64,000 nt of DNA from Marivirga tractuosa DSM 4126 (lineage in GTDB: Bacteria; Bacteroidota; Bacteroidia; Cytophagales; Cyclobacteriaceae), in NCBI RefSeq assembly GCF_000183425.1, contig NC_014759.1, forward strand, positions 434,001 through 498,000, written 5' to 3'. The position numbers and the translations under genes are program-made. Of this stretch, positions 1-64,000 are shown piece by piece (the first letter of the stretch is position 1; the number at the start of each line of letters is the position of its first letter). The notes beneath the pieces are model-generated. The model was not told where the DNA came from. It ran no database searches and worked only from the letters and a program-made list of their open reading frames with translations.

Positions 1-2386
1 GTCTTCGGAATGTTCAGCTTAAGCTTTTATTAAATAAAAGTTTTATTACTTACATCGAAAAAGCTGCTAAAGCGCGTGATAGTGAAGCTCGTGTACTAGA
101 CCTGAATTTAAATCCAAATAGAATAAATACAATTCAAGCCTATTACCCCGAACTAAATGGGAGTAGTGAGACAGTTAGCATCAAAGAGCCCTTCTACAAT
201 ATTGATGATATTGATATATCAGGTAGATACATCACTTCTGATAGAGAAAGTGATTTTTCAGATTCACATGCCCTAGAAATGACTACAATTATTGCAGGAA
301 ATGGCAGTTCTTTTCTCACTGGACTAGGTGTTGCACCCTCAGTTTTTCATTCTTCGAGTTCTAATGAAACTATTGTACCTGACCCTATTTCGTATTTTGC
401 AAGAAATAATATACAAACACAAAACCATTCATATGGTACCTTAATTGAGTCTTTCTATGGTGTTGCTGCTTCACTTTATGATCAACAAATATATAGTAAT
501 CCTGAAATCATTCATGTTTTTTCAGTGGGTAATTCAGGTCTACATATTTCTGATCATGGTCAATATATGAAGGTCTAAATGGCTTCTCAAACATTACAGG
601 AAACTTTAAGCAAGCTAAGAATATACTGACCATTGGTGCAGTAGACACTAGCTTCAACACTATCGAACTCAATAGTAATGGCCCTGCTTTTGACGGTCGA
701 ATCAAGCCAGAATTAGTAGCGTATAGTATGACTGGTACTTCCAATTCCGCTGCCTTGGTCAGTGGTGTTTCCATTCTATTGAAGCAGGCCTATAGAAATG
801 CCTATGAAGAGAATTTAAAGTCTTCATTGTTGAAGGCTTTGTTGATCAATAGTGCTGATGAAATTGGCAGTGTAGGGCCAGAACATAAAACCGGCTACGG
901 AAGTCTTAATGCTCAGGGTGCTTTAGAACAGCTTGAAAAAGAGCTATTTATTCAAGGTGAGTTGATTGGAGATAATGACACGGGAATCAAAATTAAGGTG
1001 CCTGAAAATGCTGTAAACTTCAAGGCGACATTAGTTTGGACCGATCCTCCTGCACAAGCAAACGATGAATATGCCTTAGTAAATGATTTAAATCTTCAGA
1101 TTAAAGATGGATCTGGAGAAGTAAAATTACCGTGGGTTCTGTCTGCTGCCCCAAATCCTAGCGACTTAAATAGTGCTGCTATCAAGGGAATTGATCATAT
1201 CAATAATATTGAGCAAATCCATATCGAAAGAGTAGGAACAGATTCGATTGAATTCATAGTGAGCAGTGAAAATACGTTAACGAGTCCCCAGACTTTTGCA
1301 ATTGCCTACAGCTGGGAGATCGAAGATCAGTTTGCATGGACCAGCCCGACTTTCAACGATAATATTCCATACAATGGGGAAACTGTTTCTCACATTAGAT
1401 GGAAGAGTAGTTTTTCGTCTCAAATAACTGCTAAGCTATATTATAAACTAGTTTCAGAAGATCAGTGGGGATTGATTGAGGATAATATTTTAGTAGCTGA
1501 TGAGCATTTCAGATGGGACCCAAAAATAGTAAATGATTTTGCGCAGCTAAAAATGATAATCGGAGATAAAAGCTACCTAAGTGACACTTTTTCGATTTCA
1601 AGCCCGCTTCGATTAAATGTAGGTTTTAATTGCAGTGATTCCTTATCATTTAACTGGCAGTCGGTAGAGAATGTGGATTATTATTCATTATTTAATTTTG
1701 CAGGAGATGAAATAAAAAATTTGATTAATACTAAAGATACCGCGATCACTGTTAGTAAATCCGACTTAGAAACCTCTTATTTGAAAGTACAAGCTTTTAA
1801 AAGAGGTAAACCACTGATTACTGGCGAGATAATAGATTACAGATTACAAAGTTCAAATTGTTTTCTTGAGTCGTATTTTGTAGAATCCATTCAAGGAGAA
1901 GGGATCTACCACAACTTGAATCTTTCCTCTTTGTCGGGAGTGGAGAAAGTGAGAATAGAAAAAAGGTCATCAAGTGACGAGGAATGGGAAAATTTAAAGG
2001 AATTTTCAGCTAGTAGTTTTAATATCGAATTTTTAGAAACTGATCCAGACAATGGGCTCAATACCTCAAGAGCAATAGTACTTTTTACGAATGGAGAGGA
2101 AGTCGTCAGTGAAATTCAATCTACTTATTATGTCAAATCTTCAGATTTCATCCTCTATCCAAATCCAATAGAAAAGGAAGTGGATTTGAAAGTATTTGCG
2201 AAAAATGCACTTCCTGAAGCATTTATTTCATTTTACAATTTACAAGGTCAGTTGATCTTAACAACTGCTATTCCTAATGATAGGAATTTTATTGACCTAG
2301 AGATTTTAAGTGCGGGAATGTATTTTTATAAGATTGTAGAAAACACTACTATAGTCTCCAGTGGTAAAATTTTAGTGCAATTTTGA
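1..2386 (+). pseudogene. Secreted S8 (subtilisin-like) serine protease with T9SS type A sorting domain, frameshifted, 5' end off the window
   Basis: Reading frame 3 is open from the left edge and gives the middle of a subtilisin-like protease: catalytic His in SHALEMTTIIAG (codon at 267) and the oxyanion Asn in SVGNSG. It stops at 576-578. Frame 2, open from 554, continues with YEGLNGFSNITGNFKQAKN and ITIGAVD-like sequence, then the catalytic Ser in GTSNSAALVSG (codon at 740). Joining them needs removal of 2 bp from a short AT run (CAATATATGAAGG, about 561-573), which restores HGQYEGLNG. After the protease comes a beta-sandwich region, and the last ~75 residues (FILYPNPIEKEVDL... GMYFYKIV) are a type A sorting domain for the type IX secretion system. 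The Asp of the triad lies outside the window. Either a recent pseudogene or a sequencing error. Confidence 0.85.
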
Positions 2387-2488
2387 GTGTTACCAGAAAG
2401 TTCGCTCCAATAACTTGCTAATTTAACCATTTATATAATTCCCGAAATTTTCATTGTTCTCATTAGCATTTTCCCGTAAACTCGTGAA

Positions 2489-3106
2489 ATGAATAAATTT
2501 TTCTTCACACGCTTGCAATACGAATCAGGGGATTGGAATGTGGATCAACGGATGCCAAGCAATCTTCTGAATTCCCTAATTGAATATACTAATATACCGG
2601 TTGATACAAAAGAAAGGGTAGTCGCATTAAGCAGTGATGAAATATTTGAATGCCCATTTTGTTATCTCAGTGGTCATAAATTGGTGCAATTCACACAAGC
2701 TGAAAAAGAAAATTTTATTAAATATATAGATAATGGTGGCTTCATCTTTGTCGATGATTGCAATCATGATATTGATGGTCTTTTTTCAAAATCATTTGAA
2801 AGTCAGATGGCTGAAATATACGGAGAAGAAGGATTAAAGAAAATACCGAATGACCATCCGATCTATTTTAGCTTTTTTGAATTCGATGATGGACCACCCA
2901 CCACTTCGCAAGAATTGAATGGTTGGGGAGATGATATTGTGCATGATTATTTAAAAGCTATTGAAAAAGACGGGAAAATAAGAGTGCTATATAGCAATAA
3001 AGATTATGGTTGCGAATGGGATTACGATTTCAGAAACAAAAGATGGCTGGCAGAAGACAATACTAAGTTTGGGGTGAATATAGTGGTGTATGCAATAGCC
3101 CCCTAA
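2489..3106 (+). CDS. DUF4159 domain protein, first gene of the Bat-type operon
   Basis: 205 residues without signal peptide or membrane segment. The core (about residues 70-100, YIDNGGFIFVDDCNHD, then FFEFDDGPP and GWGDD) matches the DUF4159 family, a flavodoxin-like fold commonly found beside MoxR, DUF58 and BatA genes in Bacteroidota. No enzymatic activity is established for the family. The gene precedes the MoxR gene by 290 bp of repeat-rich DNA. The last codons, GCC CCC TAA, lie inside the arm of a repeat element beginning at 3097, so that element supplies the C-terminal Ala-Pro and the stop codon. Confidence 0.85.
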   Translation: MNKFFFTRLQYESGDWNVDQRMPSNLLNSLIEYTNIPVDTKERVVALSSDEIFECPFCYLSGHKLVQFTQAEKENFIKYIDNGGFIFVDDCNHDIDGLFSKSFESQMAEIYGEEGLKKIPNDHPIYFSFFEFDDGPPTTSQELNGWGDDIVHDYLKAIEKDGKIRVLYSNKDYGCEWDYDFRNKRWLAEDNTKFGVNIVVYAIAP

Positions 3107-3123
3107 CCCGCCAGCTGGCCGGG
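3097..3123 (+). repeat. Solo arm of the C-rich terminal-inverted-repeat element family
   Basis: Begins AGCCCCCTAACCC and contains the hairpin CCAGCTGG flanked by G/C runs, as in the right arms of the elements at 45627-45808 and 63573-63764. The second arm is not recognisable nearby, so this is a remnant. The TAA at 3104-3106 is the stop codon of the DUF4159 gene. Confidence 0.7.
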
Positions 3124-3396
3124 AATTGGTAGAAGCAAATATTGAATTAGGGTTGAAAAAGTTAGAAGTTAGAAGCTTGAAGTGGGAAGTATGGTTTGGT
3201 GCAGGATGTTGGATGTAGGGTGATTAGGTTAGTACCGAAGGTCAGACCATTTGGCTATTAGAAATATGGTTGAAATAGAAAGCTGTAAGCCAGAAAGGGT
3301 AGAAACAAGAGAAAAAAGTCCCGTAGGGAAGAACTTATGGTAGTAGAAACAAAAAACAGCAAAACCCAAGCCCCGTAGGGGTGACATTAAAGGAAA
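3124..3396. repeat. Repeat-rich intergenic region with two CCCGTAGGG units
   Basis: Contains three repeat types. A 26-bp stretch at 3223-3248 matches 23 of 26 bases of the inverted-repeat end at 18412-18437. Two short palindrome-like units, TCCCGTAGGGA (about 3319-3329) and GCCCCGTAGGGGT (about 3370-3382), are separated by an A-rich spacer; such CCCCGTAGGGG units are widespread high-copy repeats in Bacteroidota genomes. The second unit ends 15 bp before the moxR start, so it lies in the leader of that gene. No coding capacity seen. Confidence 0.65.
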
Positions 3397-4365
3397 ATGG
3401 AAGATATACAAAATACAGTTGCAAAGTTTAAAGATGCCCGAAAGGAGCTATCCAAGGCCATTATTGGTCAGGAGAATGTTGTAAGTGAAGTTTTTATGGC
3501 TTTGCTGGCGGATGGACATATATTGTTGGAAGGAGTTCCTGGATTAGGGAAAACGCTTTTGGTGCGTTCATTAGCCAAGGTATTGCAGTTAGATTTTCAT
3601 AGGGTTCAATTTACACCTGATCTAATGCCTGCTGATATTATTGGTATGGAAGTTTTGGAAGAGGATAGAAGTACTGGAAAGCGCTTTTTTCAATTCAACA
3701 AAGGTCCGGTTTTTACCAATATTTTGCTAGCAGATGAAATTAATAGAACACCTCCAAAGACACAATCTGCATTATTGGAAGCTATGCAAGAGCGTGAAGT
3801 TACTTATGCTGGTAAAACCTATAAATTACCCGAGCCTTTCTTCCTTTTGGCTACTCAAAACCCTTTGGAGCAGTCAGGTACTTATCCTTTGCCAGAGGCA
3901 CAGCTGGATCGATTTTTATTTTATACTGTCGTGCAATATCCTGCTGAGCAAGAGGAAGTTGACATCCTTCAGCTCACCACCGGCAATCAGAAAAATCAAC
4001 TAAATCCTACTCTCACAGCTGAAGAAATTCTAAAAGCCAGAAGCTGGGTAAGGGATATTCATATTGATAAGGATTTATTGGTGAAGGTGAGTCAATTGGT
4101 GCGCTCTACTCGTCCACAAACTTCAGAAATAGAATTAGTAAAGCAATATGTAGATTGGGGGGCAGGCCCAAGAGCCGGGCAATCCATAGTATTAGCAGCT
4201 AAAGCCCATGCCTTTCTGGATGGCAGACTCTCCGTTATTCCAGTAGATATAAAAGCAGTGGCTTTGGCAGTACTTCGCCATAGAGTAGTATTGAATTTTG
4301 TGGCAAAAACGGAGAAATTCACAGTGGAAGAATTGATTCCGGAGCTTCTGAAGACTTTTAAATAG
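3397..4365 (+). CDS. MoxR-family AAA+ ATPase
   Basis: 322 residues. Walker A is GVPGLGKT (residues 46-53), Walker B ILLADEINR (about 108-116), and the sensor region reads LLATQNPLEQSGTYPLPEAQLDRF in two parts, all typical of the MoxR subgroup. MoxR proteins are chaperone-like ATPases that act with von Willebrand A (VWA) and DUF58 proteins, probably in metal or cofactor insertion or envelope stress tolerance (Bat system). The DUF58 gene follows after 85 bp and the BatA-like gene after that, giving the standard order. Length is normal for the family. Confidence 0.95.
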   Translation: MEDIQNTVAKFKDARKELSKAIIGQENVVSEVFMALLADGHILLEGVPGLGKTLLVRSLAKVLQLDFHRVQFTPDLMPADIIGMEVLEEDRSTGKRFFQFNKGPVFTNILLADEINRTPPKTQSALLEAMQEREVTYAGKTYKLPEPFFLLATQNPLEQSGTYPLPEAQLDRFLFYTVVQYPAEQEEVDILQLTTGNQKNQLNPTLTAEEILKARSWVRDIHIDKDLLVKVSQLVRSTRPQTSEIELVKQYVDWGAGPRAGQSIVLAAKAHAFLDGRLSVIPVDIKAVALAVLRHRVVLNFVAKTEKFTVEELIPELLKTFK

Positions 4366-4450
4366 TGCCTATTAGCCAATAATTGAGAAACTTAATTATT
4401 TACTTGATAATCATAATCAAATGATAAACTTTGAATTCATATAAGTCCTG

Positions 4451-5314
4451 ATGCAATCCATGAATCAATTATTTCAAATGCCTGACTTTGAGTCACTCAA
4501 AGCACTTCAATTGTATATAAAACATCACATTGAAGGGGTGATGATTGGTATGCATCAAAGTCCGAAAACAGGGTTTGGAATTGAATTTAAAGAATACAGA
4601 AACTATGTTCCCGGTGATTCCTTAAAGCAATTGGATTGGAAATATTTTGCACGCACTGATCATTACATGATAAAAGAAGCGGAAATGGAAAAGCAACATG
4701 ATTTCATTTTCGTTTTGGATAAAAGTTTATCAATGAATTTTGAAATGGCAGGTGCCAGCAAATTTAATTGGTCACGCACGCTTATAGCTGCTTTGGCTTA
4801 TTTAGCTAACAATCAACATGATAAATACTTTATCTACAATCAGGAGAACCCACCTTCTGATTTTGAATCTTTCCTTTTCAGATTAATTCAACTCAAAACA
4901 GAAGATGAAGCCAGTATCACAGATTTAAACCCCATTCAACAAATTCGAAATAAAAGCACCGTTTTTATCTTCACAGATGGATATTCAGATGAAGCTGAAT
5001 TTCATAATCTATTAAAAAATTGGGCAGTGGCTTCTGAAGAAATCATGCTGGTTCATTTACTTTTCGAAAATGAAGAACAGCTCGATTTTAAAGGGCAATA
5101 TTTCACTTTTAAAGATTTAGAAGGGCAGGGCAGTGTTCAAGTGAACACCGAAGAAGGCTTGGAAGATTACCAAGATAAAATTCATAACTGGAAAATGGGG
5201 ATTCAAAAAGCTTGTGCTAAAAATGGAATTGCTTACTGGCAATTAAATGGGAGAAATTCCATCCAAAAAGCAATATTTGAGCTATTAAACCACTTTAATC
5301 ATTCATGGGCATGA
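4451..5314 (+). CDS. DUF58 domain protein
   Basis: 287 residues, cytoplasmic by sequence. It has the DUF58 signature EFKEYRNYVPGDSLKQLDW (about residues 45-65) followed by YFARTDHYMIKE and a VWA-like MIDAS motif LDKSLSM (near residue 90). DUF58 proteins are partners of MoxR ATPases. The end overlaps the start of the next gene by 10 bp (ATG at 5305), so the two are translationally coupled. Start at ATG 4451, with a second ATG three codons later. Confidence 0.92.
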   Translation: MQSMNQLFQMPDFESLKALQLYIKHHIEGVMIGMHQSPKTGFGIEFKEYRNYVPGDSLKQLDWKYFARTDHYMIKEAEMEKQHDFIFVLDKSLSMNFEMAGASKFNWSRTLIAALAYLANNQHDKYFIYNQENPPSDFESFLFRLIQLKTEDEASITDLNPIQQIRNKSTVFIFTDGYSDEAEFHNLLKNWAVASEEIMLVHLLFENEEQLDFKGQYFTFKDLEGQGSVQVNTEEGLEDYQDKIHNWKMGIQKACAKNGIAYWQLNGRNSIQKAIFELLNHFNHSWA

Positions 5315-6324
5315 ATTGGCTTAATCCTATAGCGCTCTGGGGTTTAACGGCTTTGGCGGTTCCAATTCTCATCCATTTATGGAGCAAGAATAAAACAAAG
5401 CAGATTGAATTTGGTAGCATCCGATTTTTGAGGGAAAGCAGCACTTTGCAATCCAAGAAAATCCAAATTTCAGAGATTCCTTTATTATTGGTTCGATTGA
5501 TGATATTGATATTGGTCGTTTTACTAATGGCTAAATGGGTCAACTACCAAGAAGTAGAAAAGCAGAAAGCTTTATTGTTGGGAGCTGGCATTAAAGTACC
5601 AGAAGCCTATGCAAATGATGAAACCCCTGTTATTAGGACTTCTGAATTTAGCGATATATCTAATCAATGGCATTTATTGGAAGAACTTTCAGTGCAGCAT
5701 CCCGAAATTGATTCCTTAATTTACATCAATGATTTTAAGGATACTGATTTTGTAGGAGCCATTCCAAAATTGGATTTTCATCTAGAGCTTATTTCTGCGA
5801 TTCAAAAGCAGAAGTCAGAAGAAATATTGAGTTCGGACACTTTACTTATCCATTTTGCAGAGCTTTCGGAAACTCTTAAAGGAAAGTTTGATAAAGTATT
5901 GAAAGCAAACCAGTTATACACCAATGAGAAAGTGATTTTTAATAAAGCAAATAGGGAAGAAGCTCAATTAGTTTTTACTGCCTCACCACAGAAGCTGGAT
6001 GCCAATCAAATTGTATTGAGTGACACTCTATCAAGCAATTATCAAATCCAGAGGAAGTACAAAAGCAGCAAGTTGTACTTAAATGAAAATTGGCTGAATA
6101 ATCCATTGAATGAGGATGGGTTTATATTGATTGTTTCAGAGTTTATAGCGCAAGTCGTAGAACCTAATTATCAGTATTCTTCCTTTGAAATGCTGAATAC
6201 CCAAAAATCAGTGGGAGTTGAAGAAGTTAAAGAAGCCAAAACTTTTGATGAGGAGCTTTTATGGCTGATTGTGTTGTTAATCCTTTTGGAAAGATATTTT
6301 AGTTATAGAAAAAAGCATGCATAA
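5305..6324 (+). CDS. BatA-like N-terminal domain membrane protein
   Basis: 339 residues. The start MNWLNPIALWGLTALAVPIL is the BatA N-terminal membrane segment, followed by HLWSKNKTKQIEFGSIRFL and a second hydrophobic helix (about residues 52-73). A soluble domain follows, with a last membrane helix near 315-330 (LLWLIVLLILLERYF). No VWA MIDAS motif is seen, so it is a BatA-related anchor rather than a full BatA. Overlaps the DUF58 gene by 10 bp and the next gene by 8 bp (ATGCATAA). Confidence 0.85.
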   Translation: MGMNWLNPIALWGLTALAVPILIHLWSKNKTKQIEFGSIRFLRESSTLQSKKIQISEIPLLLVRLMILILVVLLMAKWVNYQEVEKQKALLLGAGIKVPEAYANDETPVIRTSEFSDISNQWHLLEELSVQHPEIDSLIYINDFKDTDFVGAIPKLDFHLELISAIQKQKSEEILSSDTLLIHFAELSETLKGKFDKVLKANQLYTNEKVIFNKANREEAQLVFTASPQKLDANQIVLSDTLSSNYQIQRKYKSSKLYLNENWLNNPLNEDGFILIVSEFIAQVVEPNYQYSSFEMLNTQKSVGVEEVKEAKTFDEELLWLIVLLILLERYFSYRKKHA

Positions 6325-8482
6325 GGATTTTAAAAAATATTGGTTCAAGCTCAAAAAGCGATGTAACCTATTGCTTGTAGCATCTATAGTGATTCCACTT
6401 GTGGCAGGAGTTCTATTGCTTTTGTCAATTGCCAATATTTCACATCTAACTATTCCTTTGGCCTTTTGGGTGGTTTATACTGCATCAATAGCTAGTTTGC
6501 TTTTACTCTGGAATTCTACTTTAATTTGGGATAGCCAAAAGTTGATCCAGTTTCTGCATCAAAAATATCCTGAACTGGAATATAGCTTGTCCATTTTCTT
6601 CAAAAAGGACATTAATTCTTTGGAAAAATTACAGCAAACCAAAGTCTTTCAACAATTACCTGCTATTCAAAAAATAGCTTTCCCAATCTCTTTAAGGAGT
6701 TCGTTTATCTTGTTGATATTTAGTGGGTTATTATATACTGCTTCATTCAATTATCAAATGGAAAACCCTTCCAATAATCAGTTGACATCAACCGAAAATA
6801 CGGCTGAAGTTAAAGTTGACAGTGCAAAAGGAAGTGGGACAAAAACTTTCCAATATCAACTTAGCGTCTATCCTCCGAGCTACACAGCTTTAAAAAGTTT
6901 TGAATGGCAAGCCGACAAGAAGATTCCTGAAGGAAGTCGATTGGTTTTTAAAAATCAGGGAAATATAAGTTTTGATTTGTTATGGCAAAATCAATATGAA
7001 TTCAAGCTTACTGATAATCAATCCAAGACATTTGTTCTGAATCAGTCGGCTATTTTCCAGATTGATTATAGGCAAAAAGATAGTTTGATTTCCTTGAAGC
7101 CTGAAATACTGGAAGTGAAAAGAGATGAACCGCCAATTCTCTCCACTAATTTGAAGGAAAATAGATATGAGATCGAATGGGAAGATTTAGATAAGCATTT
7201 CAAATTGGATTTGAGCTTGGAAGACGATTACGGAATTGTTTCCGCTGACATTATCATGACTTTAAGCAGGGGAGAAGGTGAAGCAGTGAAGTTCCGTGAG
7301 ATGAAACAAGCTTTGAGAAGCGTTTCCAATAAAGTTCAGCGTCAACTTAAGACTGTCAGCTTACCTTTGGATACTTTTTCACTAGAACCCGGTGACGAGC
7401 TTTATTTTTACTTTTCGGCCAAAGACAATAAAAAACCAAAGGCCAATAAGGGGAAGACGGATGTTTATTTTCTCTCTATTGCAGATACGGTGGAATCTGA
7501 GCCCGTAGAGTATGAAGGGTTCGCATTAACCAATGAAGCAGAGTATTTTAAGAGTCAGCGACAAATCATCATTGATACTGAAAAATTACTAGCAGATAAA
7601 AATCAAATAAGTCAGGAAGAATTTGAACAGAGAAGCAATTCTATAGGAGCAGACCAAAAATTGTTGAGGCTGCGTTATGGAGTTTTTTTGGGAGAAGAAT
7701 ATGAAACAACAGGCGGATTGGGGGAAGTGGACCATACAGGGCATGATCATGGTGCAATTGAAGGAGAGGATGAGCACGAAGGTCATGGTCATGAAGAACA
7801 TGAATCTGAAAGTAATTTCTCAAATCCGATTTACAATGAAACGCCAGAGTTAGAAGCTTATGTGCACGCCCATGATGAATCTGAATTATCCACTTTCTTA
7901 GATGCTAATGTGAAAGCGAAGTTAAAAGCAGCGTTAACCAATATGTGGGAAGCGGAGCTCTACTTAAGAACTTATAAGCCAAGAGAAGCCCTTCCATTTG
8001 AATATGAAGCGCTCAAACTGATTAAGGAAGTAAAGAGAGCCTCGAGAATTTATGTAGAAAGAATGGGATTTGAGCCACCGCCAATTGATGAAGAGAAAAA
8101 ACGACTAACGGGTGATTTAGATCAAATCGATGCGCAAACTACAGAGGATGAGTTGCAGGAGCAGACTTTTGAAGATAAATTGGTTATAACTTATAAAGAA
8201 TTGAAATCAGCTTTTCAGCTTGAAGATATGAAGAAAGCCGAGGGCGAGGTTGATGATTTTGCAAATAATTTAGTAGCAAAAATAACGACTGATCCTGTTC
8301 GCTATGGAAGCTTATTGTCTTCAGTCAAACAGTTTCAAAATACGCAGTCAAGAGAAATGCTTAGATCCCTTTTGATTATAATGGAAGATATGTTGCCATT
8401 ATCCCTATTGGATGACTCAAATGTAGATAAGAGCATGAAAACCTCTTTGCATAAAACTTATTACGACTTGCTGAATGAATGA
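6317..8482 (+). CDS. Large membrane-anchored protein of the Bat operon (DUF4175-like)
   Basis: 721 residues. Two or three membrane helices lie near the N-terminus (about 17-40, 45-66 and 125-143), then a long periplasmic-type part with beta-rich sections and coiled, Glu/Lys-rich helices. Around residues 470-500 is a His/Glu/Asp-rich stretch (DHTGHDHG... EGHGHEEHE) that could bind metal. The arrangement resembles DUF4175 proteins found in these operons; I assign that by architecture, not by a decisive motif. Overlaps both neighbours by 8 bp, so it is part of the same transcript. Confidence 0.65.
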   Translation: MHKDFKKYWFKLKKRCNLLLVASIVIPLVAGVLLLLSIANISHLTIPLAFWVVYTASIASLLLLWNSTLIWDSQKLIQFLHQKYPELEYSLSIFFKKDINSLEKLQQTKVFQQLPAIQKIAFPISLRSSFILLIFSGLLYTASFNYQMENPSNNQLTSTENTAEVKVDSAKGSGTKTFQYQLSVYPPSYTALKSFEWQADKKIPEGSRLVFKNQGNISFDLLWQNQYEFKLTDNQSKTFVLNQSAIFQIDYRQKDSLISLKPEILEVKRDEPPILSTNLKENRYEIEWEDLDKHFKLDLSLEDDYGIVSADIIMTLSRGEGEAVKFREMKQALRSVSNKVQRQLKTVSLPLDTFSLEPGDELYFYFSAKDNKKPKANKGKTDVYFLSIADTVESEPVEYEGFALTNEAEYFKSQRQIIIDTEKLLADKNQISQEEFEQRSNSIGADQKLLRLRYGVFLGEEYETTGGLGEVDHTGHDHGAIEGEDEHEGHGHEEHESESNFSNPIYNETPELEAYVHAHDESELSTFLDANVKAKLKAALTNMWEAELYLRTYKPREALPFEYEALKLIKEVKRASRIYVERMGFEPPPIDEEKKRLTGDLDQIDAQTTEDELQEQTFEDKLVITYKELKSAFQLEDMKKAEGEVDDFANNLVAKITTDPVRYGSLLSSVKQFQNTQSREMLRSLLIIMEDMLPLSLLDDSNVDKSMKTSLHKTYYDLLNE

Positions 8483-10184
8483 TTGGATGATAAATATCGG
8501 CTGGGAAAATAGTATTGAGGCTTGGCACATAGCGGTTCTTGCATTGGTTTTAATTCTAGTGTTATTATTAGAGGTCAAAAAAGAAAAGCCTCGAAAACCT
8601 TATAGAATAATCGCTTTGCTATTTGGTTTTATATCTCTGTATATCATATATTTATCGCCATATGTTTTAAGTGAAAAGCCTCAGAAATCAGTATTGCTTG
8701 TTAGTCAAGAAATATCCAAAACCAGCATCGATTCTCTACAAAATCAATACGGTTTGGAAGCCTTTCAACATCACTCAAGTTTTAGTTTTAAGCAAGTGGG
8801 AACTGAGCAACGGAGGGGATTGTCTGAACTCGATTTTCAGATTGATACCGCTTTTGTTTATGGCTATTTCCCACAGCTAAATCCAGCTCATTTTCAGGTA
8901 CGAGAAGAAATTGAGATTAGAAAGGGGATTAAAATAGATTATCCGAAATCTGTTGCCTTAGGGGATAGTTTGCCTATAATGATTCAGAATCATAGTCCAA
9001 AAGAAGTTGAAGTAGTAGCTATTATTGGTAATGATAGCATATCAGAATCGATTACCAGTCTTGGAAGTAGTCGTATTTTAGTGCTTCCAAAGTCCTCAGG
9101 CTTCGTTTTATCAGAAATTAGTACAGACCATGAACAATATCACTTTGCTGTTAAAGTAGAGCCAGCTGAAGATCATGTAATTCAAATTCTTGCTGGCTCT
9201 CCTGATTTTGAATGGAAATTCTTGGTTGACTATTTGAAATCTAAAGAACATTCAGTCTATCAGAAAACTCAAATCTCAAAAGGAAAATATAAATCTGCTT
9301 TTATCAATTGGCATGATTCATTGCAATTCAATAGGGGAGTTGCCAATGATTTAAAAGTGCTATTTGCTGATGCAAAAGCTTGGGAAGATTTAGCACCAAA
9401 TTTTAAAAATCAATACTTGAAAAAATTAAAGGAAAATGGAGGCAGTTTAATCTTTAGAACGAACCCGAATAGCCGAATTCAGCTTGATTTAGACAAGTCT
9501 AAATCTACTAATATTTTTAGTACAAGCGATAATTTACTTGAGCAAAATAATTATAACTTCCTACAGTTCAATAATCTATACCAATTAGATGAAGTGGCTC
9601 AAAACACTGTTTTTAGAAAAATAGATCCAGATTTGATTTATGGCATTATTAATTTTCAAGATAGCTATCTACTAAGTTTATCAGGAAAAAATGACCAATA
9701 TGAACAAATTTGGAGTACTGTTTTCAATAATTTATTAAGGAATTCGACAGATGTATTTTATGATAAATCGGAATGGGCGGTGCAACATCATCCTTTCTTT
9801 TTTCGGCTTTGGTCGGAAGAACCCATAGAGAAGATTTTCATCTTCAATTTGAATAATGACACTATAAAGTTGAAAAGGAAATCTGATTTTATTTTTCCCG
9901 AAAGGCAACATTTCATGTTTTATCCTGAGGAGATCGGCTGGCATTTCATCACTTTTGAAAATCAGGAAGAAGCGATACCGTTTTATGTTCATTCTGAAGC
10001 GCTAGCTAATCATTCAGAATTCTTAGTTAATTACAAGCATGATTACTTAAATTATCTTAATTTTGAAACTTCAAATGCAGCAAAGAAGAAGACAAGCAAT
10101 AATCAGGAAACTGTAACAATATGGCTCTTTTTTCTGTTTCTTTTGTGTATTGGTTATTTATGGATTGAAGATAAAATCACCTAA
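8475..10184 (+). CDS. Membrane protein of the Bat operon, function unknown
   Basis: 569 residues. Two helices at the N-terminus (about 15-36 and 44-63), a large middle domain, and a C-terminal helix (about 548-564, TIWLFFLFLLCIGYLW). This helix-domain-helix layout is shared with BatA-like DUF4159-associated proteins, in which the middle folds as a class I glutamine amidotransferase-like or VWA-like domain, but I cannot identify catalytic residues. Start overlaps the previous gene by 8 bp and the M20 gene starts 1 bp after its stop. Confidence 0.75.
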   Translation: MNDWMINIGWENSIEAWHIAVLALVLILVLLLEVKKEKPRKPYRIIALLFGFISLYIIYLSPYVLSEKPQKSVLLVSQEISKTSIDSLQNQYGLEAFQHHSSFSFKQVGTEQRRGLSELDFQIDTAFVYGYFPQLNPAHFQVREEIEIRKGIKIDYPKSVALGDSLPIMIQNHSPKEVEVVAIIGNDSISESITSLGSSRILVLPKSSGFVLSEISTDHEQYHFAVKVEPAEDHVIQILAGSPDFEWKFLVDYLKSKEHSVYQKTQISKGKYKSAFINWHDSLQFNRGVANDLKVLFADAKAWEDLAPNFKNQYLKKLKENGGSLIFRTNPNSRIQLDLDKSKSTNIFSTSDNLLEQNNYNFLQFNNLYQLDEVAQNTVFRKIDPDLIYGIINFQDSYLLSLSGKNDQYEQIWSTVFNNLLRNSTDVFYDKSEWAVQHHPFFFRLWSEEPIEKIFIFNLNNDTIKLKRKSDFIFPERQHFMFYPEEIGWHFITFENQEEAIPFYVHSEALANHSEFLVNYKHDYLNYLNFETSNAAKKKTSNNQETVTIWLFFLFLLCIGYLWIEDKIT

Positions 10185-10185
10185 A

Positions 10186-11649
10186 ATGAAGCTAAACTTT
10201 TTGATGCTATGCGTTGTATTTTTTACCACACCCGCTTTAGCTCAATTAAGCAGCGAACCGCAGGTTTTGCCCGAATCTGTAGGATTGAACCAGTCCATCG
10301 ATTTACTTTCATCTTATATCCAACGGGAAAGCGTTTCGGGCAATGAAAAAGAAGCTGCCATCTTTCTTGAAGATTATATTTTAACTACAGATTTACACCT
10401 TAAGGTATTTTCTGATTTTTCTGATAATTACAATTTGGCTGCTTCTCTTTATCCCTTAGATAGTGAAAAACCGAATATAATTCTTCAGAGTCATATTGAT
10501 GTAGTTCCTGTTGAAGATTTGGATGATTGGGAGCATGATCCTTATAGCGGGCATTTTGATGGGGAATATATCCATGGAAGAGGTGCATTAGATGCAAAAG
10601 GATTGGGAATTATGCAATTAAAAGCGTTGGAAGCCTTCCAACAAGATTATGACACCACTGATTTACCTTTTAATGTGACTGTATTATTCCTTTCTGCAGA
10701 AGAAACAGGTGGTGATAAAGGTGCTCGCTACCTAATGAAGAATTTTGAAAAGGAATTAAATGCGGTAGTAGTACTAGGAGAAGGAGGAGCTGGTTATCAG
10801 AATGTATTGAAGAACAAGCCTGAAAAGGTAGTTTTTGGAGTTTCAATAGCTGAAAAACAAAGTCTATGGCTACAATTAAAAATCAATAGCAATTCTGCAG
10901 GGCATGGTGCCACACCTTCAAAGGATTATGCTAATATTCAATTGATCAACAGTTTAAATAAATTGACCAATAGAAAGGTCTTGTTATTGTTTAATCGAAG
11001 TACTAGGCGAATGTTTAGAAGCTTGGGAAGAGCTGAAGGAGGAATCAGGGGCTTCTTTATTCGAAATATTAATTGGTCTATTTTGGCTCCCTTTGTGCGC
11101 AAACAAATTGAAAGAGAGCCTTTCCTGTCCTCTTTGCTAACTAATACAGTAACAGTTACTAATATTTACAATCCACCAGGCCCCCCCAACCAAATTAGTA
11201 ATTCTGCTACAGCCGTTTTGGATTGCAGACTAGTTCCTGGAACATCATCCAAAAGTTTTATTCGCTATATTGAAAGAAAATTAGATAATGACAATATTAA
11301 AGTTTCGGTTCTTTCGGAAAGCCCAGAGGCGCAACCATCACGCTTGAACAAATTTTACAGAGCATTAGAAGATGCCATTGCCATTAGTTATCCAGACGCT
11401 GAAACAATTCCATTTTTATTTCCAGCAACAAGTGACAATAGTCTGTTTCGTTCTTACGATATTCCTTCTTACGGCTTGATTCCTTCAGTAGTGACAGAAC
11501 GGGATATCAATAGCATTCATAGCAATAATGAGAGAATAAGTTTGGATGTATTCAAGTCTGGAATAGTTATTTATTATAACTTTTTGAAAGAAATCCAGTT
11601 GAAAGAACCATTTTCCTTATTTGGTAATGACGATGACGAATCAGAATAG
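10186..11649 (+). CDS. M20 family metallopeptidase (carboxypeptidase PM20D1-like), exported
   Basis: 487 residues from ATG 10186. That start gives a clean signal peptide (MKLNFLMLCVVFFTTPALAQ) and lies 1 bp after the previous stop; an upstream in-frame ATG at 10150 would overlap the previous gene and spoil the signal. Metal-site motifs of the M20 family are present: SHIDVVPVE, HGRGALDAKG, SAEETGGDKG, VLGEGG, and a C-terminal IHSNNERI. The protein is therefore probably a periplasmic di-zinc peptidase. A dimerisation domain (about 215-340) lies between the catalytic halves. Being last in the Bat operon is unusual and may only mean shared transcription. Confidence 0.9.
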   Translation: MKLNFLMLCVVFFTTPALAQLSSEPQVLPESVGLNQSIDLLSSYIQRESVSGNEKEAAIFLEDYILTTDLHLKVFSDFSDNYNLAASLYPLDSEKPNIILQSHIDVVPVEDLDDWEHDPYSGHFDGEYIHGRGALDAKGLGIMQLKALEAFQQDYDTTDLPFNVTVLFLSAEETGGDKGARYLMKNFEKELNAVVVLGEGGAGYQNVLKNKPEKVVFGVSIAEKQSLWLQLKINSNSAGHGATPSKDYANIQLINSLNKLTNRKVLLLFNRSTRRMFRSLGRAEGGIRGFFIRNINWSILAPFVRKQIEREPFLSSLLTNTVTVTNIYNPPGPPNQISNSATAVLDCRLVPGTSSKSFIRYIERKLDNDNIKVSVLSESPEAQPSRLNKFYRALEDAIAISYPDAETIPFLFPATSDNSLFRSYDIPSYGLIPSVVTERDINSIHSNNERISLDVFKSGIVIYYNFLKEIQLKEPFSLFGNDDDESE

Positions 11650-11651
11650 AA

Positions 11652-11834
11652 ATGAAAAAATCTAGAATATTTTTACTTATTGCAATCCTCTTCATGCTGA
11701 TTGTGTTTTATGTGGTTTATGATATGTCCACCAAAACTAAATTTAGGAAGTTCGGTTCTGACACCGAAGAAAACAAATCTGTTAAAGATAGTGTTAAGCA
11801 AAAAGATCCAATGGAAGTTGAAATCAGAAGGTAA
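11652..11834 (+). CDS. Small single-helix membrane protein
   Basis: 60 residues: an N-terminal hydrophobic helix (about 5-23, IFLLIAILFMLIVFYVVYD) and a short charged tail. Starts 2 bp after the M20 stop, so probably cotranscribed. No family recognised. Its stop lies 10 bp before the likely start of the DUF2452 gene, in another frame. Confidence 0.5.
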   Translation: MKKSRIFLLIAILFMLIVFYVVYDMSTKTKFRKFGSDTEENKSVKDSVKQKDPMEVEIRR

Positions 11835-11844
11835 CAAGTGGTAT

Positions 11845-12309
11845 ATGAGCGAATCTGGCAAGAAAATAGACATTGATAAAATCGATTTGGAAAAAATGAA
11901 GGAGGGCACTTCTGATAAGCCTGGGACTATCGCCTTTCCCCATCATTCTGGTAGTGCCATCATTAAACCTACTGATAGAGGTAAAATAAAAGGTCGTGCT
12001 GTTTCCGCTATGCATGAGCAGACCGATAGGCAAATGACTCAGCTCTATGAGCAAATGCAATTGTTGGCAAAGCAAGCCAACGACCTCAAAAGCCGAGTAG
12101 AAATTTCTGAACGCATCTATTTAGCGAAAATCAATTTTGAACCACTGATTAATCATACTTATTACATGTATGAAGGTGCATACGGAAAAGACGTCTTGTC
12201 TTTAATTGCACCAGGAGAGTGGGGTAGAAGCCAGAAAAGTATGAAGTATTTAGCAACTGTAAAGTTGTTGGCTGATCATACTTGGGAGGTAATTGAGAAA
12301 GCCCCCTAG
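11845..12309 (+). CDS. DUF2452 domain protein
   Basis: 154 residues from ATG 11845 (MSESGKKIDIDKIDLEKM). The open frame runs further upstream to 11701, but that part overlaps the small membrane gene and is not family-like. The core, AFPHHSGSAIIKP, KGRAVSAMHEQTDRQM, and NFEPLINHTYYMYE, matches the DUF2452 (C1orf50-like) family, whose function is unknown. The last codons GCC CCC TAG lie in the left arm of the element at 12300-12468, which supplies the final Ala-Pro and the stop. Confidence 0.75.
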   Translation: MSESGKKIDIDKIDLEKMKEGTSDKPGTIAFPHHSGSAIIKPTDRGKIKGRAVSAMHEQTDRQMTQLYEQMQLLAKQANDLKSRVEISERIYLAKINFEPLINHTYYMYEGAYGKDVLSLIAPGEWGRSQKSMKYLATVKLLADHTWEVIEKAP

Positions 12310-12468
12310 CCCCCAAAGAGGGAACATAGCCCAGAACTGGCTGAGCATTTTAATTTGATATGATTTTTTTCAAAAACTTAACTAAAGTTTAGAAAAATGA
12401 ATGATGAAATTGGAGATTACTTCTCATTCTATTCCGTACGTTATATCCCCTTTGGGGACTAGAGGGCT
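12300..12468. mobile_element. Small non-autonomous inverted-repeat element (C-rich TIR family), complete
   Basis: The left arm (12300-12323) starts AGCCCCCTAGCCCC then CAAAGAGGG. The right arm (12445-12468) read on the other strand starts AGCCCTCTAGTCCC then CAAAGGGG. The arms match at most positions over ~24 bp and each folds as a CCCC-AA-GGGG hairpin. The ~120 bp between them is A/T-rich and has no gene. Length 169 bp, no target duplication resolved. It lies directly at the 3' end of the DUF2452 gene and contains its stop. Confidence 0.75.
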
Positions 12469-12542
12469 TTTTCAGTAACTTTTGTTACCTTTCTTTATTT
12501 CTACCATTCGTATATTAAAGTGAATCAATCATACAATTGAGC

Positions 12543-13232
12543 ATGAAAACTTTAGGACTAATTGGTGGAACTTCCTGGCATGCCACTGTAGAATATTATA
12601 GCCAAATCAATCAGAAAGTTGGAGAAGTAATTGGCAAACAAGCTAATCCTGAACTAATTATTTACAGCATTAATATAGAGTTAATGCGAGAGCAGAATAA
12701 AGAAAAAATTCAGAAGAAATATCTTGAAGTCTGCAAGAAACTGCAAGAAGCAGGGGCAGATGGTATCATAATTTGTGCCAATACGCCTCATATGATTTAC
12801 GATTATGTGCAGCCTAAAATTGATGCTCCTATACTTCATATCGGCATTGCAACCGGTAGGGCAGCACAGGATGCTGATCTCAAAACTTTGGGTTTACTGG
12901 GTAATAAACCGACCATGAAAGGCAAATTTATCTCCTCAGTATTAGAAAATGATTTTGGGATGAAAGTCATAATTCCAGAAGGTGACGATTTAGATCAATC
13001 TCATCATTATGTATCTAAAGAATTAACACAAGGTATATTTTCTGAACAGGCTAAAGCATTTTATCTAGACCAAATAAAGGAATTGAAAAGGAAAGGTGCA
13101 GATGGAATCATTCTAGGTTGTACGGAATTACCGATTTTACTAAAAGGAATTAAAGCTGATTTGCCACTATTGGCCACTACTGATTTACATATTGAAATGG
13201 CCGTTAATTTTATTCTAGAAAACAATTTATAG
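12543..13232 (+). CDS. Aspartate/glutamate racemase family protein
   Basis: 230 residues from ATG 12543 (a TTG two codons upstream is less likely). The N-terminus TLGLIGGTSWHATVEYYSQIN and the two active-site cysteine regions, IICANTPHMIYDYV (first half) and ILGCTELPILL (second half), define the Asp/Glu/hydantoin racemase family. It would interconvert the D and L forms of an amino acid through two Cys acid-base catalysts in the cytoplasm. The substrate cannot be read from sequence; aspartate is the usual guess for this subgroup. Confidence 0.88.
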   Translation: MKTLGLIGGTSWHATVEYYSQINQKVGEVIGKQANPELIIYSINIELMREQNKEKIQKKYLEVCKKLQEAGADGIIICANTPHMIYDYVQPKIDAPILHIGIATGRAAQDADLKTLGLLGNKPTMKGKFISSVLENDFGMKVIIPEGDDLDQSHHYVSKELTQGIFSEQAKAFYLDQIKELKRKGADGIILGCTELPILLKGIKADLPLLATTDLHIEMAVNFILENNL

Positions 13233-13285
13233 AACAAAGATTTTAACAAAAGGCGAATGATGGAGTTACCTACTAAAATCTACAC

Positions 13286-13783
13286 ATGGAAACACAACAG
13301 GCGCTTCAAATCAAACCACCAAATTTTAAAACGCATATATTTACAAAGGAGTACGAATCTCCATATCAAGAGTCCCAAATTTGGGATTGGCTAAATGATC
13401 CTAAAACATTTGTTGATAATCAGACCTGGCCATTTCGGGTTGAGTTTTTACTTAATGACAAACAACAACATGAATTCGAGACTGGGGTCTTAACTACGCA
13501 TCATGGCCCATTGCTTTCTTTGGCAGGCCAAGTAGGAGAGATCACTCCACATTATCGCGATCTTCTATATTATTACGGCAGCTATGTATTCTCCTTTCGG
13601 ATTGTCCGTCCTTTCAGGCTTGAATTTTGGACAGAAGATAATGGTGAAAAGCGGATCGTCAAAATGCAGTTAAGTAGTTTCGTAGCGCCATCGTTTTACT
13701 CTATATGGAATTGGGGACAAAATATTTTTTGGGGACGCTTTGGTAGATGGATGAATAGAAATATCAAAAAAAGAATTAAGTGA
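13286..13783 (+). CDS. SRPBCC-like protein of unknown function
   Basis: 165 residues, rich in aromatic residues, with no signal peptide. The pattern of an N-terminal strand, a helix with DPKTFVDNQTWPF, and a long C-terminal amphipathic helix suggests the SRPBCC (START-like) ligand-binding fold, as in polyketide cyclase-like proteins. This is a fold-level guess. Its TGA overlaps the GTG start of the next gene (GTGA at 13780-13783), so the two are probably cotranscribed. Confidence 0.6.
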   Translation: METQQALQIKPPNFKTHIFTKEYESPYQESQIWDWLNDPKTFVDNQTWPFRVEFLLNDKQQHEFETGVLTTHHGPLLSLAGQVGEITPHYRDLLYYYGSYVFSFRIVRPFRLEFWTEDNGEKRIVKMQLSSFVAPSFYSIWNWGQNIFWGRFGRWMNRNIKKRIK

Positions 13784-14349
13784 GTTTAATTAATCCAGAA
13801 GATAACTTCAAGGAAATAAAATCTACGCTTTTAAATGTACTCAACAGAGCAGGAAATGATAGTCATTCGGCATTTCGATTTATTATATTAAACACGATTT
13901 CTGATGGTTATCCAAACTCGCGCTATGTAGTGCTTAGAAAATTCAAAATTGATACTCAGGAGCTTTTTATTTATACTGATTCAAGATCGAATAAAATAAA
14001 GGAGCTTAAAGAAAATCCTTTGGTTTCGGTTTTAGCATATGATGAGCAAAAGAAGTGTCAAATTAAATTAAAAGGTAAAATCAGTATTCATCATCAAGAT
14101 CAAGTAGCCAAAGAGCATTGGGGTACCTTATTAGGTGGAAAAGAATCCTATAATACCCAAGGACAGCCAGGTAAAAAAGTTAATTCCCTGGAAGATGCAA
14201 ATCAAATAAAAAATGAATATGATGATAAATATTTTGCTGTCCTAGCTTTAGAAGTACGACAAGCTGAAGTCCTTCAGCTGAATAAAGATGGTCACATTAG
14301 GATTTTATTTGATTTTGAAAAAGATAGAGCTAGCTATTTGGTGCCTTAG
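13780..14349 (+). CDS. Pyridoxamine 5'-phosphate oxidase family protein (FMN-binding split barrel)
   Basis: 189 residues from GTG 13780, overlapping the previous stop. The segment SRYVVLRKFKIDTQELFIYTDS (in two parts about residues 47-68), then RSNKIKELKENPLVSVLAYD, is the split-barrel FMN-binding core seen in PdxH-like and general-stress proteins. A C-terminal part (VLQLNKDGHIRILF) resembles the dimer-interface region of such flavoproteins. It is shorter than true PdxH (about 215), and the full PdxH active-site signature is not evident, so the substrate is open. Confidence 0.8.
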   Translation: MSLINPEDNFKEIKSTLLNVLNRAGNDSHSAFRFIILNTISDGYPNSRYVVLRKFKIDTQELFIYTDSRSNKIKELKENPLVSVLAYDEQKKCQIKLKGKISIHHQDQVAKEHWGTLLGGKESYNTQGQPGKKVNSLEDANQIKNEYDDKYFAVLALEVRQAEVLQLNKDGHIRILFDFEKDRASYLVP

Positions 14350-14437
14350 AATGCTTAATTTTTATATGATTAAGCAATCTGCATTTGAATTAAACTCTAT
14401 ATCATATTAATAACGTAAATAGTATTTAAATCAAATT

Positions 14438-14910
14438 ATGAAAAAAATTAAACCAAAAGCGGGACAAGAGTCTGTATGGGATTATCCACGTCCGCCTGCA
14501 ATTGAAAAAGCTACAGAACACCTAAGAATCGTCTTTAACGGTGAAGTGATTGCAGATACAAATGAGTCCTAAGTCATCCGCCTACTTATTATCTACCAAT
14601 TACTGCTTTCAAAGAAGGTGCGCTTATAGAAGGTACACATAGTACTGCCTGTGAATTTAAAGGGGTTTCCTTCTATTTTGATATCCAAAATGGAGAGAAA
14701 GTAGCCTTAAATGCTGCTTGGGGTTATCCTACACCGAAAGGTAATTTTAAAGTTTTAAAAGACCATATAGCTGTTTACGCTCATAAAATGGATGCCTGTT
14801 TTGTAGGAGATGAAAAAGTAGTAGCACAAGAAGGTGATTTCTACGGTGGATGGATTACTTCAAAAGTTGTTGGTCCCTTTAAAGGAATTAAAGGGAGTTG
14901 GGGGTGGTAA
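14438..14910 (+). pseudogene. DUF427 domain protein, broken by a short deletion
   Basis: From ATG 14438 the frame reads MKKIKPKAGQESVWDYPRPP and FNGEVIADTNES, then stops (TAA). A different frame continues from HPPTYYLPITAFKEG (codons near 14578) to WITSKVVGPFKGIKGSWGW and a stop at 14908-14910. Together these give a complete DUF427 protein except for about seven residues (family pattern ...ADT-S--VLETSHPP). The gap fits a 16-bp deletion. DUF427 proteins are small beta-tent proteins of unknown function. Probably a true pseudogene, because a 16-bp loss is hard to explain as a read error. Confidence 0.85.
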
Positions 14911-14915
14911 AAGTA

Positions 14916-15332
14916 TTATTTCAATGGGTTTTTCCTCATTTTCTTTTTGTCAGATTGCATTTTCTTCTTTTCAAGTCTCTTCTTTTGAGAAGCTTTTGTG
15001 GGCTTGGTCTTTTTCCGAACTTTAGGTTGTACAAATGCTTTAGACAAAGTACGTTCCATCTTTTTGTAGGCTAATTCCTTATTTTTGATTTGAGAAGAAT
15101 GGTTTTCAGCAGTAATAATAAGATCACCTGATTTTGTTAGTTTGTTCTCTAGTGTTTTTCGAATGGTCTCTTTTTCATTTTCTGTTAGTAATTGAGATGC
15201 ATCTATATTAAATCTTAATATTACTTTAGTTTCAACTTTATTAACATGTTGACCTCCCGAACCACCGCTGCGTGCTGTAGTTAGCTCTATTTCTTTTTTG
15301 ATTTTACTAAGTTGGAATTTTTGTTTCTTCAT
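14916..15332 (-). CDS. arfB: Alternative ribosome-rescue factor ArfB (ICT1/YaeJ-type peptidyl-tRNA hydrolase)
   Basis: 138 residues. The release-factor core carries the GGQ motif (SGGSGGQHVNKVETKV, about residues 21-37) but has no stop-codon recognition domain. A Lys/Arg-rich C-terminal tail (about 100-138, KVRKKTKPTKASQKKR...) is the part that enters the empty mRNA channel of stalled ribosomes in E. coli ArfB. It therefore hydrolyses peptidyl-tRNA on ribosomes lacking a stop codon. Converges with the broken DUF427 gene, 5 bp apart. Length and layout are standard. Confidence 0.93.
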   Translation of the reverse strand: MKKQKFQLSKIKKEIELTTARSGGSGGQHVNKVETKVILRFNIDASQLLTENEKETIRKTLENKLTKSGDLIITAENHSSQIKNKELAYKKMERTLSKAFVQPKVRKKTKPTKASQKKRLEKKKMQSDKKKMRKNPLK

Positions 15333-15571
15333 ACTTTATATATCGAAGCAATCTTAGGATTTGTTTTTCTTGATTAAAATTTAATTCAGTAATAATTACA
15401 AGTTATTTTATTAAAAAATTTGTAATTTGTATAAAACCTTCAGCTATCATTTAAAAAACTTTACGTTAATCGAACCAAAAGCATGTTTGATCATATGATT
15501 TCTAATAGATTATAAAATTACACTAATTTGCTGTGTGTTTTATTAATGTTAGGAATACTACTTTTTAATAG

Positions 15572-16906
15572 ATGATAATGGAGGGGATAATTAATTTCTT
15601 TTTAACGGAAGACAGGAAGAAGAGCAGGGTTAATTTAAGAAAGACGAGATTACTAATAAGAGCTTCACTTTTAACAAGTTTGTTTTCTGGTACCTATTTT
15701 ACCTTAAGTTTAATCTTTGATTTTGAAATTGGAGTTAAGCTGATGGCATTTAATGTTATTGGATTTTTATTGTTACCCTTTTTGCTAAAAACAAAACTTT
15801 CAATCAACTGGATAGGTAACTTGTATGTATTTGTGGGCGGTATTGCTGTTATGATCCTAGCATATGCCTCAGGAGGGATTTTTTCAGCAATTTATCCTTG
15901 GATTATTTCTATACCCATTTTAGCACTTTTGGTAGTGAATCGAAAAAGTGCAATTGTCTGGGGCGCGGTCAGTTTTTTGGTAATGGTAGTGATGGGAATA
16001 GCTGCGATTTCTGGTTATGATTTTCCAAATCAGTTAAAAATTGCAGATGATGCATTATGGATTACTTTTGTTCAGCCAGGTTTATTATTGATTATCTTTC
16101 TAGTAGCCTATATTTTTCAATCTACCCAAACAGCTGCACTAGGAAAATTAGCCAATCAAAACAGTTTATTGATTGAGCAAAAAAATATTATTGCCTCTCA
16201 AAAGGAAGAATTAGCCACCTTGATAGATGATAAAAATTATGTTATTAGAATTTTAGCTCATGATGTGAGAAGCCCGTTAAAAAATATTCAAGGGTTAGTT
16301 AAACTTTTGGAGCAAGAAACAAAGGAAGAACGAAGGTCAGAATTAAGGGAATTGTTATTACAAACTTCAACCAATGCTGAAAATTTGGTGAATAGGGTGT
16401 TAGAATTGGATAGATCTGAACATGAAAACTCAAAAAGCAATAGTTCGAAAATTGATGTTAAAGAACTACTTCTAGAACTAGTTCGAAACATGCAAGAATT
16501 GGCTAGCAGTAAACAAATTAGTATAACTTTTACTAATGAAACAAGTAGATATCATATAGAAGCAGACCCAACGTATATTCATTTGATTTTTGAAAACCTG
16601 CTGTCAAATGCTATTAAATTTTCACAGGAAGGCAAAAATATTGAGGTAAATATTTCGAATTGGGAAAATCAGCTTTTAGTAGCTGTAATTGATGAAGGAC
16701 CAGGAATTGACCCTTCGGAAGAAGGTCAACTATTTAAAAAGTTTTCAAAACTAAGTCCACGGCCTACAGCCGGGGAAAGCTCAACGGGTCTGGGTTTATC
16801 TTTAGTGAAAAGATATACTGAATTAAGTAATGGAAAGGTTTGGCACGAAATAAATCCTGAAAGACAAGGCGCCATTTTTAAAGTTGAGTTTCCTTTAGTG
16901 GATTAG
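15572..16906 (+). CDS. Membrane-bound sensor histidine kinase
   Basis: 444 residues. About six membrane helices occupy residues 28-190, with no large extracytoplasmic sensor domain. A short coiled coil (195-220) leads to the H-box HDVRSPLKNIQGLVKLL (phospho-acceptor His near residue 230). The ATPase domain has N-box FENLLSNAIKFS, G1 DEGPGID and G2 GLGLSLVKRY. No response regulator is adjacent, so the partner is unknown. Start at ATG 15572, with ATG 15578 an equally possible choice. The 239 bp upstream, shared with divergent arfB, are A/T-rich and hold the promoters. Confidence 0.9.
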   Translation: MIMEGIINFFLTEDRKKSRVNLRKTRLLIRASLLTSLFSGTYFTLSLIFDFEIGVKLMAFNVIGFLLLPFLLKTKLSINWIGNLYVFVGGIAVMILAYASGGIFSAIYPWIISIPILALLVVNRKSAIVWGAVSFLVMVVMGIAAISGYDFPNQLKIADDALWITFVQPGLLLIIFLVAYIFQSTQTAALGKLANQNSLLIEQKNIIASQKEELATLIDDKNYVIRILAHDVRSPLKNIQGLVKLLEQETKEERRSELRELLLQTSTNAENLVNRVLELDRSEHENSKSNSSKIDVKELLLELVRNMQELASSKQISITFTNETSRYHIEADPTYIHLIFENLLSNAIKFSQEGKNIEVNISNWENQLLVAVIDEGPGIDPSEEGQLFKKFSKLSPRPTAGESSTGLGLSLVKRYTELSNGKVWHEINPERQGAIFKVEFPLVD

Positions 16907-16968
16907 AAACCAACATTAATTAGTGATAGAGATAAATCTAGATCTAAGATACTTGATATTAGAATAGA

Positions 16969-17310
16969 TTAAGCCTTTTTTACAAATTCAGATTTTAAAG
17001 CCATTGCACCAAAACCTGGGACTTTACAATCAATGTTATGATCTCCTTCAACTAATCGAATACTTTTCACTTTAGTGCCAGCTTTAATAGGTTTTGGAGC
17101 ACCTTTTACGGGCAAATCTTTAATGATTACCACACTATCACCATCCACTAATGGGTTTCCATTGACATCTTTTATTTGTAGAACTTCATCATGGGTAGAT
17201 TCAGTTTCAACTTCTGCTGGATTCCATTCATGGCCACATTCAGGGCACATCATTAAAGTGTCTGTAGGATAAGCATAAGGCGAATTGCAATTTGGGCAGT
17301 TACTTGACAT
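16969..17310 (-). CDS. yjdM: PhnA/YjdM family zinc-ribbon protein
   Basis: 113 residues. The N-terminal zinc ribbon is [21 protein letters not shown] (cysteines at about 5, 8, 22 and 25). It is followed by the conserved PhnA domain with [19 protein letters not shown] and [14 protein letters not shown]. The family was named for the phosphonate operon of E. coli but is not required for phosphonate breakdown, and its role is unclear. The gene converges with the kinase gene and diverges from the pyrophosphohydrolase gene. Confidence 0.92.
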
Positions 17311-17444
17311 ATCAGATTTCTATAGGGAATGTAAAGTTAAGTTGTTTATTTTAATAAAAGAGTTTTTAAAAAAGAATATGCTAATTCACTCAATTAGTAT
17401 AAATTCAAATTTCAAAAATCAATAATCTTTTAAATAGCAATAAC

Positions 17445-17918
17445 ATGAAAGAAGCAGAGGCACTCAATTCGGTATCGAAATTCCATAAAACTTTTAATCA
17501 TCCCATCTTAGCAGAACCACAAATACCGCCTAAAGACCGAGCTGAATTACGTTTGAATTTGTTAAAAGAGGAATTAGAAGAATTACAGGAAGCCGTTGAA
17601 AATCAAGATTTAATAGAAGCTGCGGATGCTTTATGTGATTTGCAATATGTTTTGGCTGGTGCCATTTTAGAATTTGGAATGGGAGAGAAGTTTGCAGCAT
17701 TATTTTCAGAGGTTCAACGCTCCAACATGAGTAAAGTCTGCCGATCGGAAGAAGAGGCCCAAGCCACTATAAATCATTACGCATCCCAAAATCAAGATGC
17801 CTATTTTGAAAAGAAAGACGATTTTTATTTAGTATATCGTAAAGCGGATAACAAAACCCTAAAGTCTATTAATTATTCAGAGGTTGATTTGGAGAGGATT
17901 TTGAGGAGTAAAGTGTGA
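17445..17918 (+). CDS. MazG-like nucleoside triphosphate pyrophosphohydrolase family protein
   Basis: 157 residues. The all-alpha NTP-PPase signature is visible: KEELEELQEAV (about residues 41-51) and EAADALCDLQYVLAG (about 58-72), giving the ExxE-ExxD magnesium site. Such enzymes cleave NTPs to NMP and pyrophosphate, often cleaning damaged nucleotides. The C-terminal ~50 residues (FEKKDDFYLVYRKADNK) form an extra small domain typical of the phage/plant-like subgroup. Monocistronic in appearance. Confidence 0.85.
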   Translation: MKEAEALNSVSKFHKTFNHPILAEPQIPPKDRAELRLNLLKEELEELQEAVENQDLIEAADALCDLQYVLAGAILEFGMGEKFAALFSEVQRSNMSKVCRSEEEAQATINHYASQNQDAYFEKKDDFYLVYRKADNKTLKSINYSEVDLERILRSKV

Positions 17919-18049
17919 CGGAAGAAGGATATTGGATGATAGTTTAATTTTAAATCTATCTGCTCAGACCAGCATTCATCAATAAATCAGTCCAGTTCTA
18001 TTAAAACAAGCTATAGCTTTTCTGTGTTATGATGTTAAAAAGTATAGCT

Positions 18050-18304
18050 ATGACAAAAGAAGAAGCGATAAAAGCTATTAAAAATATACCAATTGGAGCT
18101 AAGATTCAGGTGATTCAGAAATCCGGAAATATAATGGATGTCAGATTATCCAGTCATGAAGTGAATAAAACGGAAGAAAAGCGGTATGAAACGGTTACCG
18201 TTCCCGAATTGCCACCTGCTTTATTGGTTCATGGTCATATTAGGCAAGGAAATTACAGAATCGAGCTAGAAGATATTGTTAGAATTGCTTGGGTGGAAGA
18301 GTGA
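18050..18304 (+). CDS. Small protein of unknown function
   Basis: 84 residues from ATG 18050 (MTKEEAIKAIKNIPIG); an ATG at 18029 would add seven residues without family support. It reads as a small beta-barrel-like protein with KIQVIQKSGNIMDVRLSSHE and a C-terminal IELEDIVRIAWVEE, resembling KOW/SH3-like folds at pattern level only. No family recognised. A strong hairpin follows 13 bp after the stop. Confidence 0.55.
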   Translation: MTKEEAIKAIKNIPIGAKIQVIQKSGNIMDVRLSSHEVNKTEEKRYETVTVPELPPALLVHGHIRQGNYRIELEDIVRIAWVEE

Positions 18305-18316
18305 GTTGGATTTCTT

Positions 18317-18362
18317 ATTATTAATTCCCTAATCATTAATTAATAATTAGGGAATTAATAAT
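18317..18362. terminator. Perfect 17-bp hairpin between convergent genes
   Basis: 18317-18333 is an exact reverse complement of 18346-18362, with a 12-nt A/T-rich loop. The stem contains CCCTAAT/ATTAGGG and is flanked by T and A runs. It lies 13 bp after the small gene at 18050-18304 and about 300 bp past the end of glnS, so it is a plausible (bi)directional terminator. Confidence 0.6.
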
Positions 18363-18413
18363 TGATTATTGTCTGAACTTGGCTTTTCAATTTCGCTGTT
18401 TTAAACGCTCGAT

Positions 18414-18564
18414 TAGGTCAGCACCCAAGGTCAGACCGGTTATTTATTTACAAAACATGCTTCTATCTTTTCTGATTTAACAAAGCATATCTACTAATTA
18501 CTTCTTGATTGCATGCGTCTTTATTGCTAAGCTAGTTCCAGTCTGACATTAGAAGACTGACCTA
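18414..18564. mobile_element. Small inverted-repeat element, second family
   Basis: The left end (18414-18441) reads TAGGTCAG then ...GGTCAGACCGG. The right end (about 18538-18564), on the other strand, reads TAGGTCAG then ...TGTCAGACTGG. The ends share about 20 of 27 positions. The ~95 bp inside has no gene. A related left end stands alone at 3223-3248. The rest of the 18305-18665 gap holds only the hairpin at 18317-18362 and A/T-rich sequence. Confidence 0.55.
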
Positions 18565-18665
18565 TACATTTCGTAAAGTCAGATGACCTAATTGCAGTCT
18601 CTTTGCGCTCTTTGCGATATTCATAGTACATCTTAGTGGTTAAAAGAAAACAGGCTTAAGCTGTT

Positions 18666-20696
18666 CTATTTAAGTGCTTTAGCTTCTTCCACCAAGAGTT
18701 CATTATCATCTTCCACACCAGCTTTAATGAAAGCATCAATCGCTTCATTTCTTTCCAATCCTTTTTCCAGCAGCACCCCCAATGCAATAGTCACCCCAAT
18801 TCTAGTCCCTACTTTCTTTTTGGCTGTACCAAATAGTGGTTCTAAATCATCATAAGCTATATCCTCTGCTAATTTAGCTATATCGGCTCTTGCTGATTCC
18901 AATTTAACCCCTGATAGATTGGTATACTTCTTACTGATTTTCTGAATCTCATTAATCGGACTTCTGCCTTGCCCTTGTTGTTTCTGTTGCTGAGGTTGAG
19001 CTTGCTTTTGGTCTTTGGTTTGTGCCTTTGCCCAAGAGTCCTTCAATCCTACCGTTTTGTTGAAAATTAAATGGTCAGAAGAAGCATCTTTATCCAGCGT
19101 AAAATAGCCTACTCGCTGGAACTGGAATTTATCTTCCAACTTAGCTTCCTGTAAGAAAGGTTCTAAATAGGCCTCTTTTGTAATTTTGAGAGATTCTGGG
19201 TTCAAGAATTCCATAAAACTCTTTTCTCCATGAGCATCAGGTGCTTCATCCAAAAACAGACGGTCATATTCCCTTACTTCTGCTTTAACAGCGTGTTGAA
19301 TAGAAACCCAATGCAAAGTCCCTTTCACTTTTCGCATACTGGCCTCTGTGCCGCTTCCTGAACGAGAATCTAAATCGGCAGTACAGTGAATTTCTGCAAT
19401 ATTTCCATTTCCATCTTTTACTACAGAATTTGCTTTAATGATATAAGCATTTTTTAATCGAACTTCTTTACCTATCGTCAGTCTGAAATATTTACTCCCT
19501 GCCGCTTCTTTAAAATCTTCTTTTTCAATATATAGTTCTCTTGAGAATGGTACTTCATGACTTCCAGAATTCTCCATTTCCGGATTATTCTCAGCCTCTA
19601 GCATTTCTGTTTTCCCTTCAGGATAATTAGTAATAATCAATTTAACAGGATCAATCACCGCCATTGCTCGTGTAGCTCTTTTATTCAAATCTTCTCGAAT
19701 CGCATATTCCAATAGGGAAACATCCGTAACGCTATCTCTTTTGGAAATTCCTGACAGCTCACTGAATTTGCGAATTGACTCTGGTGTATAACCTCGTCTC
19801 CTTAAGCCGGAAATAGTAGGCATTCTAGGGTCATCCCATCCTGCAACCGTCTTACTTTGCACCAATTCCAATAGTTTACGCTTACTCATCACAGTATAGC
19901 TCAAATTACGTCTGGCGAATTCTCTCTGCTTTGGTCTGATTTTAGTTTCATCATAAATCTGATCTAAAAACCAATCATACAACTCTCTATGTGATTTAAA
20001 TTCTAATGTACATAATGAGTGAGAAACTTGCTCAATATAATCAGACTGACCATGTGCCCAATCATACATGGGATAGATACACCAATCATTACCCGTTCTA
20101 TGATGCGCCTTATTTAAGATTCGGTACATTAATGGGTCACGCATTAACATGTTTGGGGACGCCATGTCAATTTTAGCTCTTAATACATAAGAGCCTGCAG
20201 GAAACTCTCCATTTTTCATTTGTTCGAAAATCTCCAAATTCTCTTCTATTGGTCTATCTCTGTGCGGACTTGGCTTTCCAGGTGAAGTTGGTGTTCCTTT
20301 TTGTTCAGCAATCAATTCTGGAGACTGACCATCTACATAAGCCTTTCCTTTTTTAATAAGCTCGACAGCCCAATCATATAATTGTTGGAAGTAATCAGAA
20401 GTATAACATTCTTGTGCCCATTTAAAGCCCAACCACTCAATATTATGTTTAATAGAATCCACAAATTCTTGCTCTTCTTTAATAGGGTTGGTATCGTCAA
20501 AGCGTAGGTTTACAGGCGCTTGATGATCTTCACCTAACCCAAAATTAAGGCAAATAGAAGCAGCATGTCCGATATGCAAATATCCATTGGGTTCTGGTGG
20601 AAATCTAAAACGCAGACTGTCTTTTGGCAAACCTGATTTTAAATCTTCTGCAATAATATGTTCTAAGAAATTGAGTGATTCCGTTCTGTCTTTCAT
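18666..20696 (-). CDS. glnS: Glutaminyl-tRNA synthetase with C-terminal extension
   Basis: 676 residues. Class I motifs are present: FPPEPNGYLHIGHAASIC (HIGH, about 32-49) and VMSKRKL (KMSKS equivalent, near 270), plus GlnRS features such as RFDDTNP and YDWAHGQSDYIE. It charges tRNA-Gln directly. A usual bacterial GlnRS ends near residue 555. Here a Gln-rich linker (about 565-585, QKQAQPQQQKQQGQG) joins an extra ~90-residue helical domain, which loosely resembles the YqeY/GatB tail fused to some GlnRS enzymes. That would aid tRNA binding; this last point is an inference. Confidence 0.95.
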   Translation of the reverse strand: MKDRTESLNFLEHIIAEDLKSGLPKDSLRFRFPPEPNGYLHIGHAASICLNFGLGEDHQAPVNLRFDDTNPIKEEQEFVDSIKHNIEWLGFKWAQECYTSDYFQQLYDWAVELIKKGKAYVDGQSPELIAEQKGTPTSPGKPSPHRDRPIEENLEIFEQMKNGEFPAGSYVLRAKIDMASPNMLMRDPLMYRILNKAHHRTGNDWCIYPMYDWAHGQSDYIEQVSHSLCTLEFKSHRELYDWFLDQIYDETKIRPKQREFARRNLSYTVMSKRKLLELVQSKTVAGWDDPRMPTISGLRRRGYTPESIRKFSELSGISKRDSVTDVSLLEYAIREDLNKRATRAMAVIDPVKLIITNYPEGKTEMLEAENNPEMENSGSHEVPFSRELYIEKEDFKEAAGSKYFRLTIGKEVRLKNAYIIKANSVVKDGNGNIAEIHCTADLDSRSGSGTEASMRKVKGTLHWVSIQHAVKAEVREYDRLFLDEAPDAHGEKSFMEFLNPESLKITKEAYLEPFLQEAKLEDKFQFQRVGYFTLDKDASSDHLIFNKTVGLKDSWAKAQTKDQKQAQPQQQKQQGQGRSPINEIQKISKKYTNLSGVKLESARADIAKLAEDIAYDDLEPLFGTAKKKVGTRIGVTIALGVLLEKGLERNEAIDAFIKAGVEDDNELLVEEAKALK

Positions 20697-20954
20697 TGTA
20701 TATTCAATTGAGTTGCAAAATTAGCCGAAAAGCATTCAATTGCAATAGCGTGATTGTGGTATTTGTAATGGGTCTAGAGCTAATTTCATTTGTGATCATA
20801 ATATCAGTTAGAATTGATATCAATAGGGTTGATTAAGATTTGATAAGGATTACGTTGCTTAGGCTTTGAAATCAACTCTCCATGCTTTTTTGAAAAAAAT
20901 AATCTCTTAGAATATACTTTTTATTGCACCAAGCAGTTATCAGTTCAAAAAGAT

Positions 20955-21698
20955 ATGAAACTATCATGCCTTATTATTCTTCCGATCATCTTACTATTCA
21001 GCATAAAAGCGACCGCTCAGTCCAAATTTTATATTGCTACTGAAGGCAATTTCATTTATGATCTTTACCAAGTTACTGATGAGGGAAGGGCGGTAGGTCC
21101 TTCCAATATTAGGACTCTGGATATTCCGGGTGTAAGTATTATAACAGGTTACGAATTAAACTCAATTTTTAGCGTTGAGACAGGAATGGCTATCAGACCT
21201 GTAAAAAGTGGTTTTTCATTAATTTTTAATGAAGGTGGAAGGAGAAGTGAAGGAGGCGGTGCATACTATCATATTCCTGTTAGAACGCGGGCTAGAATCC
21301 CACTGTTAAGTGATTGGCTTTATGCTACGGCAAGTCTTGGGGTGAATTTGAGTGTTACTGACCCCACTAGACTTCATATTACTGAAGAATTTGGTTCCGA
21401 GAGCGGAGGAAGTGCTTTCAATGGAAGTGAATGGTATTCGTATGATGTTGTTTATACCAGTTACAATAAAGCTTTTTTAACTGCTGCTGCAGAAACAGGC
21501 TTTGATCTTAAAATCAGTCCAAAGTTTCAGATTTATTCCACCTTAAATTACAATAGAGGATTTACTGATCTAAAAAGAACTGATATTCAGTATAAGTATA
21601 GAAGTGAAGCAGAACGAAGTGCAAGTGTTTTGCATGAGGGGAGTTATATTAGCGTTAATATAGGTTTAAGATTTCATTTGAACACAAAAGACCGATAG
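20955..21698 (+). CDS. Outer-membrane beta-barrel protein
   Basis: 247 residues with signal peptide MKLSCLIILPIILLFSIKATAQ (cleavage after AQ). The rest alternates polar and aromatic residues in strands, with turns such as EGGRRSEGGGAYYHIPVRTR, and ends ISVNIGLRFHLNTKDR, the pattern of PorT/OmpW-like eight-strand barrels. Function unknown. It stands alone, with the 258 bp upstream shared with divergent glnS. Confidence 0.75.
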   Translation: MKLSCLIILPIILLFSIKATAQSKFYIATEGNFIYDLYQVTDEGRAVGPSNIRTLDIPGVSIITGYELNSIFSVETGMAIRPVKSGFSLIFNEGGRRSEGGGAYYHIPVRTRARIPLLSDWLYATASLGVNLSVTDPTRLHITEEFGSESGGSAFNGSEWYSYDVVYTSYNKAFLTAAAETGFDLKISPKFQIYSTLNYNRGFTDLKRTDIQYKYRSEAERSASVLHEGSYISVNIGLRFHLNTKDR

Positions 21699-21920
21699 CC
21701 AGTAAACTCAAGATTTCTATTGACTTTATTTTAATTTTTGACTACAAAAGTAATATCACTTTTATAAACCGACCAATTAGCCTAAAACTATGAAATTCCG
21801 ATTTAAAATTTTCATTATTCGGCTAATATTAAAATAGAATACGCTTTTTTATTCATTTCCTTTTACATAAATTACTTTTTATAATAATTTTAACATTACG
21901 GAGCTGTAATTTATCTCGAA

Positions 21921-24900
21921 GTGTATCGAAAAATAATTATTCTAATATTTTACTTCATTTCTTTTAGTTTTTTCAAGGTTTATGCAACAGATCTTATAAA
22001 ACCAAATGAATATTGGCATGCACGTTTGCCAAACGAAGTTAAAAATCATGTTAAAAAGAACATGAACGCAGCTTTGACAAGCTGCCCAGGCAATATATCT
22101 AAAACAATTACGGCAGGTTGTGAAGCTCCAGTGACTTGGACAGAGCCACAAACTGACAATCTATTATTGAGTTATGTTCAATCTACACATAATTCAGGCG
22201 ATATATTTCCTATAGGAAAAACGACAGTGACTTATGTTGAAAGAGATTTGTTAAGTGGGGATACTACTGATATTTGTTCATTTATAGTGGACGTAGTCCC
22301 AGAAGCAAGTTATGCAATTAGCAATTGCCCTGGTGATATTACAGTAAATCTCAATGAAAGTTGTGATAGGAGGGGGCCTTGGTTTGAACCTGATGTAGCT
22401 TGTGACTTATCCTTAGTTAGTAACTATTCACCTGGTGACGATTTACCTGTAGGAACAACAACTGTCACTTATACCGCCATTAAAGGTAACCGAGTTTACG
22501 GAACATGCAGCTTTTCAGTGACCATGACTGACAATACGCCACCTGAATTTGATACATGCCCTAGCAATATTGCTCTGGATGCAAATGAAAATTGCGAGGC
22601 AATCGCCACTTGGGCTATACCGGAAGCAAGTGACAACTGTGGGTTCGAACCTAATTTAACAACAAATTTTAGTTCAGGAAGCAGTTTCCCTATCGGTACC
22701 ACCACTGTAACTTATACAGCCACTGATGAAGGTGGAAATACTGCCCAATGTTCATTTGATGTTACGGTGGTAGATAATACGGGTCCTGAATTCCTCAACA
22801 TACCTGCAGAAGTGAGAGTTTCAGCTGATGAAAGTTGTGAGGCATCAGCGAGTTGGAATGAAATATTAGCTGAGGACAACTGCAGTAGCGCTATTGTTCT
22901 CACCAGTAATTTCAATTCTGGTGATGTTTTTCCTCTAGGAGAAACCATTGTTGAGTATTCAGCCACTGATGAAGAAGACAATGAAACGATTTCTAATTTC
23001 ACAGTCATTGTTGAAGATAATACTATTCCGAGTACATCAAATTGTCCAACTAATATTACGGTTTCTGCAAATGGCAATTGTGAGTCCATTGCGACATGGG
23101 ATATTCCGTATTTTTTAGATAATTGTGATAGTAGTCCCGAAGTAACAGCATCTCATAGCCCGAGGGATACTTTTCCATTTGGTGATACAGAAGTAACTTA
23201 TACCGCCACGGATGATGCTGGAAATGAAGCTATTTGTAGCTTTACAGTTTCGGTTGAAGACAATACCCCTCCGGTTTTTACTTCCATACCGGATGATATA
23301 ATTGTATCTACTCAAGAAGATGCTTGTGAGACAGTAGTAAACTGGGGAGAAATTTTAGCCGAAGATAATTGCGATATTAGTTTAGATTTAGTGACAACTC
23401 ACAACTCTGGGGACGTTTTTCCTTTAGGGGAAACCACCGTGGAAATTACAGCAACCGATGATTCAGGAAATGAAACTTCTGCATCTTTTCTTATTACGGT
23501 TGAAGATCAAATCCCACCTCAAGTATTGACTAATCCAACTGATATAACAATTTCAGCGTCAAATGATTGTGGAGCTGTGGTTAATTGGGATTCGCCAACC
23601 TTTTTAGATAATTGTGATGCGGATTTGGATATCATATCCACACACAATGCTGGAGGTATTTTCTCCTTAGGAATTACTAAAGTAAGCTATACAGCCACAG
23701 ATAATGCTGGAAACGAAACGCTAACTAGCTTTGATGTAACGGTAGTAGATGAGACTGCACCAGATTTTACCAGTTGTGTGTCCAATATTGAACTAACTGC
23801 TAATAACCAGTGCCAAGCTACTGCCACATGGTCATTGCCTGAAGTTTCAGATAATTGCAATGGTGAGATCAGCCTTCAGAGTGATTTCCAATCAGGGGAT
23901 ATATTTCCAGTGGGAAGTACAATTGTTACTTATACAGCTACAGACGAAGCAGGGAACACTAACACTTGTATTTTTGAAGTAAATGTAATTGATAATACTC
24001 CTCCAAATATTATTACGCAACTCGATGATTTGGTGGTTTCTGCTGATGAAGATGGATGCCAAACAACTGTGAGTTGGAATACTATCACAGCAGAGGATAA
24101 TTGTAGTGAAGAGGTGCAGATTACCAGTAGTTTTCAATCGGGAGATATTTTTCAAATAGGAGAATCTACTGTGGAAGTAACGGCAAGGGACGATTCAGGC
24201 AATGAAACATCTGCTTCATTTAAAGTCACTGTTGAAGATAATACTACCCCTACAGTAGTCAGCTGTCCAAATGATATAACTGTTTCAGCTAAAGGGAATT
24301 GTGAATCAATTGCCGACTGGGATATCCCAGAATTTTCAGATAATTGCGATACTGACTTAAGTATTTCCTCTACTCACAATCCTAGGGATAAGTTTTCTAT
24401 CGGTACAACATTGGTCACCTACACCGCAAGAGATGCTGCAGGCAATGAAAGAAGCTGTAGCTTTAATGTAATTGTCGAAGATGATAGTACACCTGATTTC
24501 ACAACTTGTGTTGCTGATATTAAACTAACTGCCAATGATCAATGTATAGCAATAGCTGAGTGGACTGCACCTGAGGTGGTAGATAATTGTGATGCAAACA
24601 TTACCTTGGAAAGTAATTTTGCATCAGGAGATAGTTTTCCTGTTGGTACTACTACTGTAACTTATATTGCTGCTGATGATGCTGGAAATACTAATACTTG
24701 TAGCTTTGAGGTAATAGTGGAAGATAACAATGCTCCGCTGCTTGTTTCAAGTCCAGATAAACAAATTATTGCAGCTAATGAGCATTGTAGTGGTATTGGT
24801 GCCTGGGAAGAGCCTGTTTTCGAAGACTGCTCTAATTTTACAATAAGCAGTAATTTTCAAATAGGTGACGAGCTCCCTCTTGGCATTTCTAACATTGAAT

Positions 24901-25736
24901 ATATCGCTACTGATGAAAATGGTCTAAGTACATCTAGCAGTTTTGAAGTAGAGGTTATTGACCAAAGCCCCCCAAAAGTACAATTTTGTCCAGAAGATAT
25001 AATGGTTTCTGCATCAGCAGATTGTGAGGCTTTAGTTGAATGGGAAATACCTACTGCCATAGATAATTGTACAGCTGTAACTGTGAATTCAAATTATGAA
25101 TCAGGATCGAATTTTCCAATTGGAATCACGAAAATCGAATACGAATTTACTGATGAAAATGGTAACCGCAGTTCTTGTAGTTTTGATATAAATGTGTTAG
25201 ATGATTCAGAGATAGTAATTAGTAATTGTCCAGAAGATATTACCCTGACAGCTGAAAACAGCAATGGGACTGCAATTGTTCATTGGGACGAGCCTGCGGC
25301 AAGTATAGCATGTTCTGAACTTAGTGTAAATGCAAGTCATAATTCTGGAGATACTTTTGAAGTAGGTACCACAGTGATTACTTATACATTCAGCAAAGAA
25401 AATGGACAAACCGAAATTTGTAGCTTTGATGTGACAGTGGAGCCTTTAGTATTAGAAATCCAAATTAACAAATTGGTAAGTCCTAATGGAGATGGAAATA
25501 ATGACTCGTGGGTGATAGGAGGAATAGAGCAGTTTCCTGATAATCAAGTAGTCATAGTAGACAGGTGGGGGACGGAGGTTTTTAATGCCAATGGCTATAA
25601 CAATAATGAAGTGCTTTGGAGTGGGGAAAATAAAAGTGGGGAATTAGTACCAAGGGGCACCTATTACTATTTTATTTCCGTACGAAATGAGCAGGATGCT
25701 ATAGAAAAAAAGGGCTTTTTGGAGATCTTGAGGTGA
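21921..25736 (+). CDS. Giant cell-surface HYR-repeat adhesin with gliding-associated (type B) C-terminal domain
   Basis: 1271 residues from GTG 21921, giving signal peptide MYRKIIILIFYFISFSFFKV. I count 14 HYR modules of ~80 residues, each running CPxxIxVxAxxxC..W..P...DNC....SGDxFPxGxTxVTYTATDxxGN. HYR is an Ig-like fold linked to adhesion. The last ~95 residues (INKLVSPNGDGNNDSW, VDRWGTEVF, GTYYYFISV) are the CHU_C or type B sorting domain, exported by T9SS with help from PorP/SprF proteins. The next gene is exactly such a protein. The repeats have diverged, so expansion is not recent. Confidence 0.93.
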   Translation: MYRKIIILIFYFISFSFFKVYATDLIKPNEYWHARLPNEVKNHVKKNMNAALTSCPGNISKTITAGCEAPVTWTEPQTDNLLLSYVQSTHNSGDIFPIGKTTVTYVERDLLSGDTTDICSFIVDVVPEASYAISNCPGDITVNLNESCDRRGPWFEPDVACDLSLVSNYSPGDDLPVGTTTVTYTAIKGNRVYGTCSFSVTMTDNTPPEFDTCPSNIALDANENCEAIATWAIPEASDNCGFEPNLTTNFSSGSSFPIGTTTVTYTATDEGGNTAQCSFDVTVVDNTGPEFLNIPAEVRVSADESCEASASWNEILAEDNCSSAIVLTSNFNSGDVFPLGETIVEYSATDEEDNETISNFTVIVEDNTIPSTSNCPTNITVSANGNCESIATWDIPYFLDNCDSSPEVTASHSPRDTFPFGDTEVTYTATDDAGNEAICSFTVSVEDNTPPVFTSIPDDIIVSTQEDACETVVNWGEILAEDNCDISLDLVTTHNSGDVFPLGETTVEITATDDSGNETSASFLITVEDQIPPQVLTNPTDITISASNDCGAVVNWDSPTFLDNCDADLDIISTHNAGGIFSLGITKVSYTATDNAGNETLTSFDVTVVDETAPDFTSCVSNIELTANNQCQATATWSLPEVSDNCNGEISLQSDFQSGDIFPVGSTIVTYTATDEAGNTNTCIFEVNVIDNTPPNIITQLDDLVVSADEDGCQTTVSWNTITAEDNCSEEVQITSSFQSGDIFQIGESTVEVTARDDSGNETSASFKVTVEDNTTPTVVSCPNDITVSAKGNCESIADWDIPEFSDNCDTDLSISSTHNPRDKFSIGTTLVTYTARDAAGNERSCSFNVIVEDDSTPDFTTCVADIKLTANDQCIAIAEWTAPEVVDNCDANITLESNFASGDSFPVGTTTVTYIAADDAGNTNTCSFEVIVEDNNAPLLVSSPDKQIIAANEHCSGIGAWEEPVFEDCSNFTISSNFQIGDELPLGISNIEYIATDENGLSTSSSFEVEVIDQSPPKVQFCPEDIMVSASADCEALVEWEIPTAIDNCTAVTVNSNYESGSNFPIGITKIEYEFTDENGNRSSCSFDINVLDDSEIVISNCPEDITLTAENSNGTAIVHWDEPAASIACSELSVNASHNSGDTFEVGTTVITYTFSKENGQTEICSFDVTVEPLVLEIQINKLVSPNGDGNNDSWVIGGIEQFPDNQVVIVDRWGTEVFNANGYNNNEVLWSGENKSGELVPRGTYYYFISVRNEQDAIEKKGFLEILR

Positions 25737-25783
25737 AGCTTAAAACCTGTTATTTTACTGAATAAGTATAGTGATCTAATAAT

Positions 25784-26731
25784 TTGATTATCAATAAATT
25801 ATGTGGAGTGAGTAAACTAATATACAATATTAAATTTCTATTTCTAATGTGCTTTTGTTGTGTTAGTCAAGTGACCTTCGCTCAACAGGGAATGCAGTAC
25901 ACTCAGTATATGTACGATGGATCTCTAATTAATCCGGCCTATGCAGGAGCCGATGAAGCATTAAGCATATCTCTACTGCATAGGAACCAATGGAGTGGTC
26001 TAGAGGGAGCTCCACAGTCCCAGACTTTTTCTGCACACTCTTTGTTTAAAAGACCTCAGTTAGGAACAGGACTTTTCATCCATAGAGAAAGTATTGGTGT
26101 ACATCAAAATATACAAATAGCTACTAATTTAGCCTATCATTTGCCAGTTGGTTATCAAAAAACACTTTCATTCGGAATTAAAGCAGGAGTACTAAATGTT
26201 CGTTCAGATTATCAGTCTCTACAAAATGGAAATCCTGACCCCACTGTGAATGATGAGATTTTTTCAGGAACTGATTTTAATGCTGGCTTTGGGTTCTATT
26301 ACAAGAGTGAAAAGTTGGAGCTTGGGTATTCTATTCCATCAATTATCAATAAAACTGTAAATGTTAATGATTCTATTACTTTAGACCCTATTAATCTAAA
26401 CCATTTGCTTTTTAGTCAGTATCATTTTCCAGCTGGAAATAATTTTGTTCTAAGCCCAGGTTTTCTGATCAAGTATTTTCAGGGGACGCCTTTAAGTTAC
26501 GATCTAAATATTCTGACCACATACAAGGGAGTTCTAACAGCTGGGGTCTCTTATAGAAAACAGGAATCAGTAGATTTTTTGCTTCGATTTAATTTATCAT
26601 CGCAATTTCAAGTAGCTTATGCTTATGATTATCCAATAGGAAGCGTTAGTAGACTTTCTCAAGCATCTAATGAAATCATGCTTCGGTATATTTTCAAATT
26701 CAAATATAATAATGTGAATTCGCCTCAATGA
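25784..26731 (+). CDS. PorP/SprF family outer-membrane protein
   Basis: 315 residues from TTG 25784; GTG 25808 would also give a good signal peptide (SKLIYNIKFLFLMCFCCVSQ...FAQQ). No in-frame ATG exists near. The family signature is clear: QYTQYMYDGSLINPAYAGAD, LLHRNQWSGLEGAPQSQTF, and GTGLFIHRESIGVHQN. PorP/SprF proteins are 14-strand barrels that help export or anchor type B sorting-domain proteins; SprF serves the gliding adhesin SprB. Its position next to the HYR adhesin makes that adhesin the likely client. Stop overlaps the next start (ATGA). Confidence 0.92.
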   Translation: MIINKLCGVSKLIYNIKFLFLMCFCCVSQVTFAQQGMQYTQYMYDGSLINPAYAGADEALSISLLHRNQWSGLEGAPQSQTFSAHSLFKRPQLGTGLFIHRESIGVHQNIQIATNLAYHLPVGYQKTLSFGIKAGVLNVRSDYQSLQNGNPDPTVNDEIFSGTDFNAGFGFYYKSEKLELGYSIPSIINKTVNVNDSITLDPINLNHLLFSQYHFPAGNNFVLSPGFLIKYFQGTPLSYDLNILTTYKGVLTAGVSYRKQESVDFLLRFNLSSQFQVAYAYDYPIGSVSRLSQASNEIMLRYIFKFKYNNVNSPQ

Positions 26732-28386
26732 AACTGATTCATCAACAATTTAACAATTGCATGCGCCATTCCATAACGATAGTTTTCTTTTTCATCTTGG
26801 TGGTTTTTACTCCGGATACAATGGCTCAACAATCTGTTTTTTCAGCTTTCAATCAATCGATCGCAGATGCGGACAAAGCATTTATTGCCAAGAATTACAG
26901 TAAAGCGTTAAGTATTTACGAGGACATCGCCAAAGAGGATGGGGCACCAGAAAATATTGCTTTAAGATTAGCCAGAAGCTACTATTTCACATATCAATAT
27001 GAAAAGGCTGTTAACTACTATGAAATACATAAGAAGACAAATTTAGAATTCCCTACAGATGATTATTTTTATTTTGCCGAGGCTTTAGCTTCCATTGGCA
27101 GAAAGGAACAAGCATTGAAATATTATCAAATTTGTATGGATAAAAGACCAGATGATGAGCTCCTTATCCAAAAGATTTGGCGATTAAATAACCTAGAATA
27201 TCTATATGAAGATTCTAGCAAAAACATGGCTCACCATGCAATTATGAACAGTAAATACAGTGAACTTCAGATGTTGCCTACAGGAAATAACGAAGTCTAC
27301 TTAATTTCAAATCAACCAGAGGTTGAGATGATTCATAGGATTGATTCTAAAGAAAATGCCCCTTTTTATAATCTGCGAAAATGGTCAACTTATGAAGACC
27401 CTTTTTCCATTGTGGCCTTAAACTATGAAAACCCAAGTCCGGCTGGACATGGTTTAAGAACATCATTTCATATTGCTGCCATCAGCTTATTCAATAATAG
27501 AAAAGAAATGGTTTATGCTGCTTCTTCTAAATTGAAAAATGAAGAGGGAAATTATCCTTTGCAACTCTATTTTGCTCAAAATAAAAGAGGTAGATGGATC
27601 AAGAACAGTGCATTTGAACATAATGACCCTAATTTTGATTTAACCGAGCCTACCATCAGTCCTGATGGAAAAACCCTAATTTTTAGTGCAAATTTCAAAG
27701 AGGGATTTGGGGGGAAAGATTTGTATAGATCAGTGAAAACAGAGGAAGGCTGGAGCTTTCCTGAAAATCTGGGAACTGTTATCAATACACAAACGGATGA
27801 GCGATATCCCTACCTTCATAATTCAAATCTTTATTTTGCTTCCAATGGACACCCTGGATTAGGTGGCTTTGATGTTTATAAGGCCAAAATGATCAATGAT
27901 AGGTATCAAGATCTGGAAAACATTGGATATCCAATAAATTCTACCTTCGATGAATTGTCATTTAATATTGACAGTCTTGGTCAACAAGGCTTTTTGAGTT
28001 CAAACCGGAAAAATCAGGGCTTTGATTTTGATATTTATGAGTTTGCATTGGATTTGCAAATTTATCCTCTAGAAGTAGAAGGTGTAGTAAAATTTATAGA
28101 GCATAATTGGATGGATTCCACTGAATTAAAGGTACTTTCCGATGTTCAAATGGAATTAATTGACAGAACAGGTAATGTCCTCAAGGTAGTGACCCAAACT
28201 GATCAAAATGGACGATTTAAATTAAAGGTTCCGTATTACAGCAAATATAAAATTCGTATAAAGGGAAATGATTTAGATGGATTTGTAAGTTTTGAAGTCC
28301 CAAAATTTGCAAAACAAGATTTAAGTTACGAAATAGTAGTGGTGAATGATGACTTTAAAAACAGTTTGAGGGAAGAAAATGAATAA
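26728..28386 (+). CDS. Periplasmic TPR and PD40 beta-propeller protein (PorE-like, no OmpA domain)
   Basis: 552 residues with an N-terminal signal (hydrophobic region about 12-33 ending MAQQ). Residues 40-140 contain TPR helices (AFIAKNYSKALSIYEDIA, EKAVNYYEIHKK). Residues 200-435 carry PD40/WD40-like blades (TEPTISPDGKTLIFSANF, GFGGKDLY). Residues 450-540 form a carboxypeptidase-regulatory-like fold (VEGVVKF...DVQMELIDRTGNVLKVV). PorE/SprE-type proteins share the first two parts and end in an OmpA peptidoglycan-binding domain, which is missing here. Cotranscribed with its neighbours (4-bp overlap upstream, 8-bp downstream). Confidence 0.85.
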   Translation: MKLIHQQFNNCMRHSITIVFFFILVVFTPDTMAQQSVFSAFNQSIADADKAFIAKNYSKALSIYEDIAKEDGAPENIALRLARSYYFTYQYEKAVNYYEIHKKTNLEFPTDDYFYFAEALASIGRKEQALKYYQICMDKRPDDELLIQKIWRLNNLEYLYEDSSKNMAHHAIMNSKYSELQMLPTGNNEVYLISNQPEVEMIHRIDSKENAPFYNLRKWSTYEDPFSIVALNYENPSPAGHGLRTSFHIAAISLFNNRKEMVYAASSKLKNEEGNYPLQLYFAQNKRGRWIKNSAFEHNDPNFDLTEPTISPDGKTLIFSANFKEGFGGKDLYRSVKTEEGWSFPENLGTVINTQTDERYPYLHNSNLYFASNGHPGLGGFDVYKAKMINDRYQDLENIGYPINSTFDELSFNIDSLGQQGFLSSNRKNQGFDFDIYEFALDLQIYPLEVEGVVKFIEHNWMDSTELKVLSDVQMELIDRTGNVLKVVTQTDQNGRFKLKVPYYSKYKIRIKGNDLDGFVSFEVPKFAKQDLSYEIVVVNDDFKNSLREENE

Positions 28387-30463
28387 GTTGCACTTCGGAA
28401 TCTCTAAATTTTTCTCCAACTATATTTTTGTACTTACATTAATTGTAGCAACATGTTATAATATTTTTATTAATACTGCAGTTGCACAAAACAATCAAGT
28501 TGTACAAGTAAAAGCATTCTCCGAAAACCTAAACCCTTATCCTAATCTCAGCCTTTCGATCAATAAAGGTGATTATGTAGATCTTAACGAGAGTGGGGTA
28601 GCGTTTGTCAGCTTGTTATCAACTGATATACCCATTCAATCTATCAAACTAAAAGATGAAAGCCTAGAAGTAGCCTCTTGGAATTTAAGCAAAGGCATAT
28701 TGGAAATTACTATTAGAAAAAAGAGTTATATAGAAAAGAGAATTAAGGTAGTGGATAAAAACGGGATAGGAGTAGCTAATATAGAGGTTCAGTATTCTGG
28801 TAATAAAAACATTTCAAAGAAGACAGATGGAGATGGGGTAATTAGTATTCCACTAGCCTTGAATGAGAAAATTCAAAAAACCGAGCAATTTAAAATTCCT
28901 GGATATAGTATTAGAGAGTTTAAAAATCAAGACATCGCCATTATTACTGTCGAAAAGATTCAATTAAAAGTTCAAGAGCCCAAATTACCAACTGTTGAAT
29001 TAAAATCTGATCAGATAGAAAAAGATAATAAGACAGATGTATTACTTCAAAAAATTGATACGATTACTTCAATCAGAGTCTTTTATGATATATTAAACAA
29101 AGTAAGTAAAGACCACATAAATCAAGAAGAGCAAACAAAATTAGACCAAAAATTTGATGAATTATTGAATGAATTACAAGCTGGGAATCTGTCAGAGTCC
29201 AATGATTTCTTGGACCAAATTTCCGACAGTACAGGAGTAGAAAAAGACATTGATAGAATCTTTCAGCAAGTGAAAAGAGACAATGCCAGCATGTCCCAAA
29301 AGAGGATTGTTTTAGAGGAGAAAATTCAATTGGTTATTGATAAGCTCAATGTCGGATTTGAGAATATGACCGAAGAATCAAAGACCAATTTACTGAACGA
29401 AATCCAGGAGCTTGAAAATATATTGGAAAACAATAAAAGTGAATTTAATGAAAGTCTTAATTCTTATTTGACTGTGATTAATGAACTAAAAAGAAGATTT
29501 TTTGATCTGCAAGAATTAGAAAATAAGCTGTCAGAAAGTGAACGTGAAAGAATACGAGAAAGAAGAATATATCAACAGAGGCTAATCCTAACGATTGCGG
29601 TTGCCCTGATCTTCGCCTTATTAATTGTCCTGCTTTTCTATTTCCGTTCTAAACTGAAAAAACAGCAAAGAGAATTGATCGAGGCCAATACAGTGGTAAA
29701 GCTCACCAATGAGAACTTGGAAAATATAGTAATGGAGCGTACCTACCTATTGAATAAAACATTTAGAGAACTTGATACAGTATTGTACAAAGCATCTCAT
29801 GATTTGCGCGCACCACTTAGTTCAATTGCCGGCATAAGTGACCTCATTAGCCGAGAGACTAATAATAAAGAGCTTACAGGCCTTTTGGTGAAAACCAATA
29901 GAAGTATGGATAAACTACTTAAGAAATTGAGTACCATTAGTGAAATACATCAACCTGGGGACTTTGAGGAGATTGACCTTGAATTCATTTGCAATGATGT
30001 AATTTCTGCATTTAAGACGGTTATACTAGATCGTGGTATTGAGCTTAAGGTAAATATTGCGTTAGAAAATAAGGTGCTTAGTATTTACAAGTTGATTGAG
30101 GTAATTGTCTATCATTTATTGGAAAATGCATTATTTTTCTGCTGGATAAATAATGAACAAACTGGCAAGGTGGAATTGGATGTTCATATGATTAATGATA
30201 TGATTGAAATTAATATCAAAGATAATGGAATAGGAGTTGAAAGAGATATCCAACATAAAATATTTGAGATGTTTTATGTTGGAAACGAGCTTTCAAATGG
30301 GAATGGGCTAGGGCTTTATATAGTTCAAAAGTCTGTAGATTTATTAAATGGAAAAGTAACAGTTTCATCAGAAGACAAACAGAATACTATTTTTAGTGTA
30401 CAATTACCGGTCAAAGGAGGAGGGAGTAATACGTTGGAGTTTTTGAGCAGTCTTAATGCTTAG
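28379..30463 (+). CDS. Sensor histidine kinase of the adhesin operon
   Basis: 694 residues. N-terminal signal/anchor (about 12-37), an extracytoplasmic part with a carboxypeptidase-regulatory-like module (about 110-190, VVDKNGIGVANIEVQYSG), a long coiled coil (about 190-395), one membrane helix (about 400-423, LILTIAVALIFALLIVLLFY), a second coiled coil, then the kinase core. H-box KASHDLRAPLSSIAGISDL (His about 473), N-box VYHLLENALFF, G1 DNGIGV, G2 NGLGLYIV. No response regulator follows. Placement after the adhesin export genes suggests that it senses their state or periplasmic partner; this is inference. Confidence 0.88.
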   Translation: MNKLHFGISKFFSNYIFVLTLIVATCYNIFINTAVAQNNQVVQVKAFSENLNPYPNLSLSINKGDYVDLNESGVAFVSLLSTDIPIQSIKLKDESLEVASWNLSKGILEITIRKKSYIEKRIKVVDKNGIGVANIEVQYSGNKNISKKTDGDGVISIPLALNEKIQKTEQFKIPGYSIREFKNQDIAIITVEKIQLKVQEPKLPTVELKSDQIEKDNKTDVLLQKIDTITSIRVFYDILNKVSKDHINQEEQTKLDQKFDELLNELQAGNLSESNDFLDQISDSTGVEKDIDRIFQQVKRDNASMSQKRIVLEEKIQLVIDKLNVGFENMTEESKTNLLNEIQELENILENNKSEFNESLNSYLTVINELKRRFFDLQELENKLSESERERIRERRIYQQRLILTIAVALIFALLIVLLFYFRSKLKKQQRELIEANTVVKLTNENLENIVMERTYLLNKTFRELDTVLYKASHDLRAPLSSIAGISDLISRETNNKELTGLLVKTNRSMDKLLKKLSTISEIHQPGDFEEIDLEFICNDVISAFKTVILDRGIELKVNIALENKVLSIYKLIEVIVYHLLENALFFCWINNEQTGKVELDVHMINDMIEINIKDNGIGVERDIQHKIFEMFYVGNELSNGNGLGLYIVQKSVDLLNGKVTVSSEDKQNTIFSVQLPVKGGGSNTLEFLSSLNA

Positions 30464-30617
30464 TAATATCCAAAGGTCTTTTGTGAGGTTTTTATAGCTG
30501 TTCTTAGAAAATTTACTTTGTCAATAAACCAGAAATTCAGAATAAAATTCACTATTCCAACTGATTCCTCAACATATACAGTTATTTTTAAATCTTGAAG
30601 ATAATCAATTTAGTAGT

Positions 30618-30869
30618 ATGTTTGAAGGTTACGATTTCCCTAAATCTCTAGATGAAGAAAAGTTTGAAGCTTGGCTTCAATCAGGCAGAAACAGTAAAAT
30701 AGGATACAAATACATGCTGATCATCTGGGACAACTATGATGATGATTACCAAGCCGTTTATGTAGAAGAAAGAGAAAGTATTCAAAGATATGAACGCTAT
30801 GAAAGTTCTACGGGTAGGGAATCCTTAGTGGCAGCTTATGATTTGTATTCGGAAAGTAGGGTAAGTTAG
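30618..30869 (+). CDS. Small acidic protein of unknown function
   Basis: 83 residues, rich in Tyr, Asp and Glu (YMLIIWDNYDDDYQAVYVEE), no membrane segment. No family recognised. It ends 1 bp before the flavoprotein gene start, so the two are cotranscribed and may work together. Confidence 0.6.
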   Translation: MFEGYDFPKSLDEEKFEAWLQSGRNSKIGYKYMLIIWDNYDDDYQAVYVEERESIQRYERYESSTGRESLVAAYDLYSESRVS

Positions 30870-30870
30870 T

Positions 30871-32106
30871 ATGAAAGATGTAAGCTTTGATTTTGATCTG
30901 ATCATTGTTGGTGCTGGACCTGCTGGTTTTGCATGTGCCTATGAGCTAAAAAATCCGAATTTGAAAATTGCTATTTTAGATCAAGGCACATTCCCACGTG
31001 ATAAAATCTGTGGAGATGCCCTAAGTGCTGATGTAGTCAATCAGCTCTATAGAATGGATCAGGCATTAGGAGAGAAGTTTGAAAACTTTGCTCAAAAAAT
31101 AGATTCTCATGGCGTTCGATTTGTTGCCCCAAATCACACTTCTTTAGATATCAATTACCAAAATCCTAATCATGGAAATGCAGCAGGCTATATAAGCAAA
31201 CGATTAGATTTTGATTATTTCCTCATTCAAAAGATTGAAAATCAACCAAATGTTAAAATTTTTCAGACTGAAAAAGTATTAGACATTTCAAGATCACTCG
31301 ATGGAATTGAAGTAAAAACCAATAAAAGACAGCTGACGGCTCAAATGATAATTGGTGCTGATGGAGCTCATTCTATAGTGAATAGAAAATTGGGTAATAT
31401 TAAAATAGAGAAAGACCACTATTGTGCAGGGATTAGACAATATTATGAAGGCGTTACGGGTTTTCATAAGGATCAACATATAGAACTTCATTTTTACAAA
31501 GAACTCTTGCCCGGCTATTTTTGGATATTTCCTTTGCCCAACGGACAAGCTAACGTAGGATTAGGCATGCTTTCCAGCGAAGTAAGTAAAAAGAAAATCG
31601 ATTTGAAAAAGGCTTTGGCTGATCTTATTTTATCCAAACCACATTTAAAAGACCGCTTTAAGAATTCAATAGCTTTGGAAAAACCACAAGGCTTTGGTTT
31701 ACCCATTGGCTCCAAAAAGAGACCTATTTCAGGGGAGCGCTTTTTATTGTTGGGTGATGCTGCGAGTTTAATTGATCCTTTTACTGGAGAAGGAATAGGA
31801 AACGCCTTAAGAAGCGGAAGAATTGCTTCAGAGTATATTGTTAAAGCATTTGAAAAACAGGACTTTACTTCTCATTCGCTCAAGCTATATGATAATATGG
31901 TTTACCACAAGATGTGGAATGAATTACGGATAAGCAGACAAATGCAAAAGCTATTGCGTTATCCTAAACTCTTCAATTTTGTAGTGAATAAAGCTAATAG
32001 TAATTCCTCAGTCCGAACCTTGCTTACCTCTATGTTAGATAATGTGGATTTGAAAAGAGAATTGGTGAAGCCAGGTTTTTATGTGAAGCTTTTGTTTGGA
32101 GGGTAG
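30871..32106 (+). CDS. Geranylgeranyl-reductase-family FAD-dependent oxidoreductase
   Basis: 411 residues. The FAD-binding Rossmann motif is DLIIVGAGPAGFACAYEL (about residues 9-26), followed by FPRDKICGDALSADVV, the conserved region of this family, and the second FAD motif LLGDAASLIDPFTGEGIGNAL (in two parts, about 291-311). Members reduce isoprenoid double bonds or act as menaquinone- or lipid-modifying reductases. The exact substrate is not deducible. Starts 1 bp after the small acidic gene. Confidence 0.88.
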   Translation: MKDVSFDFDLIIVGAGPAGFACAYELKNPNLKIAILDQGTFPRDKICGDALSADVVNQLYRMDQALGEKFENFAQKIDSHGVRFVAPNHTSLDINYQNPNHGNAAGYISKRLDFDYFLIQKIENQPNVKIFQTEKVLDISRSLDGIEVKTNKRQLTAQMIIGADGAHSIVNRKLGNIKIEKDHYCAGIRQYYEGVTGFHKDQHIELHFYKELLPGYFWIFPLPNGQANVGLGMLSSEVSKKKIDLKKALADLILSKPHLKDRFKNSIALEKPQGFGLPIGSKKRPISGERFLLLGDAASLIDPFTGEGIGNALRSGRIASEYIVKAFEKQDFTSHSLKLYDNMVYHKMWNELRISRQMQKLLRYPKLFNFVVNKANSNSSVRTLLTSMLDNVDLKRELVKPGFYVKLLFGG

Positions 32107-32208
32107 TAAGAATTTCGGATTGCTTACACAAACATCTTTAATATTAAATTATAATAAATTTTACTATACTTGTAAGCAATTGATTATTAATTCCTAAACC
32201 ATATAAAA

Positions 32209-35200
32209 ATGCCTACATCTATTCCTAAAGTTCTGCTACTATTATGCCTAACGCTTGTTGTAAACATTTCATCTAATGCACAGTCAACTTTAAATGATAT
32301 ACACAAAGAAGCAGCTAAAGGCTTAAAACTTCGTGAAATTGGACCCTCCGTAATGGGTGGAAGAATTTCAGATATTATTGTAAATCCTCAGGATAAAAAC
32401 AACTGGTATGTTGCGGTCGGTTCGGGTGGATTGTGGAAAACGACTAATAGCGGTATCACCTGGCAAGCCGTATTTGATGATCAACCCTCATACTCCATAG
32501 GATGTGTTGCGATGGATCCTAACAACCCCAATGTGATTTGGGTAGGAACAGGTGAAAATGTAAGTGGTCGGCATGTCGGCTATGGAGATGGCGTCTACAA
32601 AAGTTTAAATGGGGGCCAGACCTGGCAACGAATGGGGCTGGAGAAATCCGAACATATCGGTAGAATTTTAATTGACCCACGAAACAGTGATATCGTGTTT
32701 GTGGCAGCAGAAGGCCCACTTTGGTCTTCTGGTGGAGATCGAGGACTTTACAGGTCAAACGATGGTGGAAAAACATGGAATCAAACATTAAAAATTGGTG
32801 AGAATACAGGAATTACTGATATAGAATTTGACCCTTCCAATCCAGATGTGCTATATGCTGCAGCTTATGAGCGCAGAAGACGTACATGGTCATTTCTAGC
32901 AGGAGGAGCAAAATCAGGAATATATAAGTCTACTGATAATGGCATTAGCTGGAAACAAGTGAAGACAGGTTTACCTTCTGGTGATAAAGGTAAAATTGGA
33001 TTGGCTGTTACTCCTGCTGACCCACAAGTTGTATATGCCACAATTGAAGCTAATGATAAGGAAAAAGGGTTCTACCGTTCAGATGACAAGGGAGAAAGTT
33101 GGACCAAAAGGAATAGTTATATTTCTGGAGGTACCGGTCCACATTATTATCAAGAAATTGAGGCTTCTCCCGTAAATCCTGACTTAGTTTACCAGATGGA
33201 TGTGTTTTTGCATGTGACTAAGGATGGCGGAAAGACATTTGACTATCTTGGAACTGGTAGAGAAAAGCACAGTGATAATCATGCGCTATGGATTGATCCA
33301 GATAATGGAAAACACCTCATTGCTGGTTCTGATGGAGGCTTATATGAAACCTTTGATCAAGGATTAGGCTGGAGACATTTTTCAAATTTACCCATCTCAC
33401 AGTTTTATAAGATCGCACTAGATAATGCAGAGCCCTTTTTCAATGTGGTGGTAGGAGCTCAGGATTTAGGTACCCTAATTGGCCCATCGAGAACCACCAA
33501 TGTAGAGGGGGTTCGTAATCAAGACTGGTATGTGCCTTTAGGTGCTGATGGCTATGATTGCGCATTTGATCCTGTAGATCCGAATATAGTCTATATGGAG
33601 ATTCAGAATGGACTTTTGTTTCGTTTGGACAGACGCACAGAAGAAGTAATGATGATTCAGCCGCAGCCAGCGCCTGGCGATGCTCCAGAGCGTTACAATT
33701 GGGATAGCCCTGTGCTCATCAGCCCACATGACCATAAAACATTATACTTTGGCTCACAGCGATTATGGAAAAGTAATGACAGGGGGAATTCATGGACTTC
33801 CGTAAGTGGTGATTTAACCACCAACGTAAATCGCTACAAATTAAAAATGAAGGACAATGTACCCAGCGTAGATGCATTATATGACAATGGCGCCATGTCT
33901 AATTTTGCTACACTCACTTCCATTTCAGAATCTCCATTAAAAGAAGGATTACTGTATACCGGATCGGATGATGGGCTTATTCATATTAGTGATGATGGTG
34001 GGCAAAATTGGCGAAAAGCTCAAAGTCTTCCCAAAGTTCCTGAATTATCATTTATAAACGATGTTGAAGCATCAAAACATGATGAAAATGTAGTTTTTGC
34101 TGCTGCAGATGCTCATAAGACAGGTGATTACACTACTTATTTGTTTACAAGCAATGATAAGGGAAAGTCGTGGCAATCAATAAAGGGTGATTTACCAGCT
34201 AATACCATCGTTTGGATGATTAAACAAGACCATATTGATCGAAACCTTTTATTCATTGGAACAGAATATGGTATATATTATTCACCAAATAAGGGGACAA
34301 ATTGGATCAAACTTGGAGCAGGAGTACCAACTATTCCTTTTAGAGATATAGAACTACATGAACGTGATAATGATCTTGTAGGTGCTTCATTTGGTAGAGG
34401 GGTTTTTGTACTTGACGATTATTCAAGTTTAAGAGAAGCATCAAAAGTAACAAATAGCAATACTAATTCATTATTTCCAGTGAGAGATGCATGGTGGTAT
34501 GTACCGAACGTACCAATGCAAGCCAAGGGCAATCCTACTGCTGGCTCTTCAAAATATACTGCTCCAAATCCACCATATGGGGCATTGTTAACATATTATA
34601 TTGCTGATATCCCAAAGACTACACAACAGAAAAGGCGAGAGAAAGAAAAAGAATTGCAAGAGCAAGGAGCAGATATCCCTTTTCCAGGTTGGGACAAGCT
34701 GAAATCAGAATCCTTGGAAGACGAGCCTAAAGTAATGGTTTTAATCACTGATAAAAATGGTAATGCAGTACGGTGGTTGAAAGGAAATGCAAGCAAAGGC
34801 CTTCATCGCATAAATTGGGATTTGAGATTGCCAGCTCCAAATCCAATAAACCTTACTACACCATCATTTCAACCACCATGGGCTGGTTCACCAGAAGGGC
34901 CAATGGTAGCACCAGGTCAATACAATGCTCAACTGTATGTGATAGAAGATGGAGAGCTAAAAGTACAAGGAGAACCACAGCAATTCATGGTTAAACCTAC
35001 ACCTGCAGTAAAAGCTGATATTAACTATGAGGAGCTTGCAGCTTTTACACAAAAAACTGCGGATCTATCTAAAAGGGTAAGAGCTGCTGGAAATAAATTG
35101 GGCGAAATTAGTAATCAATTAAAGCATATGGAGGAAGCCTTAGTACAGACATCCGATTTGGATCCTGAGTTATTTGAGCAGTTGAAAAGCTTGAAAATTA

Positions 35201-35484
35201 CAACAGCCAGTTTACGTGAAGCTCTTTATGGAAATGCAATAAGATCAAGTAAAGATGAACCTAATGAGCCTCATGTCAGCAGTAGAATAGGAAGTGTAAT
35301 GTATGGGCATTGGAATACAACTCAGCTACCAACTGAAACACAGAAAAAAAGTATTGAATTGGCTGCAAAAGAGCTTGAACAATTTTATGAGAGTTTCCAG
35401 ACCTTTTCAAGTGAATTATCTTCATTTGAAAAGGCTCTCCAAAAAGCAGGAGCACCTTATACACCGGGAAGAAAAATTGATTAG
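32209..35484 (+). CDS. Secreted VPS10/sortilin-like BNR-repeat protein
   Basis: 1091 residues with signal peptide (PKVLLLLCLTLVVNISSNAQ). Two beta-propeller regions are built from BNR/Asp-box motifs such as GGLWKTTNSGITWQAV, GVYKSLNGGQTWQRM, GLYRSNDGGKTWNQ, GIYKSTDNGISWKQV and HISDDGGQNWRKA. A C-terminal ~280 residues contain Pro-rich and helical parts (KVMVLITDKNGNAVRWLKG). The family is often named glycosyl hydrolase or WD40/YVTN-like, but catalytic proof is lacking. No T9SS sorting domain is seen, so it is probably periplasmic. It is monocistronic, with a hairpin 51 bp after the stop. Confidence 0.88.
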   Translation: MPTSIPKVLLLLCLTLVVNISSNAQSTLNDIHKEAAKGLKLREIGPSVMGGRISDIIVNPQDKNNWYVAVGSGGLWKTTNSGITWQAVFDDQPSYSIGCVAMDPNNPNVIWVGTGENVSGRHVGYGDGVYKSLNGGQTWQRMGLEKSEHIGRILIDPRNSDIVFVAAEGPLWSSGGDRGLYRSNDGGKTWNQTLKIGENTGITDIEFDPSNPDVLYAAAYERRRRTWSFLAGGAKSGIYKSTDNGISWKQVKTGLPSGDKGKIGLAVTPADPQVVYATIEANDKEKGFYRSDDKGESWTKRNSYISGGTGPHYYQEIEASPVNPDLVYQMDVFLHVTKDGGKTFDYLGTGREKHSDNHALWIDPDNGKHLIAGSDGGLYETFDQGLGWRHFSNLPISQFYKIALDNAEPFFNVVVGAQDLGTLIGPSRTTNVEGVRNQDWYVPLGADGYDCAFDPVDPNIVYMEIQNGLLFRLDRRTEEVMMIQPQPAPGDAPERYNWDSPVLISPHDHKTLYFGSQRLWKSNDRGNSWTSVSGDLTTNVNRYKLKMKDNVPSVDALYDNGAMSNFATLTSISESPLKEGLLYTGSDDGLIHISDDGGQNWRKAQSLPKVPELSFINDVEASKHDENVVFAAADAHKTGDYTTYLFTSNDKGKSWQSIKGDLPANTIVWMIKQDHIDRNLLFIGTEYGIYYSPNKGTNWIKLGAGVPTIPFRDIELHERDNDLVGASFGRGVFVLDDYSSLREASKVTNSNTNSLFPVRDAWWYVPNVPMQAKGNPTAGSSKYTAPNPPYGALLTYYIADIPKTTQQKRREKEKELQEQGADIPFPGWDKLKSESLEDEPKVMVLITDKNGNAVRWLKGNASKGLHRINWDLRLPAPNPINLTTPSFQPPWAGSPEGPMVAPGQYNAQLYVIEDGELKVQGEPQQFMVKPTPAVKADINYEELAAFTQKTADLSKRVRAAGNKLGEISNQLKHMEEALVQTSDLDPELFEQLKSLKITTASLREALYGNAIRSSKDEPNEPHVSSRIGSVMYGHWNTTQLPTETQKKSIELAAKELEQFYESFQTFSSELSSFEKALQKAGAPYTPGRKID

Positions 35485-35535
35485 ATTTTTCTGCTAGCTC
35501 ATGCCTGACGATGTTGATGGAAAGTAACTATAAAC

Positions 35536-35573
35536 CTGCAGTTCCTAAACGCTATTTAGTTTAGGAACTGCAG
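35536..35573 (+). terminator. Hairpin terminator after the BNR-repeat gene
   Basis: 35536-35550 (CTGCAGTTCCTAAAC) is an exact reverse complement of 35559-35573, loop of 8 nt. It lies 51 bp past the stop at 35484. The tail is A/T-rich rather than a pure T run, so termination is likely but not certain. Confidence 0.6.
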
Positions 35574-35764
35574 ATAATTTCACAGGAGTTTAATCTTATA
35601 GAATGCTTTTAATAAATAAAATTACATTGAAAAATTAATTTCAAATCTAATTAAGCTTTCAAAGGAAATAATTTTCTAATTTAGTTAATGCTAAAAGTCA
35701 GTTTTTATCGGACAATGCGTTTTTCAAAACGCTCTAATTGTATCTAATCAATCACAACACAATC

Positions 35765-36421
35765 ATGGCAGAAGCAAGTATACATTTATCTTATCTGCGC
35801 CTCAGGAGACTGATCGGCATTTGCGGATTGGCTTTACCAATATCGGCTGTTATCGTTACAGGAAATATTTTACCTTCAATCAGTCACTATTTCTATTCTA
35901 CTGCTAACATATTGTTTGTAGGTATATTGTCAATTTTAGGCGTATTTTTGATCTCCTATAGAGGATATGATCAAGAAGAAGAATTAATTTCAGATAATCT
36001 GGCCACGACCATCGGTGGCATGGCTATCTTGTTAGTAGTCATTATTCCAGGTAAATATGTATGGACAGACTTTCCTCTTGATTGGAATTATAGTGCTAAT
36101 TGCCCTACATTTTATTGCACGGACGAAGGCTCTGTTTTTAGAGTAATTCATTTTGTGGCAGCTGGTGTTTTCTTTCTCGCAATGAGCTGGTTAAGCATTT
36201 TTAATTTTACCAAAAGTAGCAATGCTAAAGCCAATAAAGTCTACGTAATTTGTGGAATAGGCATCTTTGTCATTATCTTAATTACTGTACTAGTAGAATT
36301 GATTCTAAAACTTAATACCTCTGAGTATTTTATTTTTATAGTAGAGTGCTTGATGTTACTGCTGTTTGCTATTAGTTGGTTGGTGAAAGGAAAAGCTTTG
36401 AGGAACGGGATTGAAAAGTGA
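35765..36421 (+). CDS. Polytopic membrane protein of unknown function
   Basis: 218 residues from ATG 35765 (MAEASIHLSYLRLRRLIGIC); an in-frame start at 35738 would add nine residues. Six hydrophobic helices are visible (about 14-33, 44-63, 82-100, 128-148, 161-181, 188-208). A conserved-looking loop FYSTANILFVG and the segment CPTFYCTDEGSVFRVIHF lie between them. No transporter or enzyme signature recognised. Confidence 0.75.
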   Translation: MAEASIHLSYLRLRRLIGICGLALPISAVIVTGNILPSISHYFYSTANILFVGILSILGVFLISYRGYDQEEELISDNLATTIGGMAILLVVIIPGKYVWTDFPLDWNYSANCPTFYCTDEGSVFRVIHFVAAGVFFLAMSWLSIFNFTKSSNAKANKVYVICGIGIFVIILITVLVELILKLNTSEYFIFIVECLMLLLFAISWLVKGKALRNGIEK

Positions 36422-36550
36422 TGATTTTTAAATATGTGCGAGACTTTTTTGGGGAATACTAATTTCTAAACACACTCCATTTATTTAATTAAGAATACAA
36501 AATAGGTAAGTTAAGTAGGATTTCAATTAGGATTAGGTGGAAATAAAAAA

Positions 36551-36565
36551 GCTCCACTAGGGAGC
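36551..36565 (-). terminator. Rho-independent terminator of the fasciclin gene
   Basis: On the minus strand, GCTCC-CTAGT-GGAGC followed by six T lies 29 bp beyond the fasciclin stop codon. This is a compact intrinsic terminator. Confidence 0.75.
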
Positions 36566-36593
36566 CCTTCTAATTACAAACTTTCGGAATTAA

Positions 36594-37172
36594 TTACTTT
36601 TTAGGAGGCATTATTACAGCATCAATCACATGTACCACCCCATTAGAAGCTTTTACATCAGCAGTTACCACATTGGCTCCATTTACTTTAACACCATCAG
36701 CCGTTTTGATAGTAACTTCAGCACCATTGACTGTCTTAGCTTTCATGCCGTCAGACAAATCTGTTGACATTACTTTTCCTGCTACTACGTGGTAAGTTAA
36801 AATAGAGGCAAGCTTCTCTTTGTTTTCAGGCTTCAATAAGTCTTCAAGCGTCCCTTCTGGTAATGCTTCAAATGCTGCATTTGTTGGAGCAAAAACCGTA
36901 AAAGGGCCGTCTCCTTGCAAAGTTTCTACTAATCCCCCAGCTTTAACTGCCGATACTAGTGTTGAAAGTGACTCAGTCTCCATAGCTAAAGCCACGATGT
37001 CTTTTGACTCTTCTTCAGCAGTAGCTTCTTTCTCTGCAGTCATCTCTTCTACAGCCATTTCTTCAGTGGTAGTCTCATTTTCATCTGTTTCTGCAGTTTT
37101 CGACTCTCCACCGCCACAAGATGCGAAAGTAAAGACAAAAGCTAGTGCGATTAAATAATTTAATTTTTTCAT
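36594..37172 (-). CDS. Fasciclin-domain lipoprotein
   Basis: 192 residues. The lipoprotein signal [19 protein letters not shown] has a lipobox with Cys at 19, followed by GGGES. A Glu/Thr/Ala-rich linker (about 24-60) leads to one FAS1 domain (about 62-190) with the H1 and H2 motifs [15 protein letters not shown] and [16 protein letters not shown], and [11 protein letters not shown] near the end. FAS1 domains mediate adhesion or ligand binding; here on the cell envelope. Monocistronic with its own terminator. Confidence 0.95.
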
Positions 37173-37276
37173 AGGAATAATTTTAGTTAGTGAAGCATAT
37201 AAAACTGTACTGATATCAATTTGTTTAGAATATTAAATTATCCCTTTTCATAGTATCGTTTTTTCATCTTTTAAAC

Positions 37277-37557
37277 AGGGCTTGCTTAAAAAGTCTCAAG
37301 TGCCTCATATACGGGCTAAGTGAAGGAGTATTGTAATACTTCGAGCTTTAGCCCGAGAAGTACCTGCCAGAGGCAGACAGGGATGAGGTGCTTGAGGCTA
37401 GAGCACTTGTAAATCAAATATTGATTTACAAGTGCAAACAATATGTAGTTTTAACTTAAAAAAGCTTGCACTTGCTGAAAAACTATTACTCAATAATCAT
37501 TGACAAAATACCTTAAATACTCATTTTTATTACGTATTCTGTTTTTAAGCAGGCCCT
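37277..37557. mobile_element. 281-bp inverted-repeat element with internal hairpins, third family
   Basis: The ends 37277-37292 (AGGGCTTGCTTAAAAA) and 37542-37557 (TTTTTAAGCAGGCCCT) are inverted repeats with one mismatch in 16. Inside are a nested imperfect palindrome (about 37295-37397, including CGGGCTAA/TTAGCCCG and AGTATT-GT-AATACT) and a perfect 15-bp hairpin with a 3-nt loop at 37403-37435. No gene inside. Looks like a MITE-type (miniature inverted-repeat) element. TAAA occurs just outside both ends, but a target duplication is not certain. The rest of the 37173-37685 gap is A/T-rich. Confidence 0.65.
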
Positions 37558-37685
37558 AAATAACTAGGAAAAATTGGACCCCTTTGATTTGAAATAAATG
37601 GATAAATCTTTTTCTTTTTGTCAGGCTCTTCATAAAGTAGTGAAGGGAGCCATCAAAAATATAGGATACAATGCTGTTAATCCTT

Positions 37686-40600
37686 TTATCTCCTTCCCCC
37701 AATAGACAACTGATTTTCCGTTCCTTTTTTCTCATCGTACTTGCCCGATACTGGTTTTCTTCCATACAGCTCATCCAATTCTTCCTGATTAGGATAGGGC
37801 GCTCGGGAAGTGTAGCTATGGGCCACACGCATATTATTCCAAATATGATTATCCGGTCTGCTTTCATCACTATAACGAGGATCTGGAATCATCGGAAGTT
37901 TTTCCATTTTCTGAATTTCAACGCTAGGAAAATCATAATCCACCACCACTTTTCCCAGCAATAAATAGCAACCTAATCCTGTGAAAGGATGTTTTTTGAG
38001 TGATGCAGGAAAATGCACGGTATCAAAGTAGCCCCCATAAACATCTATCCAGGTTCCAAAATTCATTTTTGTCTTCCCGTCTTTATTCACAATAGGCACA
38101 TCTTTAATGGAGATTAAATAGCCCAGCATTTTCACTGTTTTATCTTTGTTCTGGTATAATTCAGAGGCAAATACAGATCCTCGATAATTAGTTTTAAGCA
38201 GATTAAAAGGAGAAACAGAAACGGGATAGCCCAAGCCTTCCATTTCATCAAAAGCATCTTCAAACATATCTCCCTCATCAATTTCATAGCTAATCTCTTT
38301 AGGCTTGAGATCAAAAAGCTGTAAGTCTTCAGTCTTTGCTGGCTCATGCGAGAAAAACTGTTTTGCTTCAATAATCAATTGCCCTTTACTTCTGGAGATA
38401 CTTCTTAATGCTCCCGTATAAATGGCATAACTCACATCATCAAAGTTCAAGTCTGTTCTATCCAACAAATCGGATAAGGAGGAAAAAGTACCTGTTTTCT
38501 CTCTTGTATTGACTATGGACTCAATTCCGCGCTTGGAAAGATGCATGACTTGATCCAATCCCAAATGGATAGTAGTTTCCTTCAAACTTGCATTGGCATA
38601 ACTATAGTTAACATCTGGAGCTTCAATATGTGCTCCCAGCATTCTTGCTTCATTAATATAAACCTCAGGCCTATAAAACCCCCCATTATTATTAATAACT
38701 GCTGTGATGAATTCCAATGGATAGTAAGCCTTCAGAAATAAGCTCTGATAACTTTCCACTGCATAAGAAGCACTATGGCTTTTACAGAAGCTATAACCAG
38801 CAAAGGAAGCAATTTGTCTATATACTTCTTCTACCATCTCTTTTGGATAACCAAGTGCCGCACAATTGCTGAAAAACTGGTTTTTCACTTTATCCATTTC
38901 CCTTTGAGATCGGGACTTGCCCGACATGCCACGTCTCAGTACATCTGCATCATTTAAATCAAGCTTGGCGAAATGATGGGCTATTTTGATCACATCTTCC
39001 TGATAGACCATCACACCATAAGTATCTTTCAGCTGCTCTTCAAATACCGGATGGAAATACTTGATTCTGGAAGGATCTCTATGTCTTTCCACATACTCTC
39101 GCATCATACCACTTTGTGCCACTCCAGGGCGAATAATGCTACTGGCGGCCACCAGGGTTTCATAGCTATTACATTTCAATCTCCTCAGCAAACCGCGCAT
39201 AGCTGGGCTTTCTATATAAAAACAGCCTAGGGTTTTTCCCGTGCGTAGTAATTCATTACATTTTTCGTCTTTTTTGAAGCTTTTAGTGTCTGCAATATCA
39301 ATATCGATGCCTTTATTTTCCTTTACAATCTCTACTGCTTCTTTAATATGGCCCAACCCCCTTTGTGAAAGAATATCAATCTTTTCCAAATGAAAAGCTT
39401 CTGCCATGTACATATCTATTTCGCAGGTAGGCACTCCTTTAGGATAAATATTCATGGCCGTATAATTGGCAATCGGCTCTTCTGTAATATAAATTCCGCA
39501 AGAATGCATAGACAGCTGATTCGGAAAACCACTTAACATTTTGCCGTAATGTTGGATGTTCTTGACCAAATTATCCGATGGCAGATGATCTGGCGAAGTG
39601 CGTGAAAGTTGGTCGAGCTCTTCTTTTGGCAATCCGAATACTTTTCCCAATTCGCGCACGGTAGAGCGATGTTTGAAATCCGTTACCGTTCCGCAAAATC
39701 CGGTATGCTCTCTTCCGAATCTTTTGAAAATATAATCGATGATATCGTCCCGATCTGTCCAGCTCCAATCGATGTCAAAATCGGGCGGACTCGTCCGTTT
39801 GTTGTTCAAAAAACGAGCAAAGTAAAGGTTGAGCTCCAGGGGATCTACTTCCGTGATTTTCAAGCAGTAAGCTACTAGCGAGTTAGCGCCACTTCCTCTA
39901 CCTACATGAAAATAGCCTTTGCTTAAACTATGGCGGATGATGTCCCAGGTGGTAAGGAAATAACAACCAAACTGCATTTTATGAATAATTTCCAGTTCAT
40001 CGTACAAGCGCTGCTTAGCTGCTTTATTGTTGGCAGAAAAGCGGTCTTTAAAACCCTCCAATGCCAATGTTTCCAGAAGGATTTTATCTTCATAATAACT
40101 GGAAGTGTAGCACTTTTTATTTTTGGGCGATTTGAAATCAAAAGCAAAGCTACACTGATCAAAGAGGAGTTCTGTATTTCTGATGATATGTGGATAATCT
40201 TTATAAAGTAGCTTCAACTCTTTAATTGGGATCATAAATTCTCCCTTAGCTGCCTGCTGATTTTCCTTCAGATGGCTTAATAAGATGTTTTCATCAATGC
40301 ACCGCAGTAGTTTGTGTAGATTAAATTCCTGTTTTGTAGAAAAAGTGACAGGGTAGAGGCATACCAACTTATCCGCTTTATGAGCAAATGCGGGCTTGTA
40401 TCTTTTCAGTTCTGCAGGCCTGATGCCAATATATTCATGCTTTTGCAGGATTTGAGGAACATTATGAGTAGGATAAATAACGCAAACATGATTAAAATGA
40501 GGCGATTGCAAGGGCAGGGGCATCTCCGATAAATTGGTTTTGGTCAATAGCTCATTGATTTCCCTGAAACCTGCCAGATCTTGAGCAATCGCAACATAAA

Positions 40601-40811
40601 GCAAGGTGTCATTTTTCCTAATCTCTACACCTGCTAGTGGTTTTATGCCTGCTTCAACGCATTTACTGGCAAATTCTGTTACTCCAGTGGTACTGTTGAT
40701 ATCCGTAAGTGCTAAACTCTCCACTCCATTAAGCACAGCCTGGTTTACCAGTGCTTCCACTGACAGAGTACCATATCGCAAGGAATAGAAAGAGTGACAA
40801 TTTAAATACAT
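37686..40811 (-). CDS. DNA polymerase III alpha subunit, accessory (error-prone type), paired with dinB
   Basis: 1041 residues, in the range of DnaE2-like polymerases. N-terminal PHP domain (HSFYSLRYGTLS; LTDINSTTGVTEF), in which the usual TDH(G) histidine is Ile, so PHP nuclease activity is doubtful. The polymerase core has GRGSGANSLVAYCLKIT and the catalytic triad region PPDFDIDWSWTDRDDI (near residue 340). A C-terminal OB fold (LGYLISIKDVPIVNKDGK) is present. Lies 20 bp downstream of dinB on the same strand, so the two form a damage-inducible mutagenesis operon, as with dnaE2-imuB elsewhere. Not the replicative DnaE by context. Confidence 0.88.
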   Translation of the reverse strand: MYLNCHSFYSLRYGTLSVEALVNQAVLNGVESLALTDINSTTGVTEFASKCVEAGIKPLAGVEIRKNDTLLYVAIAQDLAGFREINELLTKTNLSEMPLPLQSPHFNHVCVIYPTHNVPQILQKHEYIGIRPAELKRYKPAFAHKADKLVCLYPVTFSTKQEFNLHKLLRCIDENILLSHLKENQQAAKGEFMIPIKELKLLYKDYPHIIRNTELLFDQCSFAFDFKSPKNKKCYTSSYYEDKILLETLALEGFKDRFSANNKAAKQRLYDELEIIHKMQFGCYFLTTWDIIRHSLSKGYFHVGRGSGANSLVAYCLKITEVDPLELNLYFARFLNNKRTSPPDFDIDWSWTDRDDIIDYIFKRFGREHTGFCGTVTDFKHRSTVRELGKVFGLPKEELDQLSRTSPDHLPSDNLVKNIQHYGKMLSGFPNQLSMHSCGIYITEEPIANYTAMNIYPKGVPTCEIDMYMAEAFHLEKIDILSQRGLGHIKEAVEIVKENKGIDIDIADTKSFKKDEKCNELLRTGKTLGCFYIESPAMRGLLRRLKCNSYETLVAASSIIRPGVAQSGMMREYVERHRDPSRIKYFHPVFEEQLKDTYGVMVYQEDVIKIAHHFAKLDLNDADVLRRGMSGKSRSQREMDKVKNQFFSNCAALGYPKEMVEEVYRQIASFAGYSFCKSHSASYAVESYQSLFLKAYYPLEFITAVINNNGGFYRPEVYINEARMLGAHIEAPDVNYSYANASLKETTIHLGLDQVMHLSKRGIESIVNTREKTGTFSSLSDLLDRTDLNFDDVSYAIYTGALRSISRSKGQLIIEAKQFFSHEPAKTEDLQLFDLKPKEISYEIDEGDMFEDAFDEMEGLGYPVSVSPFNLLKTNYRGSVFASELYQNKDKTVKMLGYLISIKDVPIVNKDGKTKMNFGTWIDVYGGYFDTVHFPASLKKHPFTGLGCYLLLGKVVVDYDFPSVEIQKMEKLPMIPDPRYSDESRPDNHIWNNMRVAHSYTSRAPYPNQEELDELYGRKPVSGKYDEKKGTENQLSIGGRR

Positions 40812-40831
40812 ACTGTGATTTCAATTAAAAA

Positions 40832-41971
40832 TTATAGACTTAATGCTCTGTGTACTATAGCTGGATTATCATAGCGATTCTTAAGCTTATCCATGGCCTG
40901 ATACAGCTCAATCGTTTTTAGATTATCTGTAAATAGATTGATCTGGTGACTACCATGCACCAAATGTGAGAATTTGACTCCTATTAGCCTGATGAGCATT
41001 CGCCTGTGATAAAGCTTTTTAAACAGCTCAAAAGCAATGGCCATCAACATTTCATCATTAGCACAAAAAGGAATTCTCTTTTGCATGGTTTCCGTATCAT
41101 GATTGGAATACCGAATCCGAACCGAAACGCAAGCACACATTTGATTGAGCTTGCGCAATTGAAAGCCAAGGTATTCTACCAACCTCAATAAAGTAGCCTT
41201 GAGCAATTTCATATCCTGTGTATCTTGATCGAAAGTAAAATCCTTTCCGATTGATTTTTCAGCAGAATAGGGGACTACCGGAGTGGGGTCTATTCCATTG
41301 GCTTTTTTCCAGATTCCAATGCCATTCTTTCCCAGTAGCTCTTTCATAGCTTCCGGAGGCAATGACCTGATATGCTTAATGAACTTGATCCTGATTCTTC
41401 TTAATAATTTAAAAGTAGTAGTTCCCACGGCCGGCAGTCGTCTGATGGACTGAGGATCTAAAAAAGGCTGTACAAAATCTCCTATGACCTCATATCCGCC
41501 CAAAGGCCTTGCATGAGCTGTACAGATTTTAGCTACGGTCTTATTGACGCTTAAACCATAAAGCAAAGAAAGTCCTGTTTCAGATTTAACCTTATTCACA
41601 AGCTCGCGAGTAAACTTAGAGGAGCCATAGAATCTGTCCATACCCGTCATATCCACATAAAACTCATCAATCGTGGCTCTTTCGTGTAGCGGCACGTGTT
41701 CCGTCAGTATTTCATTCACGATGTCAGAATATTTAGTAAACAGATCAAAATCTCCCTTTAACAATACTGCGTCAGGACATCTTTGTAGCGCTACACGAGT
41801 AGGCATACCTTTTTGTACACCATATTTTTTAGCCTCAGCAGAAGCAGAAGCAACTATTCCACGGTTATTTAGCCCCCCAATGATCAAAGGCTTACCTTTG
41901 AGATCGGGAAGCTTCAATAAGGTGCAATTGATAAAAAACGCATCTAAATCTATGTGAGCAATCTGTCTCAT
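40832..41971 (-). CDS. dinB: Y-family DNA polymerase IV (DinB)
   Basis: 379 residues. Catalytic acidic residues are in HIDLDAFF (residues 5-12) and ATIDEFYVDMTGMDRFYG (about 105-122), followed by the helix-hairpin-helix and little-finger domains. It is therefore a lesion-bypass polymerase and not an inactive ImuB. First gene of the dinB-dnaE operon. Its -7 promoter element and ATG lie beside a large palindromic operator (41980-42042). No RecA, ImuA or LexA gene is adjacent. Confidence 0.93.
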   Translation of the reverse strand: MRQIAHIDLDAFFINCTLLKLPDLKGKPLIIGGLNNRGIVASASAEAKKYGVQKGMPTRVALQRCPDAVLLKGDFDLFTKYSDIVNEILTEHVPLHERATIDEFYVDMTGMDRFYGSSKFTRELVNKVKSETGLSLLYGLSVNKTVAKICTAHARPLGGYEVIGDFVQPFLDPQSIRRLPAVGTTTFKLLRRIRIKFIKHIRSLPPEAMKELLGKNGIGIWKKANGIDPTPVVPYSAEKSIGKDFTFDQDTQDMKLLKATLLRLVEYLGFQLRKLNQMCACVSVRIRYSNHDTETMQKRIPFCANDEMLMAIAFELFKKLYHRRMLIRLIGVKFSHLVHGSHQINLFTDNLKTIELYQAMDKLKNRYDNPAIVHRALSL

Positions 41972-41979
41972 TAAATACT

Positions 41980-42042
41980 AAATTATTTAGCAAATATAAT
42001 ATAAATACTAATTTTATTAGCTAATGTTTTGCTAAATAATTT
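41980..42042 (-). promoter_or_regulatory. Palindromic operator and promoter of the dinB-dnaE operon
   Basis: 41980-41994 (AAATTATTTAGCAAA) is an exact reverse complement of 42028-42042, and between them 42008-42020 is another palindrome (CTAAT-TTT-ATTAG). On the minus strand TATATTTG (41998-41991) fits the Bacteroidota -7 box TAnnTTTG and overlaps the dinB-proximal arm, 20 bp before the start codon. A repressor bound to the arms would block transcription. The regulator is not identified. Confidence 0.65.
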
Positions 42043-42126
42043 TTATTGTTGGATTGCGAAGAGGAAATTTTTCCAATCTCATAAACCCTTGTCGATTTCA
42101 CCAAAAAAAGCCAACTTTGAGCTTCT

Positions 42127-43098
42127 ATGTTAGAGGTGACAAAGGAAATATTAGCGATTACAAAGGCTTTAAAGATTATTCGTTCGGAATCTGTACAAAC
42201 GCTCTGGAGTGGCTATGGAGAAATCAAACGATACTTTTTGGAAGGAGGGAAGGACCCTAGCATAATTGTCAAGCATATTCAATTACCGGATGCCTGCCAG
42301 CACCCCAAAGGTTGGAATACGCCATTATCACATCAGCGAAAGCTTAAATCTTATCAAGTAGAACGCCAATGGTATCAGTCATACGCTCATAAAACAGATG
42401 CAGATTGCAGAGTTCCTCAAAGCTATCATGCTGTTGAAGCAGAAAATGAGCTTTTATTGATCATGGAAGACTTGGATGCTAGCGGTTACCCCATTCGCCT
42501 ACATCATGATAAAGTGAGTCTGAATCATGCTAAAAGTTGCTTAAGCTGGTTGGCATACTTTCATGGGAAGTTTATGAATAGTAAAGCCGATGGTCTCTGG
42601 CCAGTAGGCACTTACTGGCATTTAGAGACTCGGCCACACGAATGGGAGAGGATGGAAAACACCTCCTTAAAAAATGCTGCAAGCGCTATAGATAAAAAGC
42701 TTCAAAACGCTAAATATCAAACGATTATACATGGAGATGCCAAGTTAGCTAATTTCTGTTTTGCTGAAGATGGCACTGTAGCAGCTGTTGACTTTCAATA
42801 TGTAGGGCAGGGGTGTGGAATGAAAGACGTTGCATATTTTATTAGTAGTTGTTTTGAGGAAGAAGAATGTAAGCAATTTGAAGAAGAACTGCTTCAGCAC
42901 TACTTTGAGAAACTTGAAGAAGCAGTTGGTAATACCGTGGATTTACAGAAAGTTAAAGAGGAGTGGAGTACACTTTATCGATATGCATGGGCGGACTTCT
43001 ACAGATTTTTAGATGGTTGGAGTCCCGGCCATTGGAAGATGCACGAGTATAGCAAAAGACTAACGGAAGAGGTTTTAAAAGAATTAAAGTTCATATAA
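42127..43098 (+). CDS. Phosphotransferase of the choline/ecdysteroid-kinase type
   Basis: 323 residues with a protein-kinase-like fold. The N-lobe has SIIVKHIQLP (Lys for ATP) and LLIMEDLDASG (hinge). The catalytic Brenner motif is IIHGDAKLANFCF (about 200-212), followed by VAAVDFQYVGQGCGMKDVAYF with the metal-binding Asp. This matches the EcKL/DUF1679 and aminoglycoside phosphotransferase superfamily. The physiological substrate is unknown; an antibiotic role should not be assumed. Stop overlaps the start of the next gene by one base (TAATG). Confidence 0.85.
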   Translation: MLEVTKEILAITKALKIIRSESVQTLWSGYGEIKRYFLEGGKDPSIIVKHIQLPDACQHPKGWNTPLSHQRKLKSYQVERQWYQSYAHKTDADCRVPQSYHAVEAENELLLIMEDLDASGYPIRLHHDKVSLNHAKSCLSWLAYFHGKFMNSKADGLWPVGTYWHLETRPHEWERMENTSLKNAASAIDKKLQNAKYQTIIHGDAKLANFCFAEDGTVAAVDFQYVGQGCGMKDVAYFISSCFEEEECKQFEEELLQHYFEKLEEAVGNTVDLQKVKEEWSTLYRYAWADFYRFLDGWSPGHWKMHEYSKRLTEEVLKELKFI

Positions 43099-43979
43099 TG
43101 CTAAAAGCTAAAAATCTATCTGCGCTATGTCAGATTGCAGAGAAGGCAGCAATAGAGGCAGGAGAATATATTCAATCGCAGTTTGATCAACATTATCAAA
43201 AGGAACAGAAAACTGGAGGTGATTCTATGGCCTCGCAAATTGTAACTGAGGTAGATTATAAAGCTCAGGAAATCATTCTTCAACATTTGAATGACAATAT
43301 TAAGCAATATGATCTGGGGGTATTGACTGAAGAAGCCTCAGATGATGCCTCTCGATTGGAAAAAGACTATTTTTGGTGTATTGATCCAATGGACGGAACT
43401 TTAGCTTTTACGGAAGGAAGAACAGGCTATGCCGTATCCATTGCTTTGGTAGCAAAATCTGGAGATCCTTTGATTGGAGTAGTCTATTTACCCGATTTAG
43501 ATGATGTTTATGCGGCAATTAAAGGAAAAGGATTACAATTAAATAATGAAGTATTCAAACGAAAAGCGCTTGACGCTGAACTTTTACAAGTTTATATGGA
43601 TCGCAGTCTTCTCGCAGCAACTTATTTTGATTCCCTAAAGAAAGAAATTCAAAATTGGGCAGAAGAGAAAGAAAAAGAACTTGTTTACCAAGTGGGTTAT
43701 GGAGCCGTACGAAATGCCATAGGAGTGTTACATTCTGCTTCGGCTTGTTACTTCAAGTTTCCTAAAGATCAAGAAGGAGGCGGCAGTATTTGGGATTTTG
43801 CGGCCACTCGTCTATTCTTTGAGGAACTAGGTCTCATTGTTGCGGATAGTTTTGGAAAACAACTCCATCTTAATAATCCTGAATCAAGCTTTATGAATAA
43901 AACAGGTGTACTCTATGCCACCGATAGTGCTTTATTTGATTTTGTTATCAGACTGGGGTATCAATTCAATGAGCTTTAA
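43098..43979 (+). CDS. Inositol-monophosphatase family phosphatase (CysQ-like)
   Basis: 293 residues. Metal-site motifs of the family are present: LTEEASDD (Glu), WCIDPMDGTLAFTEG (Asp-Pro-x-Asp-Gly-Thr, about 95-109), and GGSIWDFAATRLFFEELG near the C-terminus. The family removes phosphate from inositol phosphates or from 3'-phosphoadenosine 5'-phosphate (PAP, CysQ). Substrate choice is not decided by sequence alone. Translationally coupled to the kinase-like gene. Confidence 0.88.
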   Translation: MLKAKNLSALCQIAEKAAIEAGEYIQSQFDQHYQKEQKTGGDSMASQIVTEVDYKAQEIILQHLNDNIKQYDLGVLTEEASDDASRLEKDYFWCIDPMDGTLAFTEGRTGYAVSIALVAKSGDPLIGVVYLPDLDDVYAAIKGKGLQLNNEVFKRKALDAELLQVYMDRSLLAATYFDSLKKEIQNWAEEKEKELVYQVGYGAVRNAIGVLHSASACYFKFPKDQEGGGSIWDFAATRLFFEELGLIVADSFGKQLHLNNPESSFMNKTGVLYATDSALFDFVIRLGYQFNEL

Positions 43980-44033
43980 TTATAAAGCTTTTTTATATTT
44001 AGCCAAAGATAAAAATTAGTGAAGATTGATGAC

Positions 44034-44041
44034 TACTTTTG
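44034..44041 (+). promoter_or_regulatory. Promoter -7 box of the SDR gene
   Basis: TACTTTTG fits the Bacteroidota TAnnTTTG box and lies 18 bp before ATG 44060. It overlaps an in-frame TTG at 44039, which argues against that codon as the start. A -33 box is not clear. Confidence 0.55.
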
Positions 44042-44059
44042 CGCCTTCAAAATTCTTAT

Positions 44060-45616
44060 ATGACAGAAATTCAGGAAGAAGGCAAACCCACCGCTTTCAG
44101 TGACGAACAAATTGATCAATGCATCTCGCTTTTGGAGACATTGAATTTGAATACCAATCAGATATTTGACATCCCTAAAGAGAAGAGAACAGCCTTACTT
44201 ATGGCTGCTGGCTTATTTTCTAGGCCTAGCAGAGAAGAATTTCGAAGAAGAAAGAAAGAAGCAAGGAAGTCTGAAAGAAGAAAAATCAAAGAAAAGGATA
44301 AAGCCGCTAGAAATGGGACAGGCATAAGAAGCGCTAGAGAAGCCTTAGTCTTTGAAGCTCCAAAAATGATCTCTTTGACAGGTGAGATTCCCAAATCGGA
44401 TGTGAAATTGTCAAAGTCACGTGAGTGCTATGTTTGTAAGGATCAATACGACATGTTGCATCATTTTTATGATACGATGTGCCCAAGTTGCGGTGATTTC
44501 AATTATGCGAAGCGCTACCAAACTGCAGACTTAACTGGTCAAGTAGCCTTAATCACCGGTTCACGCTTGAAAATCGGCTATCACATTACCTTAATGATGC
44601 TGAGAGCTGGCGCCACCGTTATTGCAACTACTCGCTTCCCAGTCGATTCCGCCTTACGTTTTGCAAAAGAAGAGGATTATCATAAATGGGGTGACCGATT
44701 GAAAATTCATGGCTTAGATTTAAGGCATATTCCGAGTGTGGAGATTTTCTGCAATTTCATTGAGCAGCAATACGATCGACTAGATGTATTGATAAATAAT
44801 GCCGCACAGACAGTTAGACGTCCTGCTGGTTTTTATGCGCATTTGATGCCCAATGAAGAAAAAGCCATTTCTGAATTGCCAGCATTTGCACAGGAATTGC
44901 TTTCTGACCACCAAGCGTGTGTCAAAGAACTTCAAGAACTCAGTGAAGGTGTTGCTGATGGACAAAAGAACCTACCTGTAAGTTGGCATGGAAAAAGACT
45001 AGGAGTGGGGCTCAGTAACTCCGCTAAGCTATCTCAAATCCCTTACAGTATAGATAATTCTTTAAGTGCCGAGGAAGTATTTCCTGAAGGTAAATTAGAT
45101 GCAGATTTACAGCAAGTGGATCTAAGAAAAACCAATAGCTGGAGATTGAAGCTAGGCGAGATCAACACCATTGAAATGGTAGAAGTACAATTGGTGAACG
45201 CTGTAGCTCCTTTTGTATTATGCAATCGATTAGCCGATTTGATGAAGAAAGATGATACTGGGAAGAAACATATTATCAATGTATCGGCTATGGAAGGAAA
45301 ATTCCATCGTTATCATAAGGAAGATCGTCATCCGCATACGAATATGGCGAAAGCAGCTTTAAATATGATGACGCATACTGCAGCCTCTGATTTTGCTAAA
45401 TATGGAATTTACATGAATGCAGTAGATACCGGCTGGGTAACGGATGAAGATCCTGCTGAATTGGCGAAAAAGAAAGAAAAGGAGCATGATTTTCAACCGC
45501 CTTTAGATATTGTAGATGGTGCGGCTCGTGTGATGGATCCTTTATTCGATGGCATTAATACTGGAAAGCATTGGTGTGGAAAGTTTCTGAAAGATTATAG
45601 ACCTATTGATTGGTAG
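44060..45616 (+). CDS. SDR-family protein with N-terminal zinc-ribbon extension
   Basis: 518 residues. An N-terminal helical, Arg/Lys-rich region (about 50-95) is followed by a zinc ribbon ([20 protein letters not shown] then PSCG). The Rossmann domain begins [20 protein letters not shown] (about 165). [10 protein letters not shown] and INVSAMEG fit the short-chain dehydrogenase fold with its Ser. The YxxxK position reads TNMAK, so the catalytic Tyr is missing. Family members of this length occur in bacteria and eukaryotes without known reaction. The stop TAG abuts the first AGCCCC of the repeat element that follows. Confidence 0.8.
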
Positions 45617-45626
45617 CCCCAGCCCC

Positions 45627-45808
45627 AGCCCCCTGTCCCCCAAAGGGGGAACTATCACACAGATTATAAATTGAAGGAAATAACTAGATATGTCTCTCTT
45701 TTGTTAATTTATAATAAGAAAATTTGCTTGTGAAAATTAAAAATATCAAGATAAAATGAAGGGGGAAATCTGTGCGTCTTCCCCGCCAACTGGCGGGGTT
45801 AGGGGGCT
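45627..45808. mobile_element. Small inverted-repeat element (C-rich TIR family), complete, fused to the RNase H gene
   Basis: Left arm 45627-45650: AGCCCCCTGTCCCC then CAAAGGGGGA, preceded by two extra AGCCCC units from 45615. Right arm, on the other strand from 45808: AGCCCCCTAACCCC then GCCAGTTGGCGGGG. Just inside the arms are CACAGATT (left, about 45657) and AAATCTGTG (right, about 45766), extending the inverted symmetry. The interior is ~100 bp, A/T-rich. The right arm reads in frame into the RNase H gene and provides its ATG at 45756. Confidence 0.75.
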
Positions 45809-46268
45809 CTTTATTGACGGAAGCGTAAACAACCATCTCAAAGTGGGCTATGGTGCTGCTTTATTGCTTAGTGAAAATGAATATTCTCTACTCAACCTAA
45901 AGGAGAGAATTGTGATTCAAAAGTTTGTAGATACTTCTTCTACGAAATTGGAGCTGCAAACTTTTATTTGGGCAATAGAAGAACTGGTGGATAGCGCACA
46001 GAAAGTCGTGATTTACACTGATTCTCAAAATATTATAGGTTTACCAGGCAGACGTAAAACCTTAGAAGAGAATGATTTTCATTCTAAAAAAGGAAAGCTT
46101 TTAAATCATCATGCACTTTATCTTGAATTTTTTGAAGTTTTAGATAGCATTGATTGTGAATTTGTCAAGGTCAAGGGGCACAAAGTTGGCAGAGATAAGG
46201 ACTTTATTGATGATATCTTTAGCATGGTAGATCGTGCCGCTCGAAAAGCCATCAGAGACCTTAATTAA
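45756..46268 (+). CDS. RNase H-fold nuclease with repeat-derived N-terminus
   Basis: 170 residues from ATG 45756, the only in-frame start; a stop lies upstream at 45738-45740. The RNase H core begins at LFIDGSVNN (first Asp), continues with KLELQTFIWAIEEL (Glu), VVIYTDSQNI (Asp), VKVKGHKVG and a final Asp in FSMVDRAAR. So the catalytic set looks complete and it could cleave the RNA of RNA:DNA hybrids. The first ~17 residues (MKGEICASSPPTGGVRG) are encoded by the right arm of the mobile element at 45627-45808, not by family sequence. The ancestral start has been lost. Confidence 0.8.
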   Translation: MKGEICASSPPTGGVRGLFIDGSVNNHLKVGYGAALLLSENEYSLLNLKERIVIQKFVDTSSTKLELQTFIWAIEELVDSAQKVVIYTDSQNIIGLPGRRKTLEENDFHSKKGKLLNHHALYLEFFEVLDSIDCEFVKVKGHKVGRDKDFIDDIFSMVDRAARKAIRDLN

Positions 46269-46297
46269 ATGAACTTGAGATCGAAAATTTAGATGTA

Positions 46298-47419
46298 CTA
46301 TTCAAATAATGTTCTATCCAATCCAGGAATAAGATTCAGCGAATTCTCATAGTACACTTTTCTCAATACAGAGTCGGGTAAGCCTAAGCCATACATTTTC
46401 CAATGGGCATGGCGTTTTCTGTAATAATCAAAATACTCATCTTGGGTTTCCAGCACTCTGAAATAAGTATAATATTCCTCTTTGTTGTAGGCGTCTTTTC
46501 CCATCAATACACGATCTTGATAGTCAATCATGAATTTTCTAGCTGTAATCGGTTGGCGACCCAGTTCTGCCAATACTGCGCCAAGCTCAGTATAAACATT
46601 GGGTAATTCATCCAGCAAATCACCCAGTCGCTCCAAATCATTGCCAAACCAACCCAAGTGAGCGGCTATAAATTTAGTATTCGGATGATTTCGAAAGATA
46701 TTATGCTGCTCAGCCATCACTTCTTCAAAAGAGGGTTTTTTTTGAGGATCTTTATAGCGACTCGGATATTGCTTTAGCTCTAGCCAGCGTTCATTATTTT
46801 TATCTTTAGGTAACCAAAAAGCAGCCGGTTCTCCAGTATGAATCAAAACCGGAATCCCTAATTCTCCGCATTTCTCCCAGATAGGCGCGAGGCGCGGATC
46901 ATCCACTTTGATGCGATTTCCTTCATTATCTCTATCGGTAAGTCCTAGACTTTTATATACTTTGAGGCCTTTTGCACCCATTTTTACGGATTCTTCCATA
47001 ATGGCAAGGGTTTCAATCGGCCAGCCTTCATCATCCAGTTTCTCAAAATCAAGATTCATAAAGAGTACGAATCGATTACCGTACTTTTCATTTACATTTT
47101 CCATTGACCATTCTAAATAGCTTCCTCTAAATCCACTCAAATTCACCATTATGGCCATATTCAAGTCATCCATATCGGCCACCAGCTTATCCAGATCCTG
47201 AATGGGCATCGTCCATTGATGATTGTGTACATCTATAAAAGGAAACTTAGCTTGCTTAAGGAGATGCTGCTTGACTTTGAGTGTAGATACTGGTTCGTAT
47301 TCTTCAACATCCATCACATTCAGACGATATTGAATTTTACCAATGAGCCAGTAGGTGAGACCCAGAAAGATTAAAATAGAAATGGGCCATAAGACCCATT
47401 TCTTTGCTGAAAATGCCAT
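46298..47419 (-). CDS. Membrane-anchored amidohydrolase-family protein
   Basis: 373 residues. One N-terminal helix (about 10-28, WVLWPISILIFLGLTYWLI) anchors a TIM-barrel domain with metal motifs FIDVHNHQW (about 58-66), GIPVLIHTGEP, KFIAAHLGW, and a late MGKDAY Asp. This fits the amidohydrolase_2 group (decarboxylases and lactone hydrolases). The substrate is unknown. The DUF2911 gene lies 2 bp upstream on the same strand, so they form an operon. Confidence 0.85.
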   Translation of the reverse strand: MAFSAKKWVLWPISILIFLGLTYWLIGKIQYRLNVMDVEEYEPVSTLKVKQHLLKQAKFPFIDVHNHQWTMPIQDLDKLVADMDDLNMAIMVNLSGFRGSYLEWSMENVNEKYGNRFVLFMNLDFEKLDDEGWPIETLAIMEESVKMGAKGLKVYKSLGLTDRDNEGNRIKVDDPRLAPIWEKCGELGIPVLIHTGEPAAFWLPKDKNNERWLELKQYPSRYKDPQKKPSFEEVMAEQHNIFRNHPNTKFIAAHLGWFGNDLERLGDLLDELPNVYTELGAVLAELGRQPITARKFMIDYQDRVLMGKDAYNKEEYYTYFRVLETQDEYFDYYRKRHAHWKMYGLGLPDSVLRKVYYENSLNLIPGLDRTLFE

Positions 47420-47421
47420 AA

Positions 47422-47973
47422 TTATTGTAGGGCTACTGGTACTTTAAACATGGTGTCAGCCCACTTGAAGACGATAACCGCTCCTTGAGCTGCTGAATTC
47501 ACTTCAATGGTGAAAGTCTCTACTGTGGAAGCAGGTTGTTCAACTGGGGCTTCAATAGTTACCACATCCAAATCATAATCTGGTTCTGCTGCTCCAAAGA
47601 AAACATCTGTTTCGCTATTTAAGGTAAGCTCGAAAGTATCAGGGCCTGGAACAGCATACATACGGTAAGTTCCCGCATCCACAGCTTGACCAGCAAAAAC
47701 AACATCTTTATTAAAACTGATTTCCGTGGCTGCATTAGCACCCAATCTCCAGTATTTACCATAAGGTTGTAAAGCTTCCTCGCTTTCTTCACCGAATATC
47801 AATCGCCCTTTTTTGGAAGGCTGACTATAATCAATGGTGATTTCCAGTCCGTCTTCATTATAACTAGTTGTGGCAGGTGGACTTACGGGTGGGGCAAAAA
47901 ATAGGCCGTACACTGACCAAATAACAAACAGGAGTACTAAGCCTCCTAATCCAATTAAAATTTTCTTTTTCAT
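47422..47973 (-). CDS. DUF2911 domain protein with N-terminal membrane anchor
   Basis: 183 residues from the ATG complementary to 47971-47973 (MKKKILIGLGGLVLLFVIWS); an upstream in-frame ATG adds 23 residues that would disturb the anchor. Conserved DUF2911 stretches are present: LEITIDYSQPSKKGRLIFGE, PYGKYWRLGANAATEISFNKD (in parts), AGTYRMYAVPG. The function of the family is unknown. First gene of the pair with the amidohydrolase. Confidence 0.85.
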   Translation of the reverse strand: MKKKILIGLGGLVLLFVIWSVYGLFFAPPVSPPATTSYNEDGLEITIDYSQPSKKGRLIFGEESEEALQPYGKYWRLGANAATEISFNKDVVFAGQAVDAGTYRMYAVPGPDTFELTLNSETDVFFGAAEPDYDLDVVTIEAPVEQPASTVETFTIEVNSAAQGAVIVFKWADTMFKVPVALQ

Positions 47974-48069
47974 ATCTTTTCTTTTAAATGCTGAATTACA
48001 CTTTTTTTTAGGGAAGATATTCAAAAAGTTGATTGAATGCACTCTTTTTTAAAAGAAAAGCTTTAAATC

Positions 48070-50160
48070 TTATAAAGACAATATAGTATATTCCACTCGT
48101 CTATTCTGCCTTCGCTCTATTTCTGTTCTACCGTCCGTTACAGGTTTGGACGAGCCATAGCCTTTGGTTTTAATTCTTTTCTGGTCTATACCAGCTTGCA
48201 CTATATAAGCTTTCACAGCATCCGCTCTATCTTGTGATAAAATCCTGTTTAGCCTTGGGGAACCTCTTCGCTCGGTATGCCCTCCAATTTCTATTTGCAT
48301 AGTTTCGGAAGATCGCAAAAGCCTTATTAATCGGTCCAATTCAGGATGTGAGGCTTCTAGAATTTCATAGCTCCCTTGCGCAAAATAAACATTATTCAAA
48401 CTAATAAAGGAACCTTCGCTTAGTGGACTCAAATAGATGTCTCGGGTAATTTCTTGATAATTCTCTTTCTGCTGCAAATCGATATTGTCATGGGTCGACA
48501 AATAACCCTCTAGCTGCGTATAATAGCCATAGTGTTTACCGTAGGGAAGAATGATTTGGTAGGTCCCATCGCTTGCTTTAGACTTTACGGCATTCTGTCT
48601 TCTTCCTTTCGGTAAAGATTCAAAATAGAGCTGTGCATGTAAAGGTTCTTTTGTGGCAGCATCTAACACCTTGCCTTTTATCAAAACTACAGGATCGGGT
48701 TTTAGCGCCTCGGGTAGTTTTATTCTGTAGATATCTATTTGAGCAAGGCTATCGTTAGCGGACACCATATAAGCCCAGTTTCCATGGGCTGGAATCGTAA
48801 AATAACCGTCCCATTTCGGGGTGTTAATTTCAGAACCTAAATTAATGGGCTCACTCCATTCATATCCTTCATCATCCAACATACGGCTCATAAAGATATC
48901 CATATCACCATAACCAGAATGGCCTTCACTAGAGAAATAGAGTGTTTTACCATCAGCCGCTAGAAAGGGCGTAATTTCATTTCCGAAGCTGTTGACTACT
49001 TTCCCTAAAGTTCTGGCTCCTGACCAACTTTTGCTGTAGGATCTTGCAGTAGATAGGTATAAGTCGTTCATTCCCTCATTATATCCGGTTTTTATGGATA
49101 ATATCATGCTTTTACCTGTGGCCGAAAGACTCGTTTCAGCAGAATTAGAAGAATTCATATAACTAGATATTTCAATTTTTTCAGGAATAGACCACTGTTC
49201 ACCATCCCAATTCGATACAGAAAAGCCATTATGAGTCAAGCTTAAGCCATCTTCGGAATACGTATTGCTCAAAATCAGTTTTGCATTATCTGTTGAAATC
49301 CCCATCACATTATTGTGACCTGGCGTATTCAATGGAAATCCCAACTTTATCGGAGCTCCCCATTGCTCATCTTCTAAGGTAGATTTCCAGATTTCTTGTG
49401 CCTTCTCATCGTGTTCATTTCGGGTAAAGTACAAGCTTTTTCCATCATAAGAGACAATAGGCACTAATTCCTCAGCCTCGGTATTGATCGGATAGGGTAG
49501 TTTTTCTTTGATTATTTGCGACTGATCTGCCAATTCATTAATGGCAGGCTTATCCTGTAATACATGAAAATAATCCACGCTTATGCCAATATCTCCATTT
49601 AAAACGGTACCAATTCTACCTCCTTGAAAATGGACCTTACTAGCTCGTATTTCCGCTACTTCCTTCTCATTAATGCTGAAAAAGATCGTTTCCTTTCGCT
49701 TATGAATCGTCAGTTTATTGTTTTGGCCTTTGCCTCGAATGGCAGCAGACTTTCGCCAGGCTGTGAATTCCTTGATTCTAGAACCCCAGCTTGAATAAAT
49801 CTTAAAGCTTCCTGATGAATTAATGATAAAAGAGAAGGTTGATCTGCTCTCAAAATGAGAACCCCAATGGATGCCGTAAGAACCCGTATTTCCACCTTTT
49901 GTCTGCTTTACTAAGGCTTCGATTTTGTAGTCTGTCTTAGGATTCATGGCGATATGCGAATAGATCGCAAACCTCTCGGTGTGACCAGATCTATCGATAT
50001 GTATGTGCTGACCATCATAATCAAAGCGGGCATTGCTATCGCTTTTGAACTGCCATAAATAAGAGGGAGATGTAAAATCTTCTTGCATCAAATAGTTCGT
50101 TTGTGCAGACAGGAAAAGGGGAGAAGTGCAGCATAAAAATAGCAGCAAAAAGTACTTCAT
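48070..50160 (-). CDS. OmpA-family envelope protein with PD40 repeats and N-terminal lectin-like domain
   Basis: 696 residues with signal peptide (MKYFLLLFLCCTSPLFLSAQ). Residues 25-200 look like a concanavalin-like jelly roll (YDGQHIHIDRSGHTERFAIY, NGDIGISVDYFHVL). Residues 225-485 carry PD40 blades (ADGKTLYFSSEGHSGYGDMD). Then a carboxypeptidase-regulatory-like domain (about 490-570) and a C-terminal OmpA peptidoglycan-binding domain (about 590-690; IEIGGHTERRGSPRLNRILS, RIKTKGYGSSKPV). This resembles PorE-type proteins of T9SS or gliding loci but has a lectin-like front instead of TPRs. Single gene. Confidence 0.88.
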   Translation of the reverse strand: MKYFLLLFLCCTSPLFLSAQTNYLMQEDFTSPSYLWQFKSDSNARFDYDGQHIHIDRSGHTERFAIYSHIAMNPKTDYKIEALVKQTKGGNTGSYGIHWGSHFESRSTFSFIINSSGSFKIYSSWGSRIKEFTAWRKSAAIRGKGQNNKLTIHKRKETIFFSINEKEVAEIRASKVHFQGGRIGTVLNGDIGISVDYFHVLQDKPAINELADQSQIIKEKLPYPINTEAEELVPIVSYDGKSLYFTRNEHDEKAQEIWKSTLEDEQWGAPIKLGFPLNTPGHNNVMGISTDNAKLILSNTYSEDGLSLTHNGFSVSNWDGEQWSIPEKIEISSYMNSSNSAETSLSATGKSMILSIKTGYNEGMNDLYLSTARSYSKSWSGARTLGKVVNSFGNEITPFLAADGKTLYFSSEGHSGYGDMDIFMSRMLDDEGYEWSEPINLGSEINTPKWDGYFTIPAHGNWAYMVSANDSLAQIDIYRIKLPEALKPDPVVLIKGKVLDAATKEPLHAQLYFESLPKGRRQNAVKSKASDGTYQIILPYGKHYGYYTQLEGYLSTHDNIDLQQKENYQEITRDIYLSPLSEGSFISLNNVYFAQGSYEILEASHPELDRLIRLLRSSETMQIEIGGHTERRGSPRLNRILSQDRADAVKAYIVQAGIDQKRIKTKGYGSSKPVTDGRTEIERRQNRRVEYTILSL

Positions 50161-50494
50161 ACGTTTATTTCAGTTCAATTAGCGCGCTAAACTAATAGAA
50201 AGTCGTTAATTATACCAAATTCAAAACAAAAGGAATTACCACCTCGAATTACTAAAGGAAAAGGAATATATCTAAAGTGTTGAGTGAATAGGGTTGTGAT
50301 ACTTCTCTCAATCCTCCCTAGCATTCAAACCTCTAAAATACACATAACTTTGGAACAATTTTCCAATACAATGACAGTACTGTAAGCATATAATATTTAT
50401 ATTCGGTTTCTTGATTTTAAAAATCTATTCTATTTATGGTCAAGTTATATAAGTCTATTTATATAAGTAGTAAATCATTAAAAGACAGTTGAAG
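50161..50494. other. Intergenic region with one copy of a 23-bp direct repeat
   Basis: A/T-rich, holding the divergent promoters of the OmpA-family and DUF429 genes. 50296-50318 (GTGATACTTCTCTCAATCC then TCCC) recurs at 51999-52021 with one mismatch. Nothing else recognised. Confidence 0.5.
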
Positions 50495-51445
50495 ATGGAT
50501 AAAGTACTATGCATAGGATTAGATATTGCTTGGTTTGGAGGTTCCAAAAATAATAAGGCTTCGAAATATGATTGCTTGGTGTCACTAATTCATGATCCAA
50601 AAGCAAACTCTGTCCAATTTAACGAACCAATAAGGGTCTCACTTCATGATAAAGACTTGAATAAAGATAGAGATCCTAGTGCTCAATTGTTATCAAAATC
50701 AATCGATGAATTGCTTGAGGAGCATTCAGATTGGTCCAAAGTAATATTTGCTATTGATGCTCCTTTACAGGCAACTGAAAGAAGTTTAGGAGATAGGAAA
50801 GCAAAAGTTACAAAAGGATCCATTCAAAGAAGGGCATGCGAAAACCATCTTAGTAAGAAGCGAAAGTGCATCGATAAAGGCCAAGAGGATATCGCTGGCT
50901 GGATGTTTAGAATACAAGCAGGCGCACCCCTTGCCCCAAGGGTTAAAAATCTACTGACACATTTAGAATCAGTTGGATTCTCTATTTGGGACGAGCAGCA
51001 TTGTAATTCAGACAAGTTGGTAATTGAGTGTTTTCCCGCTGAGGTAATTTGGTTTACAAAGCGTTCCGGAGGTTACAAAGACAAGGACCAGAATAGCGGG
51101 AAAGTAAAAGCTTATAAAAAAAAGGAAAAGAGACCGCTTTCGGAAGAAGAATTCAAAGACAGGGTACATCATGTCTTGGATGATGTAGCGCCTTTTAGCG
51201 GTATAGGGAATTCATGGAATAAGGTAGTAGACAACACGATTAATTGGATGATTAAGGATAAAACATGGCAAACGGAGAAAGGCTTTCGGTCAGGTAAAAT
51301 GCTAGACGATGTTGTTGATTCCTGTCTCTGTTTGGCTTCAGCTGTTAGTTATTCGGCCAATAACTTTCATGTTTGGCAGGATCGTACAGATAAATCCGAT
51401 GGACATATCATTGGTCCTGGTAAGTTAAACTCCTTACCTCAGTAA
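50495..51445 (+). CDS. DUF429 domain protein
   Basis: 316 residues from ATG 50495; an in-frame TTG at 50489 is less likely. The start LCIGLDIAWFGGSKNNKASK and the motifs FAIDAPLQAT and RRACENHLSK match DUF429, predicted to have an RNase H-like nuclease fold (Asp in GLDIAW and AIDAP). Biochemical function is not established. A second part with CFPAEVIWFTKRSG and the Asp-rich LDDVVDSCLCLASAV completes the fold. It lies between two copies of a 23-bp direct repeat, just before the restriction-modification genes. Confidence 0.75.
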   Translation: MDKVLCIGLDIAWFGGSKNNKASKYDCLVSLIHDPKANSVQFNEPIRVSLHDKDLNKDRDPSAQLLSKSIDELLEEHSDWSKVIFAIDAPLQATERSLGDRKAKVTKGSIQRRACENHLSKKRKCIDKGQEDIAGWMFRIQAGAPLAPRVKNLLTHLESVGFSIWDEQHCNSDKLVIECFPAEVIWFTKRSGGYKDKDQNSGKVKAYKKKEKRPLSEEEFKDRVHHVLDDVAPFSGIGNSWNKVVDNTINWMIKDKTWQTEKGFRSGKMLDDVVDSCLCLASAVSYSANNFHVWQDRTDKSDGHIIGPGKLNSLPQ

Positions 51446-51574
51446 ATCTAAATTCAACTTTGATCAAGCATATTAGGGCATTTTGAGTCGTTGGTATCAA
51501 TTTTTAAGAAATTCATCCTTAACACAACTGGTTATTTCATCAATAGCTTTTGAAGTAGTTTTGCTGAAAACGAG

Positions 51575-51850
51575 ATGAAAATGAAAAAAGAGGACCCTTT
51601 TTTAGACAATGCAGATGAATGGAAAAATCAAGCCTCATTTGGCAGTATTAGTATTATCACCTATGAAGAACCTTATCTTCCTGATTATGCAAATAGAATT
51701 AAACATGAAATAGATATAACATGTCATGGGCTAAGTAAAGAAGAATTTGATCAATGGAAATCCGAGATTGTTAGACATCATGGGCTTATCGGAGATGCTG
51801 ATAATAAATTGATTTTTACTTCTTTTTCTGAAGAACTAAAAAATATTTAA
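51575..51850 (+). CDS. Small protein of unknown function
   Basis: 91 residues, acidic, with a central helix (LSKEEFDQWKSEIVRHHG). No family recognised. ATG at 51575, a second ATG at 51581. Lies between DUF429 and the methyltransferase gene and before the second direct-repeat copy. Confidence 0.55.
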   Translation: MKMKKEDPFLDNADEWKNQASFGSISIITYEEPYLPDYANRIKHEIDITCHGLSKEEFDQWKSEIVRHHGLIGDADNKLIFTSFSEELKNI

Positions 51851-52201
51851 AATTTTGTACCGAGCTATAATTATAATGATCATTCGTAATTTTACTTCCC
51901 AGTAAGGAAATTGTAGGAACTAACCTCTTTTTTGAACATGTAATTTGAATGTATTTGCTCATATATGACAGTATCAAATGAGTCGGTGCAGTAGGGGAGT
52001 GATACTTCTCTTAATCCTCCCAACCACAAAGTGTTTTCTTAGATTCTTTAGCATCGATTAAGGTCACTTTTACCACCTTTATCCAAAAAAATTAAAAACA
52101 TTAATCAATTTTAATTAATTGGTTCAAAAATTATTGGCTTTTCTTGCATATATTAATATTGTCCGTAATTTTGTCCGTGTCCGTAAAAATGTCCGTATAA
52201 A
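51851..52201. other. Intergenic region before the methyltransferase gene
   Basis: Holds the second copy of the 23-bp direct repeat (51999-52021) and, next to the start codon, the promoter with four GTCCGT repeats described separately. The rest is A/T-rich with no gene seen. Confidence 0.6.
52143..52196 (+). promoter_or_regulatory. Methyltransferase promoter overlapped by four GTCCGT repeats (candidate arm-type operator)
   Basis: GTCCGT occurs at 52161, 52173, 52179 and 52191, that is with spacings of 12, 6 and 12 bp, all on the + strand and all within 41 bp of the ATG. CTTG at 52143-52146 and TAATTTTG at 52166-52173, 19 bp apart, fit the Bacteroidota -33/-7 promoter. The -7 box lies between and over repeats 1 and 2. 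The protein encoded just downstream begins with an integrase-type arm DNA-binding domain, which makes these repeats its probable binding sites. Confidence 0.65.
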
Positions 52202-54409
52202 ATGGCTTCAATAAATTTATACCTTGATTCAGCAGATAAAAAGGGATTATCTCCAATACATTTAAGAATTAATAATGGAGGGAATCAAGTTAAAGTTTCT
52301 ACAGGTGAAAAGATTCAAGCAGAATGTTTTGATAAAACAACACAGACTATCACCGATGAGGTTGAAAATGCCACTGCAATTAATTATTATCTGAAATATT
52401 TAAAAGATAGAGCTGAAGAAATATTCTCAAAATCAGTTAAAAAGACTTATACAAATAAGGAAATAAAAGAAATTCTCCACAAACATATTGAAGCTTATAA
52501 GGAAGACAATACAGTAAATATGGTGAAGGAACAACTTCCGATATATGGTAAGCAATTTACTTTTGTTGACTTCTTTGCTGGTGCTGGTGGTTTTAGTGAA
52601 GGTTTTTTGCAGGCTGAACACAATAATAAATTCTTTAATTTTTTATTGGCTAGTGATATTAATGAGAATTGCGAATTAACGCATTTAGTAAGATACAATC
52701 ACCAATTGGGGTTAGACGCTGAATTTATTAAGCAAGATATAACAGAACCTGATTTTGTCGATAATTTACTAAGTAAACTGGGAGATAAAAACGTAGATGT
52801 TGTTTGTGGGGGACCTCCATGTCAAAGTTTTAGTTTGGCAGGTAAGCGCAAAAAATTTGATAGAAAAGATGACCTGTTTTCAAATTATTTAAATGTCATA
52901 AAAATTCTTCGTCCTAAGTATTTTGTAATGGAGAATGTGAAGGGAATACTGACTAAAGAGGAAGGGAAGATAAAGTCGATGATTCTCCGGGAAATTAGAT
53001 CAATATTAGATATTAATGAACTCCCAAGTCTAATTCATTTTATTAAAAAATTAAAGAGAACCTCTCCACACCAAAGCTTTATCTTAGATTGTCTATCCAG
53101 AAGAATTGATTTTGAAGCTAAAAGCGAGAAAGAGTTAGATGATGCAAAAGAACAATATATCAAGGCTGTTGAATCTAAGTTTCGCACTTTAACTCCCAAA
53201 ATTATTGATTACAAAACCAGTAAAACTAATTCAGATATTAGTACCATCAGGCATGGTTTGAATATGTTAATCAGGAGTAAAGAATTAGCTAAGCTCAAAA
53301 AAGATATCATAAGAGAAAAGGATGTAAATTATTTGGATAATGACCTTTTTGTTGATCATTTCAATGAGTTCGTTGGATTTTTAGAACCAGAAACGATTAT
53401 TAAAAATATTAATAAAGCATTTGATAATCTTTCTATAAGTCAGGAGTTTGAAAATGAGTATATTGATATTATTGAAGCATTAAGAATCTATATTGCAAAC
53501 TTTGATGAGTGTATTTCCCGAATTGAATCAAATTGTCAAGAAAAGGATTTAAGTTCATTATCAGAAATCATGGAGAGCATTAGGCTCTACAGAATTGAAG
53601 ACGCTTATGTTGCTAATTCCTCAAATTATGGAGTGCCTCAAAATCGAGAAAGGGTATTGTTCATAGGATGCCGTAAAGATCAAGAACTAATAAAAGAAGT
53701 ACCTGCAACTGTCAGTGCTAATGAAAAGGTTACAATATTTGAAGCATTGCATGATTTAGATTTCATTGGTAATGATCAAGATATAAAGCGTTATGAGCAT
53801 GTTGATTTAGAGATGTATTACAATGGTACTTCTGATAAGATGAAATCTTTAATAAAACAACGTGATATTAATGGTAAGCCATCTAAAAAAGGAATTTCAT
53901 ATTCCGATTGGAGTAGAAAAGGACGATTAAATGGAAGATTTCCGATGACAAAAGCATTTTATGTCAAAAGTGAAGAAGCTTTAAATGAAGGTAAAAGGGA
54001 TTTCAATGAATTAAATAACCATAGAACAAGCAAGCAAAATGACGATGTTGTAAAACGTCTTCAAATCATAATTGAAGCCGGTAGCTATAAGCTTGCTAAA
54101 GAACGTTTAGAAAAAGAAGGAGTCGGATCTCAAAAGCGAAACTACAATTTATTGAAGCCAGATGAACAGAGTTCAACTATAATGACGATCCCTGACGATT
54201 ACGTACATTATAGGGCTCCACGGGCTTTAACAGTTCGAGAAATGGCTCGACTTCAGTCTTTTGATGATACTTTTGTATTTCAAGGTAAACGTTCTACTGG
54301 AGGAAATAATCGTAAAAATGAGGTGCCTCAATATACATTGGTGGGAAATGCTGTTCCTCCTTTAATGGCACGAGCGATAGGGGTGGAAATCCTTAAAAAT
54401 ATTAAGTAA
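52202..54409 (+). CDS. Cytosine-5 DNA methyltransferase fused to an integrase-type arm DNA-binding domain
   Basis: 735 residues. Residues 1-~90 (INLYLDSADKKGLSPIHLRI, STGEKIQAECFDK, ATAINYYLKYLKD) match the N-terminal arm-binding domain of Bacteroidota tyrosine recombinases (Arm-DNA-bind_5 pattern). Methyltransferase motifs follow: I FVDFFAGAGGFSEGF (120-134), IV GGPPCQSFS with the catalytic Cys near 207, VI ENVKG (244), VIII VPQNRERVLFIG (about 478), and X GNAVPP (715). An unusual ~220-residue, mainly helical insert lies between VI and VIII. It should make 5-methylcytosine and protect against the endonuclease encoded convergently 5 bp away. Confidence 0.9.
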   Translation: MASINLYLDSADKKGLSPIHLRINNGGNQVKVSTGEKIQAECFDKTTQTITDEVENATAINYYLKYLKDRAEEIFSKSVKKTYTNKEIKEILHKHIEAYKEDNTVNMVKEQLPIYGKQFTFVDFFAGAGGFSEGFLQAEHNNKFFNFLLASDINENCELTHLVRYNHQLGLDAEFIKQDITEPDFVDNLLSKLGDKNVDVVCGGPPCQSFSLAGKRKKFDRKDDLFSNYLNVIKILRPKYFVMENVKGILTKEEGKIKSMILREIRSILDINELPSLIHFIKKLKRTSPHQSFILDCLSRRIDFEAKSEKELDDAKEQYIKAVESKFRTLTPKIIDYKTSKTNSDISTIRHGLNMLIRSKELAKLKKDIIREKDVNYLDNDLFVDHFNEFVGFLEPETIIKNINKAFDNLSISQEFENEYIDIIEALRIYIANFDECISRIESNCQEKDLSSLSEIMESIRLYRIEDAYVANSSNYGVPQNRERVLFIGCRKDQELIKEVPATVSANEKVTIFEALHDLDFIGNDQDIKRYEHVDLEMYYNGTSDKMKSLIKQRDINGKPSKKGISYSDWSRKGRLNGRFPMTKAFYVKSEEALNEGKRDFNELNNHRTSKQNDDVVKRLQIIIEAGSYKLAKERLEKEGVGSQKRNYNLLKPDEQSSTIMTIPDDYVHYRAPRALTVREMARLQSFDDTFVFQGKRSTGGNNRKNEVPQYTLVGNAVPPLMARAIGVEILKNIK

Positions 54410-54414
54410 ACAAA

Positions 54415-55359
54415 CTACAATATATCAAAATATCTGAGATCATTGGATAAACTTTGAATTGCATTATTCAATTGTGACCGTTGATTAGTACCGTGGTAAG
54501 CATTGCGAAAATTATTATTAAATATTTCCTTAAGAGAACTTGCTATACCACTTTTGGATGGATAACCCCAATAATTTCCACCTGTAAGATTTCTTACTCT
54601 ATTTACAGCGGTAGAATTCTGTTTATAATTATCCAAAGAGTTAGTAGGAACAGTACAAAAAGAATAACTGAATCTTGATAAATCATGAATTGTAAATCCA
54701 TTTTTGCCTACAGAAATTGACGTGCTTGCAAAAGCGGTAGCTTCATATATCATACTCCATAGCATTGGAATCTGCGAATTATCGTTCCAGTTTGTTTTAC
54801 ATTGAATAATACCAATTTCAAAATCATCAAAATGAAGCTCAGCAAGCCTATTAAGTATTTTTTTGCAATTATAATTACCTCGGCTTAGATTCGGAATTAC
54901 GTTTCCTCTTTGGTCATGAATTGTTAAATTGTCTTTATCATTAGTAAATTCTAATCTATTTGGAAATACAACTACTGTTATATCTGATTCCGTATTACTT
55001 TTAAAATTACCATAATTGACAGATATAGAATCTCTTAATGGGTCAGGTAAATCACTTATTTTTCGTAGAGCAACAGCATTACTTCCCACTAGACAAATAT
55101 TAAGATACCAACAAATTAATCCTTCCCAACCATATCCACCACCTGAAACTTCGCTCTGTGATCTTCCAGAGGATCCTGTTGTTGCAAATATTGAAGATAG
55201 ATTGTCTCCAATATTTAAAATATCAGATCCCTGTGGAGTATTTCCGATATGGTTTTGAATTTCGCTTTTCCAAATTGGCCATCCATTCCTAAAAGCAGAC
55301 AATTCAAAACAGCTTTCAACAGATTGTTTTCTTAAATATTCAGGTATTGAATTATACAT
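54415..55359 (-). CDS. Candidate type II restriction endonuclease (PD-(D/E)xK-like)
   Basis: 314 residues, no signal or membrane helix. Residues that could form a PD-(D/E)xK-type site are E79 (GWEGLICWYLN), D126 (ESDITVVVFP) and Q186-x-K188 (GIIQCKTNWND); a Gln-x-Lys variant is known in some nucleases. No named restriction enzyme is recognised. The assignment rests mainly on context: tail-to-tail with a cytosine-5 methyltransferase, 5 bp between stops. Own promoter likely, because 184 bp separate it from the helicase gene; TATACTTG on the minus strand lies just upstream. Confidence 0.6.
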   Translation of the reverse strand: MYNSIPEYLRKQSVESCFELSAFRNGWPIWKSEIQNHIGNTPQGSDILNIGDNLSSIFATTGSSGRSQSEVSGGGYGWEGLICWYLNICLVGSNAVALRKISDLPDPLRDSISVNYGNFKSNTESDITVVVFPNRLEFTNDKDNLTIHDQRGNVIPNLSRGNYNCKKILNRLAELHFDDFEIGIIQCKTNWNDNSQIPMLWSMIYEATAFASTSISVGKNGFTIHDLSRFSYSFCTVPTNSLDNYKQNSTAVNRVRNLTGGNYWGYPSKSGIASSLKEIFNNNFRNAYHGTNQRSQLNNAIQSLSNDLRYFDIL

Positions 55360-55543
55360 TGGATTAGATTTTTTTCTAGAATAGAATGATTGTTGTGCAA
55401 GTATAAGTTAAAATATTTTTCCAAAAAAACTATGTTATTCTATACAATGGTTATTTTACTACTCTAAATGAAGATAATTAACTATATACCTTTAGAAGCT
55501 GAAACCAGTCTATTATAAACATCAACCATCTAAACATATTTTT

Positions 55544-58138
55544 TTAGACATCTAAATATTTGGACGCTACGTTATCTTTAAAATGATTTATCAGAGACAT
55601 CATATCTAAATGATTTTTCTCCAGTATATTAACAGCTTCGGACCTCCAAGAGAGATCACCAGCCTCCACAAAGGATTTCCTCATTTCCCTCAAAATACTT
55701 AATGCATTATGCGCCCATTTTTTGAATTCTTTCAGTTCCCAGTAAGAAAAATTCTTCGTGAAGGATTCTCCTCCGATGGAGACTTTCTTAACGGGAGTAA
55801 TTAAAACTGAAATTATTATAGCAGTATCATCTAAATCTGTATTTTTAATAATCCAATCTGGATGGCTACTAACTTGTCTAGCTTTGTTAGCGGAAAGTGC
55901 TGAATTTTCGTCAGCGCCTGCATGATCTTCAAATACAATACATAGGTTTTCTATTATCCAGTATGGATCAGGTGAAGCATCATTTTCTACCTTGTAAGAA
56001 TCAAAACCTAGGATATTTCCTAATTCTTTATGTGCATTTTCGAAAGTCTGGTTAGATTCTAATCCTGATAATATTTCACTCTCTTTCTGTGCATATTTAC
56101 GGTCATGAAGTGTACCTAACCGCACAAAGTTCTTTTCTATATTCTCTATCTGATTTAAGATTATATCTTTATCTTCATACTCTTCTACGACTTTTGTAGG
56201 TTGATATTTTGATAAATTTACGAGCCAAGGAATACCAGTTGTAGCTTTCTTTGACGTAGAATAATGATCTCTAGCTTTTTGCATATAAGATTCATTTCCT
56301 GAGCTATATAATGCATTGAAATATGCACAATTTCCACCTAAATAATGCCACAATGCTCGGTAACCTTTCAATTCGTCTGATAATAGCTTACCAATCACTT
56401 TTTCGGAATAATATAGTGCATCTGTATAATCACTTTTCCACATTGCTTTTTGGTAATTTATCTCATCAGAAACAACCTCTTGTAATTCAGCCATTGCTGG
56501 GAAATTCTTTTGTATTATATCTGATCTATCTTTAATTATCTTTTTATTTACCTTTTCCCATTGAGCATCATTTTTAAGAAAAATTTCGAAGTTTTCAATA
56601 AAATTATCAGCATCAGTGTCTATGGATTCTTTGATTCCAAATTTTAATTCTGACTGTAATTCAGGGTGTAAATAAGACCTCCTCTTTTGGCTGGAAAAAT
56701 AGTCTGGTAATTCAGAACCTGTAATAACAACTGCCGAATAGTCTTCCATTGACCTAGTGCATCTGCCTATAGCTTGTAGTACTCTAGTTTGAATTCGATC
56801 ATTAAACAATAAATTTGCGCCCATTTTAGACATTAAAAACTTTTCTTGAGCATTTGTTGCTTTGGGTAGTCCATTAACAAAAAGCAGTCTGCTACTATTT
56901 CCTGGAAAATCAATTCCATCATAGCGGTTTGCAACTACGACAACTGCATTATCTGATTCAATAAATTCACTTTTTGATTTCTCAATTTGAAGAGCATTAA
57001 AAGTGTGAAAGCCCAATTCTTTCTGTATCTCACTTTTGATTTCTTTTTGTATTCTATCATTTGGAACTAATATTACACTTCTTCCAGCCATTTTCATTAG
57101 TTTATGTCTCAAAATTTTATTTTGATTTTCACTTAATGACATTTCAGGAAACATAAAAAACCTTCTTCCTATACCTTGTTTTTCCCATCCTTCGGGAATA
57201 GGCAACCTCAATATCTTGTTTCTACCTGTAAGTCTTTCTAAATCGCCACCTTGACCCAAGGTCGCAGACATAAATATTCTTTGGTTAGCATTTTGAAATG
57301 GAAAATGAGACCATGTAGGGGGAATAAGAGGTCTAATTAAAATATCGGAAGTTGACACATATAATTGACAGGCATCCAAATGATCTTTTAGCATGCTCCA
57401 AGGATGAATAAGGTCTGTATCTCTAGTTTGTGCGTCCAAGACCGATGCTAATTCCTCTCTTATATCAAACAAATCAGGACCTGGTATTTTATCCACCCAA
57501 CTTAAATCATAGATACTATCACTTTCACCAATTAATCTAGCATGATTAGTAGCTTTCATTTTTGATTTTAAGATGCTAGAGATGCTACTATGTACTATTT
57601 TATGTTTGGGGTTTTCTCTCTCAATCTGCAGGGTCCACAGTGAAGCAATATAATTTTCCGCGGAATGTGCATCATCAAGAATAATGGTATCTGGGTCATT
57701 GAAAAAAGGATTCGAATTAAACAATGCACTGTATGTAGTAACAGCAACTTTTAACCCATTGTTATATTCAGCTCTTTTAGTTGGATCATACTTTGAACTT
57801 GGCCCTGTAAATCCATTAACGGTTAGTCCGTATTGCTCATTAGCTTGTTCCACGACTTGATTAACCAATTGAACAGTAGGGCAGATATAAACTACTTTTT
57901 CTGCATATTTTCTTTTTCTCCATTCAGCAATTAGCAAGCCAACAAGAGTTTTCCCACTTCCAGTCGGTAGCTGCAAAGCTACATCGGCTGCATTTGCTCC
58001 CGTTTTAGCATAGCTTTTCATTATTTCACCTTGATGATGAAGAACATCAGGTATTTTCCTTCTGGGTAAATCTCTTAATATTTGATCTGGACTATTAGGA
58101 ACATTTTCTTCAGACTCATCGAAACTTTTAAATGCCAT
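55544..58138 (-). CDS. XPD/DinG-like superfamily 2 helicase
   Basis: 864 residues. Walker A PTGSGKT (58-64), motif Ia VYICPTVQLVNQVV, motif II ILDDAH (DDAH at 155-158 in place of DEAH), motif III FMSATLGQGG, and motif VI QAIGRCTRSMEDYSAVVITG (HELICc2 type). No Cys set for an iron-sulphur cluster is visible in the usual XPD place. The C-terminal ~330 residues are helical, with TPR-like stretches (ALYYSEKVIGKLL, ALWHYLGGNCAYFNALY). Next to restriction-modification genes and on the endonuclease strand, so an auxiliary role in defence is likely but inferred. Confidence 0.8.
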   Translation of the reverse strand: MAFKSFDESEENVPNSPDQILRDLPRRKIPDVLHHQGEIMKSYAKTGANAADVALQLPTGSGKTLVGLLIAEWRKRKYAEKVVYICPTVQLVNQVVEQANEQYGLTVNGFTGPSSKYDPTKRAEYNNGLKVAVTTYSALFNSNPFFNDPDTIILDDAHSAENYIASLWTLQIERENPKHKIVHSSISSILKSKMKATNHARLIGESDSIYDLSWVDKIPGPDLFDIREELASVLDAQTRDTDLIHPWSMLKDHLDACQLYVSTSDILIRPLIPPTWSHFPFQNANQRIFMSATLGQGGDLERLTGRNKILRLPIPEGWEKQGIGRRFFMFPEMSLSENQNKILRHKLMKMAGRSVILVPNDRIQKEIKSEIQKELGFHTFNALQIEKSKSEFIESDNAVVVVANRYDGIDFPGNSSRLLFVNGLPKATNAQEKFLMSKMGANLLFNDRIQTRVLQAIGRCTRSMEDYSAVVITGSELPDYFSSQKRRSYLHPELQSELKFGIKESIDTDADNFIENFEIFLKNDAQWEKVNKKIIKDRSDIIQKNFPAMAELQEVVSDEINYQKAMWKSDYTDALYYSEKVIGKLLSDELKGYRALWHYLGGNCAYFNALYSSGNESYMQKARDHYSTSKKATTGIPWLVNLSKYQPTKVVEEYEDKDIILNQIENIEKNFVRLGTLHDRKYAQKESEILSGLESNQTFENAHKELGNILGFDSYKVENDASPDPYWIIENLCIVFEDHAGADENSALSANKARQVSSHPDWIIKNTDLDDTAIIISVLITPVKKVSIGGESFTKNFSYWELKEFKKWAHNALSILREMRKSFVEAGDLSWRSEAVNILEKNHLDMMSLINHFKDNVASKYLDV

Positions 58139-58315
58139 AATTTGATTGAATTTTAAAATTTGGTTGTAATAAAGATGAAGTTAACTTTTATCAGGGAAAT
58201 CATAATTATAGGTGTTAATTTTTTTCAATTAAAGCATTTCATGGATAAGAATATGATTCAAAATACCTTTGCACGGTGGACAGGTTTTAACCAAAACAAT
58301 GGGAGAGAGGTGAGT

Positions 58316-58848
58316 TTAGAAATCAGATTCACCACCTTTTTCATACTCAATCTTAAGTATTCGCCAGTTGAATTCACCGGCAGGAGTTTTTACCATGACT
58401 TCATCACCTGCTATTTGTTTAAAAGCGCCTGTGCCAGCGGTGAGTCCATCGAAATATAATCTTTATTGCCAATAAGCTCTTCGTATCCCACAATACGTAG
58501 TCGTTTTTTTAGTCCTCTATCAATGTTCTCAACTTCAACCCAAGCGCCAAACATTACTTTGCCTTCCTGATGAGGATGATAATGTATTACTTTAAAGTTA
58601 TCTATGCATTTGCGTAGGTAACGAATGCGACCATCAATTTCACGTAAACGTTTTTTATTGTAATGATAATCAGCATTTTCTGATCGGTCGCCTAAACTGG
58701 CGGCCCATGAAACCTTGGCCGTAACATCTGGACGTACAACTTTCCACAAATGATCATGTTCTTCGCGCAACTTTTGAAATCCTTCAGCAGTAATCATTTG
58801 CGAACGATTAAGTTTAGACAGTGTTGATTCTGGAATTTTACGTCTCAT
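58316..58848 (-). CDS. greB: Transcription elongation factor GreB, needs a -1 frameshift for full length
   Basis: The zero frame from 58848 gives 145 residues ending ALLNK and TAG at 58411. The -1 frame continues as QIAGDEVMVKTPAGEFNW to a stop at 58316-58318, which is exactly the missing GreB C-terminal strand (E. coli end: GDLAVVNTPAGEASWYV). The joined protein, about 176 residues, aligns without gap. GreB stimulates transcript cleavage in backtracked RNA polymerase; the coiled-coil tip acids are in LGDRSENADY. Sequence resembles gammaproteobacterial GreB more than expected for Bacteroidota, suggesting transfer. Either a 1-bp deletion (A run) or programmed frameshifting at T TTA AAC. Confidence 0.8.
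58417..58423 (-). other. Slippery heptamer T TTA AAC in greB
   Basis: On the minus strand the codons read GCG CTT TTA AAC AAA TAG. T-TTA-AAC is a classical X-XXY-YYZ -1 slippery site in the correct frame, two codons before the stop. A -1 slip yields CAA ATA GCA GGT and the conserved GreB tail. Confidence 0.55.
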
Positions 58849-59543
58849 GTTTAGATGATCTTATTATAGCGCAGTCGAAAAATAATAGATTAATATCTGT
58901 TACAAAAGGAAGTCAAGTGATAGTTTAAATCAAACTATACGTATTGGAGTTATATAATTTATATTATGTTAAGGTCATGCATTTAACACTCACCTATTCT
59001 TTATTGTCTTCTCTTCAAATGGTTGTGATCTGAGCAGCTCCCTATCTTGATCATTTTGTTATTTCTCTTCTACACTGCTTAAGCGGTCCAAAGCCTAAAG
59101 CGCTATTTTTAATTGTATGTCCTGTAGTGAAGCGCTCTTCATTTTAAGCGCTGTATTTGGCTTAATTTTTAGTTATGCTACGGCCTCGTAATTCTAAGCG
59201 CTCCATTTTCTTTTCAGTCTGGCCATTGTACAGCTTTGTAATGCTATGAGAAAATAGCGCTTTGGGAAATCAGACTGTCCTGCTCAAGATTGCAAGCATC
59301 TTCATGAAGCCTAATCTCCTGATAGATGCTATCCTGTAAATGAAATCCCTGGCTTCCATTTTATTCCTAGTAACTAATGCGTGTCTCAACTTAACATAAT
59401 ATTTTATGGGATGGAATTCTACGGCTATTAGATTTTAACAGCTTCCTATCCATTATCTATCAAACATATTTGAACACATTGAAATCACACATTTGTATTG
59501 GGTTAATATCGATCAAATCAACGATAAAGAGCTTGGAAATTTC
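58849..59543. other. 695-bp intergenic region with five AGCGCT palindromes
   Basis: No gene with family similarity seen on either strand. AGCGCT occurs at 59100, 59132, 59148, 59198 and 59256, mostly within (T)AAGCGCT followed by an A/T stretch. The region otherwise looks like decayed or regulatory DNA between the divergent greB and thioredoxin-like genes. Confidence 0.5.
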
Positions 59544-59551
59544 TATCTTTG
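59544..59551 (+). promoter_or_regulatory. Promoter -7 box of the thioredoxin-like gene
   Basis: TATCTTTG fits TAnnTTTG and lies 16 bp before ATG 59568. It falls inside the upstream extension of the open frame (from TTG 59493), which supports ATG 59568 as the true start. Confidence 0.5.
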
Positions 59552-59567
59552 TGGATTAATATCAAGC

Positions 59568-60014
59568 ATGGAAAAAGAAATAACCCCTATCTCATCCATA
59601 AAAGTGCAGGATTTTGACGATCATGAGGTCAACTTGCTTGAAAAGTACAAAGGAAAGCCGCTATTGATCATCATTTATAACAATCAATGTTTAGGATGCA
59701 CTGGCAGAGCAATTCCTTTAGCTTATGAATATCAACAGGAATATCCTAATCTACAAGTAGTTGGGATTCACAGCATTTTCAATAAGAAAGCAGTTACCGA
59801 AGAAGACATTAAAAGCATTTTCACTACTAAGGAACTCCCCTTCCCTATTTATTTAGATCAAAATCATCAGGTCTATGATCAATTTGAATCAGAAGGAACT
59901 CCACAATGGCTACTTATTACGTCCGAAGGCTATTTGTATCGATCTATTTTCGGATCACAATTGGGTGCCCAAAATAGATTGATGTACGCATTGGATGCGC
60001 TTTGCGCTGTATAA
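59568..60014 (+). CDS. Thioredoxin-like redox protein
   Basis: 148 residues from ATG 59568 (MEKEITPISSIKVQDFDDHE); the frame is open from 59493, but a promoter box lies in that part. A thioredoxin fold is indicated by GKPLLIIIYNNQCLGCTGRA with a CxxC (QCLGC), VVGIHSIFN, and the cis-Pro region EGTPQWLLITSEGYLYRS. AhpC/TSA-Redoxin type. No signal peptide, so cytoplasmic. Partner unknown. Confidence 0.8.
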   Translation: MEKEITPISSIKVQDFDDHEVNLLEKYKGKPLLIIIYNNQCLGCTGRAIPLAYEYQQEYPNLQVVGIHSIFNKKAVTEEDIKSIFTTKELPFPIYLDQNHQVYDQFESEGTPQWLLITSEGYLYRSIFGSQLGAQNRLMYALDALCAV

Positions 60015-60183
60015 AAGCAAGTTAATTTAAATAGGCAGTACAAATTGCTGGCTATTAATTATCTACATTACCGTGCAATTCAAATTTTTAATCAGAATCT
60101 ACTTATTTTGTCTGTAACTTAAAGAAGACTCGCTCGTCTCCCTTGTAGTTTTAAAACTGCCCTAATTAAGCATTATACAAAAG

Positions 60184-61146
60184 ATGAAAGCTGCAATACG
60201 TACACACTACGGTTCTCCGGATCAGATCAAGATTGCCTCCCTGGACATCCCAGCGCCTAAAACGGATGAGGTTTTAGTGAAAATTCATGCAACGACAGTC
60301 AATCGAACCGATTGTGCAAACCTGACCGCTAAACCTTTCATCATGCGTTTTATTTTGGGCTTTTCGAAACCTAAACAGCCCATTATGGGGACAGATTTTG
60401 CAGCTGAAGTCTTGGAAATCGGGAAAAATGTGACCGAATTTAAAAAAGGTGATAAAGTCATGGGCTTTCTTGATACGGGAGCTGAATCGCAAGCCGAATA
60501 CGCCTCCGTATCCACAAAAAATCTATTCCCAATGCCGGACAATATCAGTTATACCCAAGCTGCAGCCAGTTTAGAGGGCGCACATTATGCTTATTCTTTT
60601 ATTCAGAAAGTCGACATAAAGCCCGGCCAAAAGATTTTGATCAATGGTGCTTCGGGAGCTATCGGCTCTGCCCTTCTACAATTTGTCAGACAATATGAGG
60701 TGAGTATTGCCGCAACTTGCCATACGAAAAATATGGAACTCATAAAATCTTTAGGGGCTGACAAGGTCTATGATTATACTTCAGAAGACTTTACAGCAGA
60801 TACAAAGGCACAATATGACTTTGTTTTTGATACCGTGGGTAAAAGTACATTTGGAAAATGTAAACCGATCTTAAGTAAAAATGGAGTTTATATTTCTTCA
60901 GAACTGGGTCCCTATTCACAAAATGTATTTCTTCCCTTGGTCACTGCCATTTCCAAAAAGAAGGTAATTTTCCCAATTCCTTTCAGTACGCAGAAAACGA
61001 TTCCGTACATCACCAATCTATTACAGCAAGGCCAATTTGATCCTGTAATTGATCGAGCATATACTTTAGATGATATTGCTCAAGCTTATACCTACGTCAT
61101 GACTGGACAGAAAACGGGGAATGTGATCATTAATTTGGGAGAATAA
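60184..61146 (+). CDS. Zinc-independent MDR-family oxidoreductase (quinone reductase-like)
   Basis: 320 residues. The GroES-like N-terminal domain has TTVNRTDCANLTAKP and GTDFAAEVLEIGKNV. The NADPH-binding Rossmann part has GQKILINGASGAIGSALLQF. The structural and catalytic zinc ligands of alcohol dehydrogenases are absent, so it belongs to the quinone oxidoreductase/enoyl reductase branch of the medium-chain dehydrogenase superfamily. Substrate unknown. Single gene, convergent with pbpC. Confidence 0.88.
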   Translation: MKAAIRTHYGSPDQIKIASLDIPAPKTDEVLVKIHATTVNRTDCANLTAKPFIMRFILGFSKPKQPIMGTDFAAEVLEIGKNVTEFKKGDKVMGFLDTGAESQAEYASVSTKNLFPMPDNISYTQAAASLEGAHYAYSFIQKVDIKPGQKILINGASGAIGSALLQFVRQYEVSIAATCHTKNMELIKSLGADKVYDYTSEDFTADTKAQYDFVFDTVGKSTFGKCKPILSKNGVYISSELGPYSQNVFLPLVTAISKKKVIFPIPFSTQKTIPYITNLLQQGQFDPVIDRAYTLDDIAQAYTYVMTGQKTGNVIINLGE

Positions 61147-61169
61147 AGTGTAATTAGCTTTATTTGGTT

Positions 61170-63509
61170 TTAAGACGCACCATTAGCCACTACTTCAAAT
61201 GTAAAACTTAGATATTCTCCTTCACTATCAGCCAAATAGAGCTTGTGTTTGCCTTCTCGATTGCTGTTGATTTCCATTTGATGTGTGCCTTTGGTCTTGC
61301 CCAGGTATTGATCATCCAAGTACCAAAAGACTGTGGCTTCAGAATTTTGATGTGCTGCTTCAAATATGGCGCTTCCTATCTCACCTTCCAGTTCCATAGG
61401 AATTAAAATACTGGTGCTATGCCTTGGATACACCATTTCAATGGGATTCTCACGGTTTTGTAAACAAGCTGATAGCCATTCAGGTGCTTCCTTAAAATCT
61501 GCATTATATTTTTTATAGTAACGTGCTTGTGCCGGTGGCAATAACAAATAATTCTCCGATTTCATTTTGCTAACTGGATAGCAATTGCTGTTTACTCTTT
61601 TCTCACCACTATTGGTCACAAAAATTTGCTGGTGATACGGGCAGATCTCCAACATTTTGGGTGGCATGTTAACATAATATTTGGATTGGCTATTACAATG
61701 CTCTCCTGCCAAATAGCCCGTTTCTACACAAAAATCCTTGGTTTTCATCTCTCTAACCGGCATTGGGAAGTCTTCTTCGCCTCCATTAAGTAGTTTTAAA
61801 ATCTGAAAAAGCAAAGGAGCGGCTGTTCTAACGCCTATTAAGCCCGGTCTGCCCTCCCCGTCTGCATTTCCTGTCCAAACTGCCACGGTATATTGCTGAT
61901 TAATACCTACCGCCCAAGCATCTCTAAATCCAAAACTGGTACCTGTTTTCCAAGCAATATTCTGTGCTGACCCAAATTGTTCCCAGCCTGTCTCCTCTCC
62001 TGGTCTGGCCAGGCCTTTCATGGCTTTTAAAGTCAGCCATGCCGCCCCCGCACTAACGGGATGTTTTCCTATTTCGCTTTTATCTGATTTCAATAGAGAT
62101 ATTTCCGCTTTGCTTTTTTGATGGGAATTGATGCTGCGGGCCAGTTTTACATACATGGAAGCAATTTCCCAAAGGCTAATATCGGCTCCGCCCAATATCA
62201 TGCTAAGTCCGTAATGCAAAGGCGTTTGATTCATACTGTAAAAGCCCATTTTCTTTAGTTCATGGTAAAAGGCTTCATAACCATAGTCTTTCAGTAAAGT
62301 AACAAAAGGAATGTTAAGTGATCTGGCTAAGGCCTGGTCGGCTTTTACGGCTCCATAGTAATTGTGGTCAAAGTTTTTAGGGCTGAATCCTTCGTAGAAT
62401 AAAGGAATATCCGGCAGCATTTGCTGAGGGGAAATAACGCCTTTATCAACCGCATGCGCATAAAGAAAAGGCTTTAGCAAGCTTCCCGGACTTCTTCTGG
62501 CTTGAATAATGTCCACATCTTGTTGATGATCATCTCCAGTAGCCACATTGCCCACATATGCGACAACTTCCTCCGTCCTCCAGTCCATCACTAAAACGGC
62601 CGCATTATGGATTTCATTGGTTTTCAGGTTTTGGCTATAGGCATCGGCCATTTCTCTGATTCTTTCCTGTAAATGGCGATCCAGCGTACTCTTCATAATT
62701 TCGCCTGCATTTTTTGTTTGCAGCTCATGCAAGAGATGTTGCGTTTGCTTTGGGAAAATATATTGTCCTTGCGGGATTTTTTCAGATTTAGCCAGTCTGA
62801 ATGTGGTACTATCGAAATAGCCTTCTTGCATTAATTTTGCCAATAATTGGTTGCGTTTCCTTTCCAGCGATTGGGTATTTCGCCCTGGGTAAATCATAGA
62901 AGGCTGATTGGGCAAAACGGCTAAAGTAGCGGCCTCTCCCCATGATAATTCGGAAGATTCCCTTCCAAAATAGCGCCATGAAGCAGCCGATAATCCTTCA
63001 ATATTGCTTCCAAATGGCGCATGGCTCACATATAAATTCAGAATTTCTTCTTTGGAGAAATGCCATTCATAGCGCAAAGCCATGCCGATTTCCTTTATTT
63101 TTTGTGGGATGGTTCGGGCTTGGTTGCCATCTGCCATTCGGGCCAGTTGCATGCTTAAAGTACTGCCCCCTCGTACTACCTTTCTCTGTTGAATATTTTC
63201 AACTAAAGCCTTAAAAATAGCAACTGGATTAATGCCTGGGTGTTGGTAGAAATAGGCATCCTCATAAGTCAAAAGCGCTGTTTCAAATCGTCTTGGAATG
63301 CTGTCGATGACAGGAAACCGCCAGATCTCATCCTCAGCCAACTTCACACCTAAAAGCTCATCTTTTTTATCAAATAATACAGTGGAGTAGCTCTTATCAA
63401 ATACAGGCGTGGAAATAGGCCAGCTTAAAAAAACCAATAAAGCAATGATCAAAATCCCGAAAGAGAATTTGATTTTATGGGAGGATATGGTGGTTAATAT
63501 ATTTCTCAA
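61170..63509 (-). CDS. pbpC: Penicillin-binding protein 1C
   Basis: 779 residues from TTG (complement of 63507-63509); no in-frame ATG exists between the upstream stop and the membrane helix (about 14-33). Glycosyltransferase family 51 domain: LLTYEDAYFYQHPGINPVAI and RGGSTLSMQLARM. Transpeptidase domain: SPGSLLKPF (SxxK), ARSLNIPF (SxN), WKTGTSFGFRDAW (KTG). A C-terminal BiPBP_C beta domain follows (about 690-775). It polymerises and cross-links peptidoglycan outside the inner membrane. In this class pbpC usually follows an alpha-2-macroglobulin gene; here repeats and a DUF559 gene lie upstream instead. Confidence 0.95.
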   Translation of the reverse strand: MRNILTTISSHKIKFSFGILIIALLVFLSWPISTPVFDKSYSTVLFDKKDELLGVKLAEDEIWRFPVIDSIPRRFETALLTYEDAYFYQHPGINPVAIFKALVENIQQRKVVRGGSTLSMQLARMADGNQARTIPQKIKEIGMALRYEWHFSKEEILNLYVSHAPFGSNIEGLSAASWRYFGRESSELSWGEAATLAVLPNQPSMIYPGRNTQSLERKRNQLLAKLMQEGYFDSTTFRLAKSEKIPQGQYIFPKQTQHLLHELQTKNAGEIMKSTLDRHLQERIREMADAYSQNLKTNEIHNAAVLVMDWRTEEVVAYVGNVATGDDHQQDVDIIQARRSPGSLLKPFLYAHAVDKGVISPQQMLPDIPLFYEGFSPKNFDHNYYGAVKADQALARSLNIPFVTLLKDYGYEAFYHELKKMGFYSMNQTPLHYGLSMILGGADISLWEIASMYVKLARSINSHQKSKAEISLLKSDKSEIGKHPVSAGAAWLTLKAMKGLARPGEETGWEQFGSAQNIAWKTGTSFGFRDAWAVGINQQYTVAVWTGNADGEGRPGLIGVRTAAPLLFQILKLLNGGEEDFPMPVREMKTKDFCVETGYLAGEHCNSQSKYYVNMPPKMLEICPYHQQIFVTNSGEKRVNSNCYPVSKMKSENYLLLPPAQARYYKKYNADFKEAPEWLSACLQNRENPIEMVYPRHSTSILIPMELEGEIGSAIFEAAHQNSEATVFWYLDDQYLGKTKGTHQMEINSNREGKHKLYLADSEGEYLSFTFEVVANGAS

Positions 63510-63572
63510 TTTGTTTTCAATTGGTTTACTATTTCACATTCTAAGAATTGTCATTAAGTTTTGTAGGATACT

Positions 63573-63764
63573 CAAAAAACACCCCTATAGTCCCCTCAAG
63601 GGGACAGCCCCATAGATTTTAATAAATGCAGAATAGTTAAATGCATCACTTTTTTCATTTTCATAAAACAATAAACAAAATAAATTATAAACTTGAATTT
63701 CTACTCAAAAGGAGATCCGTGCGGCTCTCCGCCAGCTGGCGGAGGGTTGGGGGGTGTTGTTTTG
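63573..63764. mobile_element. Small inverted-repeat element (C-rich TIR family), complete, no gene
   Basis: Left arm from 63573: ACACCCCTATAGTCCCC then TCAAGGGGACAGCCCC and ATAGATTTT. Right arm 63709-63764: GGAGATCCGTGCGGC, then hairpin CCGCCAGCTGGCGG, then GGGTTGGGGGGTGTTG. The outer ends are inverted (AACACCCC / GGGGTGTT). The left ~80 bp (63577-63655) is repeated at 63816-63894. It looks like an internally deleted copy of the element that follows. Confidence 0.7.
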
Positions 63765-63812
63765 CTCTCTAGATAACCCCTCCATTATTCTCTAAATGCA
63801 TTTTAAATCACC

Positions 63813-64000
63813 TTTAAACACCCCTGTAGTGCCCTCAAGGAGACAGCCTCACAGATTTTAATAAATGCAGAATAGTCAGATGCATAACTTTTATTCTATT
63901 TCCCTGATATATTCCTCAATATACTTAACTACATTTTCAACATTATTTTTAATATCTACATCTTCAAATCTCAAGAATTTCACCCCATAGTTTCCTAGCT
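63813..64000. mobile_element. Left part of a DUF559-carrying copy of the same element, cut by the window edge
   Basis: 63816-63894 repeats 63577-63655 at most positions: AAACACCCCTGTAG, then GCCCTCAAGGAGACAGCC, then AGATTTTAATAAATGCAGAA. Where the previous copy continues into A/T-rich filler, this copy continues into the 3' end of a DUF559 gene on the minus strand (stop at 63891-63893). The right arm would lie outside the window. Confidence 0.6.
63891..64000 (-). CDS. DUF559 (Vsr-like endonuclease) protein, C-terminal fragment
   Basis: The minus-strand frame entering from the right edge reads LGNYGVKFLRFEDVDIKNN, then VENVVKYIEEYI and stops. This matches the C-terminus of DUF559 proteins (pattern ...GI-VLRF-NEEV-NN-E-VL--I), which have a Vsr/very-short-patch-repair-type nuclease fold. 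Only about 35 residues are visible, so the active site is not seen. It is embedded in the repeat element beginning at 63813. Confidence 0.65.
   Translation of the reverse strand, partial: LGNYGVKFLRFEDVDIKNNVENVVKYIEEYIREIE

Follow-up and report, generated by a model that had tools for sequence, protein, structure and literature searches.

An integrase-type arm domain joined to a C5-cytosine methyltransferase, and a candidate operator of direct repeats over the promoter of its own gene

The gene at 52202–54409 on the plus strand of the window (the whole 64,000-nucleotide stretch of Marivirga tractuosa DNA analysed here) encodes a fusion of an integrase-type arm DNA-binding domain to a C5-cytosine methyltransferase. 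A conserved array of direct repeats lies over promoter-like sequence at the start of this gene, and the array accompanies the arm domain in every locus that we scored. Judged by its sequence and that of its relatives, the protein is very likely the modification enzyme of a type II restriction-modification system, one that regulates its own transcription through the arm domain.

Domains of the methyltransferase and its relatives

The reading frame is open over 735 amino acids. The original prediction placed an arm-type DNA-binding domain at the N-terminus, and the profiles agree: with the whole protein as query, residues 9–88 (52226–52465) match PF17293, Arm-DNA-bind_5, at E 6e-8 and 33.5 bits, above the gathering cut-off of 22.6, and residues 1–100 alone (52202–52501) give a significant match of 1.6e-10 and 41.8 bits. 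The further claim that a complete C5 methyltransferase has replaced the recombinase core was borne out by a PF00145 (DNA_methylase) match of 1.3e-52, split over two stretches, and by the lack of any PF00589 (Phage_integrase) match up to E 1 in the 735-amino acid protein, in which a Pfam scan to the same E value also found no helix-turn-helix family. The N-terminal part of the catalytic domain (residues 119–267; 52556–53002) covers PF00145 positions 1–132. The C-terminal part, which by alignment holds motif VIII, the target-recognition region and motifs IX–X (residues ~468–735; 53603–54406), corresponds to the second PF00145 piece at 53540–54394. Across an alignment of 40 rows, window included, FAGAGG, GGPPCQS, ENV, QNRERV and GNAVPP are invariant; we take these to be C5 methyltransferase motifs I, IV, VI, VIII and X, respectively. 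A more distant relative, L069, has FSGAGG instead of FAGAGG. By family and motifs the protein is thus a C5-cytosine methyltransferase, and DNA methylation is its predicted activity.

A structure model of the whole protein has a mean pLDDT of 69.6, with values of 71–88 over ten-residue blocks of residues 1–100. The arm part is modelled as strands at residues 3–8, 16–25 and 28–39 and a helix at 57–76, and the methyltransferase follows after a low-confidence linker (residues 102–114; 52505–52543; pLDDT below 50). PF17293 arm domains fold as a three-stranded sheet with a helix, and the predicted arm part has this expected fold, in line with the original prediction. Searches of the whole-protein model against the PDB gave coverage of residues 114–735. 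An insert of ~220 residues between motifs VI and VIII had been singled out as unusual; it is real, with ~210 residues between ENV and QNRER that are all-helical in the model (residues ~247–460; 52940–53581), but orthologues that lack the arm have it too. Their match spans the insert, running from query residues 105–120 to 735, so its presence does not depend on the arm domain.

The fusion of arm and methyltransferase is not unique to the window. We found 6,655 relatives among 7,999 scored candidates, and all 120 relatives listed carry both PF00145 and PF17293. In genome contigs, 548 stretches encode relatives, the best 80 of which were kept: 72 arm loci (L017–L088), in which the match begins at residue 1 or 2, and eight arm-less loci (L089–L096), in which it begins at residue 105–120. 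The 72 are the best-matching of the 548 relatives, and many of them are close kin. The arm-less proteins begin shortly before motif I, come from Bacteroidales and one Akkermansia, and are 49–52% identical to the window protein. At E 1e-60, the methyltransferase is present in 5 of 395 genomes of the phylum, the window's genome counted. The design is thus sporadic but widespread, and the arm domain itself has a mean column identity of 57% and a lowest identity to the window of 30%.

A single clade (SH-aLRT 100) unites the arm-less orthologues; the arm and the operator described below therefore differ together only once in the tree, and at 49–52% identity to the window protein these orthologues could have other reasons for a different control. 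Fisher values, which take no account of kinship, were set aside. A tree with outgroups L004, L097 and L098 (the three of seven intended loci that gave an ORF), from which L069 was left out because of its FSGAGG, put the arm-less clade beside 12 of 27 arm rows at an unstarred SH-aLRT of 93. This placement would mean that the arm was lost, a reading that is unsafe; the outgroups are very long branches. Fusion within a mobile element, the origin first proposed, found no backing, as searches of phage and plasmid records at E 1e-60 and 1e-40 returned no relative. Viral contigs gave no relative with the single protein as query; with the alignment as query they gave 57 loci, all with matches that begin no earlier than query residue 96. 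The fusion origin excepted, the original reading of the arm-methyltransferase is supported.

A direct-repeat array over the promoter

Immediately upstream of the methyltransferase gene, at 52160–52195 (+), we found an operator candidate composed of four GTCCG repeats at 52161, 52173, 52179 and 52191 (spacing 12-6-12). These are direct repeats on one strand, not an inverted repeat, and the full form of the element in arm loci is TGTCCGTAAATTTGTCCGTGTCCGTAAAAATGTCCG. We scored 76 arm loci, consisting of the window, the 72 from genome contigs and three from other genomes; two of the 76, L065 and L157, have identical upstream DNA. The pair GTCCG-N7-GTCCG occurs at most 120 nt upstream of the start in 76 of 76 arm loci, against 1 of 15,200 dinucleotide shuffles. 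Counting exact GTCCG copies, 26 loci have the spacing 12-6-12 and 33 have 12-18 (in which the third repeat is commonly GTACG); a further 12 show only the spacing of 12, and the last 5 have other subsets. GTCCG is absent from the same upstream stretch in all eight arm-less orthologues. All 76 arm loci and none of the 8 arm-less loci therefore have the direct-repeat element over the promoter, a distribution that agrees with the original suggestion of an arm domain in the self-regulatory role for which such enzymes usually have a helix-turn-helix extension. One further arm locus outside the 76, L158, also has the element, and two genomes of the window's genus hold three copies of it, two being by sequence the L017 and L020 loci again and the third, at a contig end in genome G401, being new. 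Three arm-less loci (L089, L092 and L093) share an upstream stretch around AAAGGTTTGGTC that may be another kind of control element.

The conservation is confined to the element. In 64 loci with dissimilar flanks it extends from −1 to +37, and positions −75 to −38 carry at most 0.11 bits. This alignment was anchored on repeats 1 and 2, whose letters are consequently high by construction; among the unanchored letters, the T and A after repeat 1 are conserved in 100% of loci, the TTT before repeat 2 in 95–98% and the fourth repeat in 82–93% per letter.

The array is laid over a promoter-like sequence. Between repeats 1 and 2 of the window lies a −7 box, TAATTTTG (52166–52173, +), which shares its last base with the first base of repeat 2 and fits TAnnTTTG, the Bacteroidota −7 consensus given in a source which notes that no −33 part was found in Flavobacterium johnsoniae (PMC7366714). 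Of the 76 arm loci, 72 have TAnnTTTG between their first two repeats, with the two n positions less conserved than the rest of the box. A −33-like TTG (52144–52146, +) stands 19 nt before the box in the window; 39 of the 76 loci have a TTG at a spacer of 18–20, compared with 3, 7 and 6 of 76 when the position is shifted upstream by 20, 30 and 40 nt. A protein on the repeats would cover both the −7 box and the presumed start. From its sequence, the array is a conserved candidate operator over the promoter of the arm loci's own gene. Generic searches for sigma-70-type promoters and intrinsic terminators in 51900–55600 returned 19 promoter-like sites, against 20.0 in shuffles, and 0 terminator-like sites, against 1.2. 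RNA-level control was set aside as a candidate: the leader (52172–52240) folds no better than shuffles (z 0.86), and 51800–52400 has no Rfam match up to E 1.

How often the pattern occurs elsewhere bears on which protein might bind it. The form TGTCCG-N5-TTGTCCG has no other copy in 1.2 Mb of methyltransferase loci, and the window's 4.5-Mb genome contains the exact pair once, at the methyltransferase gene. When two mismatches are allowed, that genome has 6 matches (one being the second repeat pair) against 11 for the pattern read backwards, so the looser matches are background. A search of the 395 genomes gave 16 exact matches, spread over 13 of them, against about 15 for the backward pattern; the genome-wide count is not above background, and only the positions of the matches speak for an operator. 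Four of the five methyltransferase-bearing genomes have an exact match just upstream of the methyltransferase, and the fifth, G045, has TGTCCGTAAAATTGTCCG there, one letter off the pair pattern. None of the other 12 exact matches has an arm-domain ORF in the 2.2–3.0 kb examined; the four at methyltransferases alone have one. Viral contigs hold seven exact pair matches, among which two pairs appear by eye to be near-copies; an ORF lies downstream of five of the seven, and none of these fits the arm, methyltransferase or nuclease profiles.

The repeats could in principle be read by a host factor, with the arm domain serving the methyltransferase as a second target-recognition or anchoring module. 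Arm domains do bind DNA, and a conserved site is open to any protein. We consider this extremely improbable, given that the exact pair occurs once in the window's genome, at the methyltransferase gene itself, that across 395 genomes arm-domain ORFs accompany only the four matches at methyltransferase genes, and that a partner nuclease of the same cluster is kept in seven of the eight arm-less loci (the contig of the eighth ends at the gene). Binding of the repeats by the methyltransferase's own arm domain is the reading that we carry forward.

Partner nucleases and the gene neighbourhood

A candidate restriction endonuclease of 314 amino acids, PfoI-like by its structure model, lies convergent to the methyltransferase at 54415–55359 (−), with 11% identity to PfoI in a structural alignment. 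The two stop codons are 5 nt apart, and no copy of the operator lies on the nuclease side. Elsewhere, both scanned members of the commonest partner-nuclease cluster carry PF15515 (MvaI/BcnI), so the known nucleases that the partners resemble are PfoI in the window and MvaI/BcnI in the commonest cluster. MvaI/BcnI and PfoI cut CC(N)GG-type palindromes. With a candidate restriction endonuclease gene adjoining the methyltransferase, the locus is by its sequence a probable type II restriction-modification system, and a common target of the two enzymes is predicted.

These nucleases also bear on whether the repeats could themselves be methylation targets of the enzyme, such that promoter methylation sets expression and the arm domain has another role. 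Promoter methylation is a described mode of control in restriction-modification systems (PMC3874152). Nevertheless, the partner nucleases resemble MvaI/BcnI (PF15515) and PfoI, a CCNGG site occurs within the 100 nt upstream in only 1 of 76 loci, and arm-less orthologues with a same-cluster nuclease do without the repeats, which together make methylation of the repeats a very unlikely explanation.

Beyond the nuclease, on the same strand and after a 184-nt gap, lies a DEAD/DinG-like helicase (55544–58138, −) that matches the PADLOC phage-defence candidate PDC-S28 at 366.9 bits. We treat it as context only; at E 1e-5, none of the 80 methyltransferase loci holds a relative of it. Two ORFs before the methyltransferase, a DUF429 protein (50489–51445, +) has a weak PADLOC match to PDC-S44 (23.6 bits). 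An OmpA/PD40 gene (48070–50160) and a GreA-like gene (58411–58848) flank these defence genes, and in five genomes of the same genus the two flanking genes share a contig at a distance of about 9 to 41 kb; the interval between them looks like a variable hotspot.

Some loci differ in what follows the methyltransferase. Two extra genes (~380 and ~358 amino acids) come directly after it in L018, L031, L032, L048, L057, L075 and L078, and in six of these seven the nuclease cluster is the third gene, after the two extra ones. In L057 the first extra gene has a weak GmrSD_N match under the cut-off and the second has no Pfam match. L034 (12215–14346) and L087 have a ~206-amino acid gene and a ~504-amino acid protein at the nuclease position. 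The smaller is weakly nucleotidyltransferase-like in L034, the larger is GmrSD_N in L034, and the ~504-amino acid protein of both loci clusters with the MvaI/BcnI-type nucleases.

Proposed self-regulation and the repeats of arm-domain integrases

We propose that the arm domain binds the GTCCG repeats in the way that integrase arm domains bind arm-type sites. With the −7 box enclosed by the repeats and the presumed start site also covered by them, the bound methyltransferase would block RNA polymerase. In a newly entered host, which starts with none of the methyltransferase, the enzyme would be made freely and the chromosome would be protected; once enough had accumulated, its own promoter would be shut. 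In loci with the nuclease gene downstream in the same direction, such a loop would set a ceiling on both enzymes. In the convergent arrangement of the window, only the methyltransferase would be under its direct control; the nuclease could rise indirectly, through reduced read-through into its gene.

By analogy with M.SsoII, other regulatory methyltransferases and IntS, the arm domain is most simply read as a means of negative autoregulation; of these, M.SsoII is described as repressing its own gene through its N-terminal region (PMC3978073) and IntS as repressing its own promoter via sites near the −10 and −35 boxes (PMC2951348). Alternatively, the bound methyltransferase might activate the promoter, or set the ratio of two promoters, instead of simply repressing. 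The element does lie at the promoter, and regulators of restriction-modification systems are reported to act both ways (PMC3874152). We regard activation of this kind as unlikely, since the repeats surround the −7 box and continue past it downstream, where a bound protein would hinder RNA polymerase, and the window has no second copy of the element for the nuclease gene.

The closest counterparts of the proposed repression are M.SsoII and M.Ecl18kI, which, like the window protein, carry an N-terminal DNA-binding region on a flexible linker ahead of a C5 methyltransferase, and which bind a regulatory site at their own promoter and lower their own transcription (PMC3978073; PMC12707154). Enzymes of the M.SsoII type use a helix-turn-helix and an inverted-repeat site, whereas the window has an integrase arm domain and a direct-repeat array and, unlike them, a large helical insert in its catalytic domain. 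IntS of KplE1 and P4 Int are integrases described as lowering their own promoter by sites near the −10 box, IntS binding at an attachment site with arm-type sites (PMC2951348); these are recombinases whose operator lies within the attachment site, whereas the window protein lacks the recombinase core. In RptR of type I restriction-modification islands, direct repeats overlap the −10 box and control the restriction-modification promoter, but RptR, unlike the window protein, is a separate small helical repressor with palindromic sites (PMC12255303).

An integrase arm domain and its arm-type repeats have probably become, together, the repressor and operator of a restriction-modification system. 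Methyltransferases of this design, which occur in many Bacteroidota families, would then be a new self-regulating class with a nearly fixed operator and an arm that diverges to ~30% identity. An incoming element whose integrase has related arm specificity could disturb the switch, and the arrival of mobile elements would in this way be linked to immunity. Reviews describe self-repressing methyltransferases with helix-turn-helix extensions (PMC3874152; PMC12707154), and a limited literature collection, represented mostly by titles and the openings of abstracts, contained nothing on the combination of an integrase arm domain with a methyltransferase. If the proposal is true, it is a second, unrelated solution to methyltransferase self-repression, built from a recombination domain. 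The operator is conserved over many Bacteroidota families and can be tested at once; the pair might serve as a repressor-operator for work in Bacteroidota and offers a way to read the arm-type sites of poorly known Bacteroidota integrases.

The arm domain is homologous to the N-terminal domain of the PF17293 tyrosine recombinases of Bacteroidota, in which the arm is followed by PF13102 and PF00589, compared with the methyltransferase in the window. An arm profile run against 198 genomes gave 98 rows, made up of four methyltransferases (frames of 737–754 amino acids) and 94 frames of 62–475 amino acids; the window's genome has four further arm-domain ORFs, three of which were scanned with Pfam. 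Of ten arm-domain ORFs scanned (these three and seven from the survey), all have PF17293 and PF13102 over the cut-off and nine have PF00589, one under the cut-off; the tenth is cut by a contig end. In 85 integrase upstream regions, repeats of at least 8 nt occur at spacings of 10, 11 and 12 in 14, 18 and 21 regions, compared with 0.25–0.35 expected from shuffles and a maximum of 4 regions, at spacing 22, for any other spacing. Spacings of 10–12 are found in 45 of 85 integrase regions against 11 of 268 controls (taken from upstream of other genes at the methyltransferase loci), and spacings of 13–15 in 3 of 85 against 19 of 268; some of the integrases are visibly kin, so these counts are not fully independent. 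The remaining 40 of the 85 have no repeat of at least 8 nt at spacing 10–12.

The methyltransferase operator thus appears, in sequence, to have the architecture of the integrase repeats, among which its spacing of 12 ranks first or second by count: short direct repeats about one helical turn apart next to an arm-domain gene, as in arm-type sites, which these are predicted to be. The letters of the repeats vary from integrase to integrase. Only 7 of 42 integrases have a TAnnTTTG box no more than 40 nt from their repeats, a scarcity that would suit attachment-site arms; in the methyltransferases the box sits inside the repeats. A loose GT..CC pattern in the integrase repeats (18 of 42) had no control and was set aside. 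Upstream repeats of PF17293 integrases could serve to predict arm-type sites, and direct repeats at 10–12 nt spacing are a frequent mark of the phylum's arm-domain integrases, such as L187, L199, L206 and L253.
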